From positions 40,244 to 104,243 of the forward strand of contig DWUU01000022.1 in the NCBI GenBank assembly GCA_019120575.1: a stretch of 64,000 nucleotides of DNA, read 5' to 3'. Numbering within the stretch: the stretch's first letter is position 1; each line of letters begins with the position of its first letter. The stretch comes from Candidatus Mediterraneibacter quadrami. GTDB taxonomy: Bacteria; Bacillota; Clostridia; Lachnospirales; Lachnospiraceae. This document shows positions 1 through 64,000 of the stretch, piece by piece. The notes under the pieces were generated by a model that was not told the DNA's origin, did no database searches, and saw only the letters and a program-made list of their open reading frames with translations. A program made the position numbers and the translations under genes.

Positions 1-759
1 CACTTTATACGGGGAGAGTTCTCTGATCCGCTTCTCCCATACCTCGTCCGGCTCGCCCATGGATACCCACACATCCGTGTAGATGACGTCGGCGTCTTTC
101 GTTCCTTCTTTTACGTCGCTGGTCAGCGTGATCGTGGAACCGGATGCCTTTGCATACTCCTCGCACTGGGCCACCAGCTCCGGGTTCGGGAAATACTCTT
201 CTGTCGTGCACGCCACGAAATCAAGTCCCAGTTTGGAGCATGCCACCATCAGGGAATTGCCCATGTTGTAGCGGGCGTCTCCCATATAGACCAGTTTCAG
301 TCCTTTCAGCGTCCCGAAGTTCTCACGGATAGTCAGCATATCGGCCAGCATCTGGGTCGGGTGGTATTCATTCGTCAGGCCGTTCCACACCGGCACGCCG
401 GCATATTTCGCCAGTTCTTCCACAAGTTCCTGGCCGAAGCCGCGGTACTCGATGCCGTCAAACATCCGGCCAAGCACGCGGGCGGTATCCTCGATGCTCT
501 CCTTCTTGCCGATCTGGGAGCCCGTCGGGCCGAGATAGGTCGTGCCCATGCCCATGTCATGCGCCGCCACTTCAAATGCACAGCGGGTCCTGGTACTGTC
601 TTTCTCAAAGATCAGCGCCACATTTTTCCCATGCCAGTTGTCCACCGGCTCGCCGTTTTTCTTTTTTGCCTTTACTTCCGCCGAAAGGTCGATCAGGTAA
701 GTGATCTCCTCCGGTGTAAAATCTTTTAATGTAAGAAAATTACGTCCTTTTAAATTCAT
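1..759 (-). CDS. argF: ornithine carbamoyltransferase, C-terminus cut by window edge
   Basis: Reverse-strand translation starts [26 protein letters not shown] and contains [19 protein letters not shown], matching the carbamoyl-phosphate binding STRTR motif. No stop in window, so absent from the ORF track. Confidence 0.93.
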
Positions 760-850
760 GATCTTATCCCTCGCTCTTCTGTATGAAACATGATTTATTA
801 TACATTCCCGCTTACGGGAAATGCAATACCCGCGCATATATTTTCATATA

Positions 851-884
851 AAAAGACAGAGCCAGCTTCCATGCTCTGTCTTTT
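851..884 (-). terminator. intrinsic terminator-like hairpin
   Basis: AAAAGACAGAGC-N10-GCTCTGTCTTTT just downstream of trmH. Confidence 0.7.
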
Positions 885-892
885 GTTCCGAT

Positions 893-1696
893 CTATTTTC
901 TTCTCTGCCTGCCCGCTTCAAACATCAGAACGGCCGCTGCCACCGCAGCGTTCAGCGATTCCGCTCTCCCGCACATGGGGATCAGGATCCGCCGGTCCGC
1001 GCATGCGGCCACTTCGTCCCGCAACCCGTTCCCCTCATTCCCAATGAGGAACGCGCAGCCGGTTGTATAATCCTCCTCATCATATGCGCGTTCACCGGCG
1101 AGATGCGCGGCATAGACGAGGATCCCTTCCTTCTTCAGCTCACCGATGGCACCCGGCAGGTCCTCCACATAAAGGAACGGCATCCTGAGCACCGCGCCCA
1201 TGGTGGAGCGCACCACCTTCGGGTTATAAATATCCACGCAGTCACTGCTCAGAATGATCCCGGTCACCCCTGCCGCCTCCGCGGTGCGGAAAATGGTCCC
1301 GAGGTTGCCCGGGTCCTGCAAATTATCCAGTACGAGCACATGGGCTTTCGCCGGCTCTGCGCCGAGGATATCCGGCATGCGGTAGTCTCTGCGTTCCACG
1401 ACCGCCAGGATCCCCTGGGGCGTCTTCGTCCCGGACACATGGTCGAATACCGGGTCCGCCAGGATCTCCGTCAGCCCGGCCCTTTTAAGCCCTTCCGCTT
1501 CCGCCGCATTTTTCTTCGCATAACTTTCCGACAGGTAGATCTTCCGGATCTTCCCCTGCCATGCAGGATCAGCCGTCAGTTCCCCCGCCATCCGCGGTCC
1601 TTCTATCAGAAATACGCCCGCTTCGTCTCTTGCCCGGCTTTTTTTCATCAGCCGGACCAGTTCTTTCACCTGCGCGTTGGCTGTACTTGTGATCAT
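893..1696 (-). CDS. TrmH/SpoU family RNA 2'-O-ribose methyltransferase
   Basis: SpoU motifs LVLDNLQDPGNLGTIFRTAEAAG, IGNEGNGL and ESLNAAVAAAVLMFE. Confidence 0.92.
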   Translation of the reverse strand: MITSTANAQVKELVRLMKKSRARDEAGVFLIEGPRMAGELTADPAWQGKIRKIYLSESYAKKNAAEAEGLKRAGLTEILADPVFDHVSGTKTPQGILAVVERRDYRMPDILGAEPAKAHVLVLDNLQDPGNLGTIFRTAEAAGVTGIILSSDCVDIYNPKVVRSTMGAVLRMPFLYVEDLPGAIGELKKEGILVYAAHLAGERAYDEEDYTTGCAFLIGNEGNGLRDEVAACADRRILIPMCGRAESLNAAVAAAVLMFEAGRQRRK

Positions 1697-2358
1697 CAGC
1701 GTTTACCTTTCCTTGCATCAAACTTCTGCAGAATATCATTTGCTCCGATCATGATCAGGATGGCGTTCTCCGGCAGCGGCTCCATCGGGTCAAATGTAAC
1801 GTCAACCTGTTTGTTGATGATAATGCCGACCACGTTGATGCCGAAGCGTTCACGAACGCGGAGCTCCGCAAGACATTTGCCCTGCCACGGTTCCGGCACG
1901 ACCGCTTCGACCATGCTGTAATCGTCGGACAGCTCGATCCAGTCGGAAAATTCCTTTGCCACCAGGTTCTTCGCCACGCGGCTGCCCATCTCGATCTCCG
2001 GATATACGACCGCGTCCGCACCCACTTTCTTCAGGATCGTGCCCTGAAGCTTATCTTTTGCCTTCGCCAGCACCTTTGGGATTCCCATGTCCTTGCAGAG
2101 CATGGTCGCCATAATGCTCGCCTCAAAGTTCTCGGAAACGGCCACGACCGCTCCGTCCAGATTCCTTCCGCCCAGCGCTTCCAGCGCCTCCGGGTCGGAT
2201 ACGTCCGCCTTCAGTGCGTAAGACACCTCCTCTGAGATCTCCTGGATCTTCTCAGCGGAATCATCCACCACCAGCACATCCGCGCCCATCTTCTCCAGTG
2301 TCAGCGCCACGCTCCATCCGAAGCTTCCCAGTCCAAGTACTGCAAATTGTTTACTCAT
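1696..2358 (-). CDS. ktrA: KtrA/TrkA-family potassium uptake regulator (RCK_N/RCK_C)
   Basis: Rossmann start MSKQFAVLGLGSFGWSVALTLEKMGADVLVVD; adjacent to the TrkH-family channel. Confidence 0.9.
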   Translation of the reverse strand: MSKQFAVLGLGSFGWSVALTLEKMGADVLVVDDSAEKIQEISEEVSYALKADVSDPEALEALGGRNLDGAVVAVSENFEASIMATMLCKDMGIPKVLAKAKDKLQGTILKKVGADAVVYPEIEMGSRVAKNLVAKEFSDWIELSDDYSMVEAVVPEPWQGKCLAELRVRERFGINVVGIIINKQVDVTFDPMEPLPENAILIMIGANDILQKFDARKGKR

Positions 2359-2423
2359 TTTTCTGTTCTCCTGTTTTTATTATTGTTATTATAAAGAACC
2401 ATTTCTTTTCAAATGCATCACGT

Positions 2424-3809
2424 TTAGCCGAGCATAACCTTCTTCTCCGGCAGTTCGCGGAACTGAGCGCTCCTGTGCGATTTGCCGGCAAACACAAGGG
2501 CCATGGTCATCGGTCCGATACGACCCACATACATGAGGATCATAAGCACCACATGGCTCGCCCGCGTAAGGTGCGGCGTCAGGTCCGCCGAAAGCCCGAC
2601 TGTACCGATCGCCGAGGAGGCTTCGTACATCAGGTTCAGGAACTCGGCCTGCGGATCGAAGATCGACATGGCCGCAACCGCTGTCAGCCAGAATGTAAAG
2701 GTGATCATCGTGATCGTCAGCGCCGACCGGATGCTTTCCATCGCCAGTTTCCGGCCAAAACATTCCGTATCCTTATGCCCTCTCAGGACCGAGATGACGG
2801 TCAGGGCAACCAGCGCGAAGGTGGTCGTTTTGATACCGCCCGCCGTACCCGCCGGGGAACCTCCGATAAACATCAGGATACAGCCCAGCAGCCGGGAGCT
2901 CTCCGTCAGCCCCGACTGGGACACGGATGCAAATCCCGCCGTACGCGTGGTCACCGACTGGAACGCGGAAGCCAGCACCTTCTCCGGTACGCTTAAGTCC
3001 GCCATGGTCTCCGGGTTATTGAACTCCAGCAGGAAATACCCAAGCGTACCGCCCAGGATCAGAACCGCCGTCATGAGCAGGACGATCTTGCTCTGAAGAC
3101 CGAGCCTTGTGAAGATCCTTCGTTTCGCGCCGCTCTCACCCGCACCTTTCTTCGCCGTCACGAAGATGTCATGCCACACCGGGAATCCGAGACCGCCCAT
3201 CACGATCAAAAACATGGTCGTCAGGCTCACCAGCGGCGAATCCACATACTGCATAAAGCTGGTGGAACCGATAATGTCGATCCCGGCGTTGCAGAAACCG
3301 GAGATGGAATGAAACACCCCGTACCAGATCCCTTTTGCAAGACCGAACTCCGGCACAAATTTAATTGAAAAAAGAACTGCTCCGATCCCTTCCACGATAA
3401 ACGTTCCCCGGATAATCCGGATGATGAACTTCACCAGCCCGGAAAGCGTATCGAGCCCGTAGGCCTCCTGGATCAGCACCCTGCTCTTCATGGAGATCTT
3501 CTTGCCAAGCAGCAGGAAGAAAAGCACCGTGCAGGCGATCACCCCCAGACCTCCGATCTGGATGAGAAGCATAACCACGATCTGTCCGGCCAGCGTAAAC
3601 TGTTCCGCCGGAATGACTGTAACCAGTCCGGTCACACACACGGATGTGACAGATGTAAAAAGCGCATCGATAAATGCAATCGGCTGCCGGTTGCAGAATG
3701 GCAGCCACAGGATAAAGCCGCCCAGAAAAATCACCCCGAAGAATCCGAGCGCCACGATCTGCATCGTGTTCAGCCGCACTCTTCTGGGGCTTTTATCTCT
3801 CCTGTCCAT
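2424..3809 (-). CDS. ktrB: KtrB/TrkH-family potassium transporter
   Basis: Multi-TM protein with TSVTSVCVTGL, TRTAGF and GGSPAGTAGGIKTTTF selectivity-filter motifs; start set at MDRRDKSP with upstream GGAGG. Confidence 0.92.
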   Translation of the reverse strand: MDRRDKSPRRVRLNTMQIVALGFFGVIFLGGFILWLPFCNRQPIAFIDALFTSVTSVCVTGLVTVIPAEQFTLAGQIVVMLLIQIGGLGVIACTVLFFLLLGKKISMKSRVLIQEAYGLDTLSGLVKFIIRIIRGTFIVEGIGAVLFSIKFVPEFGLAKGIWYGVFHSISGFCNAGIDIIGSTSFMQYVDSPLVSLTTMFLIVMGGLGFPVWHDIFVTAKKGAGESGAKRRIFTRLGLQSKIVLLMTAVLILGGTLGYFLLEFNNPETMADLSVPEKVLASAFQSVTTRTAGFASVSQSGLTESSRLLGCILMFIGGSPAGTAGGIKTTTFALVALTVISVLRGHKDTECFGRKLAMESIRSALTITMITFTFWLTAVAAMSIFDPQAEFLNLMYEASSAIGTVGLSADLTPHLTRASHVVLMILMYVGRIGPMTMALVFAGKSHRSAQFRELPEKKVMLG

Positions 3810-3995
3810 AATATCCTCCCAATTCAAGAAAACGAATGTACTGACATCCGTTTCGCATTGCATTGCTATATTAGCACAGGGTTATGAAATATTCAATTTA
3901 CTAAACACATTATAAACGGTTTTCAGCGATTTCTTTGCAACTTCTTAACTCCCCGCCTGACCCGGATCTGTTCCGGCACAGGGATCCGGATTCCG

Positions 3996-4217
3996 CTAAT
4001 AGACCTTCTCTATCTCTCCCGTGATCCCGTACTCTTCGCGGAAAACCGCCAGATCTGCATCGTTCCGGATCAGCATGACCTCCTCAAACTTCCCGTCGTC
4101 AAAGTGTCGGAAGCCCGCCACCTGCTCCCCGGTGCAGATGCTGCAGCGGAGGACCGGACGGCAGACGGACGGATCATACTGTCTGGATGATGACATTTTC
4201 TTCTTACGGTGAAACAT
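3996..4217 (-). CDS. conserved small hypothetical protein
   Basis: 73-aa ORF with RBS, in the same orientation as the neighbouring small Cys-rich ORF. Confidence 0.55.
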   Translation of the reverse strand: MFHRKKKMSSSRQYDPSVCRPVLRCSICTGEQVAGFRHFDDGKFEEVMLIRNDADLAVFREEYGITGEIEKVY

Positions 4218-4231
4218 GATGGCCTCCTGTT

Positions 4232-4426
4232 CTACATCTGCTTCCGCACAACCGCGTATTCATCCCCGTTCCTGTAATACGGGCACTGATAATATCGGTC
4301 TGACATAATCCTCACATAATCATCTTCATCCATATTCATATCGCACAGATATGCGCCATACTCATCATCATATACATAAAAAGCGCATGTCTCGCAGCTT
4401 ACCCGTTCTTTCTTCTTCAATTTCAA
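4232..4426 (-). CDS. small Cys-rich protein (DUF6472-like)
   Basis: MKLKKKERVSCETCAFYVYDDEYGAYLCDMNMDEDDY..YQCPYY; AAGGAG RBS. Confidence 0.65.
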   Translation of the reverse strand: MKLKKKERVSCETCAFYVYDDEYGAYLCDMNMDEDDYVRIMSDRYYQCPYYRNGDEYAVVRKQM

Positions 4427-4455
4427 ATGCTCCTTGTTTCTTACTCTTGCAGAGT

Positions 4456-4850
4456 ATTATACCACGTGCGCAGAGAAGGAAGCGCTGCGAAGCAGCATTT
4501 ACTTCTCAAGCCGTGGCTTGCCGGTATAATCTCCGCGCAGCGGAGCAGCCCGGGACCGGGCTGGATTACACGTATGTGCAACCATTATACCACGTGCGCA
4601 GAGAAGGAAGCGCTGCGAAGCAGCATTTACTTCTCAAGCCGTGGCTTGCCGGTATAATCTCCGCGCAGCGGAGCAGCCCGGGACCGGGCTGGATTGCACG
4701 TATGTGCAACCATTATACCACGTGCGCAGAGAAGGAAGCGCTGCGAAGCAGCATTTACTTCTCAAGCCGTGGCTTGCTGGTATAATCTCCGCGCAGCGGA
4801 GCAGCCCGGGACCGGGCTGGATTGCACGTATGTGCAATCATTATACCACG
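4456..4850. repeat. three tandem copies of a 128-bp unit plus an 11-bp partial fourth
   Basis: ATTATACCACG recurs at 4456, 4584, 4712 and 4840 (period exactly 128); units nearly identical. Confidence 0.97.
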
Positions 4851-4943
4851 CGCTGTGTATATTTAGCGAACAAAATGCAAAACCTATCTCCAGCACTTTC
4901 CTGTGCTAAAACATAAATTTCCAAAATCTCAAGGAGGATCACC

Positions 4944-5375
4944 ATGGACGAACAGACCAGAAAACTGCTGGAAGAATGCTGCTCCGGCTGCCGGATGGCC
5001 ATTGAGAGCTTCAGGCAGGTACAGGAATATGTAAAGGACACCGGCTTAAAGCAGCTGATCCACACTTACACGGAGAAGCACTGTCAGCTGGAGGAAGAGG
5101 CCGCCTCTCTCCTGAAGGAATCCGGCAATCCGGAGAAATCTCCGGGCATTATGGCAAGCGCCATGTCGCACTTTACCACGGATATTAAACTTACGCTGAA
5201 CAGTGACAATACACAGATCGCCAAACTGCTCATCGACGGATGCGCCATGGGCATCAAGACGCTCGGGGAGAAATCCCACCAGTACGGCCAGGCCGATAAA
5301 AAGGCGGTCAGCCTGACAGACCGGATCATCCGCACCGAGGAAGATCTGATGAAAAAGCTGAAAGATTTTCTGTAA
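4944..5375 (+). CDS. ferritin-like/DUF2383-like four-helix protein
   Basis: 143-aa helical ORF with AGGAGG RBS; MDEQTRKLLEECCSGCRMAIESFRQVQEYVKD. Confidence 0.6.
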   Translation: MDEQTRKLLEECCSGCRMAIESFRQVQEYVKDTGLKQLIHTYTEKHCQLEEEAASLLKESGNPEKSPGIMASAMSHFTTDIKLTLNSDNTQIAKLLIDGCAMGIKTLGEKSHQYGQADKKAVSLTDRIIRTEEDLMKKLKDFL

Positions 5376-5435
5376 TATTGTATTTCCCGCTCCTTTTCAT
5401 GTATAATGTGCAGGAAGAAAAGGAGTATCGGAATT

Positions 5436-6131
5436 ATGCTGAGATCATATATCGCTTTCGATGTGGAGACAACGGGGCTCAATCCCCAGGAAAATGAGAT
5501 CATAGAGATCGGCGCTTTGAAGGTGCGCGACGGCAGAGTGGCCGAACGGTTCATGGAATTCATCAGACCGTCCGCGCCCCTCGCCCCCGCCATCACAAAC
5601 CTCACCGGCATCACCGATGAAATGGTCGCCGGCGCCCGGCCAAGGTGCAGCGTCATTGCGGATTTTCTTGATTTCTGCGAGGATGACGTGCTGATCGGGC
5701 ACAATGTCATTTTTGATTACAGCTTTATGAAATGCAGCGCCTCCGCAGAAAATCTTCCCTTCGAAAAATCCGGCATCGATACGCTGAAGATCGCCCAGAA
5801 AGTACACAAAGATCTTCCCTCCAAAAGCCTGGGCAGCCTGTGCGACTATTATCATATCGAAAACAGATCCGCCCACCGGGCTTATCACGATGCCCTGGCC
5901 ACAGCCAAACTGTACCAGACGCTGGCCCATCACTTCGAGGAGAAGGACCCGAAGCTCTTTAAGCCTGTCCAGCTTACATATAAGATAAAGAAGCCCCAGC
6001 CCGCCACGCCCAAACAGCTCACGCTGCTGGACAACCTGATCCGCAAAACAAAAACTGAAGTCATATGGGATGCAAAGACGCTTACGAGGAGCGAGGCATC
6101 ACGGATCATTGACCGGCTTCTGAAAAAGTAA
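5436..6131 (+). CDS. DEDD 3'-5' exonuclease (DnaQ/PolC epsilon-like)
   Basis: YIAFDVETTGLNPQENEIIEIGAL (ExoI), IGHNVIFDYSFM (ExoII), HRAYHDALATAKLYQ (ExoIII). Confidence 0.93.
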   Translation: MLRSYIAFDVETTGLNPQENEIIEIGALKVRDGRVAERFMEFIRPSAPLAPAITNLTGITDEMVAGARPRCSVIADFLDFCEDDVLIGHNVIFDYSFMKCSASAENLPFEKSGIDTLKIAQKVHKDLPSKSLGSLCDYYHIENRSAHRAYHDALATAKLYQTLAHHFEEKDPKLFKPVQLTYKIKKPQPATPKQLTLLDNLIRKTKTEVIWDAKTLTRSEASRIIDRLLKK

Positions 6132-6141
6132 CATAATAATC

Positions 6142-6170
6142 GAGCCCTGCATGGATTCCATGCGGGGCTC
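6142..6170. terminator. bidirectional terminator between the exonuclease gene and pheT
   Basis: GAGCCCTGCATGG ATT CCATGCGGGGCTC followed by ATTTTATT. Confidence 0.75.
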
Positions 6171-6192
6171 ATTTTATTAATCAACCTATATT

Positions 6193-8637
6193 TTACTGTG
6201 TTCTCAGTTCTGCGTTCATCTTCTTGCCAAGCTTCTTCATCACCTGGTTTGCCGCGCTCTCGATCTCCTGGGAAGTCAGTGTCTTCTCATCGGATCCGAT
6301 GGTCAGCCTGATGGTCACGGATTTCTTGTCAGCCGGGATCTGTTTTCCTCTGTATTCATCTACAAAGGAAGCATCCTTAAGAAGCGCGCTTGCTTTCTTC
6401 TTACCCATGATCGCATCGTAAATGTCATGCCATGCCGCATCTGTGTCAAAGAGCATCGAGATATCGTAATCTGTCTCCGGATACTCGGCAAGATGCGTAA
6501 ACTTATTTGTTCTGGATTTGAGCGGTTTCAGCTTCGTTGCATCCATCTCAAACAGCATGACAGAAAGATTCTTGATGCCGCATTCCATGGAAACTTTCTT
6601 TGCGACCAGACCCATATCTCCGATCTTCTCATCGCCCAGATAAATGTTCAGCCATACCACATTGTCCGCCCATACCGGCTTCTCTTCTTTTCTGAACTCA
6701 CAGGCTTCCATGTGCGTATACCGCGGCATATTTTCAAGGACGCCTTTGGCCTCTCTGAACAGCCTGTTCACGTCCTTAACACTGCTTGCGAAAGCTGCGC
6801 CGATGTGTCTGCGCTGCTCCGGAAGAGACTCCGTTGCATCATATACAGAAGTATAGTTCTTATCGAAGAATACCTGCGCCTCTTCAAAGATCGCAAAATC
6901 ATTGTAATAGCGCTCATTCTTCACGACAGCCTCGCACAGGTTCGGGAGCAGGGATGAACGGATATATCCCAGGTCCGGCGCCGGCGGGGTTGAAAGCCGC
7001 AGGATGCCGTCCGTGTTCTGAAGGACCGCATTTACGAATACATCATTCATCCACGGATAGGTGTAAATCTCCTGCATGCCGCAGCGGATGGCCAGATATT
7101 CCTTAATGCTCCTGACAAGGGTCTTGTCTTTCTGATTGATCGCGCCGGTAAATGAGGTTGTGAACTCGGTCGCATCGAAATTGTCATAGCCGTACATTCT
7201 GGCAACCTCTTCCATCACATCGTCCTTGATGGAAATGTCGCCGGTGGAACGCCAGGTCGGCGCGGTCACATGCATGTTGTCGCCGTCAATCTGCACGTCA
7301 AAGCCGAGCTTCTCAAGTTTGCCCTGGATCTCATCATTGGTCAGATGTTTTCCAAGCCGCTTCTCAAGCCATGCAAGGCTTACATCGATCTGCGCGCGCT
7401 CCAGTTTCTTCACATAGTTATCGCAGAATCCGGTCACTTTCAGTTCCGGATAGAGCTCTTTGAAATACTGCATGGAAAGGGCAAGCGCCTGGTCGCACCG
7501 CTCCGGATCAATGGCTTTCTCATATCTGGATGAAGCCTCGGTACGGGTGTCATAGCGAAGCGCCGTGCGGCGGATGCCTGCCGCTTCAAAGTTGGCAACC
7601 TCCAGGATCACCCGCTCTGTTTTCGGCAGGATCGAGTCTTTTGCCCCGCCCATCACGCCGGCAAGCGCAACCGGTCCTTCAGAGTCTGTGATCACCAGAT
7701 CGTCGTCGCAGAGCGTAAGTTCATTGTCATTTAACAGAAGAAGCTTCTCGCCCTCCGAAGCGTGCCTTACTAGAATGTGATCGGAAATATTGTCCGCGTC
7801 AAATGCATGGGTCGGGTTGCCCACCGCGAGCATGACATAGTTTGTAATATCCACAAGGGCGTTGATCGGACGCATGCCCGCTTTCCAGATCCGGTTCTGC
7901 ATCTGATACGGCGAAGGCTTTACACTGACGCCTGACATCTCCACGCCGATGTATCTCGTACATCGGTCCGGAGAATCGATCTCAACCCGGAAGTCAGACT
8001 GGACGTCCGTCTCAAACGGTTCGATCTTTTTAAGGGGCAGGTCGTAAAGCGCCGCGATCTCACGGGCGATGCCGTAATGTCCCCAGAGGTCCGGTCTGTT
8101 TGTCATTGATTTATTGTCAATCTCCAGAAGGACGTCGTTCATATCCAGCGCATCCGCCAGCGGCGTACCTGCCGGCACGTCAAAAGCAGACAGATCCAGG
8201 ATCTCCGCCTCCTGCTCTGCCGGGAAGAGTTCGCCCAGGCCGATCTCTTCGGAAGCGCAGATCATACCGTATGACTCCACGCCGCGGAGTTTGGAATTCT
8301 TGATCTCGACCGGCTCGCCTTCCCCGTGCCAGCGGACGATGGCGCCCGGGCAGGATACCGCGACACGCATGCCTTCTGTCAGGTTGATGCCGCCGCAGAC
8401 GATGTCTTTGATCTCGCCGTTTCCGATATCTACTTTGCACACTCTCAGTCTGTCCGCATTCGGATGCGGCTCGATCTTCTCGATCACTCCGACGATCATA
8501 TGGTCAAAACGGCGTGCAAGATATTCTACATCCTCCACTTCGACGGTGGACATGGTCAGGTCGTACGCCAGTTTTTTCAGGTCCGCATCTTCCGGGATAT
8601 TCACATAATCCTTGATCCATGATAATGATAACTTCAT
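6193..8637 (-). CDS. pheT: phenylalanine--tRNA ligase beta subunit
   Basis: MKLSLSWIKDYVNIPEDADLKKLAYDLTMS; tRNA-binding, B5 and FDX-ACB-like regions; next to pheS. Confidence 0.97.
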   Translation of the reverse strand: MKLSLSWIKDYVNIPEDADLKKLAYDLTMSTVEVEDVEYLARRFDHMIVGVIEKIEPHPNADRLRVCKVDIGNGEIKDIVCGGINLTEGMRVAVSCPGAIVRWHGEGEPVEIKNSKLRGVESYGMICASEEIGLGELFPAEQEAEILDLSAFDVPAGTPLADALDMNDVLLEIDNKSMTNRPDLWGHYGIAREIAALYDLPLKKIEPFETDVQSDFRVEIDSPDRCTRYIGVEMSGVSVKPSPYQMQNRIWKAGMRPINALVDITNYVMLAVGNPTHAFDADNISDHILVRHASEGEKLLLLNDNELTLCDDDLVITDSEGPVALAGVMGGAKDSILPKTERVILEVANFEAAGIRRTALRYDTRTEASSRYEKAIDPERCDQALALSMQYFKELYPELKVTGFCDNYVKKLERAQIDVSLAWLEKRLGKHLTNDEIQGKLEKLGFDVQIDGDNMHVTAPTWRSTGDISIKDDVMEEVARMYGYDNFDATEFTTSFTGAINQKDKTLVRSIKEYLAIRCGMQEIYTYPWMNDVFVNAVLQNTDGILRLSTPPAPDLGYIRSSLLPNLCEAVVKNERYYNDFAIFEEAQVFFDKNYTSVYDATESLPEQRRHIGAAFASSVKDVNRLFREAKGVLENMPRYTHMEACEFRKEEKPVWADNVVWLNIYLGDEKIGDMGLVAKKVSMECGIKNLSVMLFEMDATKLKPLKSRTNKFTHLAEYPETDYDISMLFDTDAAWHDIYDAIMGKKKASALLKDASFVDEYRGKQIPADKKSVTIRLTIGSDEKTLTSQEIESAANQVMKKLGKKMNAELRTQ

Positions 8638-8648
8638 TTTCTCTCTCC

Positions 8649-9686
8649 TTATCTAAACTGTTTCAGGAATCTCAAGTCCGCGCTGTGGAACAGCCGCACG
8701 TCATCCACGCCGTAGCGCATCATGACAAGTCTGTCCAGTCCGATATTTACATAGAATCCCGTATACTCGTCCGGATCCAGGCCTGCCGCCCTCAGTACAT
8801 TCGGGTGCGGCGAACCGCCCGGCATAACTTCGATCCAGCCCACGTGCTTGCATACGCTGCAGCCTTTGCCGCCGCACACCTGGCACTGCATGTCGATCTC
8901 AAATCCCGGCTCCACGAACGGGAAGAAACCGGAACGCATCCGCACCGGCACGTCCGTTCCGAACACCTTGCTGAGGATGCTCTTGATCAGGACTTTACCT
9001 GATGTAAATGTGATATCTTTGTCAACGATCAGCGCTTCATACTGGAAGAAGGCTCTCTCGTGATGGGCGTCGGTCGTCTCATTTCTGTAAACGCGTCCCG
9101 GATACACGAAACGGTACGGCGGTTTGTGCGTCTGCATATAGCGCACGCTTCCGCCTGTCAGGTGCGGGCGCAGGCAGAGCTTCTCATTGGTGCTGCCGCT
9201 GTCATGTCCTTCCAGCCAGTAGGTGTCCATGCTCTCGCGGGCCGGATGGTTCGGCGGGAAGTTCAGTTTATCAAAGGCATACATTTCGCTCGTGATCTCA
9301 TCTTCCTCAAAGATCTCAAATCCCATCGAGCGGAATGCATCGTTCAGGTCATAGCACATCTGTGTGATCGGATGCAGGCCGCCGCCGGACGGCAGGAGTC
9401 CCGGAACGGAGCAGTCAAAATCCGCAGACACTTCCGAAGCCTTGAGCTTCAACTCCACCCGCTTCTCATCGATCCGTTCCTTCACTTCATTCTTAGCCTG
9501 ATTCAGAAGTTTTCCCATCTCAGGACGAAGAGCCACATCCAGCGTCGGGATCTCTTTCATCAGAAGGCTCAACGCCCCCTGCTTCCCGATATACGCGCTC
9601 TTCACATTCTGCAGCTCGTTCTCACTCGCCGCTTCAGAAACCTTGTTTTTTGCTTCTGATAAAATACCGTTGATTTTATCTTTCAT
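8649..9686 (-). CDS. pheS: phenylalanine--tRNA ligase alpha subunit
   Basis: Class II aaRS motifs HPARESMDTYWL, RVYRNETTDAHHERAFFQYEAL, GLDRLVMMRYGVDDVR. Confidence 0.97.
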   Translation of the reverse strand: MKDKINGILSEAKNKVSEAASENELQNVKSAYIGKQGALSLLMKEIPTLDVALRPEMGKLLNQAKNEVKERIDEKRVELKLKASEVSADFDCSVPGLLPSGGGLHPITQMCYDLNDAFRSMGFEIFEEDEITSEMYAFDKLNFPPNHPARESMDTYWLEGHDSGSTNEKLCLRPHLTGGSVRYMQTHKPPYRFVYPGRVYRNETTDAHHERAFFQYEALIVDKDITFTSGKVLIKSILSKVFGTDVPVRMRSGFFPFVEPGFEIDMQCQVCGGKGCSVCKHVGWIEVMPGGSPHPNVLRAAGLDPDEYTGFYVNIGLDRLVMMRYGVDDVRLFHSADLRFLKQFR

Positions 9687-9727
9687 TACGCTTCTCCTTT
9701 CAATCCGTGTAAGGGGTTCCTGTAAAA

Positions 9728-9990
9728 TAAAAAACACCGCCACCTGTTATTTCACAAATAACAAGGGACGATGTTGATCGCGGTACCACCCTATTTCAGG
9801 ACAGATCCTCTGCCCTGCACTCTTCCATGTGCAATCTTCTGCTGCACGGGCATCCGGCTTAACGCACGGGGCTTTTCGCCGGAGAGCTCCTATACTGAAA
9901 CTTCGGGGAGATTCACGCAGGATGCTTTCAGCCGGTGACATCCTGTCTCTGATCCGCTACGCCTTCCTTACTCACGTATATTCACAGCTC
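9728..9990 (-). promoter_or_regulatory. T-box riboswitch (Phe) upstream of pheST
   Basis: Reverse strand contains canonical AGGGTGGTACCGCG plus a terminator hairpin ending in a U-tract; candidate specifier UUC in GAAGTTTCAGTA. Confidence 0.92.
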
Positions 9991-10049
9991 AAAAACATAA
10001 GTATTATTGCATATATTCTGTCATCTGTCAAATAAAGTCTTGCTCTCTA

Positions 10050-10098
10050 TTGACATTTATCTCTGGTGTATATATACTGTATATATAGATATATACAG
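10050..10098 (+). promoter_or_regulatory. sigma-A type promoter with overlapping palindromic operator candidate
   Basis: TTGACA (10050-10055), 17-bp spacer, TATACT (10073-10078); 22-nt near-perfect palindrome CTGTATATATAGATATATACAG at 10077-10098. Confidence 0.75.
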
Positions 10099-10165
10099 TT
10101 AAAATTCAACGCAACTAATAACATCAATACACATAACTCAATTACAAATGAAAGGAGGTCCCGCC

Positions 10166-11023
10166 ATGACGCCATTGCTTGAAGTCAGCCATCTCGACAA
10201 ACAGATCGGCGCCCTGCACCTGCAGGATATCTCTTTCACGCTGGACCCCGGCTATATCTTCGGACTGATCGGGCGAAACGGGGCCGGCAAGACATCCCTC
10301 ATCCGCACGCTCCTGAACCTGTACCGCATGGATTCCGGAAGCGTTACTGTAGACGGCTGCCCCATGAGCACCATGGAGCGGGAGGCCAAAGACCGGATCG
10401 GCTTTGTCCTTGATGATTTTCTCTTTGAGGAGCGGATGACCCTCTCCGCCAACGGCAGGCTCTTCGGCGCATCCTACACCGGATACAGCCACGAACTGTT
10501 CCTGAAGTTCTGCGAACGGTTCGGGCTGGACCCGAAGCAGAAGGCCGGGCGCCTCTCCCGCGGACAGAAGACCCGCTTCCAGCTGGCATTCGCCCTCTCC
10601 CACCAGGCAAAGCTGTACATCATGGATGAGCCGGCAGCCGGGCTGGACCCGCTCTTCCGGAAAGAGCTGACCGGTTACATGCAGGAGCTGGTGGAGGACG
10701 GCACAAGGAGCGTCCTCTTCTCCACCCATCTGACCTCCGACCTGGACCAGATCGGGGATTACATCGCCCTTATCGACGAGGGTCGGCTCTGCTTCTGCAT
10801 GGACAGGGAGAGCCTGCGCGAACGGTTCGTCCTCCTTCGGGGAACGGAAGCGCAGATTCGCGCCCTGCACAGTCCGAAGATCCTTTCCGCCGTGCATGAG
10901 CCTTACGGCAGCACGGCGCTGGCCGAATATCCGGACGAAGCGATGACTGCCGGGCTGGAAGCTTCTGCGCCCACCCTGGCGGAACTCCTCTTCCATCTGC
11001 AGAAAGGAGGGTGCATCTCATGA
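10166..11023 (+). CDS. ABC transporter ATP-binding protein
   Basis: Walker A GRNGAGKTSLIRTL, signature LSRGQKTRFQLAFAL, Walker B LYIMDEPAAGLD; AAAGGAGG RBS. Confidence 0.93.
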   Translation: MTPLLEVSHLDKQIGALHLQDISFTLDPGYIFGLIGRNGAGKTSLIRTLLNLYRMDSGSVTVDGCPMSTMEREAKDRIGFVLDDFLFEERMTLSANGRLFGASYTGYSHELFLKFCERFGLDPKQKAGRLSRGQKTRFQLAFALSHQAKLYIMDEPAAGLDPLFRKELTGYMQELVEDGTRSVLFSTHLTSDLDQIGDYIALIDEGRLCFCMDRESLRERFVLLRGTEAQIRALHSPKILSAVHEPYGSTALAEYPDEAMTAGLEASAPTLAELLFHLQKGGCIS

Positions 11024-11841
11024 AGAAGCTTGCCATTTACCGGTTCCTGTATGCGCTCCGCCATAACCTTCCGGTACTGCTCCTTTATCTGGCCGGCGGG
11101 TATCTGCTGAGCAGTATACTGTTCACCTTTACTATTAGAACTTTATTCGGCGATTATGTCTGGCAGCACAATATCGAACTCCCGGATCTCTCCGCCCAAA
11201 GCGAGCGGAAAGCCCGGGTGCAGGAACTCCTTTACACCGTCATGACCGATAATTACAACCTTCTCCTGTGCGAGGCCATGCTGGTCCTGCTGGTCGTGGT
11301 CTGGCTCATCGCCCGGAGACTGCCGCTCGCCCTGCCGAAAGCACTGTACGTCTGTCCGGCCGGGCCCCGGGAGAAGCTCCGTTACCTGCGGATCTACCTG
11401 ACCGTAAAGGCGGTCTTCCTGGCGCTCCTGCTGGCGGCCCTGACCCTCTTCTGGACCGGGACGCTGATCCTGCCGGCCCCTGTCCTGGCTGTCCAGGTCA
11501 GCCTGACCGTCTTTACTGTCATTGCATTCAGCCTGAACCCGGATCCGGGCAACCGGAAGGAAGCGCTGAAAAAATGTCCCGACAGGGTCACGGAAAAGAG
11601 CAGCCAGACCGTTGTGAACGTCTACTGGAGCGGGCTTCTGCTCCTGGAAAACACGGTTTTTTACGCCTGCATGTACGCCCTGCCTTCATTTGGCTGGCTC
11701 ACGGCCGCATGCTGGATCCCCGCGCTGCTCATCAACATCTGGATCGCGAAGAAGCACCTCACGCCGGTGCTTTGCACCATGCTGGATTACGAGAAAATCT
11801 ATTACCCGCTGCCCGACGACGGATCCGCCGGGCCGCAGTAA
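11020..11841 (+). CDS. ABC transporter-associated membrane protein
   Basis: Several hydrophobic segments; ATGA overlap with upstream ATPase gene. Confidence 0.75.
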   Translation: MKKLAIYRFLYALRHNLPVLLLYLAGGYLLSSILFTFTIRTLFGDYVWQHNIELPDLSAQSERKARVQELLYTVMTDNYNLLLCEAMLVLLVVVWLIARRLPLALPKALYVCPAGPREKLRYLRIYLTVKAVFLALLLAALTLFWTGTLILPAPVLAVQVSLTVFTVIAFSLNPDPGNRKEALKKCPDRVTEKSSQTVVNVYWSGLLLLENTVFYACMYALPSFGWLTAACWIPALLINIWIAKKHLTPVLCTMLDYEKIYYPLPDDGSAGPQ

Positions 11842-11871
11842 AAACGGGAAATTCACATAAGGAAGTCTGAT

Positions 11872-12258
11872 ATGAAGATCTTTATCAATGAGAACAGCCC
11901 CCGCCCGATCTATGAACAGATCATGCTGGCGGTACAAAATTCCATCGCGAACCGGGAACTTGCTTCCGGCGATATGCTTCCCTCCATCCGTTCCCTCGCC
12001 CGGGAGCTGGGCATCAGCGTCATCACCACCAAGCGGGCGTACGAGGAACTGGAGAAGCAGGGCCTGATCTACTCCGAACAGGGGAAGGGCTTCTTCGTCA
12101 GCGAGGTGAACCAGAACCGGCTGATGGAGGGACGGCTCCGGGAGTACGAGCGGCGTCTGCGCGATATGCTCGGGGAAGCACGGGAACTCGGCCTGTCGCC
12201 GGAAGATATCACGGACATGGTCCGGATGTTCTGGGACAAAGGAGGTGATCCGAAATGA
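11872..12258 (+). CDS. GntR family regulator, YtrA-like
   Basis: Short GntR: SPRPIYEQIMLAVQNSIANRELASGDMLPSIRSLARELGISVITTKRAYEELEKQGLIYS. Confidence 0.93.
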   Translation: MKIFINENSPRPIYEQIMLAVQNSIANRELASGDMLPSIRSLARELGISVITTKRAYEELEKQGLIYSEQGKGFFVSEVNQNRLMEGRLREYERRLRDMLGEARELGLSPEDITDMVRMFWDKGGDPK

Positions 12259-13004
12259 CCACATTTTCATGTATCGATATAACCCGCCGGTACCGGCACT
12301 TTCTGCTGGACCATGTATCTTTTACCATGGAAAGCGGATATTTCTACGTCCTCGCCGGTGTGAACGGCTCCGGCAAGACGACCCTGCTGGACTGCTTAAG
12401 TGGCACAGCCCTGTCTTCCGCCCCCGGTTTTACCGGCGACGCGCGGCTCGGCGGCCTGTCGCTGAGGCAGGATCCGGAAGCCTTCCGCCGCAGGATCGGA
12501 TACATCAGCGAGAAATGTCCCTTCTTCACGGAAGCGTCTGTCGCGGAAAACGGCCTGACCTACGGCGCGTTCTACCCGGACTGGTCCGTGAAGGAATATT
12601 CATCCTGGCTGATGCGCCTGGGTGTGGACGCATCGAAACGGGTCTTCCAGCTCTCCAAAGGAGAATTCATGAAGATACAGATCTGCTTCGCCCTGGCCCA
12701 TCACCCGGACTTTCTCTTTCTGGATGAGCCGCTGGAAGGATTCGACCCGGTATTCCGCAGGGAATTCCTGGAACTCCTGGGTGAACTTCTGGAGCATGAC
12801 ATGGGGATCCTGCTGTCCACCCACATCACCGAGGATGTGGATCGGCTGGCGGATTACGTCCTCATCCTGGAAAACGGCCGGCTGGCCGCCAACGCCACGA
12901 AAGAAGAACTGAGCGACCGGTATGCCTCCGTCTCCGGGACTGCCGCCCCGCACATCCGCGATCTGCTGGAACTGGAACACCGAAAAGAAGGAGGTGCGCC
13001 ATGA
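12255..13004 (+). CDS. ABC transporter ATP-binding protein
   Basis: Walker A GVNGSGKTTLLDCL, signature LSKGEFMKIQICFAL, Walker B FLFLDEPLEGFD; overlaps GntR gene by ATGA. Confidence 0.93.
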   Translation: MTTFSCIDITRRYRHFLLDHVSFTMESGYFYVLAGVNGSGKTTLLDCLSGTALSSAPGFTGDARLGGLSLRQDPEAFRRRIGYISEKCPFFTEASVAENGLTYGAFYPDWSVKEYSSWLMRLGVDASKRVFQLSKGEFMKIQICFALAHHPDFLFLDEPLEGFDPVFRREFLELLGELLEHDMGILLSTHITEDVDRLADYVLILENGRLAANATKEELSDRYASVSGTAAPHIRDLLELEHRKEGGAP

Positions 13005-13573
13005 AAACCGCAAAAGACCAGAAAATTAATTATCTGAAATATGAAAAAGAGCACCGGAAGCCGGCCATGAGCCGTGTCCTCACGGCCGCCTGCCTGCTCT
13101 GGATGTTCATTACCGCCGCTGCGGAGGCGTCTTCCGCGTCGCAGGCATCCCTGGCGCTCCAGTCGGCGGCCGCAGCAGGAACGGCACAGACATTCACGAT
13201 GAACACATTCCGGTACGTGGTCCTGTTCACCATTGCGGCCACCGTTCCCTACAACGACCTCTTCTATATCAGTGAGCAGGGAAAAACGGTTCCTGTTCTG
13301 TCCAAATACCGGTTTGCGCCCGTGGATATCAGAAAAATGCGCCGCGCAAAAACATTTCTGCTCCTGCGCGGCGCGGGTTTCTTCTATATATGCAGCCTGA
13401 TCATTTATATCGCCACAGGCCTTGGCTATTTCGGCTCAGGCATCCCACTGCAGATGCTCATGCCCCGGTTCGGGTTTGCCCTGCTCTTCTCAGTCTGCCT
13501 GACTGCCGTGATGCTGGTCAGCGAGCGGATCCGTTTTCAGCTTTACGCTTCACAAGCTCCTTCCCGGACGTAA
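13001..13573 (+). CDS. membrane protein of the ABC/GntR locus
   Basis: 190-aa ORF with hydrophobic segments, overlapping the upstream ATPase by ATGA. Confidence 0.65.
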   Translation: MKTAKDQKINYLKYEKEHRKPAMSRVLTAACLLWMFITAAAEASSASQASLALQSAAAAGTAQTFTMNTFRYVVLFTIAATVPYNDLFYISEQGKTVPVLSKYRFAPVDIRKMRRAKTFLLLRGAGFFYICSLIIYIATGLGYFGSGIPLQMLMPRFGFALLFSVCLTAVMLVSERIRFQLYASQAPSRT

Positions 13574-15218
13574 CCACGATGGTCACGCCAAGCACCATCA
13601 GGAGCACCGCGACGATCAGCTGAAGGCCTTCCACCATGAACACACCTGTCCCGGCTGAAAATGCTTTGACCAGCGAGATGAACCGCTGTACCAGCGCCGT
13701 GAATGTCACGATCAGCATGATCACGAACGGCGGAACCAGTGTCTTCAGGGTCCGGCCTGTCACCTTCAGGAATACGCAGAGGGTGATCAGAACCAGCGCG
13801 CTCAGCAGCTGGTTGGCGCTTCCGAACAGCGGCCAGATATTGGAGTAGCCCACCTGTGTCAGGATGTAGCCGAATACAAGGGTGATCACCGTTGCAAAAT
13901 ATTTGTTGCAGAGCACTTTTCTCCAGCTCTCGGCGTGCTCCATATCATCCGTGCTGAAAAGTTCCTGGAAGGACATCCTTCCGATACGGGCCACGGAGTC
14001 CAGTGTTGTAAATGCCAGCGCGGACACGCACATGGTCATAAAGCTCTGCGCCACATAGACCGGGATGCCGAACATCTCCAGGAATCCGGCAACGCCAGAG
14101 GAGAAGATCTGGAACGGGGTTCCCACGGCCGCCGTGCCGTCCGCCGCTGCCGCCGCGCCCGCCACACAGAGGGCGATGACCGCCAGAAGGCTTTCCAGCA
14201 CCATTGCGCCGTAGCCGACTTTCAGCATATCCTTCTCATTGGAGATCGTCTTTGAGGACGTTCCGGACGATACCAGGCTGTGGAATCCGGACACCGCACC
14301 GCAGGCCACCGTCACGAAGAGGATCGGGAACAGCGTCCCCAGGCTCTCATTCTGGAATCCTGTGAATGCCGGAAGGTTCATCGTCGGGTGGGCGAATACA
14401 AGGCCCAGCACCGCGCCGGCGATCATGCCGGCGAACATGAAGGTGGACATATAGTCACGGGGCTGCATCACGAACCACATGGGCAGCACGGCCGCCAGGA
14501 AGATATAGATAAACGCGATATAAACCCACATGTCTTTGCCCAGGATCACCGGGAAATTCATACCGAATACAAAAGCAAGCACCGTGCACACCAGGCCGAA
14601 GACCACTTCTTTCCATCCGGTCAGCTGTACCTTATGCTGCACTACGCCGAATGCAACGGCAAACAGGATAAAAAACAGGGAAATGCTTCCCGCCGCACCG
14701 TTTACCGTAGCATTCTCTGACAGCGTCTGCACGCCGTCCGTCACCACATAGGCGTTAAATGTATCCGCCACCATATCCGCGAACGCCGCGATGACGATCA
14801 GGCAGAACAGCCAGCAGAACCCGAGGAACAGCTTCCGTCCCGCTTTGCCGATGTATTTCTCGATCAACAGTCCCATGGACTTGCCGTCGTTCTTCACACT
14901 GGCATACAGCGCTCCGAAGTCTGTCACCGCTCCGAAGAAGATGCCGCCCAAGATGATCCACAGAAGGACCGGCAGCCATCCGAATGCCGCCGCCTGGATC
15001 GCTCCGGTGACCGGTCCGGCCCCCGCGATGGACGAGAACTGATGGGCAAATACCGTCCATCCGTCTGTCGGCACATAGTCCTGTCCGTCATTATGAAGGA
15101 CAGCCGGCGTCTTCGCCTTCGGATCGATCCCCCACTTCTTTGCCAGCCACCGGCCGTACAGCGCATAGGCAGCGATCAGGCACACGGCGGCGATCAGTAC
15201 GATTACTAAGGTGTTCAT
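13518..15218 (-). CDS. cstA: CstA-family carbon starvation/peptide or pyruvate carrier
   Basis: Multi-TM; DGWTVFAHQFSSIAGAGPVTGAIQAAAFGWLPVLLWIILGGIFFGAVTDF and FHSLVSSGTSSKTISNEKD are CstA hallmarks. Confidence 0.92.
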   Translation of the reverse strand: MNTLVIVLIAAVCLIAAYALYGRWLAKKWGIDPKAKTPAVLHNDGQDYVPTDGWTVFAHQFSSIAGAGPVTGAIQAAAFGWLPVLLWIILGGIFFGAVTDFGALYASVKNDGKSMGLLIEKYIGKAGRKLFLGFCWLFCLIVIAAFADMVADTFNAYVVTDGVQTLSENATVNGAAGSISLFFILFAVAFGVVQHKVQLTGWKEVVFGLVCTVLAFVFGMNFPVILGKDMWVYIAFIYIFLAAVLPMWFVMQPRDYMSTFMFAGMIAGAVLGLVFAHPTMNLPAFTGFQNESLGTLFPILFVTVACGAVSGFHSLVSSGTSSKTISNEKDMLKVGYGAMVLESLLAVIALCVAGAAAAADGTAAVGTPFQIFSSGVAGFLEMFGIPVYVAQSFMTMCVSALAFTTLDSVARIGRMSFQELFSTDDMEHAESWRKVLCNKYFATVITLVFGYILTQVGYSNIWPLFGSANQLLSALVLITLCVFLKVTGRTLKTLVPPFVIMLIVTFTALVQRFISLVKAFSAGTGVFMVEGLQLIVAVLLMVLGVTIVVTSGKELVKRKAENGSAR

Positions 15219-15324
15219 AATTCTCCACACTCCTTTTCTGATAGAACAACAGGTTGTAATGATAAGGATCAGAGCCAATACTAACTTTGTTTTTATTTCA
15301 TAGGAAAGCAATTTCCTATGAAAT

Positions 15325-15655
15325 AAAAAAAGCGCCCTCCGGCAGATCGCTCTGCCAGAAGACGAAATAAATATTCCGCGTTACCACTTCTCTTGCCGGA
15401 AACAGCTCCGGCCGCTCATCCCCGTCGTCCGCGCTGCGGATTAACAGGTTTCCTTCTAACGGTGGAATACCGGTCCGGGTTACTTAAGGCTGCGCCTTTC
15501 TTCACCCTGACTGCTCGCAGGGGATAGCTCTCACGGTCATGCTGTTCCCTCACACCATCCGGGAACTCTCTGAAAACATGGATATCCTGAAAGTCATGTC
15601 CTGTTCTTCGCATTGGCTTATTTCTTAATCCTGTTCCATTATAACTCAGAATTTC
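15325..15655 (-). promoter_or_regulatory. T-box riboswitch upstream of cstA
   Basis: Reverse strand has stem I (AGAGAG..GGATGGTGTGAGGGAAC), AAGTGGTAACGCGGAATATT T-box sequence and terminator GGCAGAGCGATCTGCC..TTTTTTT. Confidence 0.85.
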
Positions 15656-15707
15656 CGAATGTCAATAGGAAATTAGAGCATACTCTGTTTTTATTTTGAA
15701 AATCAAA

Positions 15708-16406
15708 TCATTTCGTGCATCTCCGATTCACTTCCACTTTGTCCAGGATCCCGTGGGCCGACACTCCCGGATGTGTTACCCGGATCCGGCAGGTCTGCTC
15801 CGCAAACTCCGGATCGATCTTCAGCGCCCGCGCGATCTCCTGTACCTGCTGCCCTTTATCCATCCTCTTCAGGATCTGTTCGATGATCCCGAGAAGATCC
15901 CCCTCCGGAATATCAGCATCCGCCCCGGACATGCCGGCCGGCTCATGAGGGATATCAAGCCGCTCCACTGCCCACATCCCGTTATTGATCTCCAGTACCG
16001 CCATCGTAATATCCTGATGGAAGCGCCGCTTCCCGCAGCTTCCGGGATTAAGATACAGGCGTCCTTCCCTGACCTCTTCAGAATATTTGTGAGAGTGACC
16101 GAAAATGATCACCTGTCTGTCCCCCGGATCCTTCGGCAGATCCTTTTTATTGTGAACCATATAGAAGTTCACACCGCCCAGCGTAAACTCCAGATGATGC
16201 GGCAGATACTCCGCCCACTCTTTATCATTATTACCTCTGACAATATAGACCGGCGTATCTTCCCCGGCCGCTTCTTTCATCTGATCAACGATCTTCTGCG
16301 AATTGATATCTCCCGCGTGGAGCACGGCGTCGCACTCTCCGATCACCTTTATCACTTCCGGCCGGAGCAGGCCGTGTGTATCCGATAAAACTGCTATCTT
16401 CATCAT
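15708..16406 (-). CDS. YfcE/MJ0936-type metallophosphoesterase
   Basis: MMKIAVLSDTHGLLRPEV, VLHAGDI, VRGNND, FGHSHKYSEE, LNPGSCGKRR. Confidence 0.92.
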   Translation of the reverse strand: MMKIAVLSDTHGLLRPEVIKVIGECDAVLHAGDINSQKIVDQMKEAAGEDTPVYIVRGNNDKEWAEYLPHHLEFTLGGVNFYMVHNKKDLPKDPGDRQVIIFGHSHKYSEEVREGRLYLNPGSCGKRRFHQDITMAVLEINNGMWAVERLDIPHEPAGMSGADADIPEGDLLGIIEQILKRMDKGQQVQEIARALKIDPEFAEQTCRIRVTHPGVSAHGILDKVEVNRRCTK

Positions 16407-16451
16407 ATATCCCTCCCGGATCTCTGTGCAGAGATAAGGCCATGATCCCGC

Positions 16452-16500
16452 CCCGGCTGCACATATGTGCAATCATTGTACCACTTGCGCGCAGAATAAG
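16452..16500. repeat. relic copy of the 128-bp repeat unit (unit-junction portion)
   Basis: CGGCTGCACATATGTGCAATCATTGTACCACTTGCGCGCAGAATAAG resembles the unit junction GGATTGCACGTATGTGCAATCATTATACCACGTGCGCAGAGAAGG. Confidence 0.7.
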
Positions 16501-16596
16501 AAGGTATAAAAAGCATTTCCTGTATCTGATATTTTGTTTATATTTTCTAAATATTCTGTTTATTTATAATTAATTATATTTTTTTCTGATTATGTG

Positions 16597-16867
16597 TTGA
16601 CATATCCATTATTATGAGTTATTATAATGACATCAAAAGAACAGAAAAAAAAACAAAGGAGGACGGACCACCGAAAACATAATCGTAACCTAATAATTTA
16701 AGAAAAGAGAGGTAGAGTCCAATGGGAAGGTAACATAAAATCCGAAAACACTATTCAGATGAATAGTTTTATATAGATAAAAAACAAAATAAAGGAGGCT
16801 AGATCCAATGGATGGAATAAGCTGAAAAATCCACTGTACGAAATACCAACGATACAGTGGATTTTTC
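16597..16867 (+). ncRNA. candidate noncoding RNA with repeated SD-like modules and strong terminator
   Basis: TTGACA 16597 and TATAAT 16623 (spacer 20, so promoter uncertain); AAAGGAGG at 16655 and 16791; duplicated (GAGGTAGAGTCCAATGGGA / GGAGGCTAGATCCAATGGA) module; terminal hairpin. Confidence 0.4.
16824..16867. terminator. strong bidirectional hairpin terminator
   Basis: GAAAAATCCACTGTA-N14-TACAGTGGATTTTTC, perfect 15-bp arms. Confidence 0.88.
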
Positions 16868-17074
16868 ATGTCCTGTTTTATTTACAGACAAAACGCCGCA
16901 TACAGCGGGATTGATTTCATCCCGTCCTCATCTTTCCCCAAATTCCTGGCCGTCAGCCGGACCGCAGTCTCCGGATGATACATGCGGATGTAATGCTTTA
17001 TTTCAAGAAAAAAATCATTTTAAAATGATTTTTCCCAACAGAAATATCACTCTAAAATGATTTTTTACTAATTT

Positions 17075-17599
17075 TTATTGCTCAATCCCGTTTTTCTCCG
17101 CCTCGAGCCTGCTGATCACTTTCTGCATCTTGAACGCCGCTCTACCGCAGGCCGCTGTTAAAACAGCGATCAGCACAGCGAATCCCCAGGCGATCCCAGT
17201 GCCCGTAACCCCTCCGATCACTTCTACCAGAAAGCAGATCAGCTCCAGCGCGATCACGCCCATGAACATCTTCAGTATCTTCCGGTAATGTCCGATCATG
17301 GACTCCGTGTCCGTATACAGTTCAAAGGGTCCATCCGCCGCCCGCTTCCTCAGGATGATCCAGAATCCCCAAAGCGCAACTATCTCGATCCCCAGGTCTG
17401 TCATCAGTTCCCGATACTCATCGCTGACATGATAGGCGTGGTCTCCAAAGTCGATCTGGTAGATCCACTCCCCTTTCTCGCATCTTTCAAAACTGTAAAA
17501 TCCGGCAAAAAATCCTTTCAGCGCCCAACCATCCGACACCATCTGATTCAGCCATTTTGTCTCCTGATCTTTATCAAAATATAACCGGAATCTGATCAT
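17075..17599 (-). CDS. DUF2812 family protein
   Basis: MIRFRLYFDKDQETKWLNQMVSDGWALKGFFAGFYSFERCEKGEWIYQIDFGD; paired with PadR. Confidence 0.85.
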   Translation of the reverse strand: MIRFRLYFDKDQETKWLNQMVSDGWALKGFFAGFYSFERCEKGEWIYQIDFGDHAYHVSDEYRELMTDLGIEIVALWGFWIILRKRAADGPFELYTDTESMIGHYRKILKMFMGVIALELICFLVEVIGGVTGTGIAWGFAVLIAVLTAACGRAAFKMQKVISRLEAEKNGIEQ

Positions 17600-17612
17600 A
17601 ACATCCACCTCC

Positions 17613-17930
17613 TCATGCACGGTCCATCAGGCCCGCATTTCCAAGCAGTTCCGCAAGCCGCGCCCGCTCCGTCTCAAATACTTCTTTTCCCGCTTCTGTG
17701 ATAATATATTCCTTCTTCTTCCTTGACTCAGTCTCCTGGCTCACCACGCGGATCCACCCGCGCTTCTGCATGGTCTGCAACGCTCCGTAGAGCGTACCCG
17801 CCCCGAGACTCACCCGCCCCTTTGTCAGTTCCTCCACTTCCTGGATCACGCCGTATCCGTGATTCGGATGACGTAAGGAAAGAAGGATATAGAAAAAAGC
17901 TTCGGTAAGAGGATTATCTTTCTCCGACAT
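17613..17930 (-). CDS. PadR family transcriptional regulator
   Basis: TEAFFYILLSLRHPNHGYGVIQEVEELTKGRVSLGAGTLYGALQTMQKRGWI. Confidence 0.93.
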   Translation of the reverse strand: MSEKDNPLTEAFFYILLSLRHPNHGYGVIQEVEELTKGRVSLGAGTLYGALQTMQKRGWIRVVSQETESRKKKEYIITEAGKEVFETERARLAELLGNAGLMDRA

Positions 17931-17946
17931 AAGACCACTCCCTTCT

Positions 17947-17986
17947 CGATATATCGTTCAATGATATATTATGATTATAATATATC
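17947..17986 (-). promoter_or_regulatory. candidate PadR operator (two palindromes)
   Basis: CGATATATCG (17947-17956) and GATATATTAT-GATT-ATAATATATC (17963-17986, perfect 10-bp arms) just upstream of padR. Confidence 0.6.
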
Positions 17987-18014
17987 GCCTTACGTTATAT
18001 TTGTCAAGAAAAAA

Positions 18015-18040
18015 CGGCAGATATTTTTTAATATCTGCCG
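18015..18040 (-). terminator. hairpin terminator
   Basis: CGGCAGATATTTTTTAATATCTGCCG followed on the minus strand by TTTTTTC. Confidence 0.7.
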
Positions 18041-18060
18041 CCGCATAAGCACAATGTCGA

Positions 18061-19150
18061 TCATTCCTTATTTTCTTCCTCGATCCTGCATTGATGCTTC
18101 CTTGTCTTTCTATCATAATTGATCCCCACAAGAAGGATTTTCCCCCGATAGTCTTCCAGACTTTTACAGTATTCCTTTTCCCGGATCTGGCTGATCGCCG
18201 TCTCCGTATCCTGGTTCCATTTCAATTCCACAACGATCGCCGGCTTCTCCGGATATTTTTTTCTCGGGATATATACCATATCCGCAAAGCCTTTCCCCGT
18301 CGGAAATTCCCTGTGGACTGTATAAAAAGCCCGCGCCGCATACAACGCAAGAGAGATCGTATAACTCAGCGCATTTTCATCATTATACTGCAGATGCGCT
18401 GTTTCCAGATGTGCCTGCTCGATGCCCCGAACGGCCAGACTTTCATTTTTCTGCAGTATTGCGTTTAGTGTATCCGCAGAATCTTTCAGCGCTTTTGAAA
18501 CCGGTCCCCAGTCCGAAGCAGAAACGGCATTTACATACTCACTGCGGATCTCGTTATTGGGGATAAATGCCGCGCGGTTCTTCTCGTCATACGCCAGATA
18601 TCCCAGATGGATAAGCAGCGTCAGGACATCATCCTCTGTCCGGAATGTCGTCATATCATTCGTGAAGCTGCCTGTATTTACCGGAACGGCTTCACCTGCG
18701 ATCATGCTTAACACGTCGTCCCGCAGTCCGTCAAAATTCATATCAATATATAGTTTCAACGCCTCAAAAGACTCCGTCTGGTTCCAGTAATTCGCCACTT
18801 TTCCGAACTGCATGCAGTTGACCACCGACCGGGGGCTGTACACCGACAGATCATCACCCAGACTGTACCCGTCATACCAGTTCTTTACTTCATCAGGAGC
18901 GATCCCATACCGGTCGCATAGTCCGCTGACTTCATTTTCTGTAAAGCCGACCTGCCCGGCTGTAATATGCTGAAAGCATGTTTGCCGCCATAGATTTGCC
19001 AAAACGACGCGGACGGCTTACACAGATGTTCTGCTGCTGGGTATTGATGACTTTATTCGTATACCGGATCAGATCCGTCTTATCCACATAGATTTCCGAA
19101 TTCAGCGCTCTTATGAAATTGTCATTTGAAGGATTCAGATAACTCCCCAT
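18061..19150 (-). pseudogene. AAA-ATPase-like / PD-(D/E)XK (DUF1703-type) gene with internal deletion and frameshift
   Basis: 5' fragment (18932-19150) MGSYLNPSNDNFIRALNSEIYVDKTDLI..RPRRFGKSMAANML ends abruptly; 3' fragment (18061-19002) continues VGFTENEVSGLCDRYGI..WYDGY..PDDEXK domain in another frame. Central AAA region missing. Confidence 0.85.
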
Positions 19151-19211
19151 ATCCCTGCACCTCCCTGCGTTTTAACTGCCGTTCTGCCGGCTGCATACTC
19201 GCCGGCTGTGA

Positions 19212-19904
19212 TCACACTTTGAACCGGTATCCCACGCCCCAGATCGTCTCGATATACTGCGGATGTGAGGTGTCATACTCAATCTTCTCGCGGATCTTCT
19301 TGATATGCACGGTCACGGTCGCGATGTCGCCCACGGACTCCATATCCCAGATCTCCCGGAACAGTTCTTCCTTCGTATACACATGGTTCGGATGCCCTGC
19401 CAGGAATGTCAGCAGGTCGAATTCCTTGGTCGTAAAGGACCGTTCCTCGCCGTTCACCCACACGCGCCGCGCGGTGGTGTCGATCTTCAGGCCGCGGATC
19501 TCGATCACTTTATTCTCCTCCACGTTGCTGCCGATCAGCCGCTCATAACGGGCCAGATGCGCCTTCACACGGGCAACCAGTTCGCTGGGGCTGAAAGGCT
19601 TGGTCATATAGTCATCCGCGCCGAGCCCCAGGCCGCGGATCTTGTCGATATCGTCCTTCTTCGCGGACACCATGATGATCGGAGTGTTCTTCTTATCCCG
19701 GATCTGCCTGCAGATCTCAAATCCGTCCACGCCGGGCAGCATCAGGTCCAGAATGATCAGGTCAAAGTCCCCGTTAAGCCCCATCTCAAGGCCGGTCTGA
19801 CCGTCATTGGCCACTTCCACTTTAAAGCTGCTCAGTTCCAGATAGTCTTTCTCAAGATCAGCGATGCTCTCTTCATCTTCTACAATCAAAATACGCTTAC
19901 TCAT
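19212..19904 (-). CDS. OmpR-family response regulator
   Basis: Receiver LIVEDEESIADLEKDYL, LDLMLPGVDG, KPFSPSEL, plus winged-helix GVGYRFKV. Confidence 0.95.
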   Translation of the reverse strand: MSKRILIVEDEESIADLEKDYLELSSFKVEVANDGQTGLEMGLNGDFDLIILDLMLPGVDGFEICRQIRDKKNTPIIMVSAKKDDIDKIRGLGLGADDYMTKPFSPSELVARVKAHLARYERLIGSNVEENKVIEIRGLKIDTTARRVWVNGEERSFTTKEFDLLTFLAGHPNHVYTKEELFREIWDMESVGDIATVTVHIKKIREKIEYDTSHPQYIETIWGVGYRFKV

Positions 19905-20952
19905 CGATCGGTACCTCCTGATATTTTCTGATCACAAAATACATTGTCGTACCAGCGCCCTCATCACTGGTGGCCCAGATATTGCCTCCGTGCTCCTCGA
20001 CGATCTTTTTTACAATGGAAAGGCCGATGCCGCTTCCGCCCTTGGATGAATTTCTGGATGCATCCGTGCGGTAGAACCGGTCGAAGATGTACGGCAGATC
20101 CTTTGCCGCGATGCCCTTGCCATTGTCACCCAGTTCAACCTGGATAAAGTCTCCCACGTCCTTTATTTCCATCGTCACCTTTCCCTGCTCCTTGTCCATG
20201 TATTTCAGGGAATTGGAGACGATATTATTGATAACCCGCCTCAGCTGTTCCGGATCCACGATCACCTTGCAGTCCTCCGGCATGGTGTTCCGGTAGGTAA
20301 ATGCGACGCCCTTTCCGTCCAGCTCCATGCGCAGATCCTCCGCACAGTCCTCAAAATAATCCCGCGCCGAAATGGTGGCGAAATTATAGGGGATCCTGTT
20401 CGTATCGATCTTAGAATAAAAGGTCAGCTCGTTGATCAGCAGATCCATCTCGCTGGTCTTATTATATATTGTCCGGATATATCTGTCCATCTTTTCCGGC
20501 GTGTCCGCCACCCCGTCCATAATGCCTTCCACATACCCCTTGATGGTCGTGATCGGCGTCTTCAGGTCATGGGAAATATTGCTGATCAGCTCTTTATTTT
20601 CCCGGTCGAACCGGACCCGCTCCTCCGCCTGGCTCTTCAGACGCATGCGCATCTCCTCAAAGTCCTGGCAGAGCTGCCCGATCTCGTCGTCCGATTCCTG
20701 CCGGATCTCAAAGTCCAGATTTCCTTCCTTTATGTTGCGCGCCGCCTTCTGAAGCCTTGACAGCGGCACGGACACGGACCGGTAGATCCAGTAGATCAGA
20801 AGCGCGGTCGTGATAAATACGAGCAGCATATAGAGCTGCAGCACCTCGCCGGCCTCGCCCGGGCCGATGGCGTACACCGCGATGGTCATGAAGATGACCG
20901 GCAGGATCATGACGGTCAGAAAAACGATAACCAGTTTTGTTCTCAGTTTCAT
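19897..20952 (-). CDS. HAMP sensor histidine kinase
   Basis: HAMP region, H-box SNISHDLKTPITTIKGY, N-box NNIVSNSLKY, G-boxes GDNGKGI and GGSGIGLSIVKKI; start set at MKLRTKLVIVF. Confidence 0.95.
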   Translation of the reverse strand: MKLRTKLVIVFLTVMILPVIFMTIAVYAIGPGEAGEVLQLYMLLVFITTALLIYWIYRSVSVPLSRLQKAARNIKEGNLDFEIRQESDDEIGQLCQDFEEMRMRLKSQAEERVRFDRENKELISNISHDLKTPITTIKGYVEGIMDGVADTPEKMDRYIRTIYNKTSEMDLLINELTFYSKIDTNRIPYNFATISARDYFEDCAEDLRMELDGKGVAFTYRNTMPEDCKVIVDPEQLRRVINNIVSNSLKYMDKEQGKVTMEIKDVGDFIQVELGDNGKGIAAKDLPYIFDRFYRTDASRNSSKGGSGIGLSIVKKIVEEHGGNIWATSDEGAGTTMYFVIRKYQEVPIDE

Positions 20953-21060
20953 GGACTGTTCCTCTTTTCCGCACATTATATGCACAAAGTCTGTTACCGG
21001 ATAAAAGAAGCCGGGCACATACTCAGATGCGCCCGGCACTCTGAAATACCTGTAAATATT

Positions 21061-22248
21061 TTACAGATATTTCTTTAATGCGTCAACTTTGTCCAGTTTT
21101 TCCCACGGCAGATCCAGATCCGTGCGTCCGAAGTGTCCGTACGCCGCCGTCTGTTTGTAGATCGGCCTGCGCAGGTCCAGCATGCGGATGATGCCCGCCG
21201 GACGGAAATCAAAGTTCTCTCTTAAGATCTCAACCAGTTTCTCGTCGGACACCTTGCCGGTCCCGAATGTATTTACGGAAATGGATGTCGGATGCGCCAC
21301 GCCGATGGCATAGGACAGCTGGATCTCGCACCGCTTCGCCAGTCCCGCCGCCACGATGTTCTTCGCCGCGTACCGCGCCGCATAAGCCGCAGAACGGTCT
21401 ACCTTCGTGCAGTCCTTTCCGGAAAATGCACCGCCGCCGTGACGCGCCATTCCGCCGTATGTATCAACGATGATCTTGCGTCCGGTCAGGCCGCTGTCGC
21501 CGTGAGGTCCGCCGATCACGAACCGGCCCGTCGGATTGATGAAGAATTTAGTCGCCTCATCAGTCATGCCTGCCGGGATCACCGCATCAAATACATGCTT
21601 CCTGATATCCGCATGGATCTGCTCCTGGGTCACATCCGGGTCGTGCTGGGTGGAAAGCACCACCGCATCCAGTCGTTTCGGCATATGGCTTTCATCGTAC
21701 TCGACCGTTACCTGCGTCTTGCCGTCCGGACGGAGATAGGGCAGCGTGCCGTTCTTTCTCACTTCGGTCAGTCGGCGCGCCAGCTTGTGCGCCAGTGCGA
21801 TCGGATAGGGCATATATTCCTCCGTCTCATCGGAAGCATAGCCGAACATCATACCCTGGTCGCCCGCGCCGATGGCATCAATGTCATCCTCAGACATGGT
21901 ATGCTCTTTCGCCTCCAGCGCTCTGTCAACGCCCAGCGCAATATCCGCCGACTGCTCGTCGATAGTCGTGATCACACCGCAGGTGTCCGCGTCAAACCCG
22001 AATTTACCTCTCGTATATCCGATCTCGCGCACCGTATCGCGCACGATCTTCGGGATGTCCACATACGCCTGTGTGGTGATCTCTCCCATAACCATGACCA
22101 TGCCGGTCGTACAGCATGTCTCACATGCCACGCGGCTCATCGGATCCTGCTCCATCAGCGCATCCAGAATCGCGTCAGAGATGGCGTCGCACATCTTGTC
22201 CGGATGGCCTTCTGTAACCGATTCAGATGTAAACAATAATTTCTCCAT
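21061..22248 (-). CDS. metK: S-adenosylmethionine synthase
   Basis: [50 protein letters not shown]. Confidence 0.98.
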
Positions 22249-22339
22249 GTAAACTCTCCTTTCCACCGGGTTCCCCGGCATGACTTTCTCTTCGGACCGT
22301 CTGTCATGCGTCAGCCCGGATCTCCCGGCCGCATGAAAT

Positions 22340-22488
22340 AAGAAAGCAGCCCGCACAAGCGGACTGCCGATATTATCATCCCAACAATCCTCTTATTGTT
22401 CGATCACTCGCTCAGGTTGGCACCTTCCTTGTCAGGGGTTGCCGCAGCTTCACAGATCCTTTGTATCTCCACTGCTCTGAATAAGAGA
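22340..22488 (-). promoter_or_regulatory. SAM-I (S-box) riboswitch upstream of metK
   Basis: Reverse strand CTTATTCAGAGCAGTGGAGATACAAAGGATCTGTGAAGCTGCGGCAACCCCTGACAAGGAAGGTGCCAACCTGAGCGAGTGATCG then terminator GCAGTCCGCTTGTGCGGGCTGC. Confidence 0.95.
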
Positions 22489-22586
22489 AAGTATTCTATA
22501 TATTTTTGCTACAGTAAGAAACTTTACTATGTACGGTCATAAAAGTCAAGAGAATTTATGGTTTTTTCATTTTTACAGTTCAAAAA

Positions 22587-22611
22587 AGGATACGGAAAAC
22601 TCCGTATCCTT
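22587..22611 (-). terminator. terminator hairpin downstream of murA
   Basis: AAGGATACGGAAAACTCCGTATCCTT followed by T-run on minus strand. Confidence 0.75.
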
Positions 22612-22627
22612 CTGCGCATTCCTGATT

Positions 22628-23920
22628 TCAGCCGACCTTCAGTCTGAACTTCTGGATCTCTTTTTCATTCGTCACTTTCTCAATCACACCGCCGAGGCTT
22701 CTGAGCTTCTCATCGAAGCGCTCATATCCTCTCTGGATATACACGATATCATCCACAATGGTGATGCCTTCCGCCGCAAGTCCGGCGATGCACAGCGCCG
22801 CTCCGGCTCTTAAATCCGGTGCGCTCACGCGGGCTCCGGAGAATTTCTCCACGCCTTCAATGGTCGCAGAATTGCCTTCCACTTTCGCCTGTGCGCCCAT
22901 ACGCGCCAGTTCGCCCAGATATTTGAAGCGGTTTTCAAAAATACTCTCTGTGATTGTGCTGGTTCCCTTTGCAAGGGCAAGCGCCACCCCGATCTGCGGC
23001 TGCATGTCCGTCGGATATCCCGGATACGGAAGGGTTTTTACCTGGGTACTCTTCAGGCGGCCTTTTGCCACAACGCGCACCGCATCGTCAAACTCTTCCA
23101 CCTCGCATCCGATGTCGATCAGTTTCGAGATCGTCGCCTCGAGATGTTTCGGGATCACATTCAGCACGGTGACATCCCCCCGGGTTGCCGCCGCGGCAAA
23201 CATAAATGTTCCCGCCTCGATCTGATCCGGAATGATCGGATATTCTGTCTTGTGAAGCTTACGCACGCCTCTGATCTTGATCACATCCGTGCCGGCCCCT
23301 CTGATATTTGCACCCATGCTGTTGAGGAAGTTGGCCACATCCACAACATGAGGCTCTTTCGCCACATTTTCCATGATGGTAAGTCCCTCGGACATTGCCG
23401 CGGCCATCATGACATTGATCGTCGCACCCACGGACACCACATCAAAATAGAGATGGGTTCCTTTCAGATGTTCTGCTTCTGCAACGATCTTTCCGTGCTC
23501 GATATCCACGTCCGCACCGAGTGCGCGGAACCCTTTCAGATGCTGATCGATCGGCCTGCTGCCGATATTGCATCCGCCCGGGAGGGCCACTTCCGCCCTC
23601 TTGTACTTGCCGAGCAGAGCACCCAGCAGGTAATAGGATGCGCGGATCTTCTTAATATAGTCATATTCAATATCAAAATTCGCGATTGTGCTGCCGTTGA
23701 TCCGGACCGTATGTCTGTCCAGTCTCTGTACCACTGCGCCGATCCCGCTGATGGCTTCAAGCATTACATTGATATCATTGACATCCGGCAGATTGTCGAT
23801 CTGAACAGTTTCGTCCGTCATGATCGCTGCAGCCAGGATGGCAAGAGCTGCATTTTTGGCGCCGCCGATCTCCACTTCACCGACAAGCGGGTTACCGCCC
23901 TTGATAATATATTGCTCCAT
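22628..23920 (-). CDS. murA: UDP-N-acetylglucosamine 1-carboxyvinyltransferase
   Basis: MEQYIIKGGNPLVGEVEIGGAKNAALAILAA, LPGGCNIGSRPIDQHLKG. Confidence 0.97.
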   Translation of the reverse strand: MEQYIIKGGNPLVGEVEIGGAKNAALAILAAAIMTDETVQIDNLPDVNDINVMLEAISGIGAVVQRLDRHTVRINGSTIANFDIEYDYIKKIRASYYLLGALLGKYKRAEVALPGGCNIGSRPIDQHLKGFRALGADVDIEHGKIVAEAEHLKGTHLYFDVVSVGATINVMMAAAMSEGLTIMENVAKEPHVVDVANFLNSMGANIRGAGTDVIKIRGVRKLHKTEYPIIPDQIEAGTFMFAAAATRGDVTVLNVIPKHLEATISKLIDIGCEVEEFDDAVRVVAKGRLKSTQVKTLPYPGYPTDMQPQIGVALALAKGTSTITESIFENRFKYLGELARMGAQAKVEGNSATIEGVEKFSGARVSAPDLRAGAALCIAGLAAEGITIVDDIVYIQRGYERFDEKLRSLGGVIEKVTNEKEIQKFRLKVG

Positions 23921-24002
23921 ATTGCACCTCGACTCTGATCTTATTATCTTATTTGTATTCCCCTTAGTAATTCAAGTCTGGTATATTTTTGCTCATATGC
24001 AA

Positions 24003-24563
24003 TTATTGTAGTGTTCTCCCGGGCTTCTTGTCAAGTTTTTTCCGGGAATACGTCTTCTTTTTATATTTTTTTACCGCTCTGAGCACATTTCCGATGGTAT
24101 CTTCAATCCGGCAGCCGTCCTCGCATACGGTAATATCCGCGTACTTTTCGAAATACGGAACGCGCTCCCAGTACAGATCTTTGAGCGACTGACCCTCTTT
24201 CAGGACTACCCCCCGCTTCTTCGGATTACGGATCCTCCTTTTTATTGTCGGATAGGACGCCTTTAAATATACGATTATTCCGATCTTTTTATAATGCCGC
24301 ATAGCCTCTTCGCAGTATATCACGCTTCCGCCCGGAGAGATCACGGAATTCTCCGCCTGAAGCGAAGCATTGATCCGGTTCTCGATCTTCAGGAAGCCTT
24401 CCTGCCCCTCTTCTGCGATAATCTCACGCAGCAGTTTATGTTCCTGTTCCTGGATCAGCAGATCCCCATCGATAAAATTCATCCCCAGCCGTTTTGCGAC
24501 TACGATGCCGACCGTGCTTTTTCCGACAGCCGGCATACCGATAAATACAAGGTTCTTTTTCAT
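24003..24563 (-). CDS. shikimate kinase-like protein
   Basis: LVFIGMPAVGKSTVGIVVAKRLGMNFIDGD; VISPGGSVIYCEEAM. Confidence 0.85.
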   Translation of the reverse strand: MKKNLVFIGMPAVGKSTVGIVVAKRLGMNFIDGDLLIQEQEHKLLREIIAEEGQEGFLKIENRINASLQAENSVISPGGSVIYCEEAMRHYKKIGIIVYLKASYPTIKRRIRNPKKRGVVLKEGQSLKDLYWERVPYFEKYADITVCEDGCRIEDTIGNVLRAVKKYKKKTYSRKKLDKKPGRTLQ

Positions 24564-24602
24564 ATTATTTCTCCTGTTGTATGCCGCCGGATCTTCCGCT
24601 GT

Positions 24603-24962
24603 TTACCAGAACCTCCGGCTTCTTCTCCTCTGTCCGCATCTCCGGCGGTAGAGCTCTTCGCAGAGCATCACCCCGGTCAGTTCCATAAGCCGTTCTTCAT
24701 CCAGATCTTTCTCATGCGCCGCTGCGTTCTCGCAGGCTCTCCTGCACATCAGACGGATCTGCAGCTTATCCGGATATCGGTCATAGATCATACTGTTCTC
24801 ATATTCCATACGGTCGCACTCCTCCTCCACATAGGGAAGGATCCGCCGCGGCATATCCGGATACAGACTTTTCAGATACTCCGCATCCAGTCGCTCCGTC
24901 CGGTCGTCATCATAAGAAAAAGGCATCGGATACGCCATATAATACGGCAGTTTCTCGTACAT
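24603..24962 (-). CDS. hypothetical protein
   Basis: 119-aa ORF in line with neighbouring genes. Confidence 0.5.
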   Translation of the reverse strand: MYEKLPYYMAYPMPFSYDDDRTERLDAEYLKSLYPDMPRRILPYVEEECDRMEYENSMIYDRYPDKLQIRLMCRRACENAAAHEKDLDEERLMELTGVMLCEELYRRRCGQRRRSRRFW

Positions 24963-25054
24963 GCGCTTCTCACTCCCGAAATAGATTTCTCTACGGATAC
25001 TATATGCGGATACAAAGACAGCGGTGAACGCTCACCGCTGCATAATCAACTGCA

Positions 25055-25633
25055 CTAATAACGGGCCCTCTGCGCACCGGGATCCGGGCTTTCCCGAAGG
25101 ATCTTCTGTACCTCCAGCCGGGTCTCACCGATCCCGATGATATCATCCCTCTGGATCACAACCGGCTTGTCGATGCGCACGCCGTTCAGATAAGTTCCGT
25201 TCCGCGACCCTTCATCTTTCAGATAGAGCTTATCCCCGCGGCGGATGATCGCACAGTGCAGTTTCGAAACTCTGCCGTCTCCGATGACCGGAAGAAACTT
25301 CTCATACATGTTTCCCTCCTGGCTGCGTCCGATCCCGACCGCATCATAGAATGTAAAGCTGTACTTATCCCAGCTGTCAATATCTTCCATGAGGATCTTC
25401 CAGCGAAGCTTCTGCTTCCTAGCGCGGCGGTCCTGTGCCGGCGCGGCTGCCGCCTGCTGCCTGCGCCTCGGCGGCTCGTCATATTCGTCTTCTTCATCCT
25501 CGTCATATCCGCCGCGGCCGCGTCTTCCGCGCGATACGCCTGCCGCACTGTTCTTCTTCATGCCTGCAAATGATACACTGAGCATAAGGATGCATCCGGC
25601 GGCAAGTATAAACATTATAATCCAGTAAAACAT
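25055..25633 (-). CDS. membrane-anchored FHA-domain protein
   Basis: N-terminal TM, Asp/Glu/Arg-rich linker, FHA core IGRSQEGNMYEKFLPVIGDGRVSKLHCAIIRRGDKLYLKDEGSRNGTYLNGVRI. Confidence 0.88.
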   Translation of the reverse strand: MFYWIIMFILAAGCILMLSVSFAGMKKNSAAGVSRGRRGRGGYDEDEEDEYDEPPRRRQQAAAAPAQDRRARKQKLRWKILMEDIDSWDKYSFTFYDAVGIGRSQEGNMYEKFLPVIGDGRVSKLHCAIIRRGDKLYLKDEGSRNGTYLNGVRIDKPVVIQRDDIIGIGETRLEVQKILRESPDPGAQRARY

Positions 25634-25790
25634 ATTATTTTCACTCCTCTAAGGTTTAATACTACTATACTTTTCTTTCCCGGGCAAGTAAAAGGTCACT
25701 TTTTGTCAAAACATGCGGTAGTAAAAGCCCCTTTTCTGTGTTAGAATATGTGTGGTTGCAACGAATTTACAAATGTTTCAGGAGATGATT

Positions 25791-27026
25791 ATGAGTACCG
25801 TCCGACCGTTTAAGGGGATCCGTCCCCGCCGGGATCTCGCGGCTTCGATCGCCGCACTTCCCTACGATGTATATAATACAGAAGAGGCGCGCGTTGTCGT
25901 GGAGGCCAACCCGCTTTCTTTTCTGAAGATAGACCGTGCAGAAACGCTTTTCCCGGAAGGGATCAACATTTATTCATCCGAAGTCTATCTGAAAGCGCGG
26001 GATACGCTGGATGACATGATCCGGGAGGGCCAGTTCGTGCAGGATGAAGAACCCTGCTTCTATATTTATGCCCTGACCATGAACGGCAGGACCCAGACCG
26101 GGCTGGTCGGATGCGCGTCCATTGACGACTATGTAAACAACGTGATCCTGAAACATGAAAATACACTGGAGGCCAAGGAGGCGGACCGCATCCGCCATGT
26201 GGATGCATGCAGCGCCCAGACCGGGCCCATCTTCCTGGCTTACCGCCCCTGCGATGAGCTGCGCGGGATCATCCGCTCTGTCTGCGCATCGGCGCCGATG
26301 TACGACTTCATCTCGGACGACGGCATCCGACATCAGGCGTGGAAGATCAGCGAAGCCGGCACCATTTCACACATTTCACAGCTGTTTGCGGGTATTCCGC
26401 ATTTATACATCGCCGACGGCCATCACCGGGCCGCCTCGGCCGTCAAGGTCGGGTTAAAGAGAAGGGCTGAAGATCCGGGATTCTCCGGCGACGAGGAATA
26501 CAACTATTTCCTCAGCGTCCTTTTCCCGGCGGACGAACTGTGCATCTACGACTACAACCGGGTTGTGACAAACCGGAACGGCTGTACATTCGAAGCGTTT
26601 CCTGATATGATAAAGGACGGATTTGAGATCAGCGGACCCGCAGACGCGCCCTGCCGGCCTTCTGTTAAAGGTGAGTTCGGACTGTGCTGGGACGGACGGT
26701 GGTACCGGATGAAAGCGCGACCTTCCCTGTACAGCGGGGACCCGGTTCATGATCTGGACGTGTCCATTCTTCAGGACCATATCCTGGAACCCGTATTCGG
26801 GATCAAAGATCCGAAGAAAGATCCCCGCATCCGCTTCATCGGAGGCATCCGCGGACTGGAGGCGCTGGAACAGGCTTCAAAAGAAACCGGCGGCGTGGCA
26901 TTTGCCATGTATCCCACATCCATGGATGAACTGTTGTCCGTGGCGGACGCCGGACGGCTGATGCCGCCCAAATCCACCTGGTTTGAACCCAAACTTCGCA
27001 GCGGGCTTTTCATCCACCGTTTCTGA
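25791..27026 (+). CDS. DUF1015 family protein
   Basis: MSTVRPFKGIRPRRDLAASIAALPYDVYNTEEAR; YIADGHHRAASA. Confidence 0.9.
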   Translation: MSTVRPFKGIRPRRDLAASIAALPYDVYNTEEARVVVEANPLSFLKIDRAETLFPEGINIYSSEVYLKARDTLDDMIREGQFVQDEEPCFYIYALTMNGRTQTGLVGCASIDDYVNNVILKHENTLEAKEADRIRHVDACSAQTGPIFLAYRPCDELRGIIRSVCASAPMYDFISDDGIRHQAWKISEAGTISHISQLFAGIPHLYIADGHHRAASAVKVGLKRRAEDPGFSGDEEYNYFLSVLFPADELCIYDYNRVVTNRNGCTFEAFPDMIKDGFEISGPADAPCRPSVKGEFGLCWDGRWYRMKARPSLYSGDPVHDLDVSILQDHILEPVFGIKDPKKDPRIRFIGGIRGLEALEQASKETGGVAFAMYPTSMDELLSVADAGRLMPPKSTWFEPKLRSGLFIHRF

Positions 27027-27083
27027 TGAAAAAGCTTTCTGCCCCGGATTTTCATATTTAAAATATAAGGAGATGTAATTTAC

Positions 27084-27947
27084 ATGGAAAGAAATGAGCT
27101 TTGCTGGTGCGGCAGCGGCAGGAAATACAAAAAATGCCACATGCCCATCGAGGAAAAAATGATGCTTCACGCAGAAAAGGGCGAGATCGTCCCGACCCGG
27201 CAGCTTCTGAAGACGCCGGCGCAGATCGAGAAGATCCGGATCAGCGCCGCGCTCAACACCGCGGTCCTTGACGAAGTGGCAAAGCAGATCCATATCGGCA
27301 TGAGCACCGCCGAGATCGACGATATCGTGTACCGCTACACCACAGAGCACGGCGGCATCCCCGCCCCGCTCAATTACCAGGGCTTCCCGAAGAGCGTGTG
27401 CACATCCCTGAACAACGAGATCTGCCACGGCATCCCGGATGAAAACATCATCCTGCAGGAAGGCGACATCATCAACGTGGATGTATCCACCATCGTAGAC
27501 GGCTACTTTTCCGACGCATCAAGGATGTTCAAAATGGGGAAAATCTCCGAACGCGCGGAAAAACTGATCCGCGTCACCGAAGAATGTGTGGAACGCGGAC
27601 TGGCAGCCGCAAAACCGTGGGGACACCTGGGCGACATCGCCGACGCCATCAACAGCCACGCAAAAGCCAACGGCTACTCCGTCGTGGAAGAGATCGGCGG
27701 CCACGGCATCGGCCTTGCATTCCACGAAGATCCCTTCGTAAGTTATGTGACCCCGAAGGGCAGCGAGATGCTCCTGGTACCCGGCATGATGTTCACTATC
27801 GAGCCCATGATCAACGAGGGCAGCCCGGACTTCTTCGTAGACGAGGACAACGGCTGGACCGTGTACACCATCGACGACGGACTGTCCGCCCAGATCGAAT
27901 ATATGGTGCTTGTAAAAGAAGACGGAATAGAAGTACTTACGAAATAA
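27084..27947 (+). CDS. map: type I methionine aminopeptidase with N-terminal SEC-C motif
   Basis: ELCWCGSGRKYKKCH SEC-C; NVDVSTIVDGYFSDASRMF, GGHGIGLAFHEDP, FTIEPMINEG. Confidence 0.95.
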   Translation: MERNELCWCGSGRKYKKCHMPIEEKMMLHAEKGEIVPTRQLLKTPAQIEKIRISAALNTAVLDEVAKQIHIGMSTAEIDDIVYRYTTEHGGIPAPLNYQGFPKSVCTSLNNEICHGIPDENIILQEGDIINVDVSTIVDGYFSDASRMFKMGKISERAEKLIRVTEECVERGLAAAKPWGHLGDIADAINSHAKANGYSVVEEIGGHGIGLAFHEDPFVSYVTPKGSEMLLVPGMMFTIEPMINEGSPDFFVDEDNGWTVYTIDDGLSAQIEYMVLVKEDGIEVLTK

Positions 27948-27949
27948 CC

Positions 27950-27994
27950 CAATTTGGGACGTAGTAAAATTCAATTTTACTACGTCCCAAATTG
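27950..27994. repeat. REP-like perfect hairpin between convergent genes
   Basis: CAATTTGGGACGTAGTAAAA-TTCAA-TTTTACTACGTCCCAAATTG (20-bp perfect arms), followed by GCCCTGTCCCTTTTT. Confidence 0.9.
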
Positions 27995-28013
27995 AGTTTT
28001 GCCCTGTCCCTTT

Positions 28014-28613
28014 TTAAGCATAATGCCTTACTCTCAGTCCGATCCCCATGGATTCGGCCAGATTCCGGCTGGCTTCGATGTCTTTTTCCGGCAGTACGTC
28101 CACCACCGTGAACCGTACGTCCGGGATCTTCTTCGCGCATTCTGCGGCAAACTCCAGCATCCCTTCAAATGCATGATCGAATTTCGGCCGGGTCACCGCC
28201 GTATACTCTTCCGCTGTCGGCGCGTTCAGGCTAATGGATACGCAGTCCACGACCGCCGCCAGCTCCGGGATAACGTCCCGTCCGTAATAGAGGTTTGCCA
28301 GTCCGTTGGTGTTCACCCGGATCTTCACCCCGTACTTTTCTTTTGCATATTCCGCCGACTGGATCAGAATATCGAGCGCACAGGTCGGTTCGCCGTACCC
28401 GCAATAGACCAGCTCCTCATATCCGGTGAAATCAAACGCATCCAGCGCCGCGGTTACTTCTTCCAGCGTCGGATCCGTCTTATGCCAGAGGGTATCCGCC
28501 GAGTCTCCCACGCTTTCCTGATGGCTGCGGATGCAGAACGTGCACGCGCAGTCGCATTTATTTGTCAGGTTCACATAAACCTGGTTCTTATAAGTATATA
28601 AAATGTCCGCCAT
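28014..28613 (-). CDS. radical SAM protein (TIGR04100/TatD-associated-like)
   Basis: NLTNKCDCACTFCIRSHQESVGD carries CxxxCxxC-type cluster motif; YCGYGEPTCALDIL. Confidence 0.85.
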   Translation of the reverse strand: MADILYTYKNQVYVNLTNKCDCACTFCIRSHQESVGDSADTLWHKTDPTLEEVTAALDAFDFTGYEELVYCGYGEPTCALDILIQSAEYAKEKYGVKIRVNTNGLANLYYGRDVIPELAAVVDCVSISLNAPTAEEYTAVTRPKFDHAFEGMLEFAAECAKKIPDVRFTVVDVLPEKDIEASRNLAESMGIGLRVRHYA

Positions 28614-28639
28614 CTCTGTTTCTCCTTCCGTCTCTCTCC

Positions 28640-29161
28640 TTACGTCTCTCCGCCCAGAAGCTGCCGGATCCGCACATTCGCATGAGACCGCTCCAGAAGC
28701 ACCGCCATCGCGTAGAAGAGGGCCGCGCTTCCGCCGGACTGGATCACGCTTCCCGCGACAGACGCAAGGGGCGCCGCAAATGAACCGAAGATCAGTCCTT
28801 CCGCCACATAGTACCCCGTCGCAGAGATCACAAGCGCCAGGAACGGCGCCGCGATATTCCGCCGGCACAACAGTTTCCCGTTCTTTCCGGAAAACGGAAG
28901 CACAATCAGCATCTTAATGATGACCGTGGCGGGCATCCACACCGGCGCCGTCAGAAGGTCGGCCATCCCGCCTCCGATTGCCGCGGCCGCAAGTGCGCAC
29001 GGCCGCGGGAGAAATACAGCCGCCAGATAGATCAGGGTGTCCCCGAAATGGATGTACCCGCCGTTCATCCCGTACGGAATATGGCAGATATATGCCGTCA
29101 TGACCGTGATCATGGCTGCGAAAATCCCGGTTGTAACAAGTTTCACAGTCTGTTTCCGCAT
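28640..29161 (-). CDS. ECF S-component-like membrane protein (TIGR04002-like)
   Basis: LVTTGIFAAMITVMTAYICHIPYGMNGGYIHFGDTLIYLAAVFLPRPCALAAAAIGGGMADLL; adjacent to radical SAM gene. Confidence 0.75.
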   Translation of the reverse strand: MRKQTVKLVTTGIFAAMITVMTAYICHIPYGMNGGYIHFGDTLIYLAAVFLPRPCALAAAAIGGGMADLLTAPVWMPATVIIKMLIVLPFSGKNGKLLCRRNIAAPFLALVISATGYYVAEGLIFGSFAAPLASVAGSVIQSGGSAALFYAMAVLLERSHANVRIRQLLGGET

Positions 29162-29180
29162 CTGATTCTCTCCTCTCTCT

Positions 29181-30083
29181 TTACACGCCGTCCCCCGTGC
29201 CGGATCCCCCGGCATCCGCCTGCCGGTTCTTCTCGCCCAGCATCCACAGATACCGTTCATACTCCACTCCATCATTTCTCGGTACGCCGTCCCGTACCGC
29301 GTCTTCGATGGCCCGCCCGATCATGACGCCGGCCAGTTCCATCGCCTGCGCCAGGGCGTCTCCCCGGGCTCTGCCCGCTGCCACGATGGAGGCGAACAGA
29401 TCGCCGGTGCCGGAATAACTGTCCCCGATAAACGGGAATGCCGAGAAGGAAGTCCCTTCTTCCGTCACGGCAAGGTTTCCCATCATCTCCCGCCCCGTCG
29501 TTTCTTCAATATAACGGATCCCGGTAACAACCGTCTCTTTTGTCTTTCCGGTCATCAGTTCTCCGGCCATCTCTTCCGCGGCCGCAATGATTTCCTCTTT
29601 GTTCCGAACTGCTTCTGTCAACCGGCAGTCCCGTCCTGTCAGCAGACAGAGCTCCGTAAGATTCGGGGTAATAATATCCGCCCGTTCCGTCAGTACCTTC
29701 ATCTCCGCCTCCATCCGGGATGTAAATACCGGATAACGGCTCCCGTTATCCCCCATGACCGGATCCACCAGAAGAAATGTATCGTCTTTACAAAAAATAT
29801 CAAGAAACTCCAGCACCTTGCGGATCTGGTGCTCCCCGGAAAGAAAGCCCGTGTAAATGCCGTCAAAGCGCACGTTCATCTTCCGCCATTCCTCTGTAAT
29901 ATTCCCCATCCGGTCTGTATAATCGTCACAGTAATAGCTGGCATATCCCGTCTGGGCGCTCAGGACCGCCGTGGGCAGCGGACAGGGCTGGACGCCCATC
30001 GCCGCCACCGCCGATATGGCGGCCGTAAGAGAACATTTCCCGAATCCGGACAGGTCATTAATCACTGCTATCTTCTTTATCAT
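29181..30083 (-). CDS. pyridoxamine/pyridoxal kinase-like (PdxY family, ribokinase fold)
   Basis: AVINDLSGFGKCSLTAAISAVAAMGVQPCPLPTAVLSAQTGY; DPVMGDNG; GDSYSGTGDLFAS. Confidence 0.88.
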   Translation of the reverse strand: MIKKIAVINDLSGFGKCSLTAAISAVAAMGVQPCPLPTAVLSAQTGYASYYCDDYTDRMGNITEEWRKMNVRFDGIYTGFLSGEHQIRKVLEFLDIFCKDDTFLLVDPVMGDNGSRYPVFTSRMEAEMKVLTERADIITPNLTELCLLTGRDCRLTEAVRNKEEIIAAAEEMAGELMTGKTKETVVTGIRYIEETTGREMMGNLAVTEEGTSFSAFPFIGDSYSGTGDLFASIVAAGRARGDALAQAMELAGVMIGRAIEDAVRDGVPRNDGVEYERYLWMLGEKNRQADAGGSGTGDGV

Positions 30084-30244
30084 ATCCTGCACTCCTGTCT
30101 GTCGCTGATGCGATCTGTTCTGCGGTCAATCTTAGCACTCATCTGGTTGTTCTGAAACAGCCAGTTATTTCATTTTTAACCATGCCAGTTTTTAATCTGC
30201 AAAAAAGGACCGTTCTTTTTCAGACCGGCCCCATTGCCTCATAC

Positions 30245-32299
30245 TTATCCGTATATGCTTGTGTCGATCGGCTTGAGCACGATGGCCGAGTGGCGTCCCA
30301 TATTCAGAACGACCTCGCCGTCTTCCACAATATACTCATCGTAAGCCGTCGTATAACCTTCTTCATATGTATACATCAGACGCTTCATCCGGCCTTCTTT
30401 ATGAACGCCGGACAGCCACACCGGTACGGTCACACGTTTCAGCTCCTTGCTGTTGTTAAGCACAACCACGATCTGCTCATCTCCCTGGAAACGGGCGTAT
30501 GCCAGCACATTGTAATCCGCGTGGAGCAGTTTGACCGATCCTTTGCGGAGCGGCTTCTCTTCCTTGTGGATGCGGATCATCTCTTTGTGAAACTCCAGCA
30601 GTTCCTGATCTTCACGTCCCCACGGATAGGTCCTGCGGCTGTCCGGATCGGTAAATCCGCACAGGCCGGCCTCGTCGCCGTAGTAGATCGTCGGTGCGCC
30701 CACCCATGTAAACTGAACGATCACCGCCTCCCGGAGAACCGCCTTGTTGACACCTTCCTCCGCCGCTTTATGTCCCACATGTTCGGCCCGGCCCACGATG
30801 TGGTTCGTCCGGGTCAGGAACCGGGAATGATCGTGATTGGACAGCTCGTTCATGGCCACCTGAAGGGACGGCGTAAGCATGCTCGCCATAAAATGCCGCA
30901 TCGCGCCGACAAAGTTGTCCGGATTTCCCCACAGATCGGTCCGCCGCTCGTCGCTGTGCTTCTCCATGCCGGTCAGGAACCAGGTCAGCGGCTCCATGAA
31001 CGCGTCATAGTTCATCACACTGTCCCACTCATCCCCCTGGAGCCAGTCCACGGGATCCCCATAGTGCTCCGCCAGGATAATAGCCTCCGGATTTGCTTTC
31101 TTCACCTCTTGGCGGAAGCGCTTCCAGAACATGTGGTTATACTCGTTGCTACAGCCGAGATCGGCAGCCACATCAAGCCTCCACCCGTCCACGTTGTACG
31201 GAGGAGAAACCCATTTCTTTCCTATGTTCATTATATATTGCTCAAGTTCCGGTGAATCCTCATACGCCAGCTTTGGCAGCGTATCGTGCCCCCACCATCC
31301 GTCGTAACTTCCGTTATACGGCCATGCCTCCGGCCGATCATCATGAAAATGGAAGAAATCATGGTACGGGCTGTCTTCGCTCACATAGGCCCCTTTCGGA
31401 TATTCCGGACGCTGCTCATAGATCCGTTCCCGGTCCAGCCATTTATTAAATGAACCGCAGTGATTGAACACACCGTCCAGAATCACCCGCATGCCGCGCC
31501 GGTGCATCTCCTCGACAAGCCTGATAAAAAGGCGGTTGCTTGCCTCCAGGTTGTCAATGTCACCTGCCCGCTTCTGATATTTCGTCGCATGGACATTGTC
31601 CTGCGCGCCCTCCGTCAGCACCTCGCCGCCGTCCTCCACGATCACACCGTAATGGGGATCGATATAATCATAATCCTGTATGTCATATTTATGGTTGGAC
31701 GGGGAGACAAACAACGGGTTAAAATAGATCACTTCAACCCCCAGGTCCTGGAGATAATCCAGCTTATCCATCACGCCCTGCAGGTCGCCGCCGTAGAAAT
31801 TGCGGATATCCATGGCCGCCGGCACCTGATCCCAGTCCCGGATCTTCCGGCTGGGCGCCCCGATATAAATATATTCCCCGTCCTCCACGTCGTTGGACGG
31901 ATCCCCGTTATAGAAACGGTCCACAAAAATCTGATACATGACTGCGCCCTTGGCCCAGTCCGGCGTCTTAAACCCGGGTACGACAGCAAAATTATAATAA
32001 TCCTCCCGCCGGTCAGACACGCCGCAGCGGTTAAAAAACCAGATCTGTTCGCCCTTCTTGATCTCGAAAGAATAGCGGAACGGCTCTGCATCCAGCTGCC
32101 ACTCGATTTCATAGTAGTCGAATTCATCCCCGGAAAGAGCCTTCCACATTGTATAGCTTCTGGCGCCGACGAGCAGGCACACCTCCTCCACGTCGTTGTG
32201 CGCTGTGCGGAAACGCAGCCGGATCTTCTCATTCTTCTCCGGTTCCGCCGGGATCACATAATCCTGCGTACCGTCACAGAACAGCGCATCTCTGTTCAT
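30245..32299 (-). CDS. glycoside hydrolase family 13 (neopullulanase/cyclomaltodextrinase-like)
   Basis: GVEVIYFNPLF, GMRVILDGVFNHCG, VDGWRLDVAADLG, ILAEHYGDP, ELSNHDHSRF. Confidence 0.93.
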   Translation of the reverse strand: MNRDALFCDGTQDYVIPAEPEKNEKIRLRFRTAHNDVEEVCLLVGARSYTMWKALSGDEFDYYEIEWQLDAEPFRYSFEIKKGEQIWFFNRCGVSDRREDYYNFAVVPGFKTPDWAKGAVMYQIFVDRFYNGDPSNDVEDGEYIYIGAPSRKIRDWDQVPAAMDIRNFYGGDLQGVMDKLDYLQDLGVEVIYFNPLFVSPSNHKYDIQDYDYIDPHYGVIVEDGGEVLTEGAQDNVHATKYQKRAGDIDNLEASNRLFIRLVEEMHRRGMRVILDGVFNHCGSFNKWLDRERIYEQRPEYPKGAYVSEDSPYHDFFHFHDDRPEAWPYNGSYDGWWGHDTLPKLAYEDSPELEQYIMNIGKKWVSPPYNVDGWRLDVAADLGCSNEYNHMFWKRFRQEVKKANPEAIILAEHYGDPVDWLQGDEWDSVMNYDAFMEPLTWFLTGMEKHSDERRTDLWGNPDNFVGAMRHFMASMLTPSLQVAMNELSNHDHSRFLTRTNHIVGRAEHVGHKAAEEGVNKAVLREAVIVQFTWVGAPTIYYGDEAGLCGFTDPDSRRTYPWGREDQELLEFHKEMIRIHKEEKPLRKGSVKLLHADYNVLAYARFQGDEQIVVVLNNSKELKRVTVPVWLSGVHKEGRMKRLMYTYEEGYTTAYDEYIVEDGEVVLNMGRHSAIVLKPIDTSIYG

Positions 32300-32302
32300 A
32301 TA

Positions 32303-34144
32303 TTAAGCCTCCTCTTTTCCCCCGTTTTCAAAAAGCGCCTCAAACTCCGCCCGCGTAATCTTCTCTTTCTCGAGCAGAAGCTGCGCACAGGCATCCAGCA
32401 CGTCATGATATTCACTGATGATATTGCGCGCCTTCAGATAACATTCATCGATGATCCGCTTTACCTCCTCATCAATGGTTCCGGCCACTTTCTCTCCGTA
32501 ACCTCTCGACATATGGCCGAAATCCCGGCCGATAAATACTTCGTCGCTGTCATTGTCATAGTTGATCAGGCCCAGCCGTTCAGACATACCGAACTTTGTG
32601 ATCATGGATTTCGCGATCGCCGTTGCCTGTTTGATATCCTGTGACGCACCGGTGGTAATGTCGTCGAAGATCTCCTCCTCGGCCACACGGCCGCCCAGGG
32701 ATACCGTGATCTCCTGAAGCATATGCCCCTTCGTGTTGAACATATCATCCCGCTCCGGAAGAGGCATCGTATATCCGCCGGCCCCGCCGGTCGGGATAAT
32801 GGACACGCTGTAGACCGGTCCCACATCCGGAAGCACATGGAACAGGATCGCATGACCCGCCTCATGGTAAGCCGTGATCCGGCGCTCTTTCTCGGATACG
32901 ACGCGGCTCTTCTTCTCCGGTCCGATGCCGACTTTCACAAATGCATGCCGGATATCCTGCTGCTGTACATATACCCGGTTGTCCTTTGCCGCCAGGATCG
33001 CCGCCTCATTGAGCAGATTCTCCAGATCCGCCCCGGTAAATCCTGCGGTTGTCTGCGCGATCTGTCTGAGATCTACATCCTCGCCGAGCGGTTTATTTTT
33101 CGCGTGAACTTTCAGGATCTCCTCCCGTCCGGCCACGTCCGGGCGTCCCACAATCACATTCCGGTCAAAACGTCCGGGACGCAGGATGGCCGGATCCAGG
33201 ATGTCCTTCCGGTTGGTCGCCGCCATCACGATGATGCCTTCATTGACGCCAAAGCCGTCCATCTCCACCAGGAGCTGGTTGAGCGTCTGCTCTCGCTCAT
33301 CATGGCCGCCGCCCAGACCGCTGCCGCGCCGTCTGGCAACCGCGTCAATCTCATCGATAAAGACGATGCAGGGCGCATTCTTCTTCGCATCCTGGAAGAG
33401 ATCCCGGACGCGGGACGCACCTACACCGACGAACATTTCCACAAAATCCGAACCGGAGATGCTGAAAAACGGCACCCCGGCTTCACCTGCCACCGCCTTG
33501 GCAAGCAGCGTCTTGCCGGTTCCCGGAGGTCCCTCCAGGAGCACGCCCTTGGGGATCCTCGCCCCCACCTGTACATATTTCTTCGGGGCCTTCAGGAAAT
33601 CCACGATCTCCTCCAGCTCCTCTTTTTCTTCTTTCAGGCCCGCCACGTCCGCAAAGGTCACTTTGATCTCATTCTGGCCGGCCATCCGCGCCCGGCTCTT
33701 GCCGAAGCTCATGGCTTTCGCATTGGCGCCTCCGCTCTGCCGGTTCATCAGGAAGAACAGAAGGAACACTGCCGCCAGCGTGATCATGAGCGGCAGGAGC
33801 ACCGTTGTCAGCATCGAATCCTCCGGTATGGCCGACATCCCGTAGGCGATGCCGTGCTCATCCAGCAGGCTCTCCACCTTCTCCACATCCGACACATTGA
33901 CCGTCTTCGTCACGCTGTCGTCCTTCCGCATAAAGGACACCGTACCTGTAGGCACGGCGCTGTTCTGGTCAATGTATACGTCTTTTACATTTTCCGCTTC
34001 AACTTCAGACACAAAGTCCGTATATGCTACTTCCTGCCGGTGCACCTGCATCCGGCTCGCCATCCAGAGCGCGGCGATCACGACCAGAACAAACATCAGA
34101 ATGGTCGAACCGTTCACGCTCCTGTAGTTTTTATTATTGTCCAA
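32303..34144 (-). CDS. ftsH: ATP-dependent zinc metalloprotease FtsH
   Basis: Two TM segments, Walker [31 protein letters not shown] zinc motif. Confidence 0.98.
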
Positions 34145-34161
34145 AACCGATACTCCTCCTG

Positions 34162-34698
34162 TTATTCCAGGCCTTCCACCACACCGATGTATGGCAGGTT
34201 CCTGTATTTCTGGGCATAGTCAAGTCCATAGCCCACGATGAACTCATCCGGCACTTCAAATCCGCAGTAATCCGCTTTCACATCCTTCTCCCGGCGCTCC
34301 GGTTTATCAAGGAGCGTGCACAGCCGGATGCTGGCCGGATTGCGCTTCTTCATAACATCCATCAGGTAATACAGCGTATTCCCCGAATCCACAATATCCT
34401 CCACAATGAGCACTTCCTTATTCTCAATCGTTTCGTCAAGATCTTTCGCGATGCGCACCACGCCGCTTGACTTCGTGCCGTCGCCGTAGCTTCCCACGCA
34501 CATGAAATCCATGGTCACCGGCACGGTGATCCGTTTCGCAAGCTCGCACATAAAGAATACGCCGCCTTTCAGCACACAGATCAGATGAACCTGCTTCCCC
34601 GCATAGTCCTCGCTGATCTTTTTTCCAAGTTCCCGGATCCTCTCGTCAACTTTCTCTTCCGGGATCAATACTCTGATCGTCTCTGACATTTGTTCCAT
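34162..34698 (-). CDS. hpt: hypoxanthine phosphoribosyltransferase
   Basis: [21 protein letters not shown] motif; [27 protein letters not shown]. Confidence 0.95.
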
Positions 34699-36079
34699 CC
34701 TCCGTAATTTTTATCTCCAGGATCCGCTCTGTGCTTTCCGTCACATAGTATGCACAGTTCATCCTGTATCCGGGAATCCACACGATCTCCGGACCGTCCG
34801 CGATGAGCCACAGTTTATCGCGCTCTTCGCGTGGTATCTTTTCGTTTATAAAATAAGTTTTCAGTTTCTGTCGGCTCCCTGTGTTATCAATTCTCAGATA
34901 ATCACCCGGGCGCCTTTTCCTTATCGAAAGGCTGTTTTTTATTATATCATAATCAAGCCACTTCGTGTAGCCTTTTTGCGGGATATCCTCCGGCAGCCTG
35001 ACGTCCCTTTGCTCTATGATCCTGGTGATGATGCGGGGCGCGTCCCCTGACTCCGGAGCCGGTGAAAACCCGCGCCTGCTTTCTGCGGCTTCCCGTCTGC
35101 CGATCCGGATTCCCCCGCAGATTCTGTCCGCACAGACGCCGCCCGGCAGCGTCACCATCCGGCCGCTCTGCCTGCCGGACAGAGCGAGTACATCCCGCAC
35201 ATGGACGGCTGCAATATCTTTTTCCGATCCGAGCACACCGGCTATACAGCATTTCACGAGCTGTTTCCGGACCGCCGGATGCTCTGCTTCAAGCGCGGTG
35301 ATATCCAGGATAAGCCGTCCGCTTTCATCCGTATGCACGCAGCGGTCCCTCGCCTCCTGTGTCTTCTGTTCCAGCAGATCCCACAGTTCCCGCGCCTGGC
35401 CGGACAGCTCTGTCAGATGGACCGCTGCAGCGGGATTGACGTCGCGCTCCAGCAGCGGGATCACGCGATGCCGGATCCGGTTGCGCGTATAGATATCCTC
35501 TTCATTCGTGGCATCTGTACGCCACTCAGTCCCCTGCTCCCGCAGAAATTCCTCGATCTCCCGGCGCCCGGCCCAGAGAAGCGGACGGATCCAGTTCCCG
35601 CGTACCGGCCAGATCCCGCACAGGCCCCGCAGACCCGTACCTCTGGCAATATTCAGAAGAACGGTTTCTGCATTGTCATCCCGGTGGTGGGCCGTGGCAA
35701 TCTTCGTACAGTTATCTTCAGCGCACATTTTCTCCAGAGCCGCCCGACGCACCATGCGCCCCGCCTCCTCCAGAGATTGTTTCCGTTTTGCGGCGATTAA
35801 TTCCACATTTTCATGAAAAAGCCTGCATTCCACGCCAAGCCGCCTGCACAGTTCTTTCACATAACGCTCGTCAGCATCCGCATCCGCTCCCCGCAGGCCG
35901 TGGTTCACATGACACACTTTCACCGTGAAACCGATCTGCTCCCGCAGCGCACAGAGCACAAAAAGCAGGCATACCGAATCCGCTCCGCCCGATACGCCCG
36001 CTGCCACGACATCGTCTCTTCCGATCATTCCCAGCTTCTTTACATATTTCTCTGTCTGTTCCACAAAACGATTCATCAT
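34646..36079 (-). CDS. tilS: tRNA(Ile)-lysidine synthetase
   Basis: VAAGVSGGADSVCLLF P-loop; HVNHGLRG; TAHHRDDNAETVLLNIARGTGLRGL. Confidence 0.95.
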   Translation of the reverse strand: MMNRFVEQTEKYVKKLGMIGRDDVVAAGVSGGADSVCLLFVLCALREQIGFTVKVCHVNHGLRGADADADERYVKELCRRLGVECRLFHENVELIAAKRKQSLEEAGRMVRRAALEKMCAEDNCTKIATAHHRDDNAETVLLNIARGTGLRGLCGIWPVRGNWIRPLLWAGRREIEEFLREQGTEWRTDATNEEDIYTRNRIRHRVIPLLERDVNPAAAVHLTELSGQARELWDLLEQKTQEARDRCVHTDESGRLILDITALEAEHPAVRKQLVKCCIAGVLGSEKDIAAVHVRDVLALSGRQSGRMVTLPGGVCADRICGGIRIGRREAAESRRGFSPAPESGDAPRIITRIIEQRDVRLPEDIPQKGYTKWLDYDIIKNSLSIRKRRPGDYLRIDNTGSRQKLKTYFINEKIPREERDKLWLIADGPEIVWIPGYRMNCAYYVTESTERILEIKITEDGTNVRDDQSIDPGRES

Positions 36080-36135
36080 ATGTAAACTATAACCAATCCT
36101 TCGCCAAAAGTAAAGCGTTCCCTGTCTCCCGCCGC

Positions 36136-37539
36136 CTACTGCTGTTCGCGCCAGATGCCGGCGGCAAGAACCGTCATGTCATCCGCCGGCTCTCTGCCCG
36201 TAAACGCCAGCACCTGCTCCAGCACATGGTGGGCCATTTCTTTCGGATTGCGTATATCCGTCCCCTGGATGATCGTCTCCAGCAGAATATCCTGCTCGCC
36301 CGCCGGAAGCGCATCCAGCACCCCGTCCGTGACCATGATGACGAAATCACCGTCATCCAGCTGACGGCTCACCGCATCGATCTCAATCCGGTTCACCACG
36401 CCGATCGGCAGGCTGGAAGAGCTCAGGTGCTCGACCTGGCCCCCCTTTTTTATAAATGTGGCGGAGGCGCCTGCCTTCACGATCTCACACGCTCCGGTGT
36501 ACAGATCGAATATGGTCATATCCACCGTCGAATAACGGATTTCCTCCCGCCCCATCACCATTGCGGCATTCAGCATCCGGATGGCGTCCTTTTCCGGGAA
36601 ACCGGCCCCGAGCAGTTCTTCCAGAAGTTCGATCACCATCGTGCTCTCCCGGCACGCCGCCTCGCCGGCTCCCATCCCGTCTGAAAGGAGGGCGGCCTGC
36701 CTGCCGCCGGGCATGTCCAGCAGCGCGAAATTATCGCCAGATATACGGGCGCATCCCTTGCCGATCCGGGCCGTTCCCTGCATGGTATAGAAGGCCGGGC
36801 CCTCCAGACACACGATCGTCATATACTCCTGTCCGATCACCCCGGCGCTCCCGGGCGGAAGAATAAAACTCCGCCCGGTAACATCCGCCGCTGTTTTCAG
36901 GATTTCCTTTACCGGCAGTTTCTGTTTCACCAGCATCCGGGCGGTTATATGAATCTCATATTTCCCTTCCGCATTCATGAAAAACCGGATATCCAGCACC
37001 CGCAGCTCTTTTTTCCGCAGGGCGGACTCCAGCCTTTTTTTCAATCTTTCATCTCTGTATATGCTTTTCTCAAGTTCCCGGGCCGAGCTGCGGATCATAT
37101 CTGCAAATGTGTCCATCTGAATCGCGCAGCACTCCCTGCTTCTGGCCATCCGGTTGACCCAGATAATATTCTGACGCGCCTCGTGAAAACCGGACAGCAT
37201 CTCCCGGAGAAACCTGGGCGCCCTCACGCACCGCTGCATAAGCCTGCGCTTAACTTCTGTGTTAAGGTCATTTCCGTAGTGATCCACCGCCGACAGAATA
37301 TCGTACCCCATCTGATATGTATGCACAAAGTTCTCGCCCCAGCACCAGCTGCATTTTACACACCGACCGCACACCTTTTCCCGGACGCGGGAAAACATAT
37401 CCTCCACCTCCTCATTTGAAAAGGCGTCCTTTTTCTCCTCCAGGCGGAGGAAGACCCGCGTCATCCGCTGCAGCGAATCTGCATATTTTTCAATCTGCTC
37501 CACAAAAGGACTTTCATGGAGTATCTGTCCTTCATTCAT
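36136..37539 (-). CDS. spoIIE: SpoIIE-like PP2C phosphatase without membrane domain
   Basis: CGRCVKCSWCWG and GDNFALLDMPGGRQAALLSDGMGAGEAACRES..DDMTVLAAGI; embedded between divIC and tilS. Confidence 0.85.
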   Translation of the reverse strand: MNEGQILHESPFVEQIEKYADSLQRMTRVFLRLEEKKDAFSNEEVEDMFSRVREKVCGRCVKCSWCWGENFVHTYQMGYDILSAVDHYGNDLNTEVKRRLMQRCVRAPRFLREMLSGFHEARQNIIWVNRMARSRECCAIQMDTFADMIRSSARELEKSIYRDERLKKRLESALRKKELRVLDIRFFMNAEGKYEIHITARMLVKQKLPVKEILKTAADVTGRSFILPPGSAGVIGQEYMTIVCLEGPAFYTMQGTARIGKGCARISGDNFALLDMPGGRQAALLSDGMGAGEAACRESTMVIELLEELLGAGFPEKDAIRMLNAAMVMGREEIRYSTVDMTIFDLYTGACEIVKAGASATFIKKGGQVEHLSSSSLPIGVVNRIEIDAVSRQLDDGDFVIMVTDGVLDALPAGEQDILLETIIQGTDIRNPKEMAHHVLEQVLAFTGREPADDMTVLAAGIWREQQ

Positions 37540-37567
37540 CCGCCTTCTCCCTTCGCATTCACGCAGA

Positions 37568-37597
37568 AAGACTCCGGGAGAATTCTCCCGGAGTCTT
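37568..37597 (-). terminator. hairpin between divIC and spoIIE
   Basis: AAGACTCCGGGAGAATTCTCCCGGAGTCTT. Confidence 0.7.
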
Positions 37598-37611
37598 CTT
37601 TCGTAATCCGT

Positions 37612-37947
37612 CTACTCGGACGGTTTAAATACAATCTCATTCGGATCAACAAGGTTCAGCCTGTCCTCAGCCATCTCCTTGATATAGTCATCCGTCTTCA
37701 CATATTCCTCAAATTCGTCGATCTCTTTTGCGCGGTCTTCCTGTTCCCGGATCTGTTCCTGCAGTTCCGCTTCCTGCGCCTTATACTGTGCATTTTTCGC
37801 CTGAAGCCGCATCGATCCGACCGCAAGCATCACCGTCATACAGACGAGCACCGCACAGATCATAAGTATGCTTCTTCTGTACCGGCTCAGTTTCCGGTTC
37901 CGTCTGCCCCATCGTGCATCCAGGCCCGGATGTCTACCCTTTTTCAT
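37612..37947 (-). CDS. divIC: septum formation initiator DivIC/FtsB family
   Basis: Single TM plus coiled-coil QAKNAQYKAQEAELQEQIREQEDRAKEI; gene context. Confidence 0.85.
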   Translation of the reverse strand: MKKGRHPGLDARWGRRNRKLSRYRRSILMICAVLVCMTVMLAVGSMRLQAKNAQYKAQEAELQEQIREQEDRAKEIDEFEEYVKTDDYIKEMAEDRLNLVDPNEIVFKPSE

Positions 37948-38001
37948 TAATATACCACCCTGCTTATCAATATTTTTATACACCCCGCTAATAAAAATAT
38001 C

Positions 38002-38334
38002 TTATCTGTTTTTACCGGACTTTTCAAGTTTTTTCTTAATCTTTGTACAAATTTTACCGAACAGGCTCAGAATTATTCCGGACAGGGCCGCGCCGGCCAG
38101 CATCCCGGCTATAAAAAACCACCGGATCCTCCCCTGCGACACCACATAAATCCGGTGAAACATCCACCCGCTGCTCCCGATCCAGAAGAGCAGATCTTCC
38201 AGGCCGACCGCCGCCATGCTGTGCGGAACAAGCCTCCTCACGCACCGGAGCAAATGATAAGCGGACAGCAGCACAGCGCCGCTTACAACTGCGTACAGAA
38301 AAATATATGCTTCTTTCCCGATTCCGGATATCAT
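38002..38334 (-). CDS. yabQ: spore cortex biosynthesis protein YabQ-like
   Basis: Small TM protein directly downstream of yabP. Confidence 0.75.
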   Translation of the reverse strand: MISGIGKEAYIFLYAVVSGAVLLSAYHLLRCVRRLVPHSMAAVGLEDLLFWIGSSGWMFHRIYVVSQGRIRWFFIAGMLAGAALSGIILSLFGKICTKIKKKLEKSGKNR

Positions 38335-38340
38335 AAGCGT

Positions 38341-38631
38341 CTACTTAAAAAGCCTGGACAGAAAACTGCCGTCCTGCTTCCCCGTCTGGGCAATCCCTGA
38401 ATATGCGATGCTGTCAATATTTCCGGACAGATCAACCTCCCCCTTTTCCACACTGAGTCGGTTGACGTGAAGATCCGTCCCTTTTACCATCAGCATCCCC
38501 TGCTCCGTCTCCAGCAGGATCTCGTTCAGATCAAACGACAGCACGTCCAGAACGCCTGTTACCATGCTGGTCTTCCGGTTATTGAGCACCAGCTTGTGCG
38601 GCTTTGCCGTCCGCTGTTCTTCCATCCGCAT
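38341..38631 (-). CDS. yabP: sporulation protein YabP
   Basis: HKLVLNNRKTSMVTGVLDVLSFDLNEILLETEQGMLMVKGTDLHVNRLSVEKGEVDLSGNIDSIAYS. Confidence 0.93.
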   Translation of the reverse strand: MRMEEQRTAKPHKLVLNNRKTSMVTGVLDVLSFDLNEILLETEQGMLMVKGTDLHVNRLSVEKGEVDLSGNIDSIAYSGIAQTGKQDGSFLSRLFK

Positions 38632-38677
38632 CCCCTCCCCACATCTGATATATATGTGGGACGGGCAGGATTTATTC

Positions 38678-38917
38678 CTAGAGATATCTGAAAAGTTCGG
38701 ATGCCTCTTCTTTCTTTGTCGTATCCTGAAGCTTCAGCACCTCGGCCTTCACAGTCCGCGTGCCGAACCGGATCTCGATCACGTCCCCGGGCTTCACCTG
38801 AGCGGACGCCTTTGCCGGCTTGTCATTTACCATGACGCGCCCCGCATCGCACGCCTCATTTGCCACAGTTCTTCTCTTGATCAGTCTGGACACCTTCAGA
38901 AATTTATCAAGTCTCAT
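38678..38917 (-). CDS. rqcP: RqcP/YabO S4-domain RNA-binding protein
   Basis: MRLDKFLKVSRLIKRRTVANEACDAGRVMVNDKPAKASAQVKPGDVIEIRFG. Confidence 0.93.
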   Translation of the reverse strand: MRLDKFLKVSRLIKRRTVANEACDAGRVMVNDKPAKASAQVKPGDVIEIRFGTRTVKAEVLKLQDTTKKEEASELFRYL

Positions 38918-38959
38918 CTGTCTCTCCCTTCTTTGTCTTTCCCCGTCCGTTGCAAAAAA

Positions 38960-38984
38960 GCACCTGTGATTCCTCATCACAGGT
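38960..38984 (-). terminator. terminator downstream of hup
   Basis: CACCTGTGAT-TCCTC-ATCACAGGTG followed on minus strand by CTTTTTTGC. Confidence 0.75.
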
Positions 38985-39019
38985 GCCTGTACCGGTCTCT
39001 TTATACAAATCCGAAAGGA

Positions 39020-39292
39020 TTAGTTGATAGCATCTTTTAAAGCTTTGCCGGCTTTGAACTTCGGAGCCTTGCAAGCTGCGATCTTCATTGTTTTGCCTGT
39101 CTGCGGATTTCTTCCTTCTCTTGCTGCTCTCTCGCTTACTTCAAATGTACCGAAGCCTACAAGCTGTACTTTGTCGCCTTTTTTAAGCTGCTCTGTAACA
39201 ACATCGATAAAAGCCTTTAATGCTTTTTCAGAATCCTTTTTGGAAATCTCTGCCTGCTCTGCAACAGCTGCGATTAATTCTGTTTTGTTCAT
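39020..39292 (-). CDS. hup: HU family DNA-binding protein
   Basis: [66 protein letters not shown]. Confidence 0.98.
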
Positions 39293-39466
39293 GGATAAAT
39301 TCCTCCTCTTTATTGTATACACATACAATATTCATTCTGTTTTTTAAACGGAAAAGCGCCCAGAACAGGCGTTTTTCCGTCTTTATGTACTGTTATAACG
39401 GTTCACGGCATCTTTGTCAAGATTTTTCACCGTTTTTTGAACTATTCTACCATATTCGACCGTTCT

Positions 39467-41158
39467 TTACGCCATTACCGGCTTCAGCGCCTCCGCCAGT
39501 TTCTCTTTCTCCGCTTCCGCCTCTGCCAGATCCTTCCCTAATGTCGTGTAATAGATCTTGATCTTCGGCTCTGTTCCGGACGGACGCACGATCACAGTCT
39601 CATTGTTCTCCAGCTTGTAGATCAGAACGTTTGCCGGTGGAAGCCCCGTCTCTTCCGGCTTTGTGTAATCTGTTACAGATACAACTTTATATCCCGCCAC
39701 CTCTGTCAGCGGATTGTCTCTCAGGCCCTGCATGATGCCGGCCATCTTGTCCATGCCGCTCAGGCCGGGGAATTCAAAGCTGTCCACCTTATTAAGATAA
39801 CGGCCGTACTGTGCATAGATCTCTTCCATCCTGGCCTTCAGGGAGCTTCCGATGCTTCTGTAGTAGGCTGCCATCTCGCAGATCAGCATGGATCCGATGA
39901 CTGCGTCTTTGTCACGCACATACGGTCCCGCAAGATATCCGTAGCTCTCCTCAAATCCGAAAATAAAGCGGTCGACCTCGCCTGCAGCCTCCAGCTGTGC
40001 GATCTGGTCGCCGATCCATTTGAATCCGGTAAGAACGTTCCGAAGCTCTACGCCGTAATGCTCCGCCACAGCGTCTGCAAGCGGTGTGGAAACAATGGAT
40101 TTCACTGCAACCGGATTGGCCGGCATGGTTCCCTTCTCAATGCGGCCTGCGCAGATATAGTCAAGCAGGAGTACGCCTACTTCATTACCGCTTACCAGCT
40201 CATAGGAGCCGTCCGGGCATTTCATTGCGATGCCCACACGGTCTGCATCCGGATCCGTCGCAAGCATCAGGTCCGCGCCGGTTTCCTTCGCCAGGTTCAG
40301 CCCCTGCTCCAGCGCCTCGAAGATCTCCGGATTCGGGTAGCTGCATGTGGTGAAATAGCCGTTCGGATATTCCTGATCCGGAACAATCGTGATGTCCGTC
40401 ACACCAATGTCTTTCAGGATCTGGGTCACAGGCATCAGACCGGAGCCGTTGAGCGGGCTGTACACCAGTTTCAGTCCTGCAGTCCTGCAGAGGCCCGGAC
40501 GAACCTGGCGGGACTCGATGGCATCGTAAAGCGCACGCTTGCAGTCTTCACCGACAAAGCGGATCAGTCCTTCCTCAACGCCCTGTGCAAACGGCATGTA
40601 TTTCGCGCCGTCCAGCACGTCCGTCTTCTGGATCTCCTCGTATACGATCGCCGCCGCATCGTCCGTCATCTGGCATCCGTCCGGCCCGTACGCTTTATAT
40701 CCGTTGTACTTCGCCGGGTTGTGGGACGCCGTCACCATAATGCCCGCGTTGCAGTTATAGTAGCGTGTCGCAAATGAAAGCGCCGGTACCGGCATCAGGG
40801 AATCATAGATCCTTACGTTGATCCCGTTGGCCGCCAGCACGCCTGCCGCCGTCTTGGCAAATACATCGCTCTTGATCCGGCTGTCGTAGCTGATCGCCAC
40901 GGTCTGTGTGCCGCCCTGGGTCTTCACCCAGTTGGCCAGTCCCTGGGTCGCCTGGCGCACCACATAAATATTCATGCGGTTCGTGCCTGCCCCGAGGACG
41001 CCGCGCAGTCCGGCTGTACCGAACTTCAGCGCCACTGCGAATCGCTCTTTGATTTCATCTTCGTTTCCCTCGATTTTCATTAATTCCGGCTTCAGATCCG
41101 GGTCTTCCAGATCGGCTGCCATCCAGCGCCTGTACTCTTCCTGATACATTTTGACCAC
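39467..41158 (-). CDS. pgcA: phosphoglucomutase/phospho-sugar mutase
   Basis: FGTAGLRGVLGAGTNRMN, GIMVTASHNPAKYNGYK, DPDADRVGIA, RPSGTEPKIKIYY. Confidence 0.95.
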   Translation of the reverse strand: MVKMYQEEYRRWMAADLEDPDLKPELMKIEGNEDEIKERFAVALKFGTAGLRGVLGAGTNRMNIYVVRQATQGLANWVKTQGGTQTVAISYDSRIKSDVFAKTAAGVLAANGINVRIYDSLMPVPALSFATRYYNCNAGIMVTASHNPAKYNGYKAYGPDGCQMTDDAAAIVYEEIQKTDVLDGAKYMPFAQGVEEGLIRFVGEDCKRALYDAIESRQVRPGLCRTAGLKLVYSPLNGSGLMPVTQILKDIGVTDITIVPDQEYPNGYFTTCSYPNPEIFEALEQGLNLAKETGADLMLATDPDADRVGIAMKCPDGSYELVSGNEVGVLLLDYICAGRIEKGTMPANPVAVKSIVSTPLADAVAEHYGVELRNVLTGFKWIGDQIAQLEAAGEVDRFIFGFEESYGYLAGPYVRDKDAVIGSMLICEMAAYYRSIGSSLKARMEEIYAQYGRYLNKVDSFEFPGLSGMDKMAGIMQGLRDNPLTEVAGYKVVSVTDYTKPEETGLPPANVLIYKLENNETVIVRPSGTEPKIKIYYTTLGKDLAEAEAEKEKLAEALKPVMA

Positions 41159-41260
41159 TCCTGTTTTTCTTGAAATTTTTCCGGTGATTTTCCATTAAAA
41201 AACCACGCTGAACATAGTCTTAATATATCATGTTTTTGCAGAAACGGCAACCGATCATCC

Positions 41261-42274
41261 TTAGATCACAACAGAAAATATCTGCTCCAGAAACGCCTGC
41301 TTTTCCCCGCACTGACGAAGCACGAGCTGCAGTTTTTCCCGGTTCTTTTCCGGCATCCATGCCTTGTTGGAACGATAATAGTTCCCTGCGGTCTTCCAGT
41401 ATTTCTCCGGATAGGCCAGCATCAGACCGATATATTCCCGCTCGCCTGCGTCAAGAGGGCGGATGCGCTCATACGCCTCAAGAAGTTTTTGTCCTGTTTT
41501 TTGTTTCCATGAATATTTTTCCATGACTTTTCTGAGGAAATAGTAAAGATCATAAACCTGTATCCCGGACTTCATCCGTTCAAAATCTGTCACTGCGATC
41601 CCGTCTTCCTCCGCCAGCAGATTATGATAATTACATGCTCCATGAAACAGCCGGCCCTCACGGACGCTCCTCCCGTACAGCGCGGCGCAGCCGGAATTTT
41701 TCATCCGGCCGGCCACCTGTTCCGCCATCCCGTACATCCGGTCAAAACTCTCAAGGAACAGATATTCAAACGCGCTTTTCACCGGCCTGCTCCGGATAAA
41801 CCGGCGGACTTTCTTCAGTTCCCGGTTATGGCGAAGAAGTTCATCCGCCGGATCCGGCGCCGTGCCGGCGATCTCCGGGCAGGCACGGCACAGTTCTGTG
41901 ATCCGCTCATCGTTCAGACCGTTGTGAAGCCGGGCCAGCTGCGCGGCGGCGCGGAGCGCCTCAGACTCCTGCCGGACATCGCACTCCCGGCCGTCGTACC
42001 ATTTCTTCAGCATAAATTTGCGTCCGTCCTCCCGGACAGCCAGAATCGATCCATCTGCCGTGAAGACCGGCGTGTCAACTTTCAGATCGCTTTCCGTCTC
42101 CAGGCGGCTGAGCACCTGATATAAAAAGAGGGCCCGCTGTTCCGAGAGTTTTGTCTCCCGCAGCAGCATTGCGCCCTCATTCGTATCGCAAAAAAACGCA
42201 CCCCTTATCCGCCGGGTGCCTCTTACTTCCAGATCATACTTTTCCAATACTTCCAGTTCGTATTCTTCTCTCAT
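41261..42274 (-). CDS. CotS-like spore coat kinase-fold protein
   Basis: FMLKKWYDGRECDV; RLFHGACNYHNLLAEEDGIAVTDFERMKSGIQVYDLYYFLRKVMEKY. Confidence 0.82.
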   Translation of the reverse strand: MREEYELEVLEKYDLEVRGTRRIRGAFFCDTNEGAMLLRETKLSEQRALFLYQVLSRLETESDLKVDTPVFTADGSILAVREDGRKFMLKKWYDGRECDVRQESEALRAAAQLARLHNGLNDERITELCRACPEIAGTAPDPADELLRHNRELKKVRRFIRSRPVKSAFEYLFLESFDRMYGMAEQVAGRMKNSGCAALYGRSVREGRLFHGACNYHNLLAEEDGIAVTDFERMKSGIQVYDLYYFLRKVMEKYSWKQKTGQKLLEAYERIRPLDAGEREYIGLMLAYPEKYWKTAGNYYRSNKAWMPEKNREKLQLVLRQCGEKQAFLEQIFSVVI

Positions 42275-42339
42275 GGCTGCCCCCTGTCACCGCCTGTTCT
42301 GACTCTTTCTAATCTATGAGGGGGACAGCCATGGTATGA

Positions 42340-43674
42340 TCATTTATTCAGTTTTTCTTTCACATAATCGCACAGAATCTCCTTCCGGTTCCGTTCCGGA
42401 TCATCAATTACATATTCCAGCAGTTCACTGAGCATGGCCCCAAGCTCCCTTCCCGGCTTCATCCCGAGATTCATCAGGTCGCGTCCGCTTACCGCCAGCT
42501 GCCGCAGCGTCACACACTGGTCCTCCAGCAGCGCCTTCCGGTACAGTTCCCGGACTGTGATTATATTTTCAAGCTTCTCCCTTCTGCGGTACGGGCTCTG
42601 GGCCTTTACATCCGCCAGCCGGACCGCCAGATAATACGGGAACAGCTCCACCCCGATCCGGTTCATTGCACGGCGCACGTTCTTCGGCGTCGCCTCCATC
42701 CGGTAATCGTGATAGCACACCAGCCTGGATACATTTCGAATCGTATCATTATCAAATTTCAGCCGGTGCATGACTTTCCGGGCGATCTCCTCGCTTATCA
42801 GGGCATGCCCCTTGAAATGATCCCGGCCGTTCTCATCTGTCGTCTTCGCCTGTGGCTTGCCCATATCATGAAAGAGCATGGTCAGCCGCAGGATCTTGTC
42901 CCGCTTGACATTTTTCAGCGCGCGGACCGTATGTTCCGCCACTGTGTATTTGTGATGGGGCGTGTTCTGCTCCACGCCTTCCATGGCGTCCCATTCCGGC
43001 AGGATCACTTTCGTGATCCCCAGTTCATATGCATCCCGGATCCGCTCCGGATTCGGCGAAACGAGAAGCTTTACAAGCTCCGCTCGGATCCGCTCCGCGC
43101 TGATCTTCTGAAGATTCGGCGCCATTTCCCGCACTGCTTCCGCCGTCTCCGGCTCGATCGGAAAATCAAGCTGGGCGGAAAAACGGACCGCCCGCAGGAT
43201 TCGCAGCGCATCCTCGGAAAACCGTTCCCCGGGATCCCCCACGCACCGGATCAGGTGATGGTTCAGGTCCTGCATGCCGCCAAAGACGTCGACCAGACGG
43301 ACTTCATCGTTATAGGCCATTGCGTTGATCGTAAAATCCCGCCTCCTGAGGTCCTCCTCCAGGCTGGTTGTAAAATGCACTTCCTTCGGATGCCGGCCGT
43401 CCTCGTAAGTTCCGTCCACCCGGTACGTCGTCACCTCGTAGCTGTCCTTTCCCAGAAGAACCGTGACCGTTCCGTGCTCGATCCCGGTATCCACAGTCCT
43501 GCGGAAGATCCGCTTGATCTCCTCCGGCCGGGCGGAAGTCGTGATGTCCCAGTCCTCCGGACGCCTTGCCAGGATGGAATCGCGCACGCAGCCGCCCACC
43601 GCATACGCCTCGTAGCCGTGGAACTGCAGGTTATTAATGATCATCAGCACTTTTTCAGGCAGATTTATCTTCAT
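42340..43674 (-). CDS. cca: CCA tRNA nucleotidyltransferase (HD-containing)
   Basis: AYAVGGCVRDSILARRPEDWDITTSA; RRDFTINAMAYN; LFHDMGKP. Confidence 0.95.
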   Translation of the reverse strand: MKINLPEKVLMIINNLQFHGYEAYAVGGCVRDSILARRPEDWDITTSARPEEIKRIFRRTVDTGIEHGTVTVLLGKDSYEVTTYRVDGTYEDGRHPKEVHFTTSLEEDLRRRDFTINAMAYNDEVRLVDVFGGMQDLNHHLIRCVGDPGERFSEDALRILRAVRFSAQLDFPIEPETAEAVREMAPNLQKISAERIRAELVKLLVSPNPERIRDAYELGITKVILPEWDAMEGVEQNTPHHKYTVAEHTVRALKNVKRDKILRLTMLFHDMGKPQAKTTDENGRDHFKGHALISEEIARKVMHRLKFDNDTIRNVSRLVCYHDYRMEATPKNVRRAMNRIGVELFPYYLAVRLADVKAQSPYRRREKLENIITVRELYRKALLEDQCVTLRQLAVSGRDLMNLGMKPGRELGAMLSELLEYVIDDPERNRKEILCDYVKEKLNK

Positions 43675-43709
43675 CTGAAACTCTTCTTTCTCATTATTGA
43701 TAAGCCGCG

Positions 43710-45275
43710 TTATTCATGGTCTCCGCCCAGGATCTGCTCCTCGCGGCCATTGCAGGTCAGCAGGATCGCCTGCTCCTTCTCTCTGTTCAACCATTGTAAT
43801 ACAGAAGCCAGCCTTTTGTCATCATAAAATGCAAATACATCGTCCAGGATGACCGGGAACGGCTCCTCGAGAAGAACGTCCGCCGCCGCCATCCGGAGCG
43901 CAAAAAAGATCTGCTCCAGGGTTCCCCGGCTCAGACGGTCAGCTGGAATCCGCCGTTCTCCGTCCCATACCGTGATCCGGAATCCGTTCTTTGACCTTCC
44001 CGCTTCCACGGTCCGGTACCGTCCGTCTGTGATCCGGGCGAAAATATCCGACATCCGGCCGCTTATCCGCCGCTCCATCCCGTCCCCTGTCGCTTTCGCC
44101 GCTTCCCTCAGCTGTTCCTCCGCCAGGGCCAGCGCCCGGCACCGCTCCTCCAGCCTGCACCGGCGTTCGCTTTTCCCGGTTTCTTCATACTGCTCCCGGA
44201 GATTCCCGCGGCGCAGCTCCCTGTCCCGGTACTCCGCACGGATATGGGCCAGTTCCCCTGCCAGACGGCTGCGGGTTCTCTCCTCATCCTCCGCCGGCAC
44301 AGCTGCAGATCCCGGAATCTCATCAATACGCTCCGCGCGCCGCGTCGTCCATATCTTTCGAAACAGAATCATTGCTCCTGCGAGCAAAAGCGCGATCCCG
44401 ACAAACAGTACCGCCTCCTGCATCGCCTTTCCTGCCGGAAACGGAATCCCGGGCACGGCTCCGGTTCCGGCCATCGCCGCGCCGGCCAGTACAGCCACGA
44501 TCCCGGGGAGGACGGACCGGAGGCCCTGCCCTTTTCCATGCCTTTTTCCCGCCCCGCGCTTCTCCCTCACGTCTTTCTTCTCCGGCTGTCCATCATCCAG
44601 TCGTTCCTTCTTCTCCTTATACTCGGCCTCCAGGCGCTGCATATCCCGCTCCAGGTAGGAGATTTCCCGCTGAAGATCCGCGCGGGCCTCATTTTCCGCA
44701 TCCGTCTCCATCCGCAGTTCCCGCTCCGTCTCCCGCCGCTTCCCGTTAAGGACCTGCAGCGCGCCGCTCAGATTATAGGCGCCGCCTCCGGTCTCATAAT
44801 AATTCGCCGCGTAGTCCGCCAGCGCCTCAGACAGTTCCTTTCCCGGCTCCGACTTCAGCTGCCCTACCGACACCGTGCTGTCGAACACACCCGGCGTCAG
44901 ACCGCCCAGCAGCATCTCCAGGTCCCCGTCCTCCACGGACAGTTCCTCACCGTCATCCTCGCAGACCAGGGACGCCCGCCTCGTATAGCGGGCGAAATCA
45001 CGATCCAGCCTGAACCGCCTGCCGCCGCAAGTAAACCGCATCATACCCCCGTAGCTTCCCGGGTCGTCCCAGGGCTCATACCGCGTAAAATCGTCATTTG
45101 CCGCCGCCCGGCCCCGGCCCCGCTCCAGCCCGAAGAGCATCGCGCGGATGAACGCGTGCAGCGTCGTCTTGCCGAACTCATTGTCCCCGCTGATGATCTG
45201 AAGCCCCCTGCCCAGATAAAAATGCCGGTCCGAGAGCCTGCCGAATTTTCTGATGTAGAGTTCTGTAATTACCAT
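43710..45275 (-). CDS. SbcC/YhaN-like AAA ATPase
   Basis: MVITELYIRKFGRLSDRHFYLGRGLQIISGDNEFGKTTLHAFIRAMLFG; coiled coil; LSRGTLEQIFFALRMA, FPVILDDVFAFYDD. Confidence 0.88.
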   Translation of the reverse strand: MVITELYIRKFGRLSDRHFYLGRGLQIISGDNEFGKTTLHAFIRAMLFGLERGRGRAAANDDFTRYEPWDDPGSYGGMMRFTCGGRRFRLDRDFARYTRRASLVCEDDGEELSVEDGDLEMLLGGLTPGVFDSTVSVGQLKSEPGKELSEALADYAANYYETGGGAYNLSGALQVLNGKRRETERELRMETDAENEARADLQREISYLERDMQRLEAEYKEKKERLDDGQPEKKDVREKRGAGKRHGKGQGLRSVLPGIVAVLAGAAMAGTGAVPGIPFPAGKAMQEAVLFVGIALLLAGAMILFRKIWTTRRAERIDEIPGSAAVPAEDEERTRSRLAGELAHIRAEYRDRELRRGNLREQYEETGKSERRCRLEERCRALALAEEQLREAAKATGDGMERRISGRMSDIFARITDGRYRTVEAGRSKNGFRITVWDGERRIPADRLSRGTLEQIFFALRMAAADVLLEEPFPVILDDVFAFYDDKRLASVLQWLNREKEQAILLTCNGREEQILGGDHE

Positions 45276-45285
45276 TGTCCCGTCC

Positions 45286-46341
45286 TCACTGCCGCCTGCT
45301 CTCAAGCAGCGCTTCAACGCCTTCGCACAGCGCCTCATACTCCGTGCTTCCTTCCCGGCATCCCCGGAACCGCCCGATATATCTTCCAAGGATCGTATCG
45401 GCATGTTCCGCATAAAGCCGTTCAAAATCATAGGCCGGGCTTGTCTCATCCACGATCTCCAGAATATTCCTGCCTCCGGACATCCGGGATACATCGAACC
45501 GGACTTCCGGATCGCGCTTCCCTTTCAGCACGATCTTGTAAATATTCTGGTTGCCATGTTCATCCGTCAGTTTCCAGATATACCTTGCAATACTCCCGGT
45601 TGTATCCTCCGCCCCGACCTCAACCGGCAGGTGGATGTATTCTCTTGACGCGCAGGGCATCCATTCCGTGCGCACGCCCTGTCCGGTGATCTCTCCCTTC
45701 ACATACCCGTGCGGTCCGGTGTCATTCCGGTCCGACGGTTCAAGCGCCCCGGCGTATATGATCCGGTCCCGCGCAAGCACCTGCGGCTTATGGATATGTC
45801 CCAGCGCGATATAGTCAAAACCGGCCCCTTCCAGCTTCCGCCGGTCAAAGGGGATATGCCGGTCATCCCCGCCGTGGGCCAGCAGGATCTCATGCCTTCG
45901 CACGCCAGTGGCCTGCACAGAGTCATAGAGCGGCTCCGTGATCTCCCGGCTGTGGTAGCTCAGGCCGTACACCGCCGTATCAAGCTCCGGGAAATCGGCG
46001 TACTGCATCTTCTCCCCGAAGAGCGGGTACACATTTTCACCCCACCGGAACGTCCGGTAACCGGAATTCTTCCCGATATAATCATGATTGCCCGCGATCA
46101 GGACCACCTTCGTATGCGTCAGCTCCGAGAACAGGTAGTCCGCCTCCTTCAGTTCACGCACCAGCGGCTGCCGGTGGAACAGATCACCCGCGATCAGCAG
46201 GAGATCCGTCTGCTCCTCCTCACAGACCTCAAGCACATGTTCAAATGTCTCCCACAGTTCCCGCGGACGGCCTTCACTGTACAGCGGCCCCGCATCCGGC
46301 CGCGCGCCCAGATGGACGTCCGCAATATGGATAAACCGCAT
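45286..46341 (-). CDS. SbcD/YhaO-like DNA repair metallophosphoesterase
   Basis: MRFIHIADVHLGARPDAG, LLIAGDLFHRQPL, LIAGNHDYIG, LAHGGDD, ALGHIHKPQ. Confidence 0.9.
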   Translation of the reverse strand: MRFIHIADVHLGARPDAGPLYSEGRPRELWETFEHVLEVCEEEQTDLLLIAGDLFHRQPLVRELKEADYLFSELTHTKVVLIAGNHDYIGKNSGYRTFRWGENVYPLFGEKMQYADFPELDTAVYGLSYHSREITEPLYDSVQATGVRRHEILLAHGGDDRHIPFDRRKLEGAGFDYIALGHIHKPQVLARDRIIYAGALEPSDRNDTGPHGYVKGEITGQGVRTEWMPCASREYIHLPVEVGAEDTTGSIARYIWKLTDEHGNQNIYKIVLKGKRDPEVRFDVSRMSGGRNILEIVDETSPAYDFERLYAEHADTILGRYIGRFRGCREGSTEYEALCEGVEALLESRRQ

Positions 46342-46497
46342 CCTCTTCTCCTCCCCGCTGTAAAAGAAGGAGCGCACGACGGCCGCCATTCATGCCGGTC
46401 ATCCTGCGCCCGTATTTATCTTCATCCTGCACTTCTTTCTTCTGCACTGCCCTGTGTCGTTTCCCGTCATACCGGCCGGAATTTTCCGTCCGTTTGT

Positions 46498-47889
46498 CTA
46501 GAGCTCGCAGTTATTGACGGTTCTCGGGAACGGGATCACGTCACGGATATTGGACATTCCCGTCAGGTACATCACGCACCGCTCGAACCCGAGTCCGAAT
46601 CCCGCGTGGCGTGTAGAACCGTATTTTCTCAGATCCAGATAGAAGCCGTAGTCCTCTTCCTTCAGTCCCAGCTCTCTCATCCGGTTCAGGAGCTTGTCAT
46701 AATCATCCTCTCTCTGGCTGCCGCCGATGATCTCGCCGATCCCCGGCACCAGGCAGTCCACAGCCGCAACAGTCTTTCCGTCGTCGTTCTGCTTCATATA
46801 GAACGCCTTGATCTCCTTCGGATAGTCCGTCACGAATACCGGGCGCTTAAAGATCTGCTCGGTCAGGTAGCGCTCATGCTCCGTCTGCAGGTCGCAGCCC
46901 CAGGATACCTTGTACTCGAATTTATCATTATTCTTCTCCAGAAGTTCGATGGCCTCTGTGTACGTAATGCGCGCAAAATCAGACGTCGCAACGTTCTGAA
47001 GCCGCTCCAGCAGCCCCTTGTCCACGAAAGAATTGAAGAAAGCCATCTCCTCCGGTGCATTCTCCACAACGTAGTTGATGATATACTTCAGCATATCCTC
47101 CGCCAGATCCATGTCGTCCGCCAGATCCGCAAAGGCCATCTCCGGCTCGATCATCCAGAACTCCGCCGCGTGGCGCGTCGTATTGGAGTTCTCCGCGCGG
47201 AACGTGGGCCCGAATGTGTAAATGCTCCGGAATGCCTGCGCGTATGTCTCGCCGTTGAGCTGCCCGCTCACCGTAAGGCTGGTCTCTTTGCCGAAGAAGT
47301 CCTTCGTATAATCAACCGTGCCATCCTCATTCTTCGGCACATTTTCCATATCCAGCGTAGTCACACGGAACATCTCGCCCGCGCCCTCGCAGTCGCTTCC
47401 CGTGATCAGCGGCGTGTGCACATACACGAATCCCCGCTCCTGGAAGAACCGGTGGATGGCATAGGCCGCCAGCGAACGCACGCGGAATACCGCCTGGAAC
47501 GTATTCGTTCTCGGGCGGAGATGAGAAATCGTGCGGAGATATTCGAAACTATGGCGTTTCTTCTGGAGCGGGTAGTCCGGAGCGGACGCCCCCTCGATCT
47601 CCACCGTGTCCGCCTGAATCTCAAACGGCTGCTTCGCCTGGGGCGTAGCCACCAGCGTACCGGTCACGATGACCGCAGCGCCCACATTAAGCCTGGACAC
47701 CTCGGCAAAATTCTCCATCTTATCATGGTATACCACCTGCAGCGGCTGGAAATAAGATCCGTCGTTTACCACGATGAATCCGAACGTCTTCGAATCACGG
47801 ATGCTGCGGACCCAGCCGCCGACCGTGATCTTCTGGTCGATATATGCTTCCCTGTTCTTAAATAACTCTCTGATCGTTGTCAGTTCCAT
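46498..47889 (-). CDS. asnS: asparagine--tRNA ligase
   Basis: [68 protein letters not shown]. Confidence 0.97.
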
Positions 47890-47982
47890 CTCTCAAACTC
47901 CTTATCATTCAGAGCCCCGGGAAGGGCCCGGCTATATTCACTCTCAATAGTATAACACCTGAAAACGCCCGCGTAAACAAAA

Positions 47983-48012
47983 GATTTCAGCGCAGCCGCC
48001 CGCGCTGAAATC
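47983..48012 (-). terminator. terminator downstream of PepSY gene
   Basis: GATTTCAGCGC-N10-GCGCTGAAATC, minus strand followed by TTTTG. Confidence 0.65.
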
Positions 48013-48016
48013 CTTT

Positions 48017-48544
48017 CTACCATCTGTCTTCTTCCCATTTCAGGATATTGCCTGAATCGGCGTCGATCTCAAACTCATACTCCATCCCGTTGTAGAAGAT
48101 CTCGCCTTCATACACATACCAGCCGTCGTCCCGGTCCAACTCAATGGAAATATTTGACGCCGTTGCGCCTTCCACCCGTGCAAGAGCGATGTCCCGTGCT
48201 TCCTCAAGGCTGATCGCAACATCCGCCGTACCGCCACGGCCGCCATTACCGCCGTTGCCGGACTGCGCGTTCTGAGCGCTGTTCCCCTGAGAATTATCCA
48301 CCGCCTGATTCGAGCCCGTATTATCTGACGTCTGACTGTCATCCGCATTTCCCGACGCCTGGCTCTGCGCGCCCGCACCCTGGCTGTCCTGCCCCGCACG
48401 GAGGTCGTCGAGCTCCTGACGCAGTTCATGAATCTCATCCTGAAGCTCCGCCTCCCGCTCGGCCGCCCGCCGGCTGCCGCAGCCGGTGAAGAGCGCCATC
48501 GAAAGCACGATTCCTGTAAGTACAATCACATATCTTCTTCGCAT
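48017..48544 (-). CDS. PepSY-domain lipoprotein
   Basis: Lipobox-like LFTGCGSRRAAE; LEEARDIALARVEGATASNISIELDRDDGWYVYEGEIFYNGMEYEFEIDADSGNILKWEED. Confidence 0.88.
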   Translation of the reverse strand: MRRRYVIVLTGIVLSMALFTGCGSRRAAEREAELQDEIHELRQELDDLRAGQDSQGAGAQSQASGNADDSQTSDNTGSNQAVDNSQGNSAQNAQSGNGGNGGRGGTADVAISLEEARDIALARVEGATASNISIELDRDDGWYVYEGEIFYNGMEYEFEIDADSGNILKWEEDRW

Positions 48545-48721
48545 AACTGTACGCCTCCTTCCTTCCCGTAACTGTATTATACAGGAAAAAGATTAAAGAA
48601 ACATTAAAAAAATATCTTTTCGGGACATCAGAAGCCAGTCCCGATGCAGCCGGCCCCTCGGTGTAAAAAAGCAGTTGCTTCGGCTTGAACCGAAGAATTG
48701 ATAATCCAGGCCGAACAATGG

Positions 48722-48751
48722 AAAATCCCGGGAATCACTTCCCGGGATTTT
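48722..48751 (-). terminator. tRNA-Cys terminator
   Basis: AAAATCCCGGGAATCACTTCCCGGGATTTT downstream of tRNA. Confidence 0.85.
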
Positions 48752-48755
48752 GCAG

Positions 48756-48827
48756 AGGCGCAGACGAGATTTGAACTCGTGCATCAGGGTGTTGCAGACC
48801 CACGCCTTACCACTTGGCTACTGCGCC
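48756..48827 (-). tRNA. tRNA-Cys (anticodon GCA), CCA not encoded
   Basis: Reverse strand GGCGCAGTAGCCAAGTGGTAAGGCGTGGGTCTGCAACACCCTGATGCACGAGTTCAAATCTCGTCTGCGCCT folds as a cloverleaf; loop CTGCAAC. Confidence 0.96.
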
Positions 48828-48828
48828 T

Positions 48829-48870
48829 TGAGTATGAGCACTTGGCGACCGTCCTTTGGTCGCTTACGTG
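48829..48870. repeat. 42-bp hairpin-containing repeat, copy 1
   Basis: TGAGTATGAGCACTTGGCGACCGTCCTTTGGTCGCTTACGTG. Confidence 0.93.
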
Positions 48871-48920
48871 CGATCCATGTCGCCGCCGTTAGCGAGGTCT
48901 TCTCGAGCTTACCAGGCGAC

Positions 48921-48962
48921 TGAGTATGAGCACTTAGCGACCGTTCTTTGGTCGCTTACGTG
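48921..48962. repeat. 42-bp hairpin-containing repeat, copy 2
   Basis: TGAGTATGAGCACTTAGCGACCGTTCTTTGGTCGCTTACGTG, 40/42 identical to copy 1; offset 92 bp. Confidence 0.93.
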
Positions 48963-48966
48963 AAAA

Positions 48967-48995
48967 AGTATACCAGAGTCCGGTCTGTTCGTCAA
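48967..48995 (-). promoter_or_regulatory. predicted tRNA-Cys promoter
   Basis: Minus strand TTGACG-17-TATACT with TGG extended -10. Confidence 0.75.
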
Positions 48996-49046
48996 GGCAG
49001 GGCCGGCGGATTTTCCCCGCCGGCCCCTGCCTTTTTTCCATTTAGC

Positions 49047-49760
49047 TTATCTTCTTTCTTCGCTCCACTCGATGATCTTTCCATTGTCCGCATCGATCTC
49101 GAAGTCATATTCGATCCCATTGTAAATGATATCGCCTTCATATTTGTATCTTCCGTCATCGTAGTCGAGTCCGATCCGGATGTCACGCTCCGTCGCCCCG
49201 GATACTTTCCCGAGCGCCGTCTTCACGGCTTCATCCCTGCTGACCGCCACATTTGCATTTGCCAGCCGGTTCCGGTCATCCCGGTCGTCGTTATCCCAGC
49301 GTTCCACGTCCGTGCTGATGATCCGTCCGCTCTGAGCGTCGATCTCGTAATCATATTCAGTCTCCGCCGCGTCGAACCTGACTTCATATACGAGCATCCC
49401 GTCGTCCCGGTCCGATGTCACCCGGATCCTTGACGCATCCGCTTCATTTACGCCCGCGTCCTTCAGTGCGGTCTGCAGAGCCGCCGCTTTCTGCTCATCC
49501 TCTGCGCCCGCCGGCTGGGTGGTCTGCTGCTGCGCCGCCTGATCTGCATTTGCCGCCTCGCTCCGGTCATCCTGCTGATCGTCGATCCGGTCATCCCTGT
49601 CGTCATACACTTCTCCGGACTGTACAGCCGCCTTCTGCGCTCCGTTTCCCTGTCCTGTCATCTGCGCCGCCGCGTCTGCATTTCTCTGCGTGCCTCCACA
49701 TCCTGTCATGATCCCCGCTGTCAGCCCTGCGATTACTGCTAATACTGCTAATTTCTTCAT
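49047..49760 (-). CDS. PepSY lipoprotein with two PepSY-like repeats
   Basis: MKKLAVLAVIAGLTAGIMTGCGG lipobox; two repeats ending YDYEIDAQSGRIIS and YDFEIDADNGKIIEW. Confidence 0.88.
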   Translation of the reverse strand: MKKLAVLAVIAGLTAGIMTGCGGTQRNADAAAQMTGQGNGAQKAAVQSGEVYDDRDDRIDDQQDDRSEAANADQAAQQQTTQPAGAEDEQKAAALQTALKDAGVNEADASRIRVTSDRDDGMLVYEVRFDAAETEYDYEIDAQSGRIISTDVERWDNDDRDDRNRLANANVAVSRDEAVKTALGKVSGATERDIRIGLDYDDGRYKYEGDIIYNGIEYDFEIDADNGKIIEWSEERR

Positions 49761-49863
49761 GTTGATTTCTCCCTTCTTATAAGTGAATTTTATTTTGTTT
49801 TTGTTTTGTTGATATCACTATAAAGGGAAAAGATTAAACAAACATTAAAGAAAATAACTTTTT

Positions 49864-51264
49864 TTAATTTTTTTCATTTTCTTCCCGCGCCGGAAAATAA
49901 AAGGCAAATTCGCTGCCCTTCCCGGCCTCGCTGGCCACCGACACATCGCCGCCGTGGGCATGCGCGATCCAACGCACCATGGAAAGCCCAAGCCCGGAAT
50001 GGCTGGTTTCCGTCCTGGAGCTGTCCGCCCGGTAGAACCGTTCCCATATACGGGTCAGGTCCTCCGCCGCGATCCCGACGCCGTGATCCTTCACCCGGCC
50101 GCGGACTTCGCCGTCCCGCTCCTCCAGGATCACTTCCACTTTGCCGCCGTCATGACTGTACCGCACGGCGTTGGACAGCAGATTGGACACCATGCGGATA
50201 TAAAGAGTCTCATCCGCATCCGCCTCCACGCCCGGGCTGATCCGGCTTTCGATCCGGATGCCGCGGCCCGCGCCGTCGGCCAGCATCTGCTGTTCTTCTA
50301 CGATCATTTCCGTCAGTTCGCTTAAGTCAAGCCGTTCCCGGTGGATGGGCTGCCGCCCCTGATCCGCCCTGGACAGAAAGAGGAGCTGACTGATCATATC
50401 CGACATGCCCGCCGCTTTGCGCCGGATCAGCGCAAGCTGGCTCCTCTGATCCTTCGTCAGGCTCTCATCCGAAAGCATGGCGTCGCACTGAGCCAGGATC
50501 ACGCTCACCGGTGTGCGCAGTTCATGGGATGCATCGGACGTAAACTGCTGCTCCCGCCGGAAGACCTCTTCCAGTTCTTCCAGCATCCCGTCAAACGTCT
50601 CCGCCAGCGCATAAAACTCATCCCTGTGAACAGGCGCCTTCCTGTTATCCGCGTCTGTCAGGCCGACCCTCCGGGACAGGTCCGCATCCGACCGTATCTC
50701 CTTCACCGTCCCCGTGATCCGGCGCACCGGCAGGAGCACCCGCCGGGTGAACCGGTAGCCGGTCAATGCCGTCGCCAGCACCATCAGCGGGAGAAGGATC
50801 AGCGCCAGGCGCACCGTCACCGCGAAGCTCTCCTCCGCATCCGTCACCGAAGTCACGCCTCGCACATACACCGTCAGATCATCCGCAAGCCGGCAGGACA
50901 TATCATACACATACCATTCCCTGCTGCCGTCCCGGATCGTCCGCATTTCCCCGTTCGAAAACTCCGGCTGCGCGCGGAACCCGTGGGGCAGCCGTCCATA
51001 GAGGAAATACATTTTCTCATCATACATGGACAGATAAACATCATGGGATACCGAGTAGAAATCCGAATCCAGCCGGACCTCATCCCCCCGAAGATCAATA
51101 TTCTCCACACTGTCCTGTACCCGCTGCGTAAGCCTCGACTGAACAGACGACAGCATTTCCCTGCTGCTCAATGAAAACAGGATCGCCAGCGCCGCACAGG
51201 TCAGCAGCGCCATAAAAAATGTATATAATAATGTCAGTTTAACTTTCAGTGACAGTTTCTTCAT
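49864..51264 (-). CDS. sensor histidine kinase
   Basis: SDASHELRTPVSVILAQCDAML H-box, NLLSNAVRYSHDGG, GLGLSMVRWIAHAHGG. Confidence 0.95.
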   Translation of the reverse strand: MKKLSLKVKLTLLYTFFMALLTCAALAILFSLSSREMLSSVQSRLTQRVQDSVENIDLRGDEVRLDSDFYSVSHDVYLSMYDEKMYFLYGRLPHGFRAQPEFSNGEMRTIRDGSREWYVYDMSCRLADDLTVYVRGVTSVTDAEESFAVTVRLALILLPLMVLATALTGYRFTRRVLLPVRRITGTVKEIRSDADLSRRVGLTDADNRKAPVHRDEFYALAETFDGMLEELEEVFRREQQFTSDASHELRTPVSVILAQCDAMLSDESLTKDQRSQLALIRRKAAGMSDMISQLLFLSRADQGRQPIHRERLDLSELTEMIVEEQQMLADGAGRGIRIESRISPGVEADADETLYIRMVSNLLSNAVRYSHDGGKVEVILEERDGEVRGRVKDHGVGIAAEDLTRIWERFYRADSSRTETSHSGLGLSMVRWIAHAHGGDVSVASEAGKGSEFAFYFPAREENEKN

Positions 51265-51938
51265 CTCTTCTCCGCTCTCAACACATAGCCCGCGCCGCGC
51301 ACCGTATGGATCAGCTTCTCATCGTATCCCTCGTCAATCTTCCTGCGCAGATACCGGATATAAACGTCAATCACATTGGAGCCGCCCGCGTAGTCGAAGT
51401 TCCACAGATGCTGCTCCAGCCGCTCCCTCGACAGGACGATCCCTTCATTCTGGACCATGTACCGCAGCAGCGCAAACTCCTTGCCCGACAGGCGGATCAT
51501 TTTCCCGCCGCGACTCACCTCCTGCGTATCCATGTGGACTTCCAGATCCCCCACCCGGTAACAGGTCTTCGGCGTCTCCGCCGGTTTGCGCAGCAGCACC
51601 CGGATCCGCGCCAGCAGCTCCTCGAAAGCAAAGGGCTTCACCAGATAGTCATTGGCCCCCGCATCCAGCCCGGCCACCCGGTCCCCGATGCTGTCCTTCG
51701 CCGTCAGCAGGATCACCGGCGTGGCGTCATTGCGCCGCCGCATCTTCCGCAGCACTGTCAGCCCGTCCGTCACAGGCATCATAATATCCAGCACCACCGC
51801 ATCATACTCCGCGCTCTCCAGATACTCCAGCGCCTCCTGCCCGTCGTAACAGGAATCCACACTGTAATGCTCCTCTTTAAGCCGCCCGGCAATGATCCGG
51901 TTCAGGTCCTTTTCATCCTCTGCGATCAGTATCCTCAT
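51261..51938 (-). CDS. OmpR-family response regulator
   Basis: MRILIAEDEKDLNRIIAGRL, VLDIMMPVTDG, VKPFAFEELLARI, VRGAGYVL; overlaps kinase by ATGA. Confidence 0.95.
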   Translation of the reverse strand: MRILIAEDEKDLNRIIAGRLKEEHYSVDSCYDGQEALEYLESAEYDAVVLDIMMPVTDGLTVLRKMRRRNDATPVILLTAKDSIGDRVAGLDAGANDYLVKPFAFEELLARIRVLLRKPAETPKTCYRVGDLEVHMDTQEVSRGGKMIRLSGKEFALLRYMVQNEGIVLSRERLEQHLWNFDYAGGSNVIDVYIRYLRRKIDEGYDEKLIHTVRGAGYVLRAEKR

Positions 51939-52092
51939 CTTTCATGCCCTCCATACCGTCAATCTGGTATCATTGTATCATCTTGACAAGCCCGAGTACA
52001 GATAATATGCTGAAAACAACAAATGAACCGTTCGGATATCCCCGACTGAAATATAAAGAAAGAGATGCACATTTTATGAGAGGAGGACACAT

Positions 52093-55000
52093 ATGAATAC
52101 ACTTCGATACCGGACACGGGCAGACTCTTCGCCCAACGGAAAGCCCCGCGTCTATTTCTGCTGTCACCCGGAAGATTTTTCCATTTACTTTGAACCTCTG
52201 TCCAGGGAGATCCTGGAACTCTGGGACTGTGCCATCTGGTACATGCTGGAATCCGGAGACATGCCGCTGGAAGACCAGGAAATGTTTACCGACAGCCTGC
52301 TGCAGATGCAACTGTTTGTCATCCCGGTTTCCGAAACATTTCTTTTTAAAGAAAGCAGCGCGCGGGTTCGTGAATTCCCGCTGGCCATAGAGCAGCACAT
52401 TCCCGTTCTCCCCATCCTGGTCGACAGCGGACTGGCGATGGATTTTAACCGGATCTGCGGAAACCTTCAGTTTCTGGACCGCACCTCCTCCGACCCGACG
52501 GAAATCCCGTATGCCGAAAAGCTGAAAAAATATCTGAAATCCGTCCTTGTGCCGGACGATCTCTCCCGTAAGATCCGGGCGGCTTTCGATGCCTACGTGT
52601 TTCTGAGCTACCGGAAAAAAGACCGGAAATACGCCCAGGAGCTGATGCGGCTGATTCATGAAAACGATTTCTGCCGGGACATTGCCATCTGGTATGACGA
52701 ATTTCTCACACCGGGCGAGAATTTCAACGACTCGATCCGGGAAGCGCTGGAAAAGAGCCGGCTTTTTGCACTGGCAGTAACGCCGAATCTGGTCAACGAA
52801 AAGAACTATGTCATGGACATCGAATACCCCCTGGCACTTCAGAGCGGAAAGAAGATCCTGCCCGCAGAGCTGTGCGCCACCGACCGGAAGCTTCTGGAAC
52901 AATGTTATGAAGACATCCCCCGCTGCGTAAGCGGCAGCGACAGGGCTTCTCTTTCGGATTCTCTGGTGGATGCATTCCGGGAGATCGCCGTCCGGGAAAA
53001 CCACAGTTCGCCGGAGCATCTTCTGTTCATCGGTCTTGCTTATTTAAACGGCATCGATGTGGAAGTGGATCATGCGCGCGGCCTCAGGCTCATCAAAGAA
53101 GCGGCCGAACAGGGGCTTGCAGCGGCCATGAAAAAGCTGGTTTCCATGTACCGCACCGGCGCAGGCGTCCCTCTGGATCAGGACAGCGCCGTTTTCTGGC
53201 AGAAAAAGCTCATCGCCCGGCTCGAAGAACAGTTCACGCAGACCGGCGGCGGATTTGAACCTCTGCTGAACAGCCTGCAGGATCTTGCAATCCTTTATTC
53301 CGAATGTCAGAACTATCCGATGGCAAACGAGGCCTGCCGGAAGCTGAAAGAAAAACTGGATGCGGCCGGAAACCGGCTGGAACCGGACGCCATGACGCAT
53401 TATATACTCTGGTACTACGACCGGCTGGGATCCGGTTATCAGGCCCAGGGACTCCTTACTGAGGCAAAAAAAGCCTTCCTGGAATACGAAAACACTGCCT
53501 TTTCATCCGCTCACAAAGACGCCCCGACGCTGAACGATCTCCGTCGTCAGATCATAAGCTGCGACCGGATGGGGCAGCTCCGCCTGACAGAAGGCAATCT
53601 GGCACAGGCCCTGCACTGCTTCCGGAAAGGCAAACAGCTCACGCTCCTTCTGGATCAGGCTCTAAACAGCGCAGATTCCCTTTCGCAGCGGTTTGTGATG
53701 GGAATCCAGTGTGCCAGAACGCTGCGCCAGCAGGAAAACCTGAGCGGCGCCTTGGAAGAATACGAAGAAGCGCTGGCTCTGGCCAGACGGCTGGCGGACG
53801 ACGGCTCTTCCAAAACCGCCAGACAGCTTTCCCTCTGTCTGCAGGATATAAGCCGCCTTTATTCTGATATGGGACAGTATCCGAAAGCTCTGGAATATGC
53901 GGAAAGCAGTTTCCGGACAGAACAGGAACTGACAGAAAAGGAACCTTCCGTATGCAATCTGCGAAATCTTTCCGTCATCTGCAATCTCTGCGGAGACATC
54001 CGGCTGAACGCCGGATCCGTCCTTTCTGTCCCGGATCAGGAAATCCTGGAATACTACCGGCGAAGCCTCGAGATCGACCGGCAGCTGGCAGACCGGACCG
54101 GTTCCATGCAGTCCTGGCTGGATCTTTCCCACTCCTGCGATCGCATCAGCCGATTCTTCGGGCTGAGCCGGAAACCGGAAAAAGAAAAGGATTTTCTTGC
54201 ACAGGCTGTAGAAGCTGCGGAACAGGCGGTGAGCATTTCCGGCGCGCCAGAAGCCAAACGAGCGCTTCTTTCCCATCTGCGCCGTTCTGCCCTTCTCGCT
54301 GCCGAAGACCAGGATACCGGCCTGGAGAAATATTACCAACAGAAATACTTTGATCTTGGCCGGCAGATCTATGAGGAGACGCAGTCTCCGGAAGACGCCC
54401 TTGTCCTCGCCTCTGAATATCACGATCTTAGCTCCCGGGCTGAGTTGGAGCAGGAATACCAGACTGCGCGGGAATACCAGGAAAAAAGTATCCGGATCCA
54501 CGAAGAGGCTTTTCAGGGAGATCATTCCTCCGCCAGATATCAGCGTATCCTCGCCAATGCTTACCGCAATATGGCAGAGCTCTGCCAGAATTGTAAAGAC
54601 ATTCCCGGAGAGCGTGAATATCTTGAAAAAGCGCTGAAGCTAGAAAATACGCTGTGCCAGAAGGAACCCCTCCGGGAAAAAACCTCCCTGGCAGCCTGCT
54701 GCAGATCACTTGGCGACAATTACTGCAAAGAAGGCGACTGGAATTCAGCGTGGGATTATTACCGGTATTATATCAAGCTTCATGAAACCCAAAAAGACGG
54801 ACAGTCCGAAGCCGATTTCTACAGCCAGGTTGCGGACACATGGGCACACTGCGCTTACCAGGCGCAGATCTGCGCTCCGCGCTCCCGCTACTGCAGCGCC
54901 TGCTATAATATGGCCAGGACCCTGTTCCGGCAGGAGTGCTGCATACGAAAACTCGCCTATGCGCAGGAAAAAGACAACATCGCCCTTTATGACAATCTTC

Positions 55001-55485
55001 TGCGCGTCTACCGGCATCTGGCGGAGCTTTGTCTGCTTCAGAAAGACCTTCCGCTGGCCAGATACTATGCAGAGTTCTGCTGCAAAATGGCGCGAAGGCT
55101 TACAGCGGCATTTCCGCACACGCCGGCATATCTGCACCATTCCCTTCCGGAATATGCCGGCATCTGCATCCGGCTCCTGATGCAGATCTTCTATGACCAG
55201 GGAAAACATTTTAAGGAGGAAGAGGACTATGAATATGCCGAAAAGGCATTCGAATCAGCCATCCATTACGGAGAAGTCTTTCTAGAATTGTTCCCTGACG
55301 ACCTGGACGGCCGAAACCGGCTGGCACTTCTGAACTACGCGTACGGAGATGTGCTGCCGGACGGTTACTACGCATACTATCTGGAGCAGGCACTCAGGCT
55401 CTGGGAACAGCTGGCGCAGGAATATCCGGAAGACGCCGAATATGCGCACAACATTCAGATATTGAAAAACATCCTGAAAGAATAA
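52093..55485 (+). CDS. tandem TIR-like domains fused to Sel1/TPR repeats
   Basis: TIR-like 1 about aa 18-115 (RVYFCCHPEDF..CAIWYMLESGDMPLEDQEMFTDSLLQMQLFVIPVSETFL..REFPLAIEQ); TIR 2 about aa 166-265 (DAYVFLSYRKKDRKYAQELMRLI..IAIWYDEFLTPGENFNDSIREALEKSRLFALAVTPNLV..IEYPLALQ); Sel1 motif then many TPR-like helices. Confidence 0.85.
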   Translation: MNTLRYRTRADSSPNGKPRVYFCCHPEDFSIYFEPLSREILELWDCAIWYMLESGDMPLEDQEMFTDSLLQMQLFVIPVSETFLFKESSARVREFPLAIEQHIPVLPILVDSGLAMDFNRICGNLQFLDRTSSDPTEIPYAEKLKKYLKSVLVPDDLSRKIRAAFDAYVFLSYRKKDRKYAQELMRLIHENDFCRDIAIWYDEFLTPGENFNDSIREALEKSRLFALAVTPNLVNEKNYVMDIEYPLALQSGKKILPAELCATDRKLLEQCYEDIPRCVSGSDRASLSDSLVDAFREIAVRENHSSPEHLLFIGLAYLNGIDVEVDHARGLRLIKEAAEQGLAAAMKKLVSMYRTGAGVPLDQDSAVFWQKKLIARLEEQFTQTGGGFEPLLNSLQDLAILYSECQNYPMANEACRKLKEKLDAAGNRLEPDAMTHYILWYYDRLGSGYQAQGLLTEAKKAFLEYENTAFSSAHKDAPTLNDLRRQIISCDRMGQLRLTEGNLAQALHCFRKGKQLTLLLDQALNSADSLSQRFVMGIQCARTLRQQENLSGALEEYEEALALARRLADDGSSKTARQLSLCLQDISRLYSDMGQYPKALEYAESSFRTEQELTEKEPSVCNLRNLSVICNLCGDIRLNAGSVLSVPDQEILEYYRRSLEIDRQLADRTGSMQSWLDLSHSCDRISRFFGLSRKPEKEKDFLAQAVEAAEQAVSISGAPEAKRALLSHLRRSALLAAEDQDTGLEKYYQQKYFDLGRQIYEETQSPEDALVLASEYHDLSSRAELEQEYQTAREYQEKSIRIHEEAFQGDHSSARYQRILANAYRNMAELCQNCKDIPGEREYLEKALKLENTLCQKEPLREKTSLAACCRSLGDNYCKEGDWNSAWDYYRYYIKLHETQKDGQSEADFYSQVADTWAHCAYQAQICAPRSRYCSACYNMARTLFRQECCIRKLAYAQEKDNIALYDNLLRVYRHLAELCLLQKDLPLARYYAEFCCKMARRLTAAFPHTPAYLHHSLPEYAGICIRLLMQIFYDQGKHFKEEEDYEYAEKAFESAIHYGEVFLELFPDDLDGRNRLALLNYAYGDVLPDGYYAYYLEQALRLWEQLAQEYPEDAEYAHNIQILKNILKE

Positions 55486-55560
55486 TCATGACCACCCGTC
55501 AAATGGATAATATTTCGCACGCTTCGCGAGTTCAACAGGGTCACGACCCATAATAAAACA

Positions 55561-55606
55561 GGGCAGCGGAAGATCCACAGGATCCCGCTGCCCCGTCTCT
55601 TTTTTC
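55561..55606 (+). terminator. terminator downstream of the TIR-TPR gene
   Basis: GGGCAGCGG-AAGATCCACAGGATC-CCGCTGCCC followed by GTCTCTTTTTT. Confidence 0.85.
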
Positions 55607-55673
55607 TTTTCTTTCTCCGTCAGACACTGCAGAAGCGCTTCGTCCGGATGTGCTTTTCCGGTCTGCGCCTTCC

Positions 55674-57350
55674 TTACTCCACGCGATAGATCCGCAGTCC
55701 GATCTCATGGAACAGCGGAAGAATATTTCCAATCGCATCGCGGTCAAGCTGGCGGATATCCTCCGGAAGTTCCTCATAGGGGACAAGATAGGGAGAAACT
55801 TTTCCAGCTGCATCCTTCTCCGGTCCGTACTTCCATCCATTGTCCCTGCGCTCGGCCATCCAGTTTTCATGCTCTTTCCGCGCAAGCGCCTCCGCCAGAT
55901 CCTCCGGGAATGACCGAACCTCCCGTGCCGCATCTCCGGTCCTGGCCGCATACATTCCTGCCGACTCCAGATATCCGAAATACGACCGCGCCTGACGGAT
56001 ATTGGAATATTTCAGATCGTCGCTTAAACGCTCCCAATCCGGATATGCCAGCGGACTGTCCGGATGTTCCGCTCTCCGGGCTTCGTTATAACGTTCATGG
56101 ATCCGTCTGGAAAGCTGCTCCACATTTTCCAGGAACGGACGGGGCAGCTGCTTCCCGTTGGCACGGATCTCCGACAGCAAAAGTTCCGAACGGGTCGTCG
56201 CCGAAACCCGGACGCCGCCCGGAAATACATCATCCAGTTTCAGAAGGCCGTGCAGTGTCCGTGTTTTCTTTTCGGAGAAATCCTCTGCAAGGATTCCCCT
56301 GCTGGTAATATAGTGAATCTGCAGAGCTCCGCCTTCCATTTCAATCCGGCTTGCCTCGGCGTGCGTTTTTTTACGGTCTGCGATCCCGTAAGCCTGCCGG
56401 TTCCATTCCTGAAGCTCATCGCACAGGATCAGAAGATATGCCAGCGGATGCAGGTACACAGACAACGGCGGAAGCGAAAACGGCGGTTTCTGCAGAACAT
56501 GCTTATAATAATTGTGCAAAAGGATCGCCGAAGCAGCATCCAGGATCGATTCTTCGTAGATCTTTCCGGAAACGGAAGATTTCTCCGCCATAAACCCGTA
56601 ATGCTGCATAAGCGCCAGCGCGCTGTAATAACCGTGATCTACATGTCCGCCCTGTTGCATATCCCCGATAAAGCCGGACAGTGTCTTCTCCAGAAGACCG
56701 GCCGGCACATGCAGTGTCTCCGCGATGTGGCCGCTGAGCATGGACACAAAATCCAGCGGCTGTTTTCCGACAGACAGAGTCGTCAGACAGGTTTCATCCT
56801 GATATCCGATATAGGGACCCGCGTCCCGTTCTCCGTCTTCCAGAACTGTCCGGATAAATTTATGCAGCTGACTGTTCGTAATCTCAACCGGATAACCGAT
56901 ATCATGGAACAGCGCCGCCATCCCCCAACGGAAAAAGAATTCCTCCTGCGTTCCGGAGAAATGCAGCGTCTGCTGTTTTTCCAGATACTGCTCTGCCGCA
57001 TCCCGGAAACCGGGACTGCTCTCCCAGATCTGTATTCCGAGGAGGAACACATTGACCGAATGTACATAATGATCTCTCTGTTTATCGATCAGAAGCGCGG
57101 CATTTTCCTCATACCCTCGCAGGATATCCAGAAGGTCCAGAAAATTATCATCTCCGCTCAGCATCTGTTTGTAACAGTCCAGAAATGTCTCATACACCTC
57201 TGATGCGGTCTGCTTTGTATCGTGCGCCGCAAACGCCTGCAGGGCCTCCTTCATGTAAATCCCGTAGCAGTGACTTCCGTCTCTGTCTGCCATCATCTGA
57301 AAAGACTGAAAAAAACGGTCGATCATTGTCCTTGTCTCCACATTCACCAC
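55674..57350 (-). CDS. HD-domain protein with C-terminal RyR-like domain
   Basis: HD motifs HYVHSVNVF, AALFHDIGYPVEI, HVDHGYYSALALM; C-terminal KEHENWMAERRDNGWKYGPEKDAAGKVSPYLVPYEELPEDIRQLDRDAIGNI resembles bacterial RyR domains. GTG start, or internal ATG at 57326. Confidence 0.8.
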   Translation of the reverse strand: MVNVETRTMIDRFFQSFQMMADRDGSHCYGIYMKEALQAFAAHDTKQTASEVYETFLDCYKQMLSGDDNFLDLLDILRGYEENAALLIDKQRDHYVHSVNVFLLGIQIWESSPGFRDAAEQYLEKQQTLHFSGTQEEFFFRWGMAALFHDIGYPVEITNSQLHKFIRTVLEDGERDAGPYIGYQDETCLTTLSVGKQPLDFVSMLSGHIAETLHVPAGLLEKTLSGFIGDMQQGGHVDHGYYSALALMQHYGFMAEKSSVSGKIYEESILDAASAILLHNYYKHVLQKPPFSLPPLSVYLHPLAYLLILCDELQEWNRQAYGIADRKKTHAEASRIEMEGGALQIHYITSRGILAEDFSEKKTRTLHGLLKLDDVFPGGVRVSATTRSELLLSEIRANGKQLPRPFLENVEQLSRRIHERYNEARRAEHPDSPLAYPDWERLSDDLKYSNIRQARSYFGYLESAGMYAARTGDAAREVRSFPEDLAEALARKEHENWMAERRDNGWKYGPEKDAAGKVSPYLVPYEELPEDIRQLDRDAIGNILPLFHEIGLRIYRVE

Positions 57351-57383
57351 CCCCTGTTATTCTGTTATTATCCTTACTCCCAC

Positions 57384-57405
57384 TCGACAAAGCCTAATCA
57401 ATTTT
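57384..57405. repeat. 22-bp perfect direct repeat, left copy
   Basis: TCGACAAAGCCTAATCAATTTT, identical to 58487-58508. Confidence 0.97.
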
Positions 57406-58486
57406 GTTTAGAGATTATTCTCTGTCATATGCGTGGTGCTTTTGATTATTTGATGTATCCATATTATCCTGCCTATATGGGCTAATGTTATCATTTTGTT
57501 ATCGGCATTGATAACACTAACTCTGAAACTGCGGATAATGGCAATATGTTTCGTACTCAAATTATAAGCTATTTTGTTAAGAAAATCCACACCAAATAGC
57601 TACAAAATTGTCTCACTCTTTTTGCAATAGCCGTTTATATGATACATCCATTCCCAGAGCATCCAAAGGGGCTGTAATCAAAATGGAAAGGACAGCAACC
57701 GACAGGACAATTCATCCGACCTATTCTGTTTGATTTTCTGCTTTGAGCGGTTCGGTTATACCTTCACGCTCTGCCCTCTGCATTTACCATCCGGAAGAAC
57801 ATATCTTCGCCTGTATGTCAATATCGGCAAGGTAACTGTTCAAGCTACAGGATGTAAGCGATCAACACAGGTCAGACAGGCTATTTGGGCAGAAAATTTA
57901 CTGCCGAATGATATCATCTAAAAAATCAGTTATCTCTACGTTGTAAGCCGAGCCCTGGATAAAGGTAAACTTCTCCGTAATGATATTGCATTCCTCTAGA
58001 TATCCCTCAATTTCCAATTGGAGGTCCTCAATGAACTCGGTATCTTCAAAAGAAAGGCAGTCGCTTTTACTCATAAAAACACCCCGGAATGGTAAAGCAA
58101 CGGCATCCTCCAGCACCTGATACAGATCGGCCGTCATTCCATCATCCACTCCAACTATAATATACCAAAAATCCGCATGAGGCACAGTCCTCTCTTTCAA
58201 TTGGCACAAATGAGTTTCCCATACTGTAATCTGCACGTCTTTCCAAAGCAAAACACAGCCGTCCTCCGTGTGTGAAGCCCCGGGGAATCCAGCAAACCGC
58301 TCCAGCGTATGTATCAAAGTGGATTTTCCTACACCCTCTGCTCCCAAAAGACAGACAGAAACTGACCGGGCCACTGTTGGCTGTTCTGGTGCGGAATTTT
58401 CTGCAGCTTTTTCCTCAGAATTTCCATTAACCTTTGATTTCCTCTTAAACAAACTCATCTCTCATCGCTCCTTCTCTGAATTTTGA
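57406..58486. mobile_element. candidate small integrated segment between 22-bp direct repeats
   Basis: Flanked by perfect 22-bp repeats; right repeat begins downstream of guaA 3' end; no integrase found inside. Confidence 0.45.
57898..58458 (-). CDS. minimal EF-Tu-like GTPase-domain protein
   Basis: P-loop CLLGAEGVGKSTLIHTL; HADFWYIIVGVDDGMTADLYQVLEDAVALPFRGVFMSKSDCLSFEDTEFIEDLQLEIEGYLEE..FIQGSAYN parallels EF-Tu [44 protein letters not shown]..GSA. Confidence 0.7.
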   Translation of the reverse strand: MSLFKRKSKVNGNSEEKAAENSAPEQPTVARSVSVCLLGAEGVGKSTLIHTLERFAGFPGASHTEDGCVLLWKDVQITVWETHLCQLKERTVPHADFWYIIVGVDDGMTADLYQVLEDAVALPFRGVFMSKSDCLSFEDTEFIEDLQLEIEGYLEECNIITEKFTFIQGSAYNVEITDFLDDIIRQ

Positions 58487-58508
58487 TCGACAAAGCCTAA
58501 TCAATTTT
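58487..58508. repeat. 22-bp perfect direct repeat, right copy
   Basis: TCGACAAAGCCTAATCAATTTT; 14 bp from the guaA stop codon. Confidence 0.97.
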
Positions 58509-58522
58509 TACGGTGCTTCGTT

Positions 58523-59503
58523 TTATTCGAATTCGATCGTTCCCGTCGGCTTCGGCGTCAGGTCATAGCACACCCGGTTCACGCCCGGCACTTCTTTTGT
58601 GATCCGGTCTGTGATGTGCTGCAGCAGGGAGAACGGCACGTCCTCAACCGTTGCCGTCATCGCGTCTTTTGTATTCACCGCCCGCAGGATCACCGGCCAC
58701 TCAAAGGAGCGTTTACCGTCCTTCACGCCGACAGATTTGAAATCCGGGATCACGGTAAAATACTGCCATACTTTACCTTCCAGGCCGTTCTTCGCAAACT
58801 CCTCTCTCAGGATCGCGTCAGACTCACGCACCGCTTCCAGACGGTCTCGGGTGATCGCGCCCAGGCATCTCACGCCAAGTCCCGGTCCCGGGAACGGCTG
58901 ACGGTAAACCATGCCGTCCGGAAGTCCCAGCGCCTTGCCCACAACACGCACCTCATCCTTGAAGAGCAGCTTCAACGGCTCAACCAGCTCGAACTGCAGG
59001 TCTTCCGGAAGTCCGCCAACATTGTGATGCGCTTTCACGCCGTCGCTTTCCAGAATATCCGGATAGATCGTGCCCTGTGCCAGGAACTCGATCCCCTCAA
59101 GTTTTCTCGCCTCTTCCTCGAATACGCGGATGAACTCCGCGCCGATGATCTTGCGCTTCTGCTCCGGCTCCTCCACGCCTTCCAGCTTGTCGAGGAAGCG
59201 GTCAATGGCATCCACATAGATCAGGTTGGCATCCATCTGATTGCGAAATACCTCAACCACCTGTTCCGGCTCGCCCTTGCGGAGCAGACCGTGGTTTACA
59301 TGCACGCACACCAGTTGCTTTCCGATGGCTCTGATCAGCAGCGCGGCAACAACGGAAGAATCCACGCCGCCGGACAGCGCCAGAAGCACCTTCTTATCCC
59401 CGACCTGCTCCTGGATCTCTTTTACCTGCTCTTCAATAAAAGCCTCTGCCAGTTCATTCGTTGTAATACGGACCATATCGTCCGGACGTTTGTTGTTATC
59501 CAT
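58523..59503 (-). CDS. guaA: GMP synthase ATP-PPase subunit (no GATase domain)
   Basis: KKVLLALSGGVDSSVVAALLIRAIG; HVNHGLLRKGE; RQPFPGPGLGVRCLG; VCYDLTPKPTGTIEFE. Confidence 0.92.
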   Translation of the reverse strand: MDNNKRPDDMVRITTNELAEAFIEEQVKEIQEQVGDKKVLLALSGGVDSSVVAALLIRAIGKQLVCVHVNHGLLRKGEPEQVVEVFRNQMDANLIYVDAIDRFLDKLEGVEEPEQKRKIIGAEFIRVFEEEARKLEGIEFLAQGTIYPDILESDGVKAHHNVGGLPEDLQFELVEPLKLLFKDEVRVVGKALGLPDGMVYRQPFPGPGLGVRCLGAITRDRLEAVRESDAILREEFAKNGLEGKVWQYFTVIPDFKSVGVKDGKRSFEWPVILRAVNTKDAMTATVEDVPFSLLQHITDRITKEVPGVNRVCYDLTPKPTGTIEFE

Positions 59504-59570
59504 CGTTTTATCTCCTTTTCTGTGTGATTGATGAATCGTTTATACTGCTAAGAACATTATAGAAGAAAAA

Positions 59571-59622
59571 TGACGGCCGGGCAACCGCATGTTATCATGC
59601 ATCTGCATTTCCGGCCGTCTTC
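59571..59622. terminator. hairpin between guaA and the dprA-like gene
   Basis: TGACGGCCGG...CCGGCCGTC arms. Confidence 0.5.
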
Positions 59623-59625
59623 TGC

Positions 59626-60564
59626 CTATTGCAGCTTCAGACTGAGCTGTTCATATTCTCCGGTTGTTTCGGATTTATCCAGCACATAATAAACGCCTTT
59701 TAAAACCGGTTTCCCGGTTTTGTCGCCTCTGAGCGGATACGCCCCGCGCTGCAGGAAAAATCTGTTGCCCTGCGCCGTCGGTTTGTCCGTGCCATACTCC
59801 ACGACAAATAACGGCTTCCCGTTCTTCAGCGTCTGCTGCCCTGCATTGAACGTCCCGCCGTCCATAGCCGACTCAATCAGAAGCATCGCGTCAGACAATC
59901 CGATGATCGTGTTATTGCGCTTCATGGCATTTGAAGCATTCCATGTCAGATTCGGCGGAAACTGGGATACAAACAGATGATTCCCTTCATCGAGCAGTTC
60001 TTTTACTTCGCCCTTGATTCTGTTTTTCAGTATTCCTTCTACGATCACGAAAACCGTACTTCCGCCCGTCTGAAGCGCTGCCCTGTGGGCCGTAAGATCC
60101 ACGCCTTTCGCATACCCGCTGACCACCGTAACCCCGGCGGCCGCCAGCTGGCCGGCGGCACTGTCTGTTATCCTTATCCCGGACTCCGACACTTTTCTTG
60201 ATCCGGTAAAGCCGACGCATTTATTTTGCAGCAGACTGTAGTTCCCCCGATAGAAAAGCACCGCCGGGATATTGCCCTCACTCAGCTTCTTCAGCCCTTC
60301 CGGGAAGGCATCCTCTCCCATCCAGCACATATCAACGCCGTTCTGACAGAGCTGTTCCTCCAGGGCCAGCGCCGCGTCCCGGCACTCGTAAATATTCTGC
60401 GCCACATCCTGCCTGATCCCGAAAGATCTCATCAGATCCACGCTTTCACACACGTCGCTCAGCGGACAGGACGATGCGTCACTCATATGTTTTATGATTT
60501 TCTTCAGCGTCCCGTCCCCGGAACCTCTGGCCATAATAATCCTTAAAACATCTCTGTTGATCAT
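59626..60564 (-). CDS. DprA/Smf-like (SLOG fold) protein
   Basis: VGFTGSRKVSESGIRITDSAAGQLAAAGVTVVSGYAKGVDLTAHRAAL; MKRNNTIIGLSDAMLLIES. Confidence 0.88.
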   Translation of the reverse strand: MINRDVLRIIMARGSGDGTLKKIIKHMSDASSCPLSDVCESVDLMRSFGIRQDVAQNIYECRDAALALEEQLCQNGVDMCWMGEDAFPEGLKKLSEGNIPAVLFYRGNYSLLQNKCVGFTGSRKVSESGIRITDSAAGQLAAAGVTVVSGYAKGVDLTAHRAALQTGGSTVFVIVEGILKNRIKGEVKELLDEGNHLFVSQFPPNLTWNASNAMKRNNTIIGLSDAMLLIESAMDGGTFNAGQQTLKNGKPLFVVEYGTDKPTAQGNRFFLQRGAYPLRGDKTGKPVLKGVYYVLDKSETTGEYEQLSLKLQ

Positions 60565-61427
60565 ATATTGTCACTGTCCCTTAAAGATTTAACGCATACA
60601 ATGCCGAAAACGCATTTTACACCCAGCGATTTCAGATACCTTGCATATTCCCACATTGTTGTGCCGGACTGATACAGGTCGTCAACCACAATCACATTTT
60701 CTCCGAGCGGCTTCCCTTCAAGGGCAACGCCGTTGTCCTCATATATTTTGTTCCAGACTTCAATCCTTTCTGCTGCTGAAAGCTGTTTCATCTCCGGTTT
60801 GCTTACCCGCAGAACCGGTTCAACAAACGGAAGTTCCAGCTGGCCGGATATCTTTTCCGCCATTTTCCATGCAAATTTTTCTTTCCCGGACTCCGTGGCC
60901 GGCATCGGTGAAACGCACCAGCTCTCCCCGTTATCAACCGGTATGTACTTACAGCAGGCGGACATTCTGTTTCTTATGACATCACGGTATTTATTCCACT
61001 CGTCATCTGTCAGTTCAGCACTGTGATATTTCAGCCGGTACTCAGCCTCACCGGCTTCTGTCCTGTCTTCTCCGTAAACAATATTGAAATCCGAAGCGAT
61101 GCAGTAATCCAGCTCCCTGTCGAAATTCCCCCGTATATTTTTATTCAGGCCGATCCACAGGACATTATTGACCGCCTCTTCGCCCCATTTTAAAAATTTA
61201 TCCATGGCTTCCGGATTATACCTGTTTTCCGGAATCCAGAGGTTGCACATCCCCTCACGGGTTTTGCTCTGTTTCCACTTCGTCGGGCTGCAGGCCACAA
61301 TATCCGGGCAGAAATGACTGATAATACCGGTATATTTTTCATTTACGGATATGTTGTAATCCTGCTGTTCACGCTCATGAACAATTATCCAAAAATCGCT
61401 TCTTTTTCTTTCAAATCTGTAGTCCAT
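60561..61427 (-). CDS. phosphoribosyltransferase-fold protein (ComF-like PRPP motif) with extended N-terminus
   Basis: ENVIVVDDLYQSGTTMWEYARYLKSLGV PRPP loop; ATGA overlap with the dprA-like gene. Confidence 0.82.
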   Translation of the reverse strand: MDYRFERKRSDFWIIVHEREQQDYNISVNEKYTGIISHFCPDIVACSPTKWKQSKTREGMCNLWIPENRYNPEAMDKFLKWGEEAVNNVLWIGLNKNIRGNFDRELDYCIASDFNIVYGEDRTEAGEAEYRLKYHSAELTDDEWNKYRDVIRNRMSACCKYIPVDNGESWCVSPMPATESGKEKFAWKMAEKISGQLELPFVEPVLRVSKPEMKQLSAAERIEVWNKIYEDNGVALEGKPLGENVIVVDDLYQSGTTMWEYARYLKSLGVKCVFGIVCVKSLRDSDNI

Positions 61428-61443
61428 ATCCTGTCTCCTTTTT

Positions 61444-61472
61444 TGAAACTATTATAACTGAAACTATTATAA
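61444..61472 (-). promoter_or_regulatory. tandem 14-bp repeat containing two TATAAT boxes
   Basis: TGAAACTATTATAA at 61444-61457 and 61459-61472 (period 15); minus strand TTGCCC-17-TATAAT. Confidence 0.6.
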
Positions 61473-61557
61473 TCCAAATAGAAAGTGCGGGCAACCGCCT
61501 GCTGCAGTTCCCGCACAATTGTTTTCTCCTGTAATGCACCCTTATGCCCTGACGCTT

Positions 61558-61630
61558 ACTGCTCCTGATGCACCACAACCTGCGGGAACGGGATCTCGAT
61601 TCCGTTCCGGTCCAGCCGCTGCCCGGCGCT
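61558..61630 (-). pseudogene. C-terminal remnant of an MscS-family channel gene
   Basis: Reverse-strand frame reads GQRLDRNGIEIPFPQVVVHQEQ* like the MscS C-terminus; no upstream channel domain. Confidence 0.6.
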
Positions 61631-61874
61631 ACGAGCTGCTCGCCCGCTTCCGGCGGAATATGGTATTCAAACTCTTTCATCATTATCTCTCTTTTTAATG
61701 TAGCCGGAGAATTATAGCACTCCGGTGAAGAGGGTTCAATAATTTTACCGGAAAACAGAGCAATTTTACACGTACTGCATTTCTTGACAGAGGCATCGGT
61801 AAAATATACACTTATTTCAGATCCGTTTCCGATGCGGGACGTACATTGAATAACCAAAGGAGATATCGACCGAA

Positions 61875-62336
61875 ATGACTCTTGCGGCCCTGAGAGATTA
61901 TTTAAAGAAAGCAAAGGAAAAATATCCTGTATCAACAGAATTTATAAAGAAATATCAGCAATCCCCGGCAAATAAAAACGGATATGTCTACTATGCCTGG
62001 GAATGCGGTCTGACCGTGTGCAAACAGACTGCCGACCCAAACCAGAAGTGGCATTTTCTCGAAGCGTACACCGGATTATTGTTAGCTGATCCTTCTAATA
62101 ATATTACCCCGTCAACGGACGCCCGGATCATTTATAACCGCATCCGCTGCCCGGAACTGCTGCTGTGGCTGGCTGAAGCGGCCGGGATCAGTCCGGAAAA
62201 GGTGCAGGAATGCGCTGACGCGGCACAGGAAATTATCAAAACCTCAGCCGGCAGCCGCTCAAGAAATGCTGCAGGGAACAAAATCCGGGAAATGATTCCG
62301 TGGGAGGAGATTGAAAAGGCAATTGACTTATTGTAA
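61875..62336 (+). CDS. hypothetical protein
   Basis: 153-aa ORF with AAAGGAG upstream; MTLAALRDYLKKAKEKYPVSTEF. Confidence 0.6.
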   Translation: MTLAALRDYLKKAKEKYPVSTEFIKKYQQSPANKNGYVYYAWECGLTVCKQTADPNQKWHFLEAYTGLLLADPSNNITPSTDARIIYNRIRCPELLLWLAEAAGISPEKVQECADAAQEIIKTSAGSRSRNAAGNKIREMIPWEEIEKAIDLL

Positions 62337-62750
62337 GCATCGTAGAGTATAACGTTTCCCTGCTCAACTGTCCCAAATTAATGATGAACAATGCAGACTT
62401 CGATCAAAAGTTTCACATCAGAATGTCCATTTGTATCCTTCAAACCATAACGATTACACAAAGCGTGCAGTGCTTCTTGCTTGCGTAAATGATATCAATA
62501 AATGTAGAAAATTAACGACTTTAATCATTATTCACGTAGGTATCTGCTTATGATTATCCATATTAAATCTGAAATAATCAAACTGACTTTTACGCAATTC
62601 ATTATATACTTTAGAAATAATCGTCATTTTCCTCTGCAGCTACTTTCGCAGACATATATTCCACCTATTTCTCAAGTTTCTCATTTAACCATTGTTGCTC
62701 AAAACAGTTAGGGAATTATTTCATCTGACTTTTCAAAAACCTTTTTCGTA

Positions 62751-63452
62751 TTACTCAATAATTATGTTTCGATCACGTATCATCTGATTTAACATACTTC
62801 TTTCATCATTCATATATTTATATGGTTCTGTTGCCTTAAAGTATAATCCATATATTGTAAGCAGACAATTATACTTCAATCCTGAATGTGCGAAATATTT
62901 CATGCTAGGTCTATTCATAGAATATATTAGCTCTTTATCAAATTTTTTATACCATTTATGTATTCCTTCATACAGTGGAACACTAACCCAGCGTAATTCT
63001 TCATCCGAGAGTCCAGCTCTCTTACACTTTAAACCGAAATCTATTAAAAAATTTCTAATATACACTAAATAAATCACAGATGTATGTCTCAAACAATATC
63101 CCACTTCTCCATGTAAATCATTTAATATACATGAGATTTTACTAAGAGCTTCATAAGAATAGCAACAAGTTGGTGTATATATGTTTTTACCAATATTTTC
63201 AGGAATTAATGATTTTTCATCCTCAGTAATACTTAGATTTTCATATTGCGCTAGTATCCCAATCTCTTTCCTTATTTTTGTTATTCCCTCATACTTTTTT
63301 CGAGAAAGTTCACTCGTAATTTTCAATTTTTCTGTATAGCGTAATTTAAAATTACCTAAGAAGTGAGTTAATAAAGTAGTAAATAAAGCAACAACAAATG
63401 ATATAGTTGCTGTTACAATTTTACTTTGATATGTAATAAGAAAATCTTGCAT
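62751..63452 (-). CDS. hypothetical protein with one N-terminal TM segment
   Basis: MQDFLITYQSKIVTATISFVVALFTTLLTHFLGN TM; AT-rich. Confidence 0.65.
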   Translation of the reverse strand: MQDFLITYQSKIVTATISFVVALFTTLLTHFLGNFKLRYTEKLKITSELSRKKYEGITKIRKEIGILAQYENLSITEDEKSLIPENIGKNIYTPTCCYSYEALSKISCILNDLHGEVGYCLRHTSVIYLVYIRNFLIDFGLKCKRAGLSDEELRWVSVPLYEGIHKWYKKFDKELIYSMNRPSMKYFAHSGLKYNCLLTIYGLYFKATEPYKYMNDERSMLNQMIRDRNIIIE

Positions 63453-63725
63453 GGTAAATATTTCTCCTCATTCAGATATACGATTACTCCCTAACACCAT
63501 GTACAATATATAAAATTCACACTGCACCTTAAGAGTCGGAAAATACACTGTTTATACAACTTTCCGACCCTCTGTCTACTATTCCAGATCCTCAGCTAAT
63601 AACTTGAACCACCTGATTTTCTATGGTTTTTGATGATTTTATTTTTCGTATTGTTTATAACTTCTTTTCGTATTTGTACCGGATTAATTTTAAATCCAAA
63701 CCAGACCAACCCGAAATACTATCTG

Positions 63726-64000
63726 CTATTTTAAATAATTTCCTTCGTATGGTCTCTTCATCATATTTTTTACCATATCACATATAATATTTGAATCTAA
63801 TTTAACATTATCAATATTTTGAAGATAATAACCAATGTTTTCTTCTGTAATACAAGTAGCTCTCTTGCTCAGTCCCATACATGCAATAAAAATTCCTTCA
63901 TTAGTACAATCATATATGTCTTTATCATTTTTCTTATCATATGTCATATCAAAAGCATTTAAAAACTTAGTAAACGTAGCATCTCCTAAAAATGTATTTA
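63726..64000 (-). CDS. hypothetical protein, 5' end beyond window
   Basis: Open frame continues upstream of the listed Met (NTFLGDATFTKFLNAFDMTYDKKNDKDIYDC) to the window edge. Confidence 0.5.
   Translation of the reverse strand, partial: NTFLGDATFTKFLNAFDMTYDKKNDKDIYDCTNEGIFIACMGLSKRATCITEENIGYYLQNIDNVKLDSNIICDMVKNMMKRPYEGNYLK

Follow-up and report, generated by a model that had tools for sequence, protein, structure and literature searches.

Thoeris consists of a ThsB TIR protein together with a ThsA effector of the SIR2-SLOG or macro-TM type. In animals, how the ryanodine receptor (RyR) relates to cyclic ADP-ribose is a long-standing matter of debate. The Repeat12 (R12) domain of RyR3 binds adenine nucleotides, which stack on Trp880 (PMC12627627). 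According to a 2026 preprint, RyR proteins of phages use H75, W78, H100, and D117 to bind or cleave 2'cADPR/3'cADPR, most of the tested phage homologues bind without cleaving, and RyDEP is a phage glycosidase of RyR fold with a catalytic His and Asp (PMC13232231). TIR or TIR-like modules are also found ahead of TPR repeats in bacteria, both in the TIR-STAND-TPR and TIR-Sel1/TPR proteins and in the Swarozyc/DUF4062 NADases, and the paper on the latter does not mention RyR partners (PMC13174449).

The window analysed here, a stretch of 64,000 nucleotides, carries a double-TIR gene next to an RyR gene. It is like Thoeris in that a TIR protein adjoins a separate protein with a putative domain for an ADP-ribose-type ligand and an effector module. 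However, the putative receptor domain is RyR and not SLOG or macro, the effector is HD or, in relatives, TM-Rossmann, and the TIR protein has two TIR modules followed by Sel1/TPR repeats and only weak similarity to ThsB in PADLOC (E 1.7e-4). No ThsA-type effector (SIR2-SLOG or macro-TM) was found by Pfam and PADLOC beside the TIR gene, where the neighbour is instead an HD-RyR gene, and because the defining effector is absent we do not claim membership of Thoeris. The RyR domain shares the PF02026 fold and, apart from a Ser in place of the second His, the residues of the His-Trp-(His)-Asp pocket with the RyDEP anti-Thoeris proteins (PMC13232231), but those serve phage counter-defence, whereas the domain in the window is bacterial, fused to HD, and paired with a TIR gene. 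With animal Repeat12 it has in common the tandem two-repeat fold and the Trp that stacks on adenine (PMC12627627), but it lies outside any calcium channel, and in relatives RyR ends a TM-Rossmann protein. The Swarozyc/DUF4062 proteins resemble the window protein in joining a TIR-like domain to TPRs but belong to another TIR-like family, and the TIR-STAND-TPR proteins differ in that the window protein has two TIR modules and, by Pfam, no STAND NTPase between TIR and TPR. In the searched parts of the RyDEP preprint we found no discussion of bacterial RyR genes beside TIR genes (PMC13232231), and our literature search, whose reach did not extend to a recent TIR-system preprint, gave no paper that connects bacterial RyR partners with Thoeris or TIR. 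The novelty of the TIR-RyR pairing is therefore provisional.

The double-TIR protein and its family

The TIR gene and its signals are arranged as follows (AF2, AlphaFold2).

51983–52011, plus strand: sigma-70-like promoter of the TIR gene, TTGACA-17-TATGCT (consensus scan, 10/12 matches; a consensus match only)
52081–52086, plus strand: AGGAGG ribosome-binding site, 6 bases 5' of the ATG (sequence inspection)
52093–55485, plus strand: TIR-TIR-Sel1-TPR protein, 1130 aa (ORF; Pfam; family in Clostridia)
52135–52557, plus strand: module 1, aa 15–155, degenerate TIR (AF2 fold; hhalign; residue counts)
52564–52992, plus strand: module 2, aa 158–300, canonical TIR (Pfam TIR_2; AF2; Foldseek; residue counts)
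52999–53247, plus strand: Sel1 repeats, aa 303–385 (weak Pfam Sel1; Sel1 proteins in the PDB, E 9e-20; AF2 helices)
53248–55482, plus strand: TPR array, aa 386–1130, presumed sensor (Pfam TPR_12/TPR_10; identities)
55561–55606, plus strand: GC-rich stem plus T run resembling a terminator, between the convergent TIR and HD-RyR genes (sequence inspection; unlisted by the automatic scan, probably owing to a bulge in the stem)

Pfam analysis of the 1130-aa protein indicated TIR_2 at aa 169–258 (E 2.8e-11, 44.4 bits, cut-off 28), TPR_12/TPR_10, and weak Sel1, and it did not find TIR_2 in module 1. The motifs of module 2 are FLSYRKKDR, IAIWYDEFLTPGE, and NYVM..E244YP.A. A preliminary description had proposed an internal TIR duplication from paired motifs, and these pairs (CAIWY/IAIWYDEF and REFPLA/IEYPLA) are indeed present. 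The duplication itself was borne out at the level of profiles and of the structure prediction it had called for. For each module a family profile was made from 28 relatives, and the two profiles matched each other (hhalign probability 98.2, E 3.7e-14). The AlphaFold2 model (pLDDT 89.8, pTM 0.86, from a 26-sequence family alignment) showed two successive beta-alpha modules with identical element order, followed by Sel1-type helices. The strands were placed at 19, 47, 74, and 105 in module 1 and at 167, 197, 224, and 254 in module 2. The matches returned by Foldseek were TIR domains, namely MyD88 (TMt 0.67), SARM1, TLR10, IL-1RAcP, TIR-SAVED, and SPARTA. In the distant relative G080, module 1 itself was weakly matched by TIR_2 (E 2.5e-4, below cut-off). 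Judged by model and profile, module 1 is thus a TIR domain despite the missing Pfam match.

The same description had called the first copy degenerate and the second near-canonical, and residue counts agree with this. E244 of module 2, the position of the catalytic glutamate of NADase TIRs, was Glu in 26 of 26 relatives, whereas the equivalent position of module 1, E94, was E in 10, D in 10, V in 3, and I in 3 relatives. This position is thus not conserved in the manner of a catalytic one, though the window protein keeps the Glu there. The Sel1/TPR repeats noted behind the TIR modules were recovered by Pfam and as AlphaFold2 helices.

In Oscillospiraceae, Lachnospiraceae, and other Clostridia, the architecture recurs with 25–73% identity over the N-terminal region and up to three copies of the double-TIR gene per genome. 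Its distribution is patchy, since about 10 of 391 Clostridia genomes (species sampled) were matched, two of them only partially. The double-TIR TPR form had been called unusual, a judgement to be qualified, since it recurs, if patchily, across many families of Clostridia. No match was found when the TIR N-terminus was used as query against plasmids and phages. Between the window protein and its four nearest relatives, the TIR modules were 62–78% identical and the TPR array was 33–41% identical, a contrast in sequence conservation that would fit an enzyme that stays constant and a sensor that changes.

The HD-RyR gene and RyR genes at related loci

Of all features at this locus, the HD-RyR gene at 55674–57350, which was absent from the preliminary description, is the most informative. 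It is convergent with the TIR gene and is the next gene, but the two do not share an operon in the window.

55674–57350, minus strand: HD-RyR partner protein, 558 aa, or 550 aa with the ATG at 57326 as start (Pfam RyR; RyR gene content; relatives' loci)
56367–57104, minus strand: probable HD phosphohydrolase domain (alignments; weak Pfam HD)
55677–56279, minus strand: Repeat12-like tandem RyR domain of about 200 aa (Foldseek; profile search; residue spacing)

Pfam RyR (PF02026) was found in the partner at E 1.3e-15 (57.9 bits, cut-off 27.4), a profile search with the RyR domain gave E 1e-33, and the C-terminal 200 aa modelled as a tandem R12 fold, for which Foldseek returned R12 of human RyR3 and Bt-RyR. 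In the second RyR repeat, H486 is followed by W489 (+3), a Ser (+25), and D528 (+42), so that it reads H-W-S-D. Ser takes the place of the second His, but most ligand residues are kept, and the His, Trp, and Asp have the spacing of H75, W78, and D117 in the phage proteins. The standalone RyR protein of locus L011 has H, W, H, and D at a spacing identical to that of HD-RyR, and 12 of 12 membrane-type RyR proteins keep H-W-H-D, some of them with insertions of a few residues. In the HD part, the putative metal ligands H86, H141-D142, H231, H271, and D303 were invariant in alignments of 9 homologues. Pfam HD fell short of its cut-off (E 0.011, 16.5 bits against 22), a weak Pfam HD was seen in 6 of 9 members, and a profile search for a solved (PDB) homologue of the HD part returned none. 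The partner is thus probably an HD phosphohydrolase ending in a tandem RyR domain, as judged from these alignments and profiles. When HD-RyR was searched against plasmids, only the RyR domain was matched, on two plasmids; phage records gave one long weak match (MT836912.1, 26%) and short RyR matches, and viral contigs gave no match.

Recurrent neighbours were found by all-against-all comparison of the genes around the double-TIR family. The genome of the window has one RyR gene and one double-TIR gene, and they are neighbours. HD-RyR proteins are present at double-TIR loci in the window, L057, L002, L004, L012, and L059. The second recurrent neighbour is a protein of about 475 aa with an N-terminal hydrophobic (TM) segment, a Rossmann-like GFGxLG motif, and a C-terminal RyR domain, which is present in L057, L002, L003, L004, L012, and L156; in L156 its gene lies 16 bases upstream of the double-TIR gene. 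This TM-Rossmann-RyR protein of close relatives was not found in the window's genome, which is 94% complete. Altogether, RyR genes adjoin double-TIR genes in L002, L003, L004, L012, L059, L061, L011, L072, and L156, and those beside the family members in L061 and L011 are small free-standing RyR genes. In the nearest relative, L057, only the TIR gene (73% in the N-terminal region) and the HD-RyR gene (74%) are common with the window, while the flanks differ, so the two genes travel together as one unit. About 18 of the 29 loci with a double-TIR gene lack an RyR neighbour, several of them adjoining housekeeping genes, so RyR is no obligate partner of the family.

Other candidates for the cassette were set aside. 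The two-component system upstream (49864–51938) and the downstream GTPase, GuaA-like, and DprA genes showed no recurrence at the TIR loci of relatives in the all-against-all comparison. A channel label for the TM-Rossmann-RyR family was also dropped: a classical K+ channel signature was sought, Pfam consistently gave RyR only, and TrkA_N was supported only by a separate Arcobacter gene that is not in this family. At L072, a truncated double-TIR gene with module 1 only (8690–9559) adjoins the RyR gene, possibly as a decayed cassette.

RyR-TIR adjacency beyond the double-TIR family

The generality of the adjacency was assessed by RyR (PF02026) searches that were not seeded on TIR, in 391 Clostridia genomes and in 397 genomes of the window's family, and TIR_2 was then located in the RyR-positive genomes. 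RyR was found in 27 of the 391 and in 56 of the 397 genomes. It lay less than 3 kb from TIR_2 in 10 of 27 Clostridia genomes (expected 0.14, Poisson p 7e-16) and in 19 of 56 family-level genomes (expected 0.23, Poisson p 6e-30), where the p-values are indicative because a few genomes occur in both samples and the genomes are related and not phylogenetically independent. Most RyR-TIR pairs are 40–700 bases apart on one strand. Genes for type I restriction specificity subunits are typical of defence islands, and as a control this gene (Methylase_S) was found beside RyR in 0 of 60 genomes, compared with 20 of 60 for TIR. The pairing of TIR with RyR is thus strongly non-random. At the genome level, the double-TIR gene and RyR co-occurred in 5 of 10 cases (p 2e-4, or 1.6e-3 without the window's own genome).

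The TIR partners of RyR are diverse and include TIR-LRR (L109, L110, and L112), another single-TIR protein (L113), and a TIR-STAND-TPR protein whose gene adjoins the RyR gene (L151). In L112 and L113, HD-RyR is likewise paired with single-TIR proteins, which are unrelated. In L166 (5558–7261), an HD-RyR gene lies close to a free-standing RyR gene; the genome (G050) has no TIR_2 match. On an Arcobacter plasmid (L170, CP146529.1, 4712–8435), a three-gene run of TrkA_N, RyR, and DUF4062-TPR shows the logic of a TIR-like protein plus RyR in another phylum, with the DUF4062-TPR gene directly following the other two genes. On a Priestia plasmid (L172, NZ_CP128553.1), an RyR gene stands directly after a gene with an adenylate/guanylate cyclase domain and near a gene annotated as a Pycsar effector, and a gene with a TIR domain follows about 1.4 kb downstream. 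RyR is also fused to AAA or MoxR-type ATPases (L114, 7580–8854; L171, 3760–6492), where no TIR neighbour was seen. RyR homologues are present in 267 phage records across many groups (Salmonella, Pseudomonas, Aeromonas, and Arthrobacter phages), and this spread is in line with a counter-defence role.

Proposed circuit and alternative explanations

These results suggest that the RyR domain reads a small molecule made by the TIR protein in a bacterial immune circuit, and we consider it fairly probable that the pair is a Thoeris-like immune signalling cassette in which a TIR-made ADP-ribose signal is received by RyR domains. In such a circuit, the TPR array of the 1130-aa protein would sense infection or another trigger, and assembly would switch on the second TIR module, while the first, a catalytically unreliable copy, would play a structural or regulatory part. 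From NAD+, the active TIR would make an ADP-ribose-type signal, which the tandem RyR domain of HD-RyR may bind and so gate the HD domain, itself probably a hydrolase of a nucleotide. In many relatives, the role of receptor would fall to the membrane-anchored Rossmann-RyR protein, either by itself or as a further one. The analysis itself establishes the domain anatomy, its conservation, and the gene pairing, and from these the circuit predicts cleavage of NAD+, an ADP-ribose-type signal, its recognition by RyR, an active HD domain, and a role in phage defence; an immune role is contradicted by no result and proven by none. The wider reading is more tentative and may well prove wrong: RyR would serve bacteria widely as a receptor for the ADP-ribose signals that TIRs make, TIR-RyR pairs would form a new immune class with HD or membrane effectors that contains relatives of the animal Repeat12 pocket, and phages would steal the signal with RyR proteins of their own. 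If true, this would add to TIR immunity a receptor domain absent from those described in the literature covered, would account for phages that carry cADPR-capturing RyR-domain proteins, and would connect the animal receptor's nucleotide pocket with bacterial immunity.

The preliminary description had placed the protein among NAD+-depleting antiphage and signalling systems. Depletion of NAD+ is possible but is not the best-supported role, and we favour signalling over a lone NADase because RyR-domain partners recur. TIR NADases that act alone are well established, and the TIR-TPR protein could likewise be a self-contained NADase of abortive infection, with the RyR gene as a separate defence or counter-defence gene sharing the island; the many relatives without an RyR neighbour and the nearby DprA/phosphoribosyltransferase pair, which resembles PsyrTA/ShosTA, would fit this. 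However, sharing of an island does not agree with the enrichment of TIR beside RyR when a typical defence-island gene is not enriched there, with the operon-like spacing of most RyR-TIR pairs, or with the occurrence of the same pair in a different neighbourhood in L057, and we regard this explanation as quite improbable. HD-RyR could instead be an off-switch that captures and degrades the TIR signal as RyDEP does and guards against leaky activation, while the TIR-TPR protein kills by NAD+ depletion. HD-RyR keeps both residues corresponding to the catalytic His and Asp of RyDEP (H486 and D528; PMC13232231), the HD hydrolase could add a second degrading activity, and the double-TIR genes that lack an RyR neighbour would encode NADases acting alone. 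But the commonest RyR partner, with its N-terminal TM segment and Rossmann motif, resembles a membrane effector more than a degrader, and most of the phage homologues tested in that preprint bind without cleaving, so that an off-switch seems unlikely, if less so than the self-contained NADase.

A housekeeping signalling or NAD-metabolic protein without any immune function would agree with the lack of a PADLOC system match, but we consider this highly improbable in view of the patchy distribution (10 of 391 genomes), the fast divergence of the TPRs behind conserved TIR modules, the movement as a cassette, and the RyR homologues in phages.

Several further features of the window were recorded downstream of the TIR-RyR cassette. 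At 57898–58458 (minus strand) lies a gene for a 186-aa small P-loop (GTPase-like) protein of no clear family, with a GC content of 0.44, and at 58523–59503 (minus strand) a gene for a 326-aa GMP synthase with the ATP-pyrophosphatase and C-terminal domains and without the glutamine amidotransferase half. A DprA-like gene (PADLOC PsyrA E 1e-52, ShosA 2e-40) and the phosphoribosyltransferase gene that follows and overlaps it (PsyrT E 1e-8) occupy 59626–61427 (minus strand), 2 kb from the cassette, and are the pair that resembles a PsyrTA/ShosTA-type toxin-antitoxin or defence system. From 61430 to 64000, GC drops to 0.36 compared with 0.53 for the window, which suggests recently acquired DNA.
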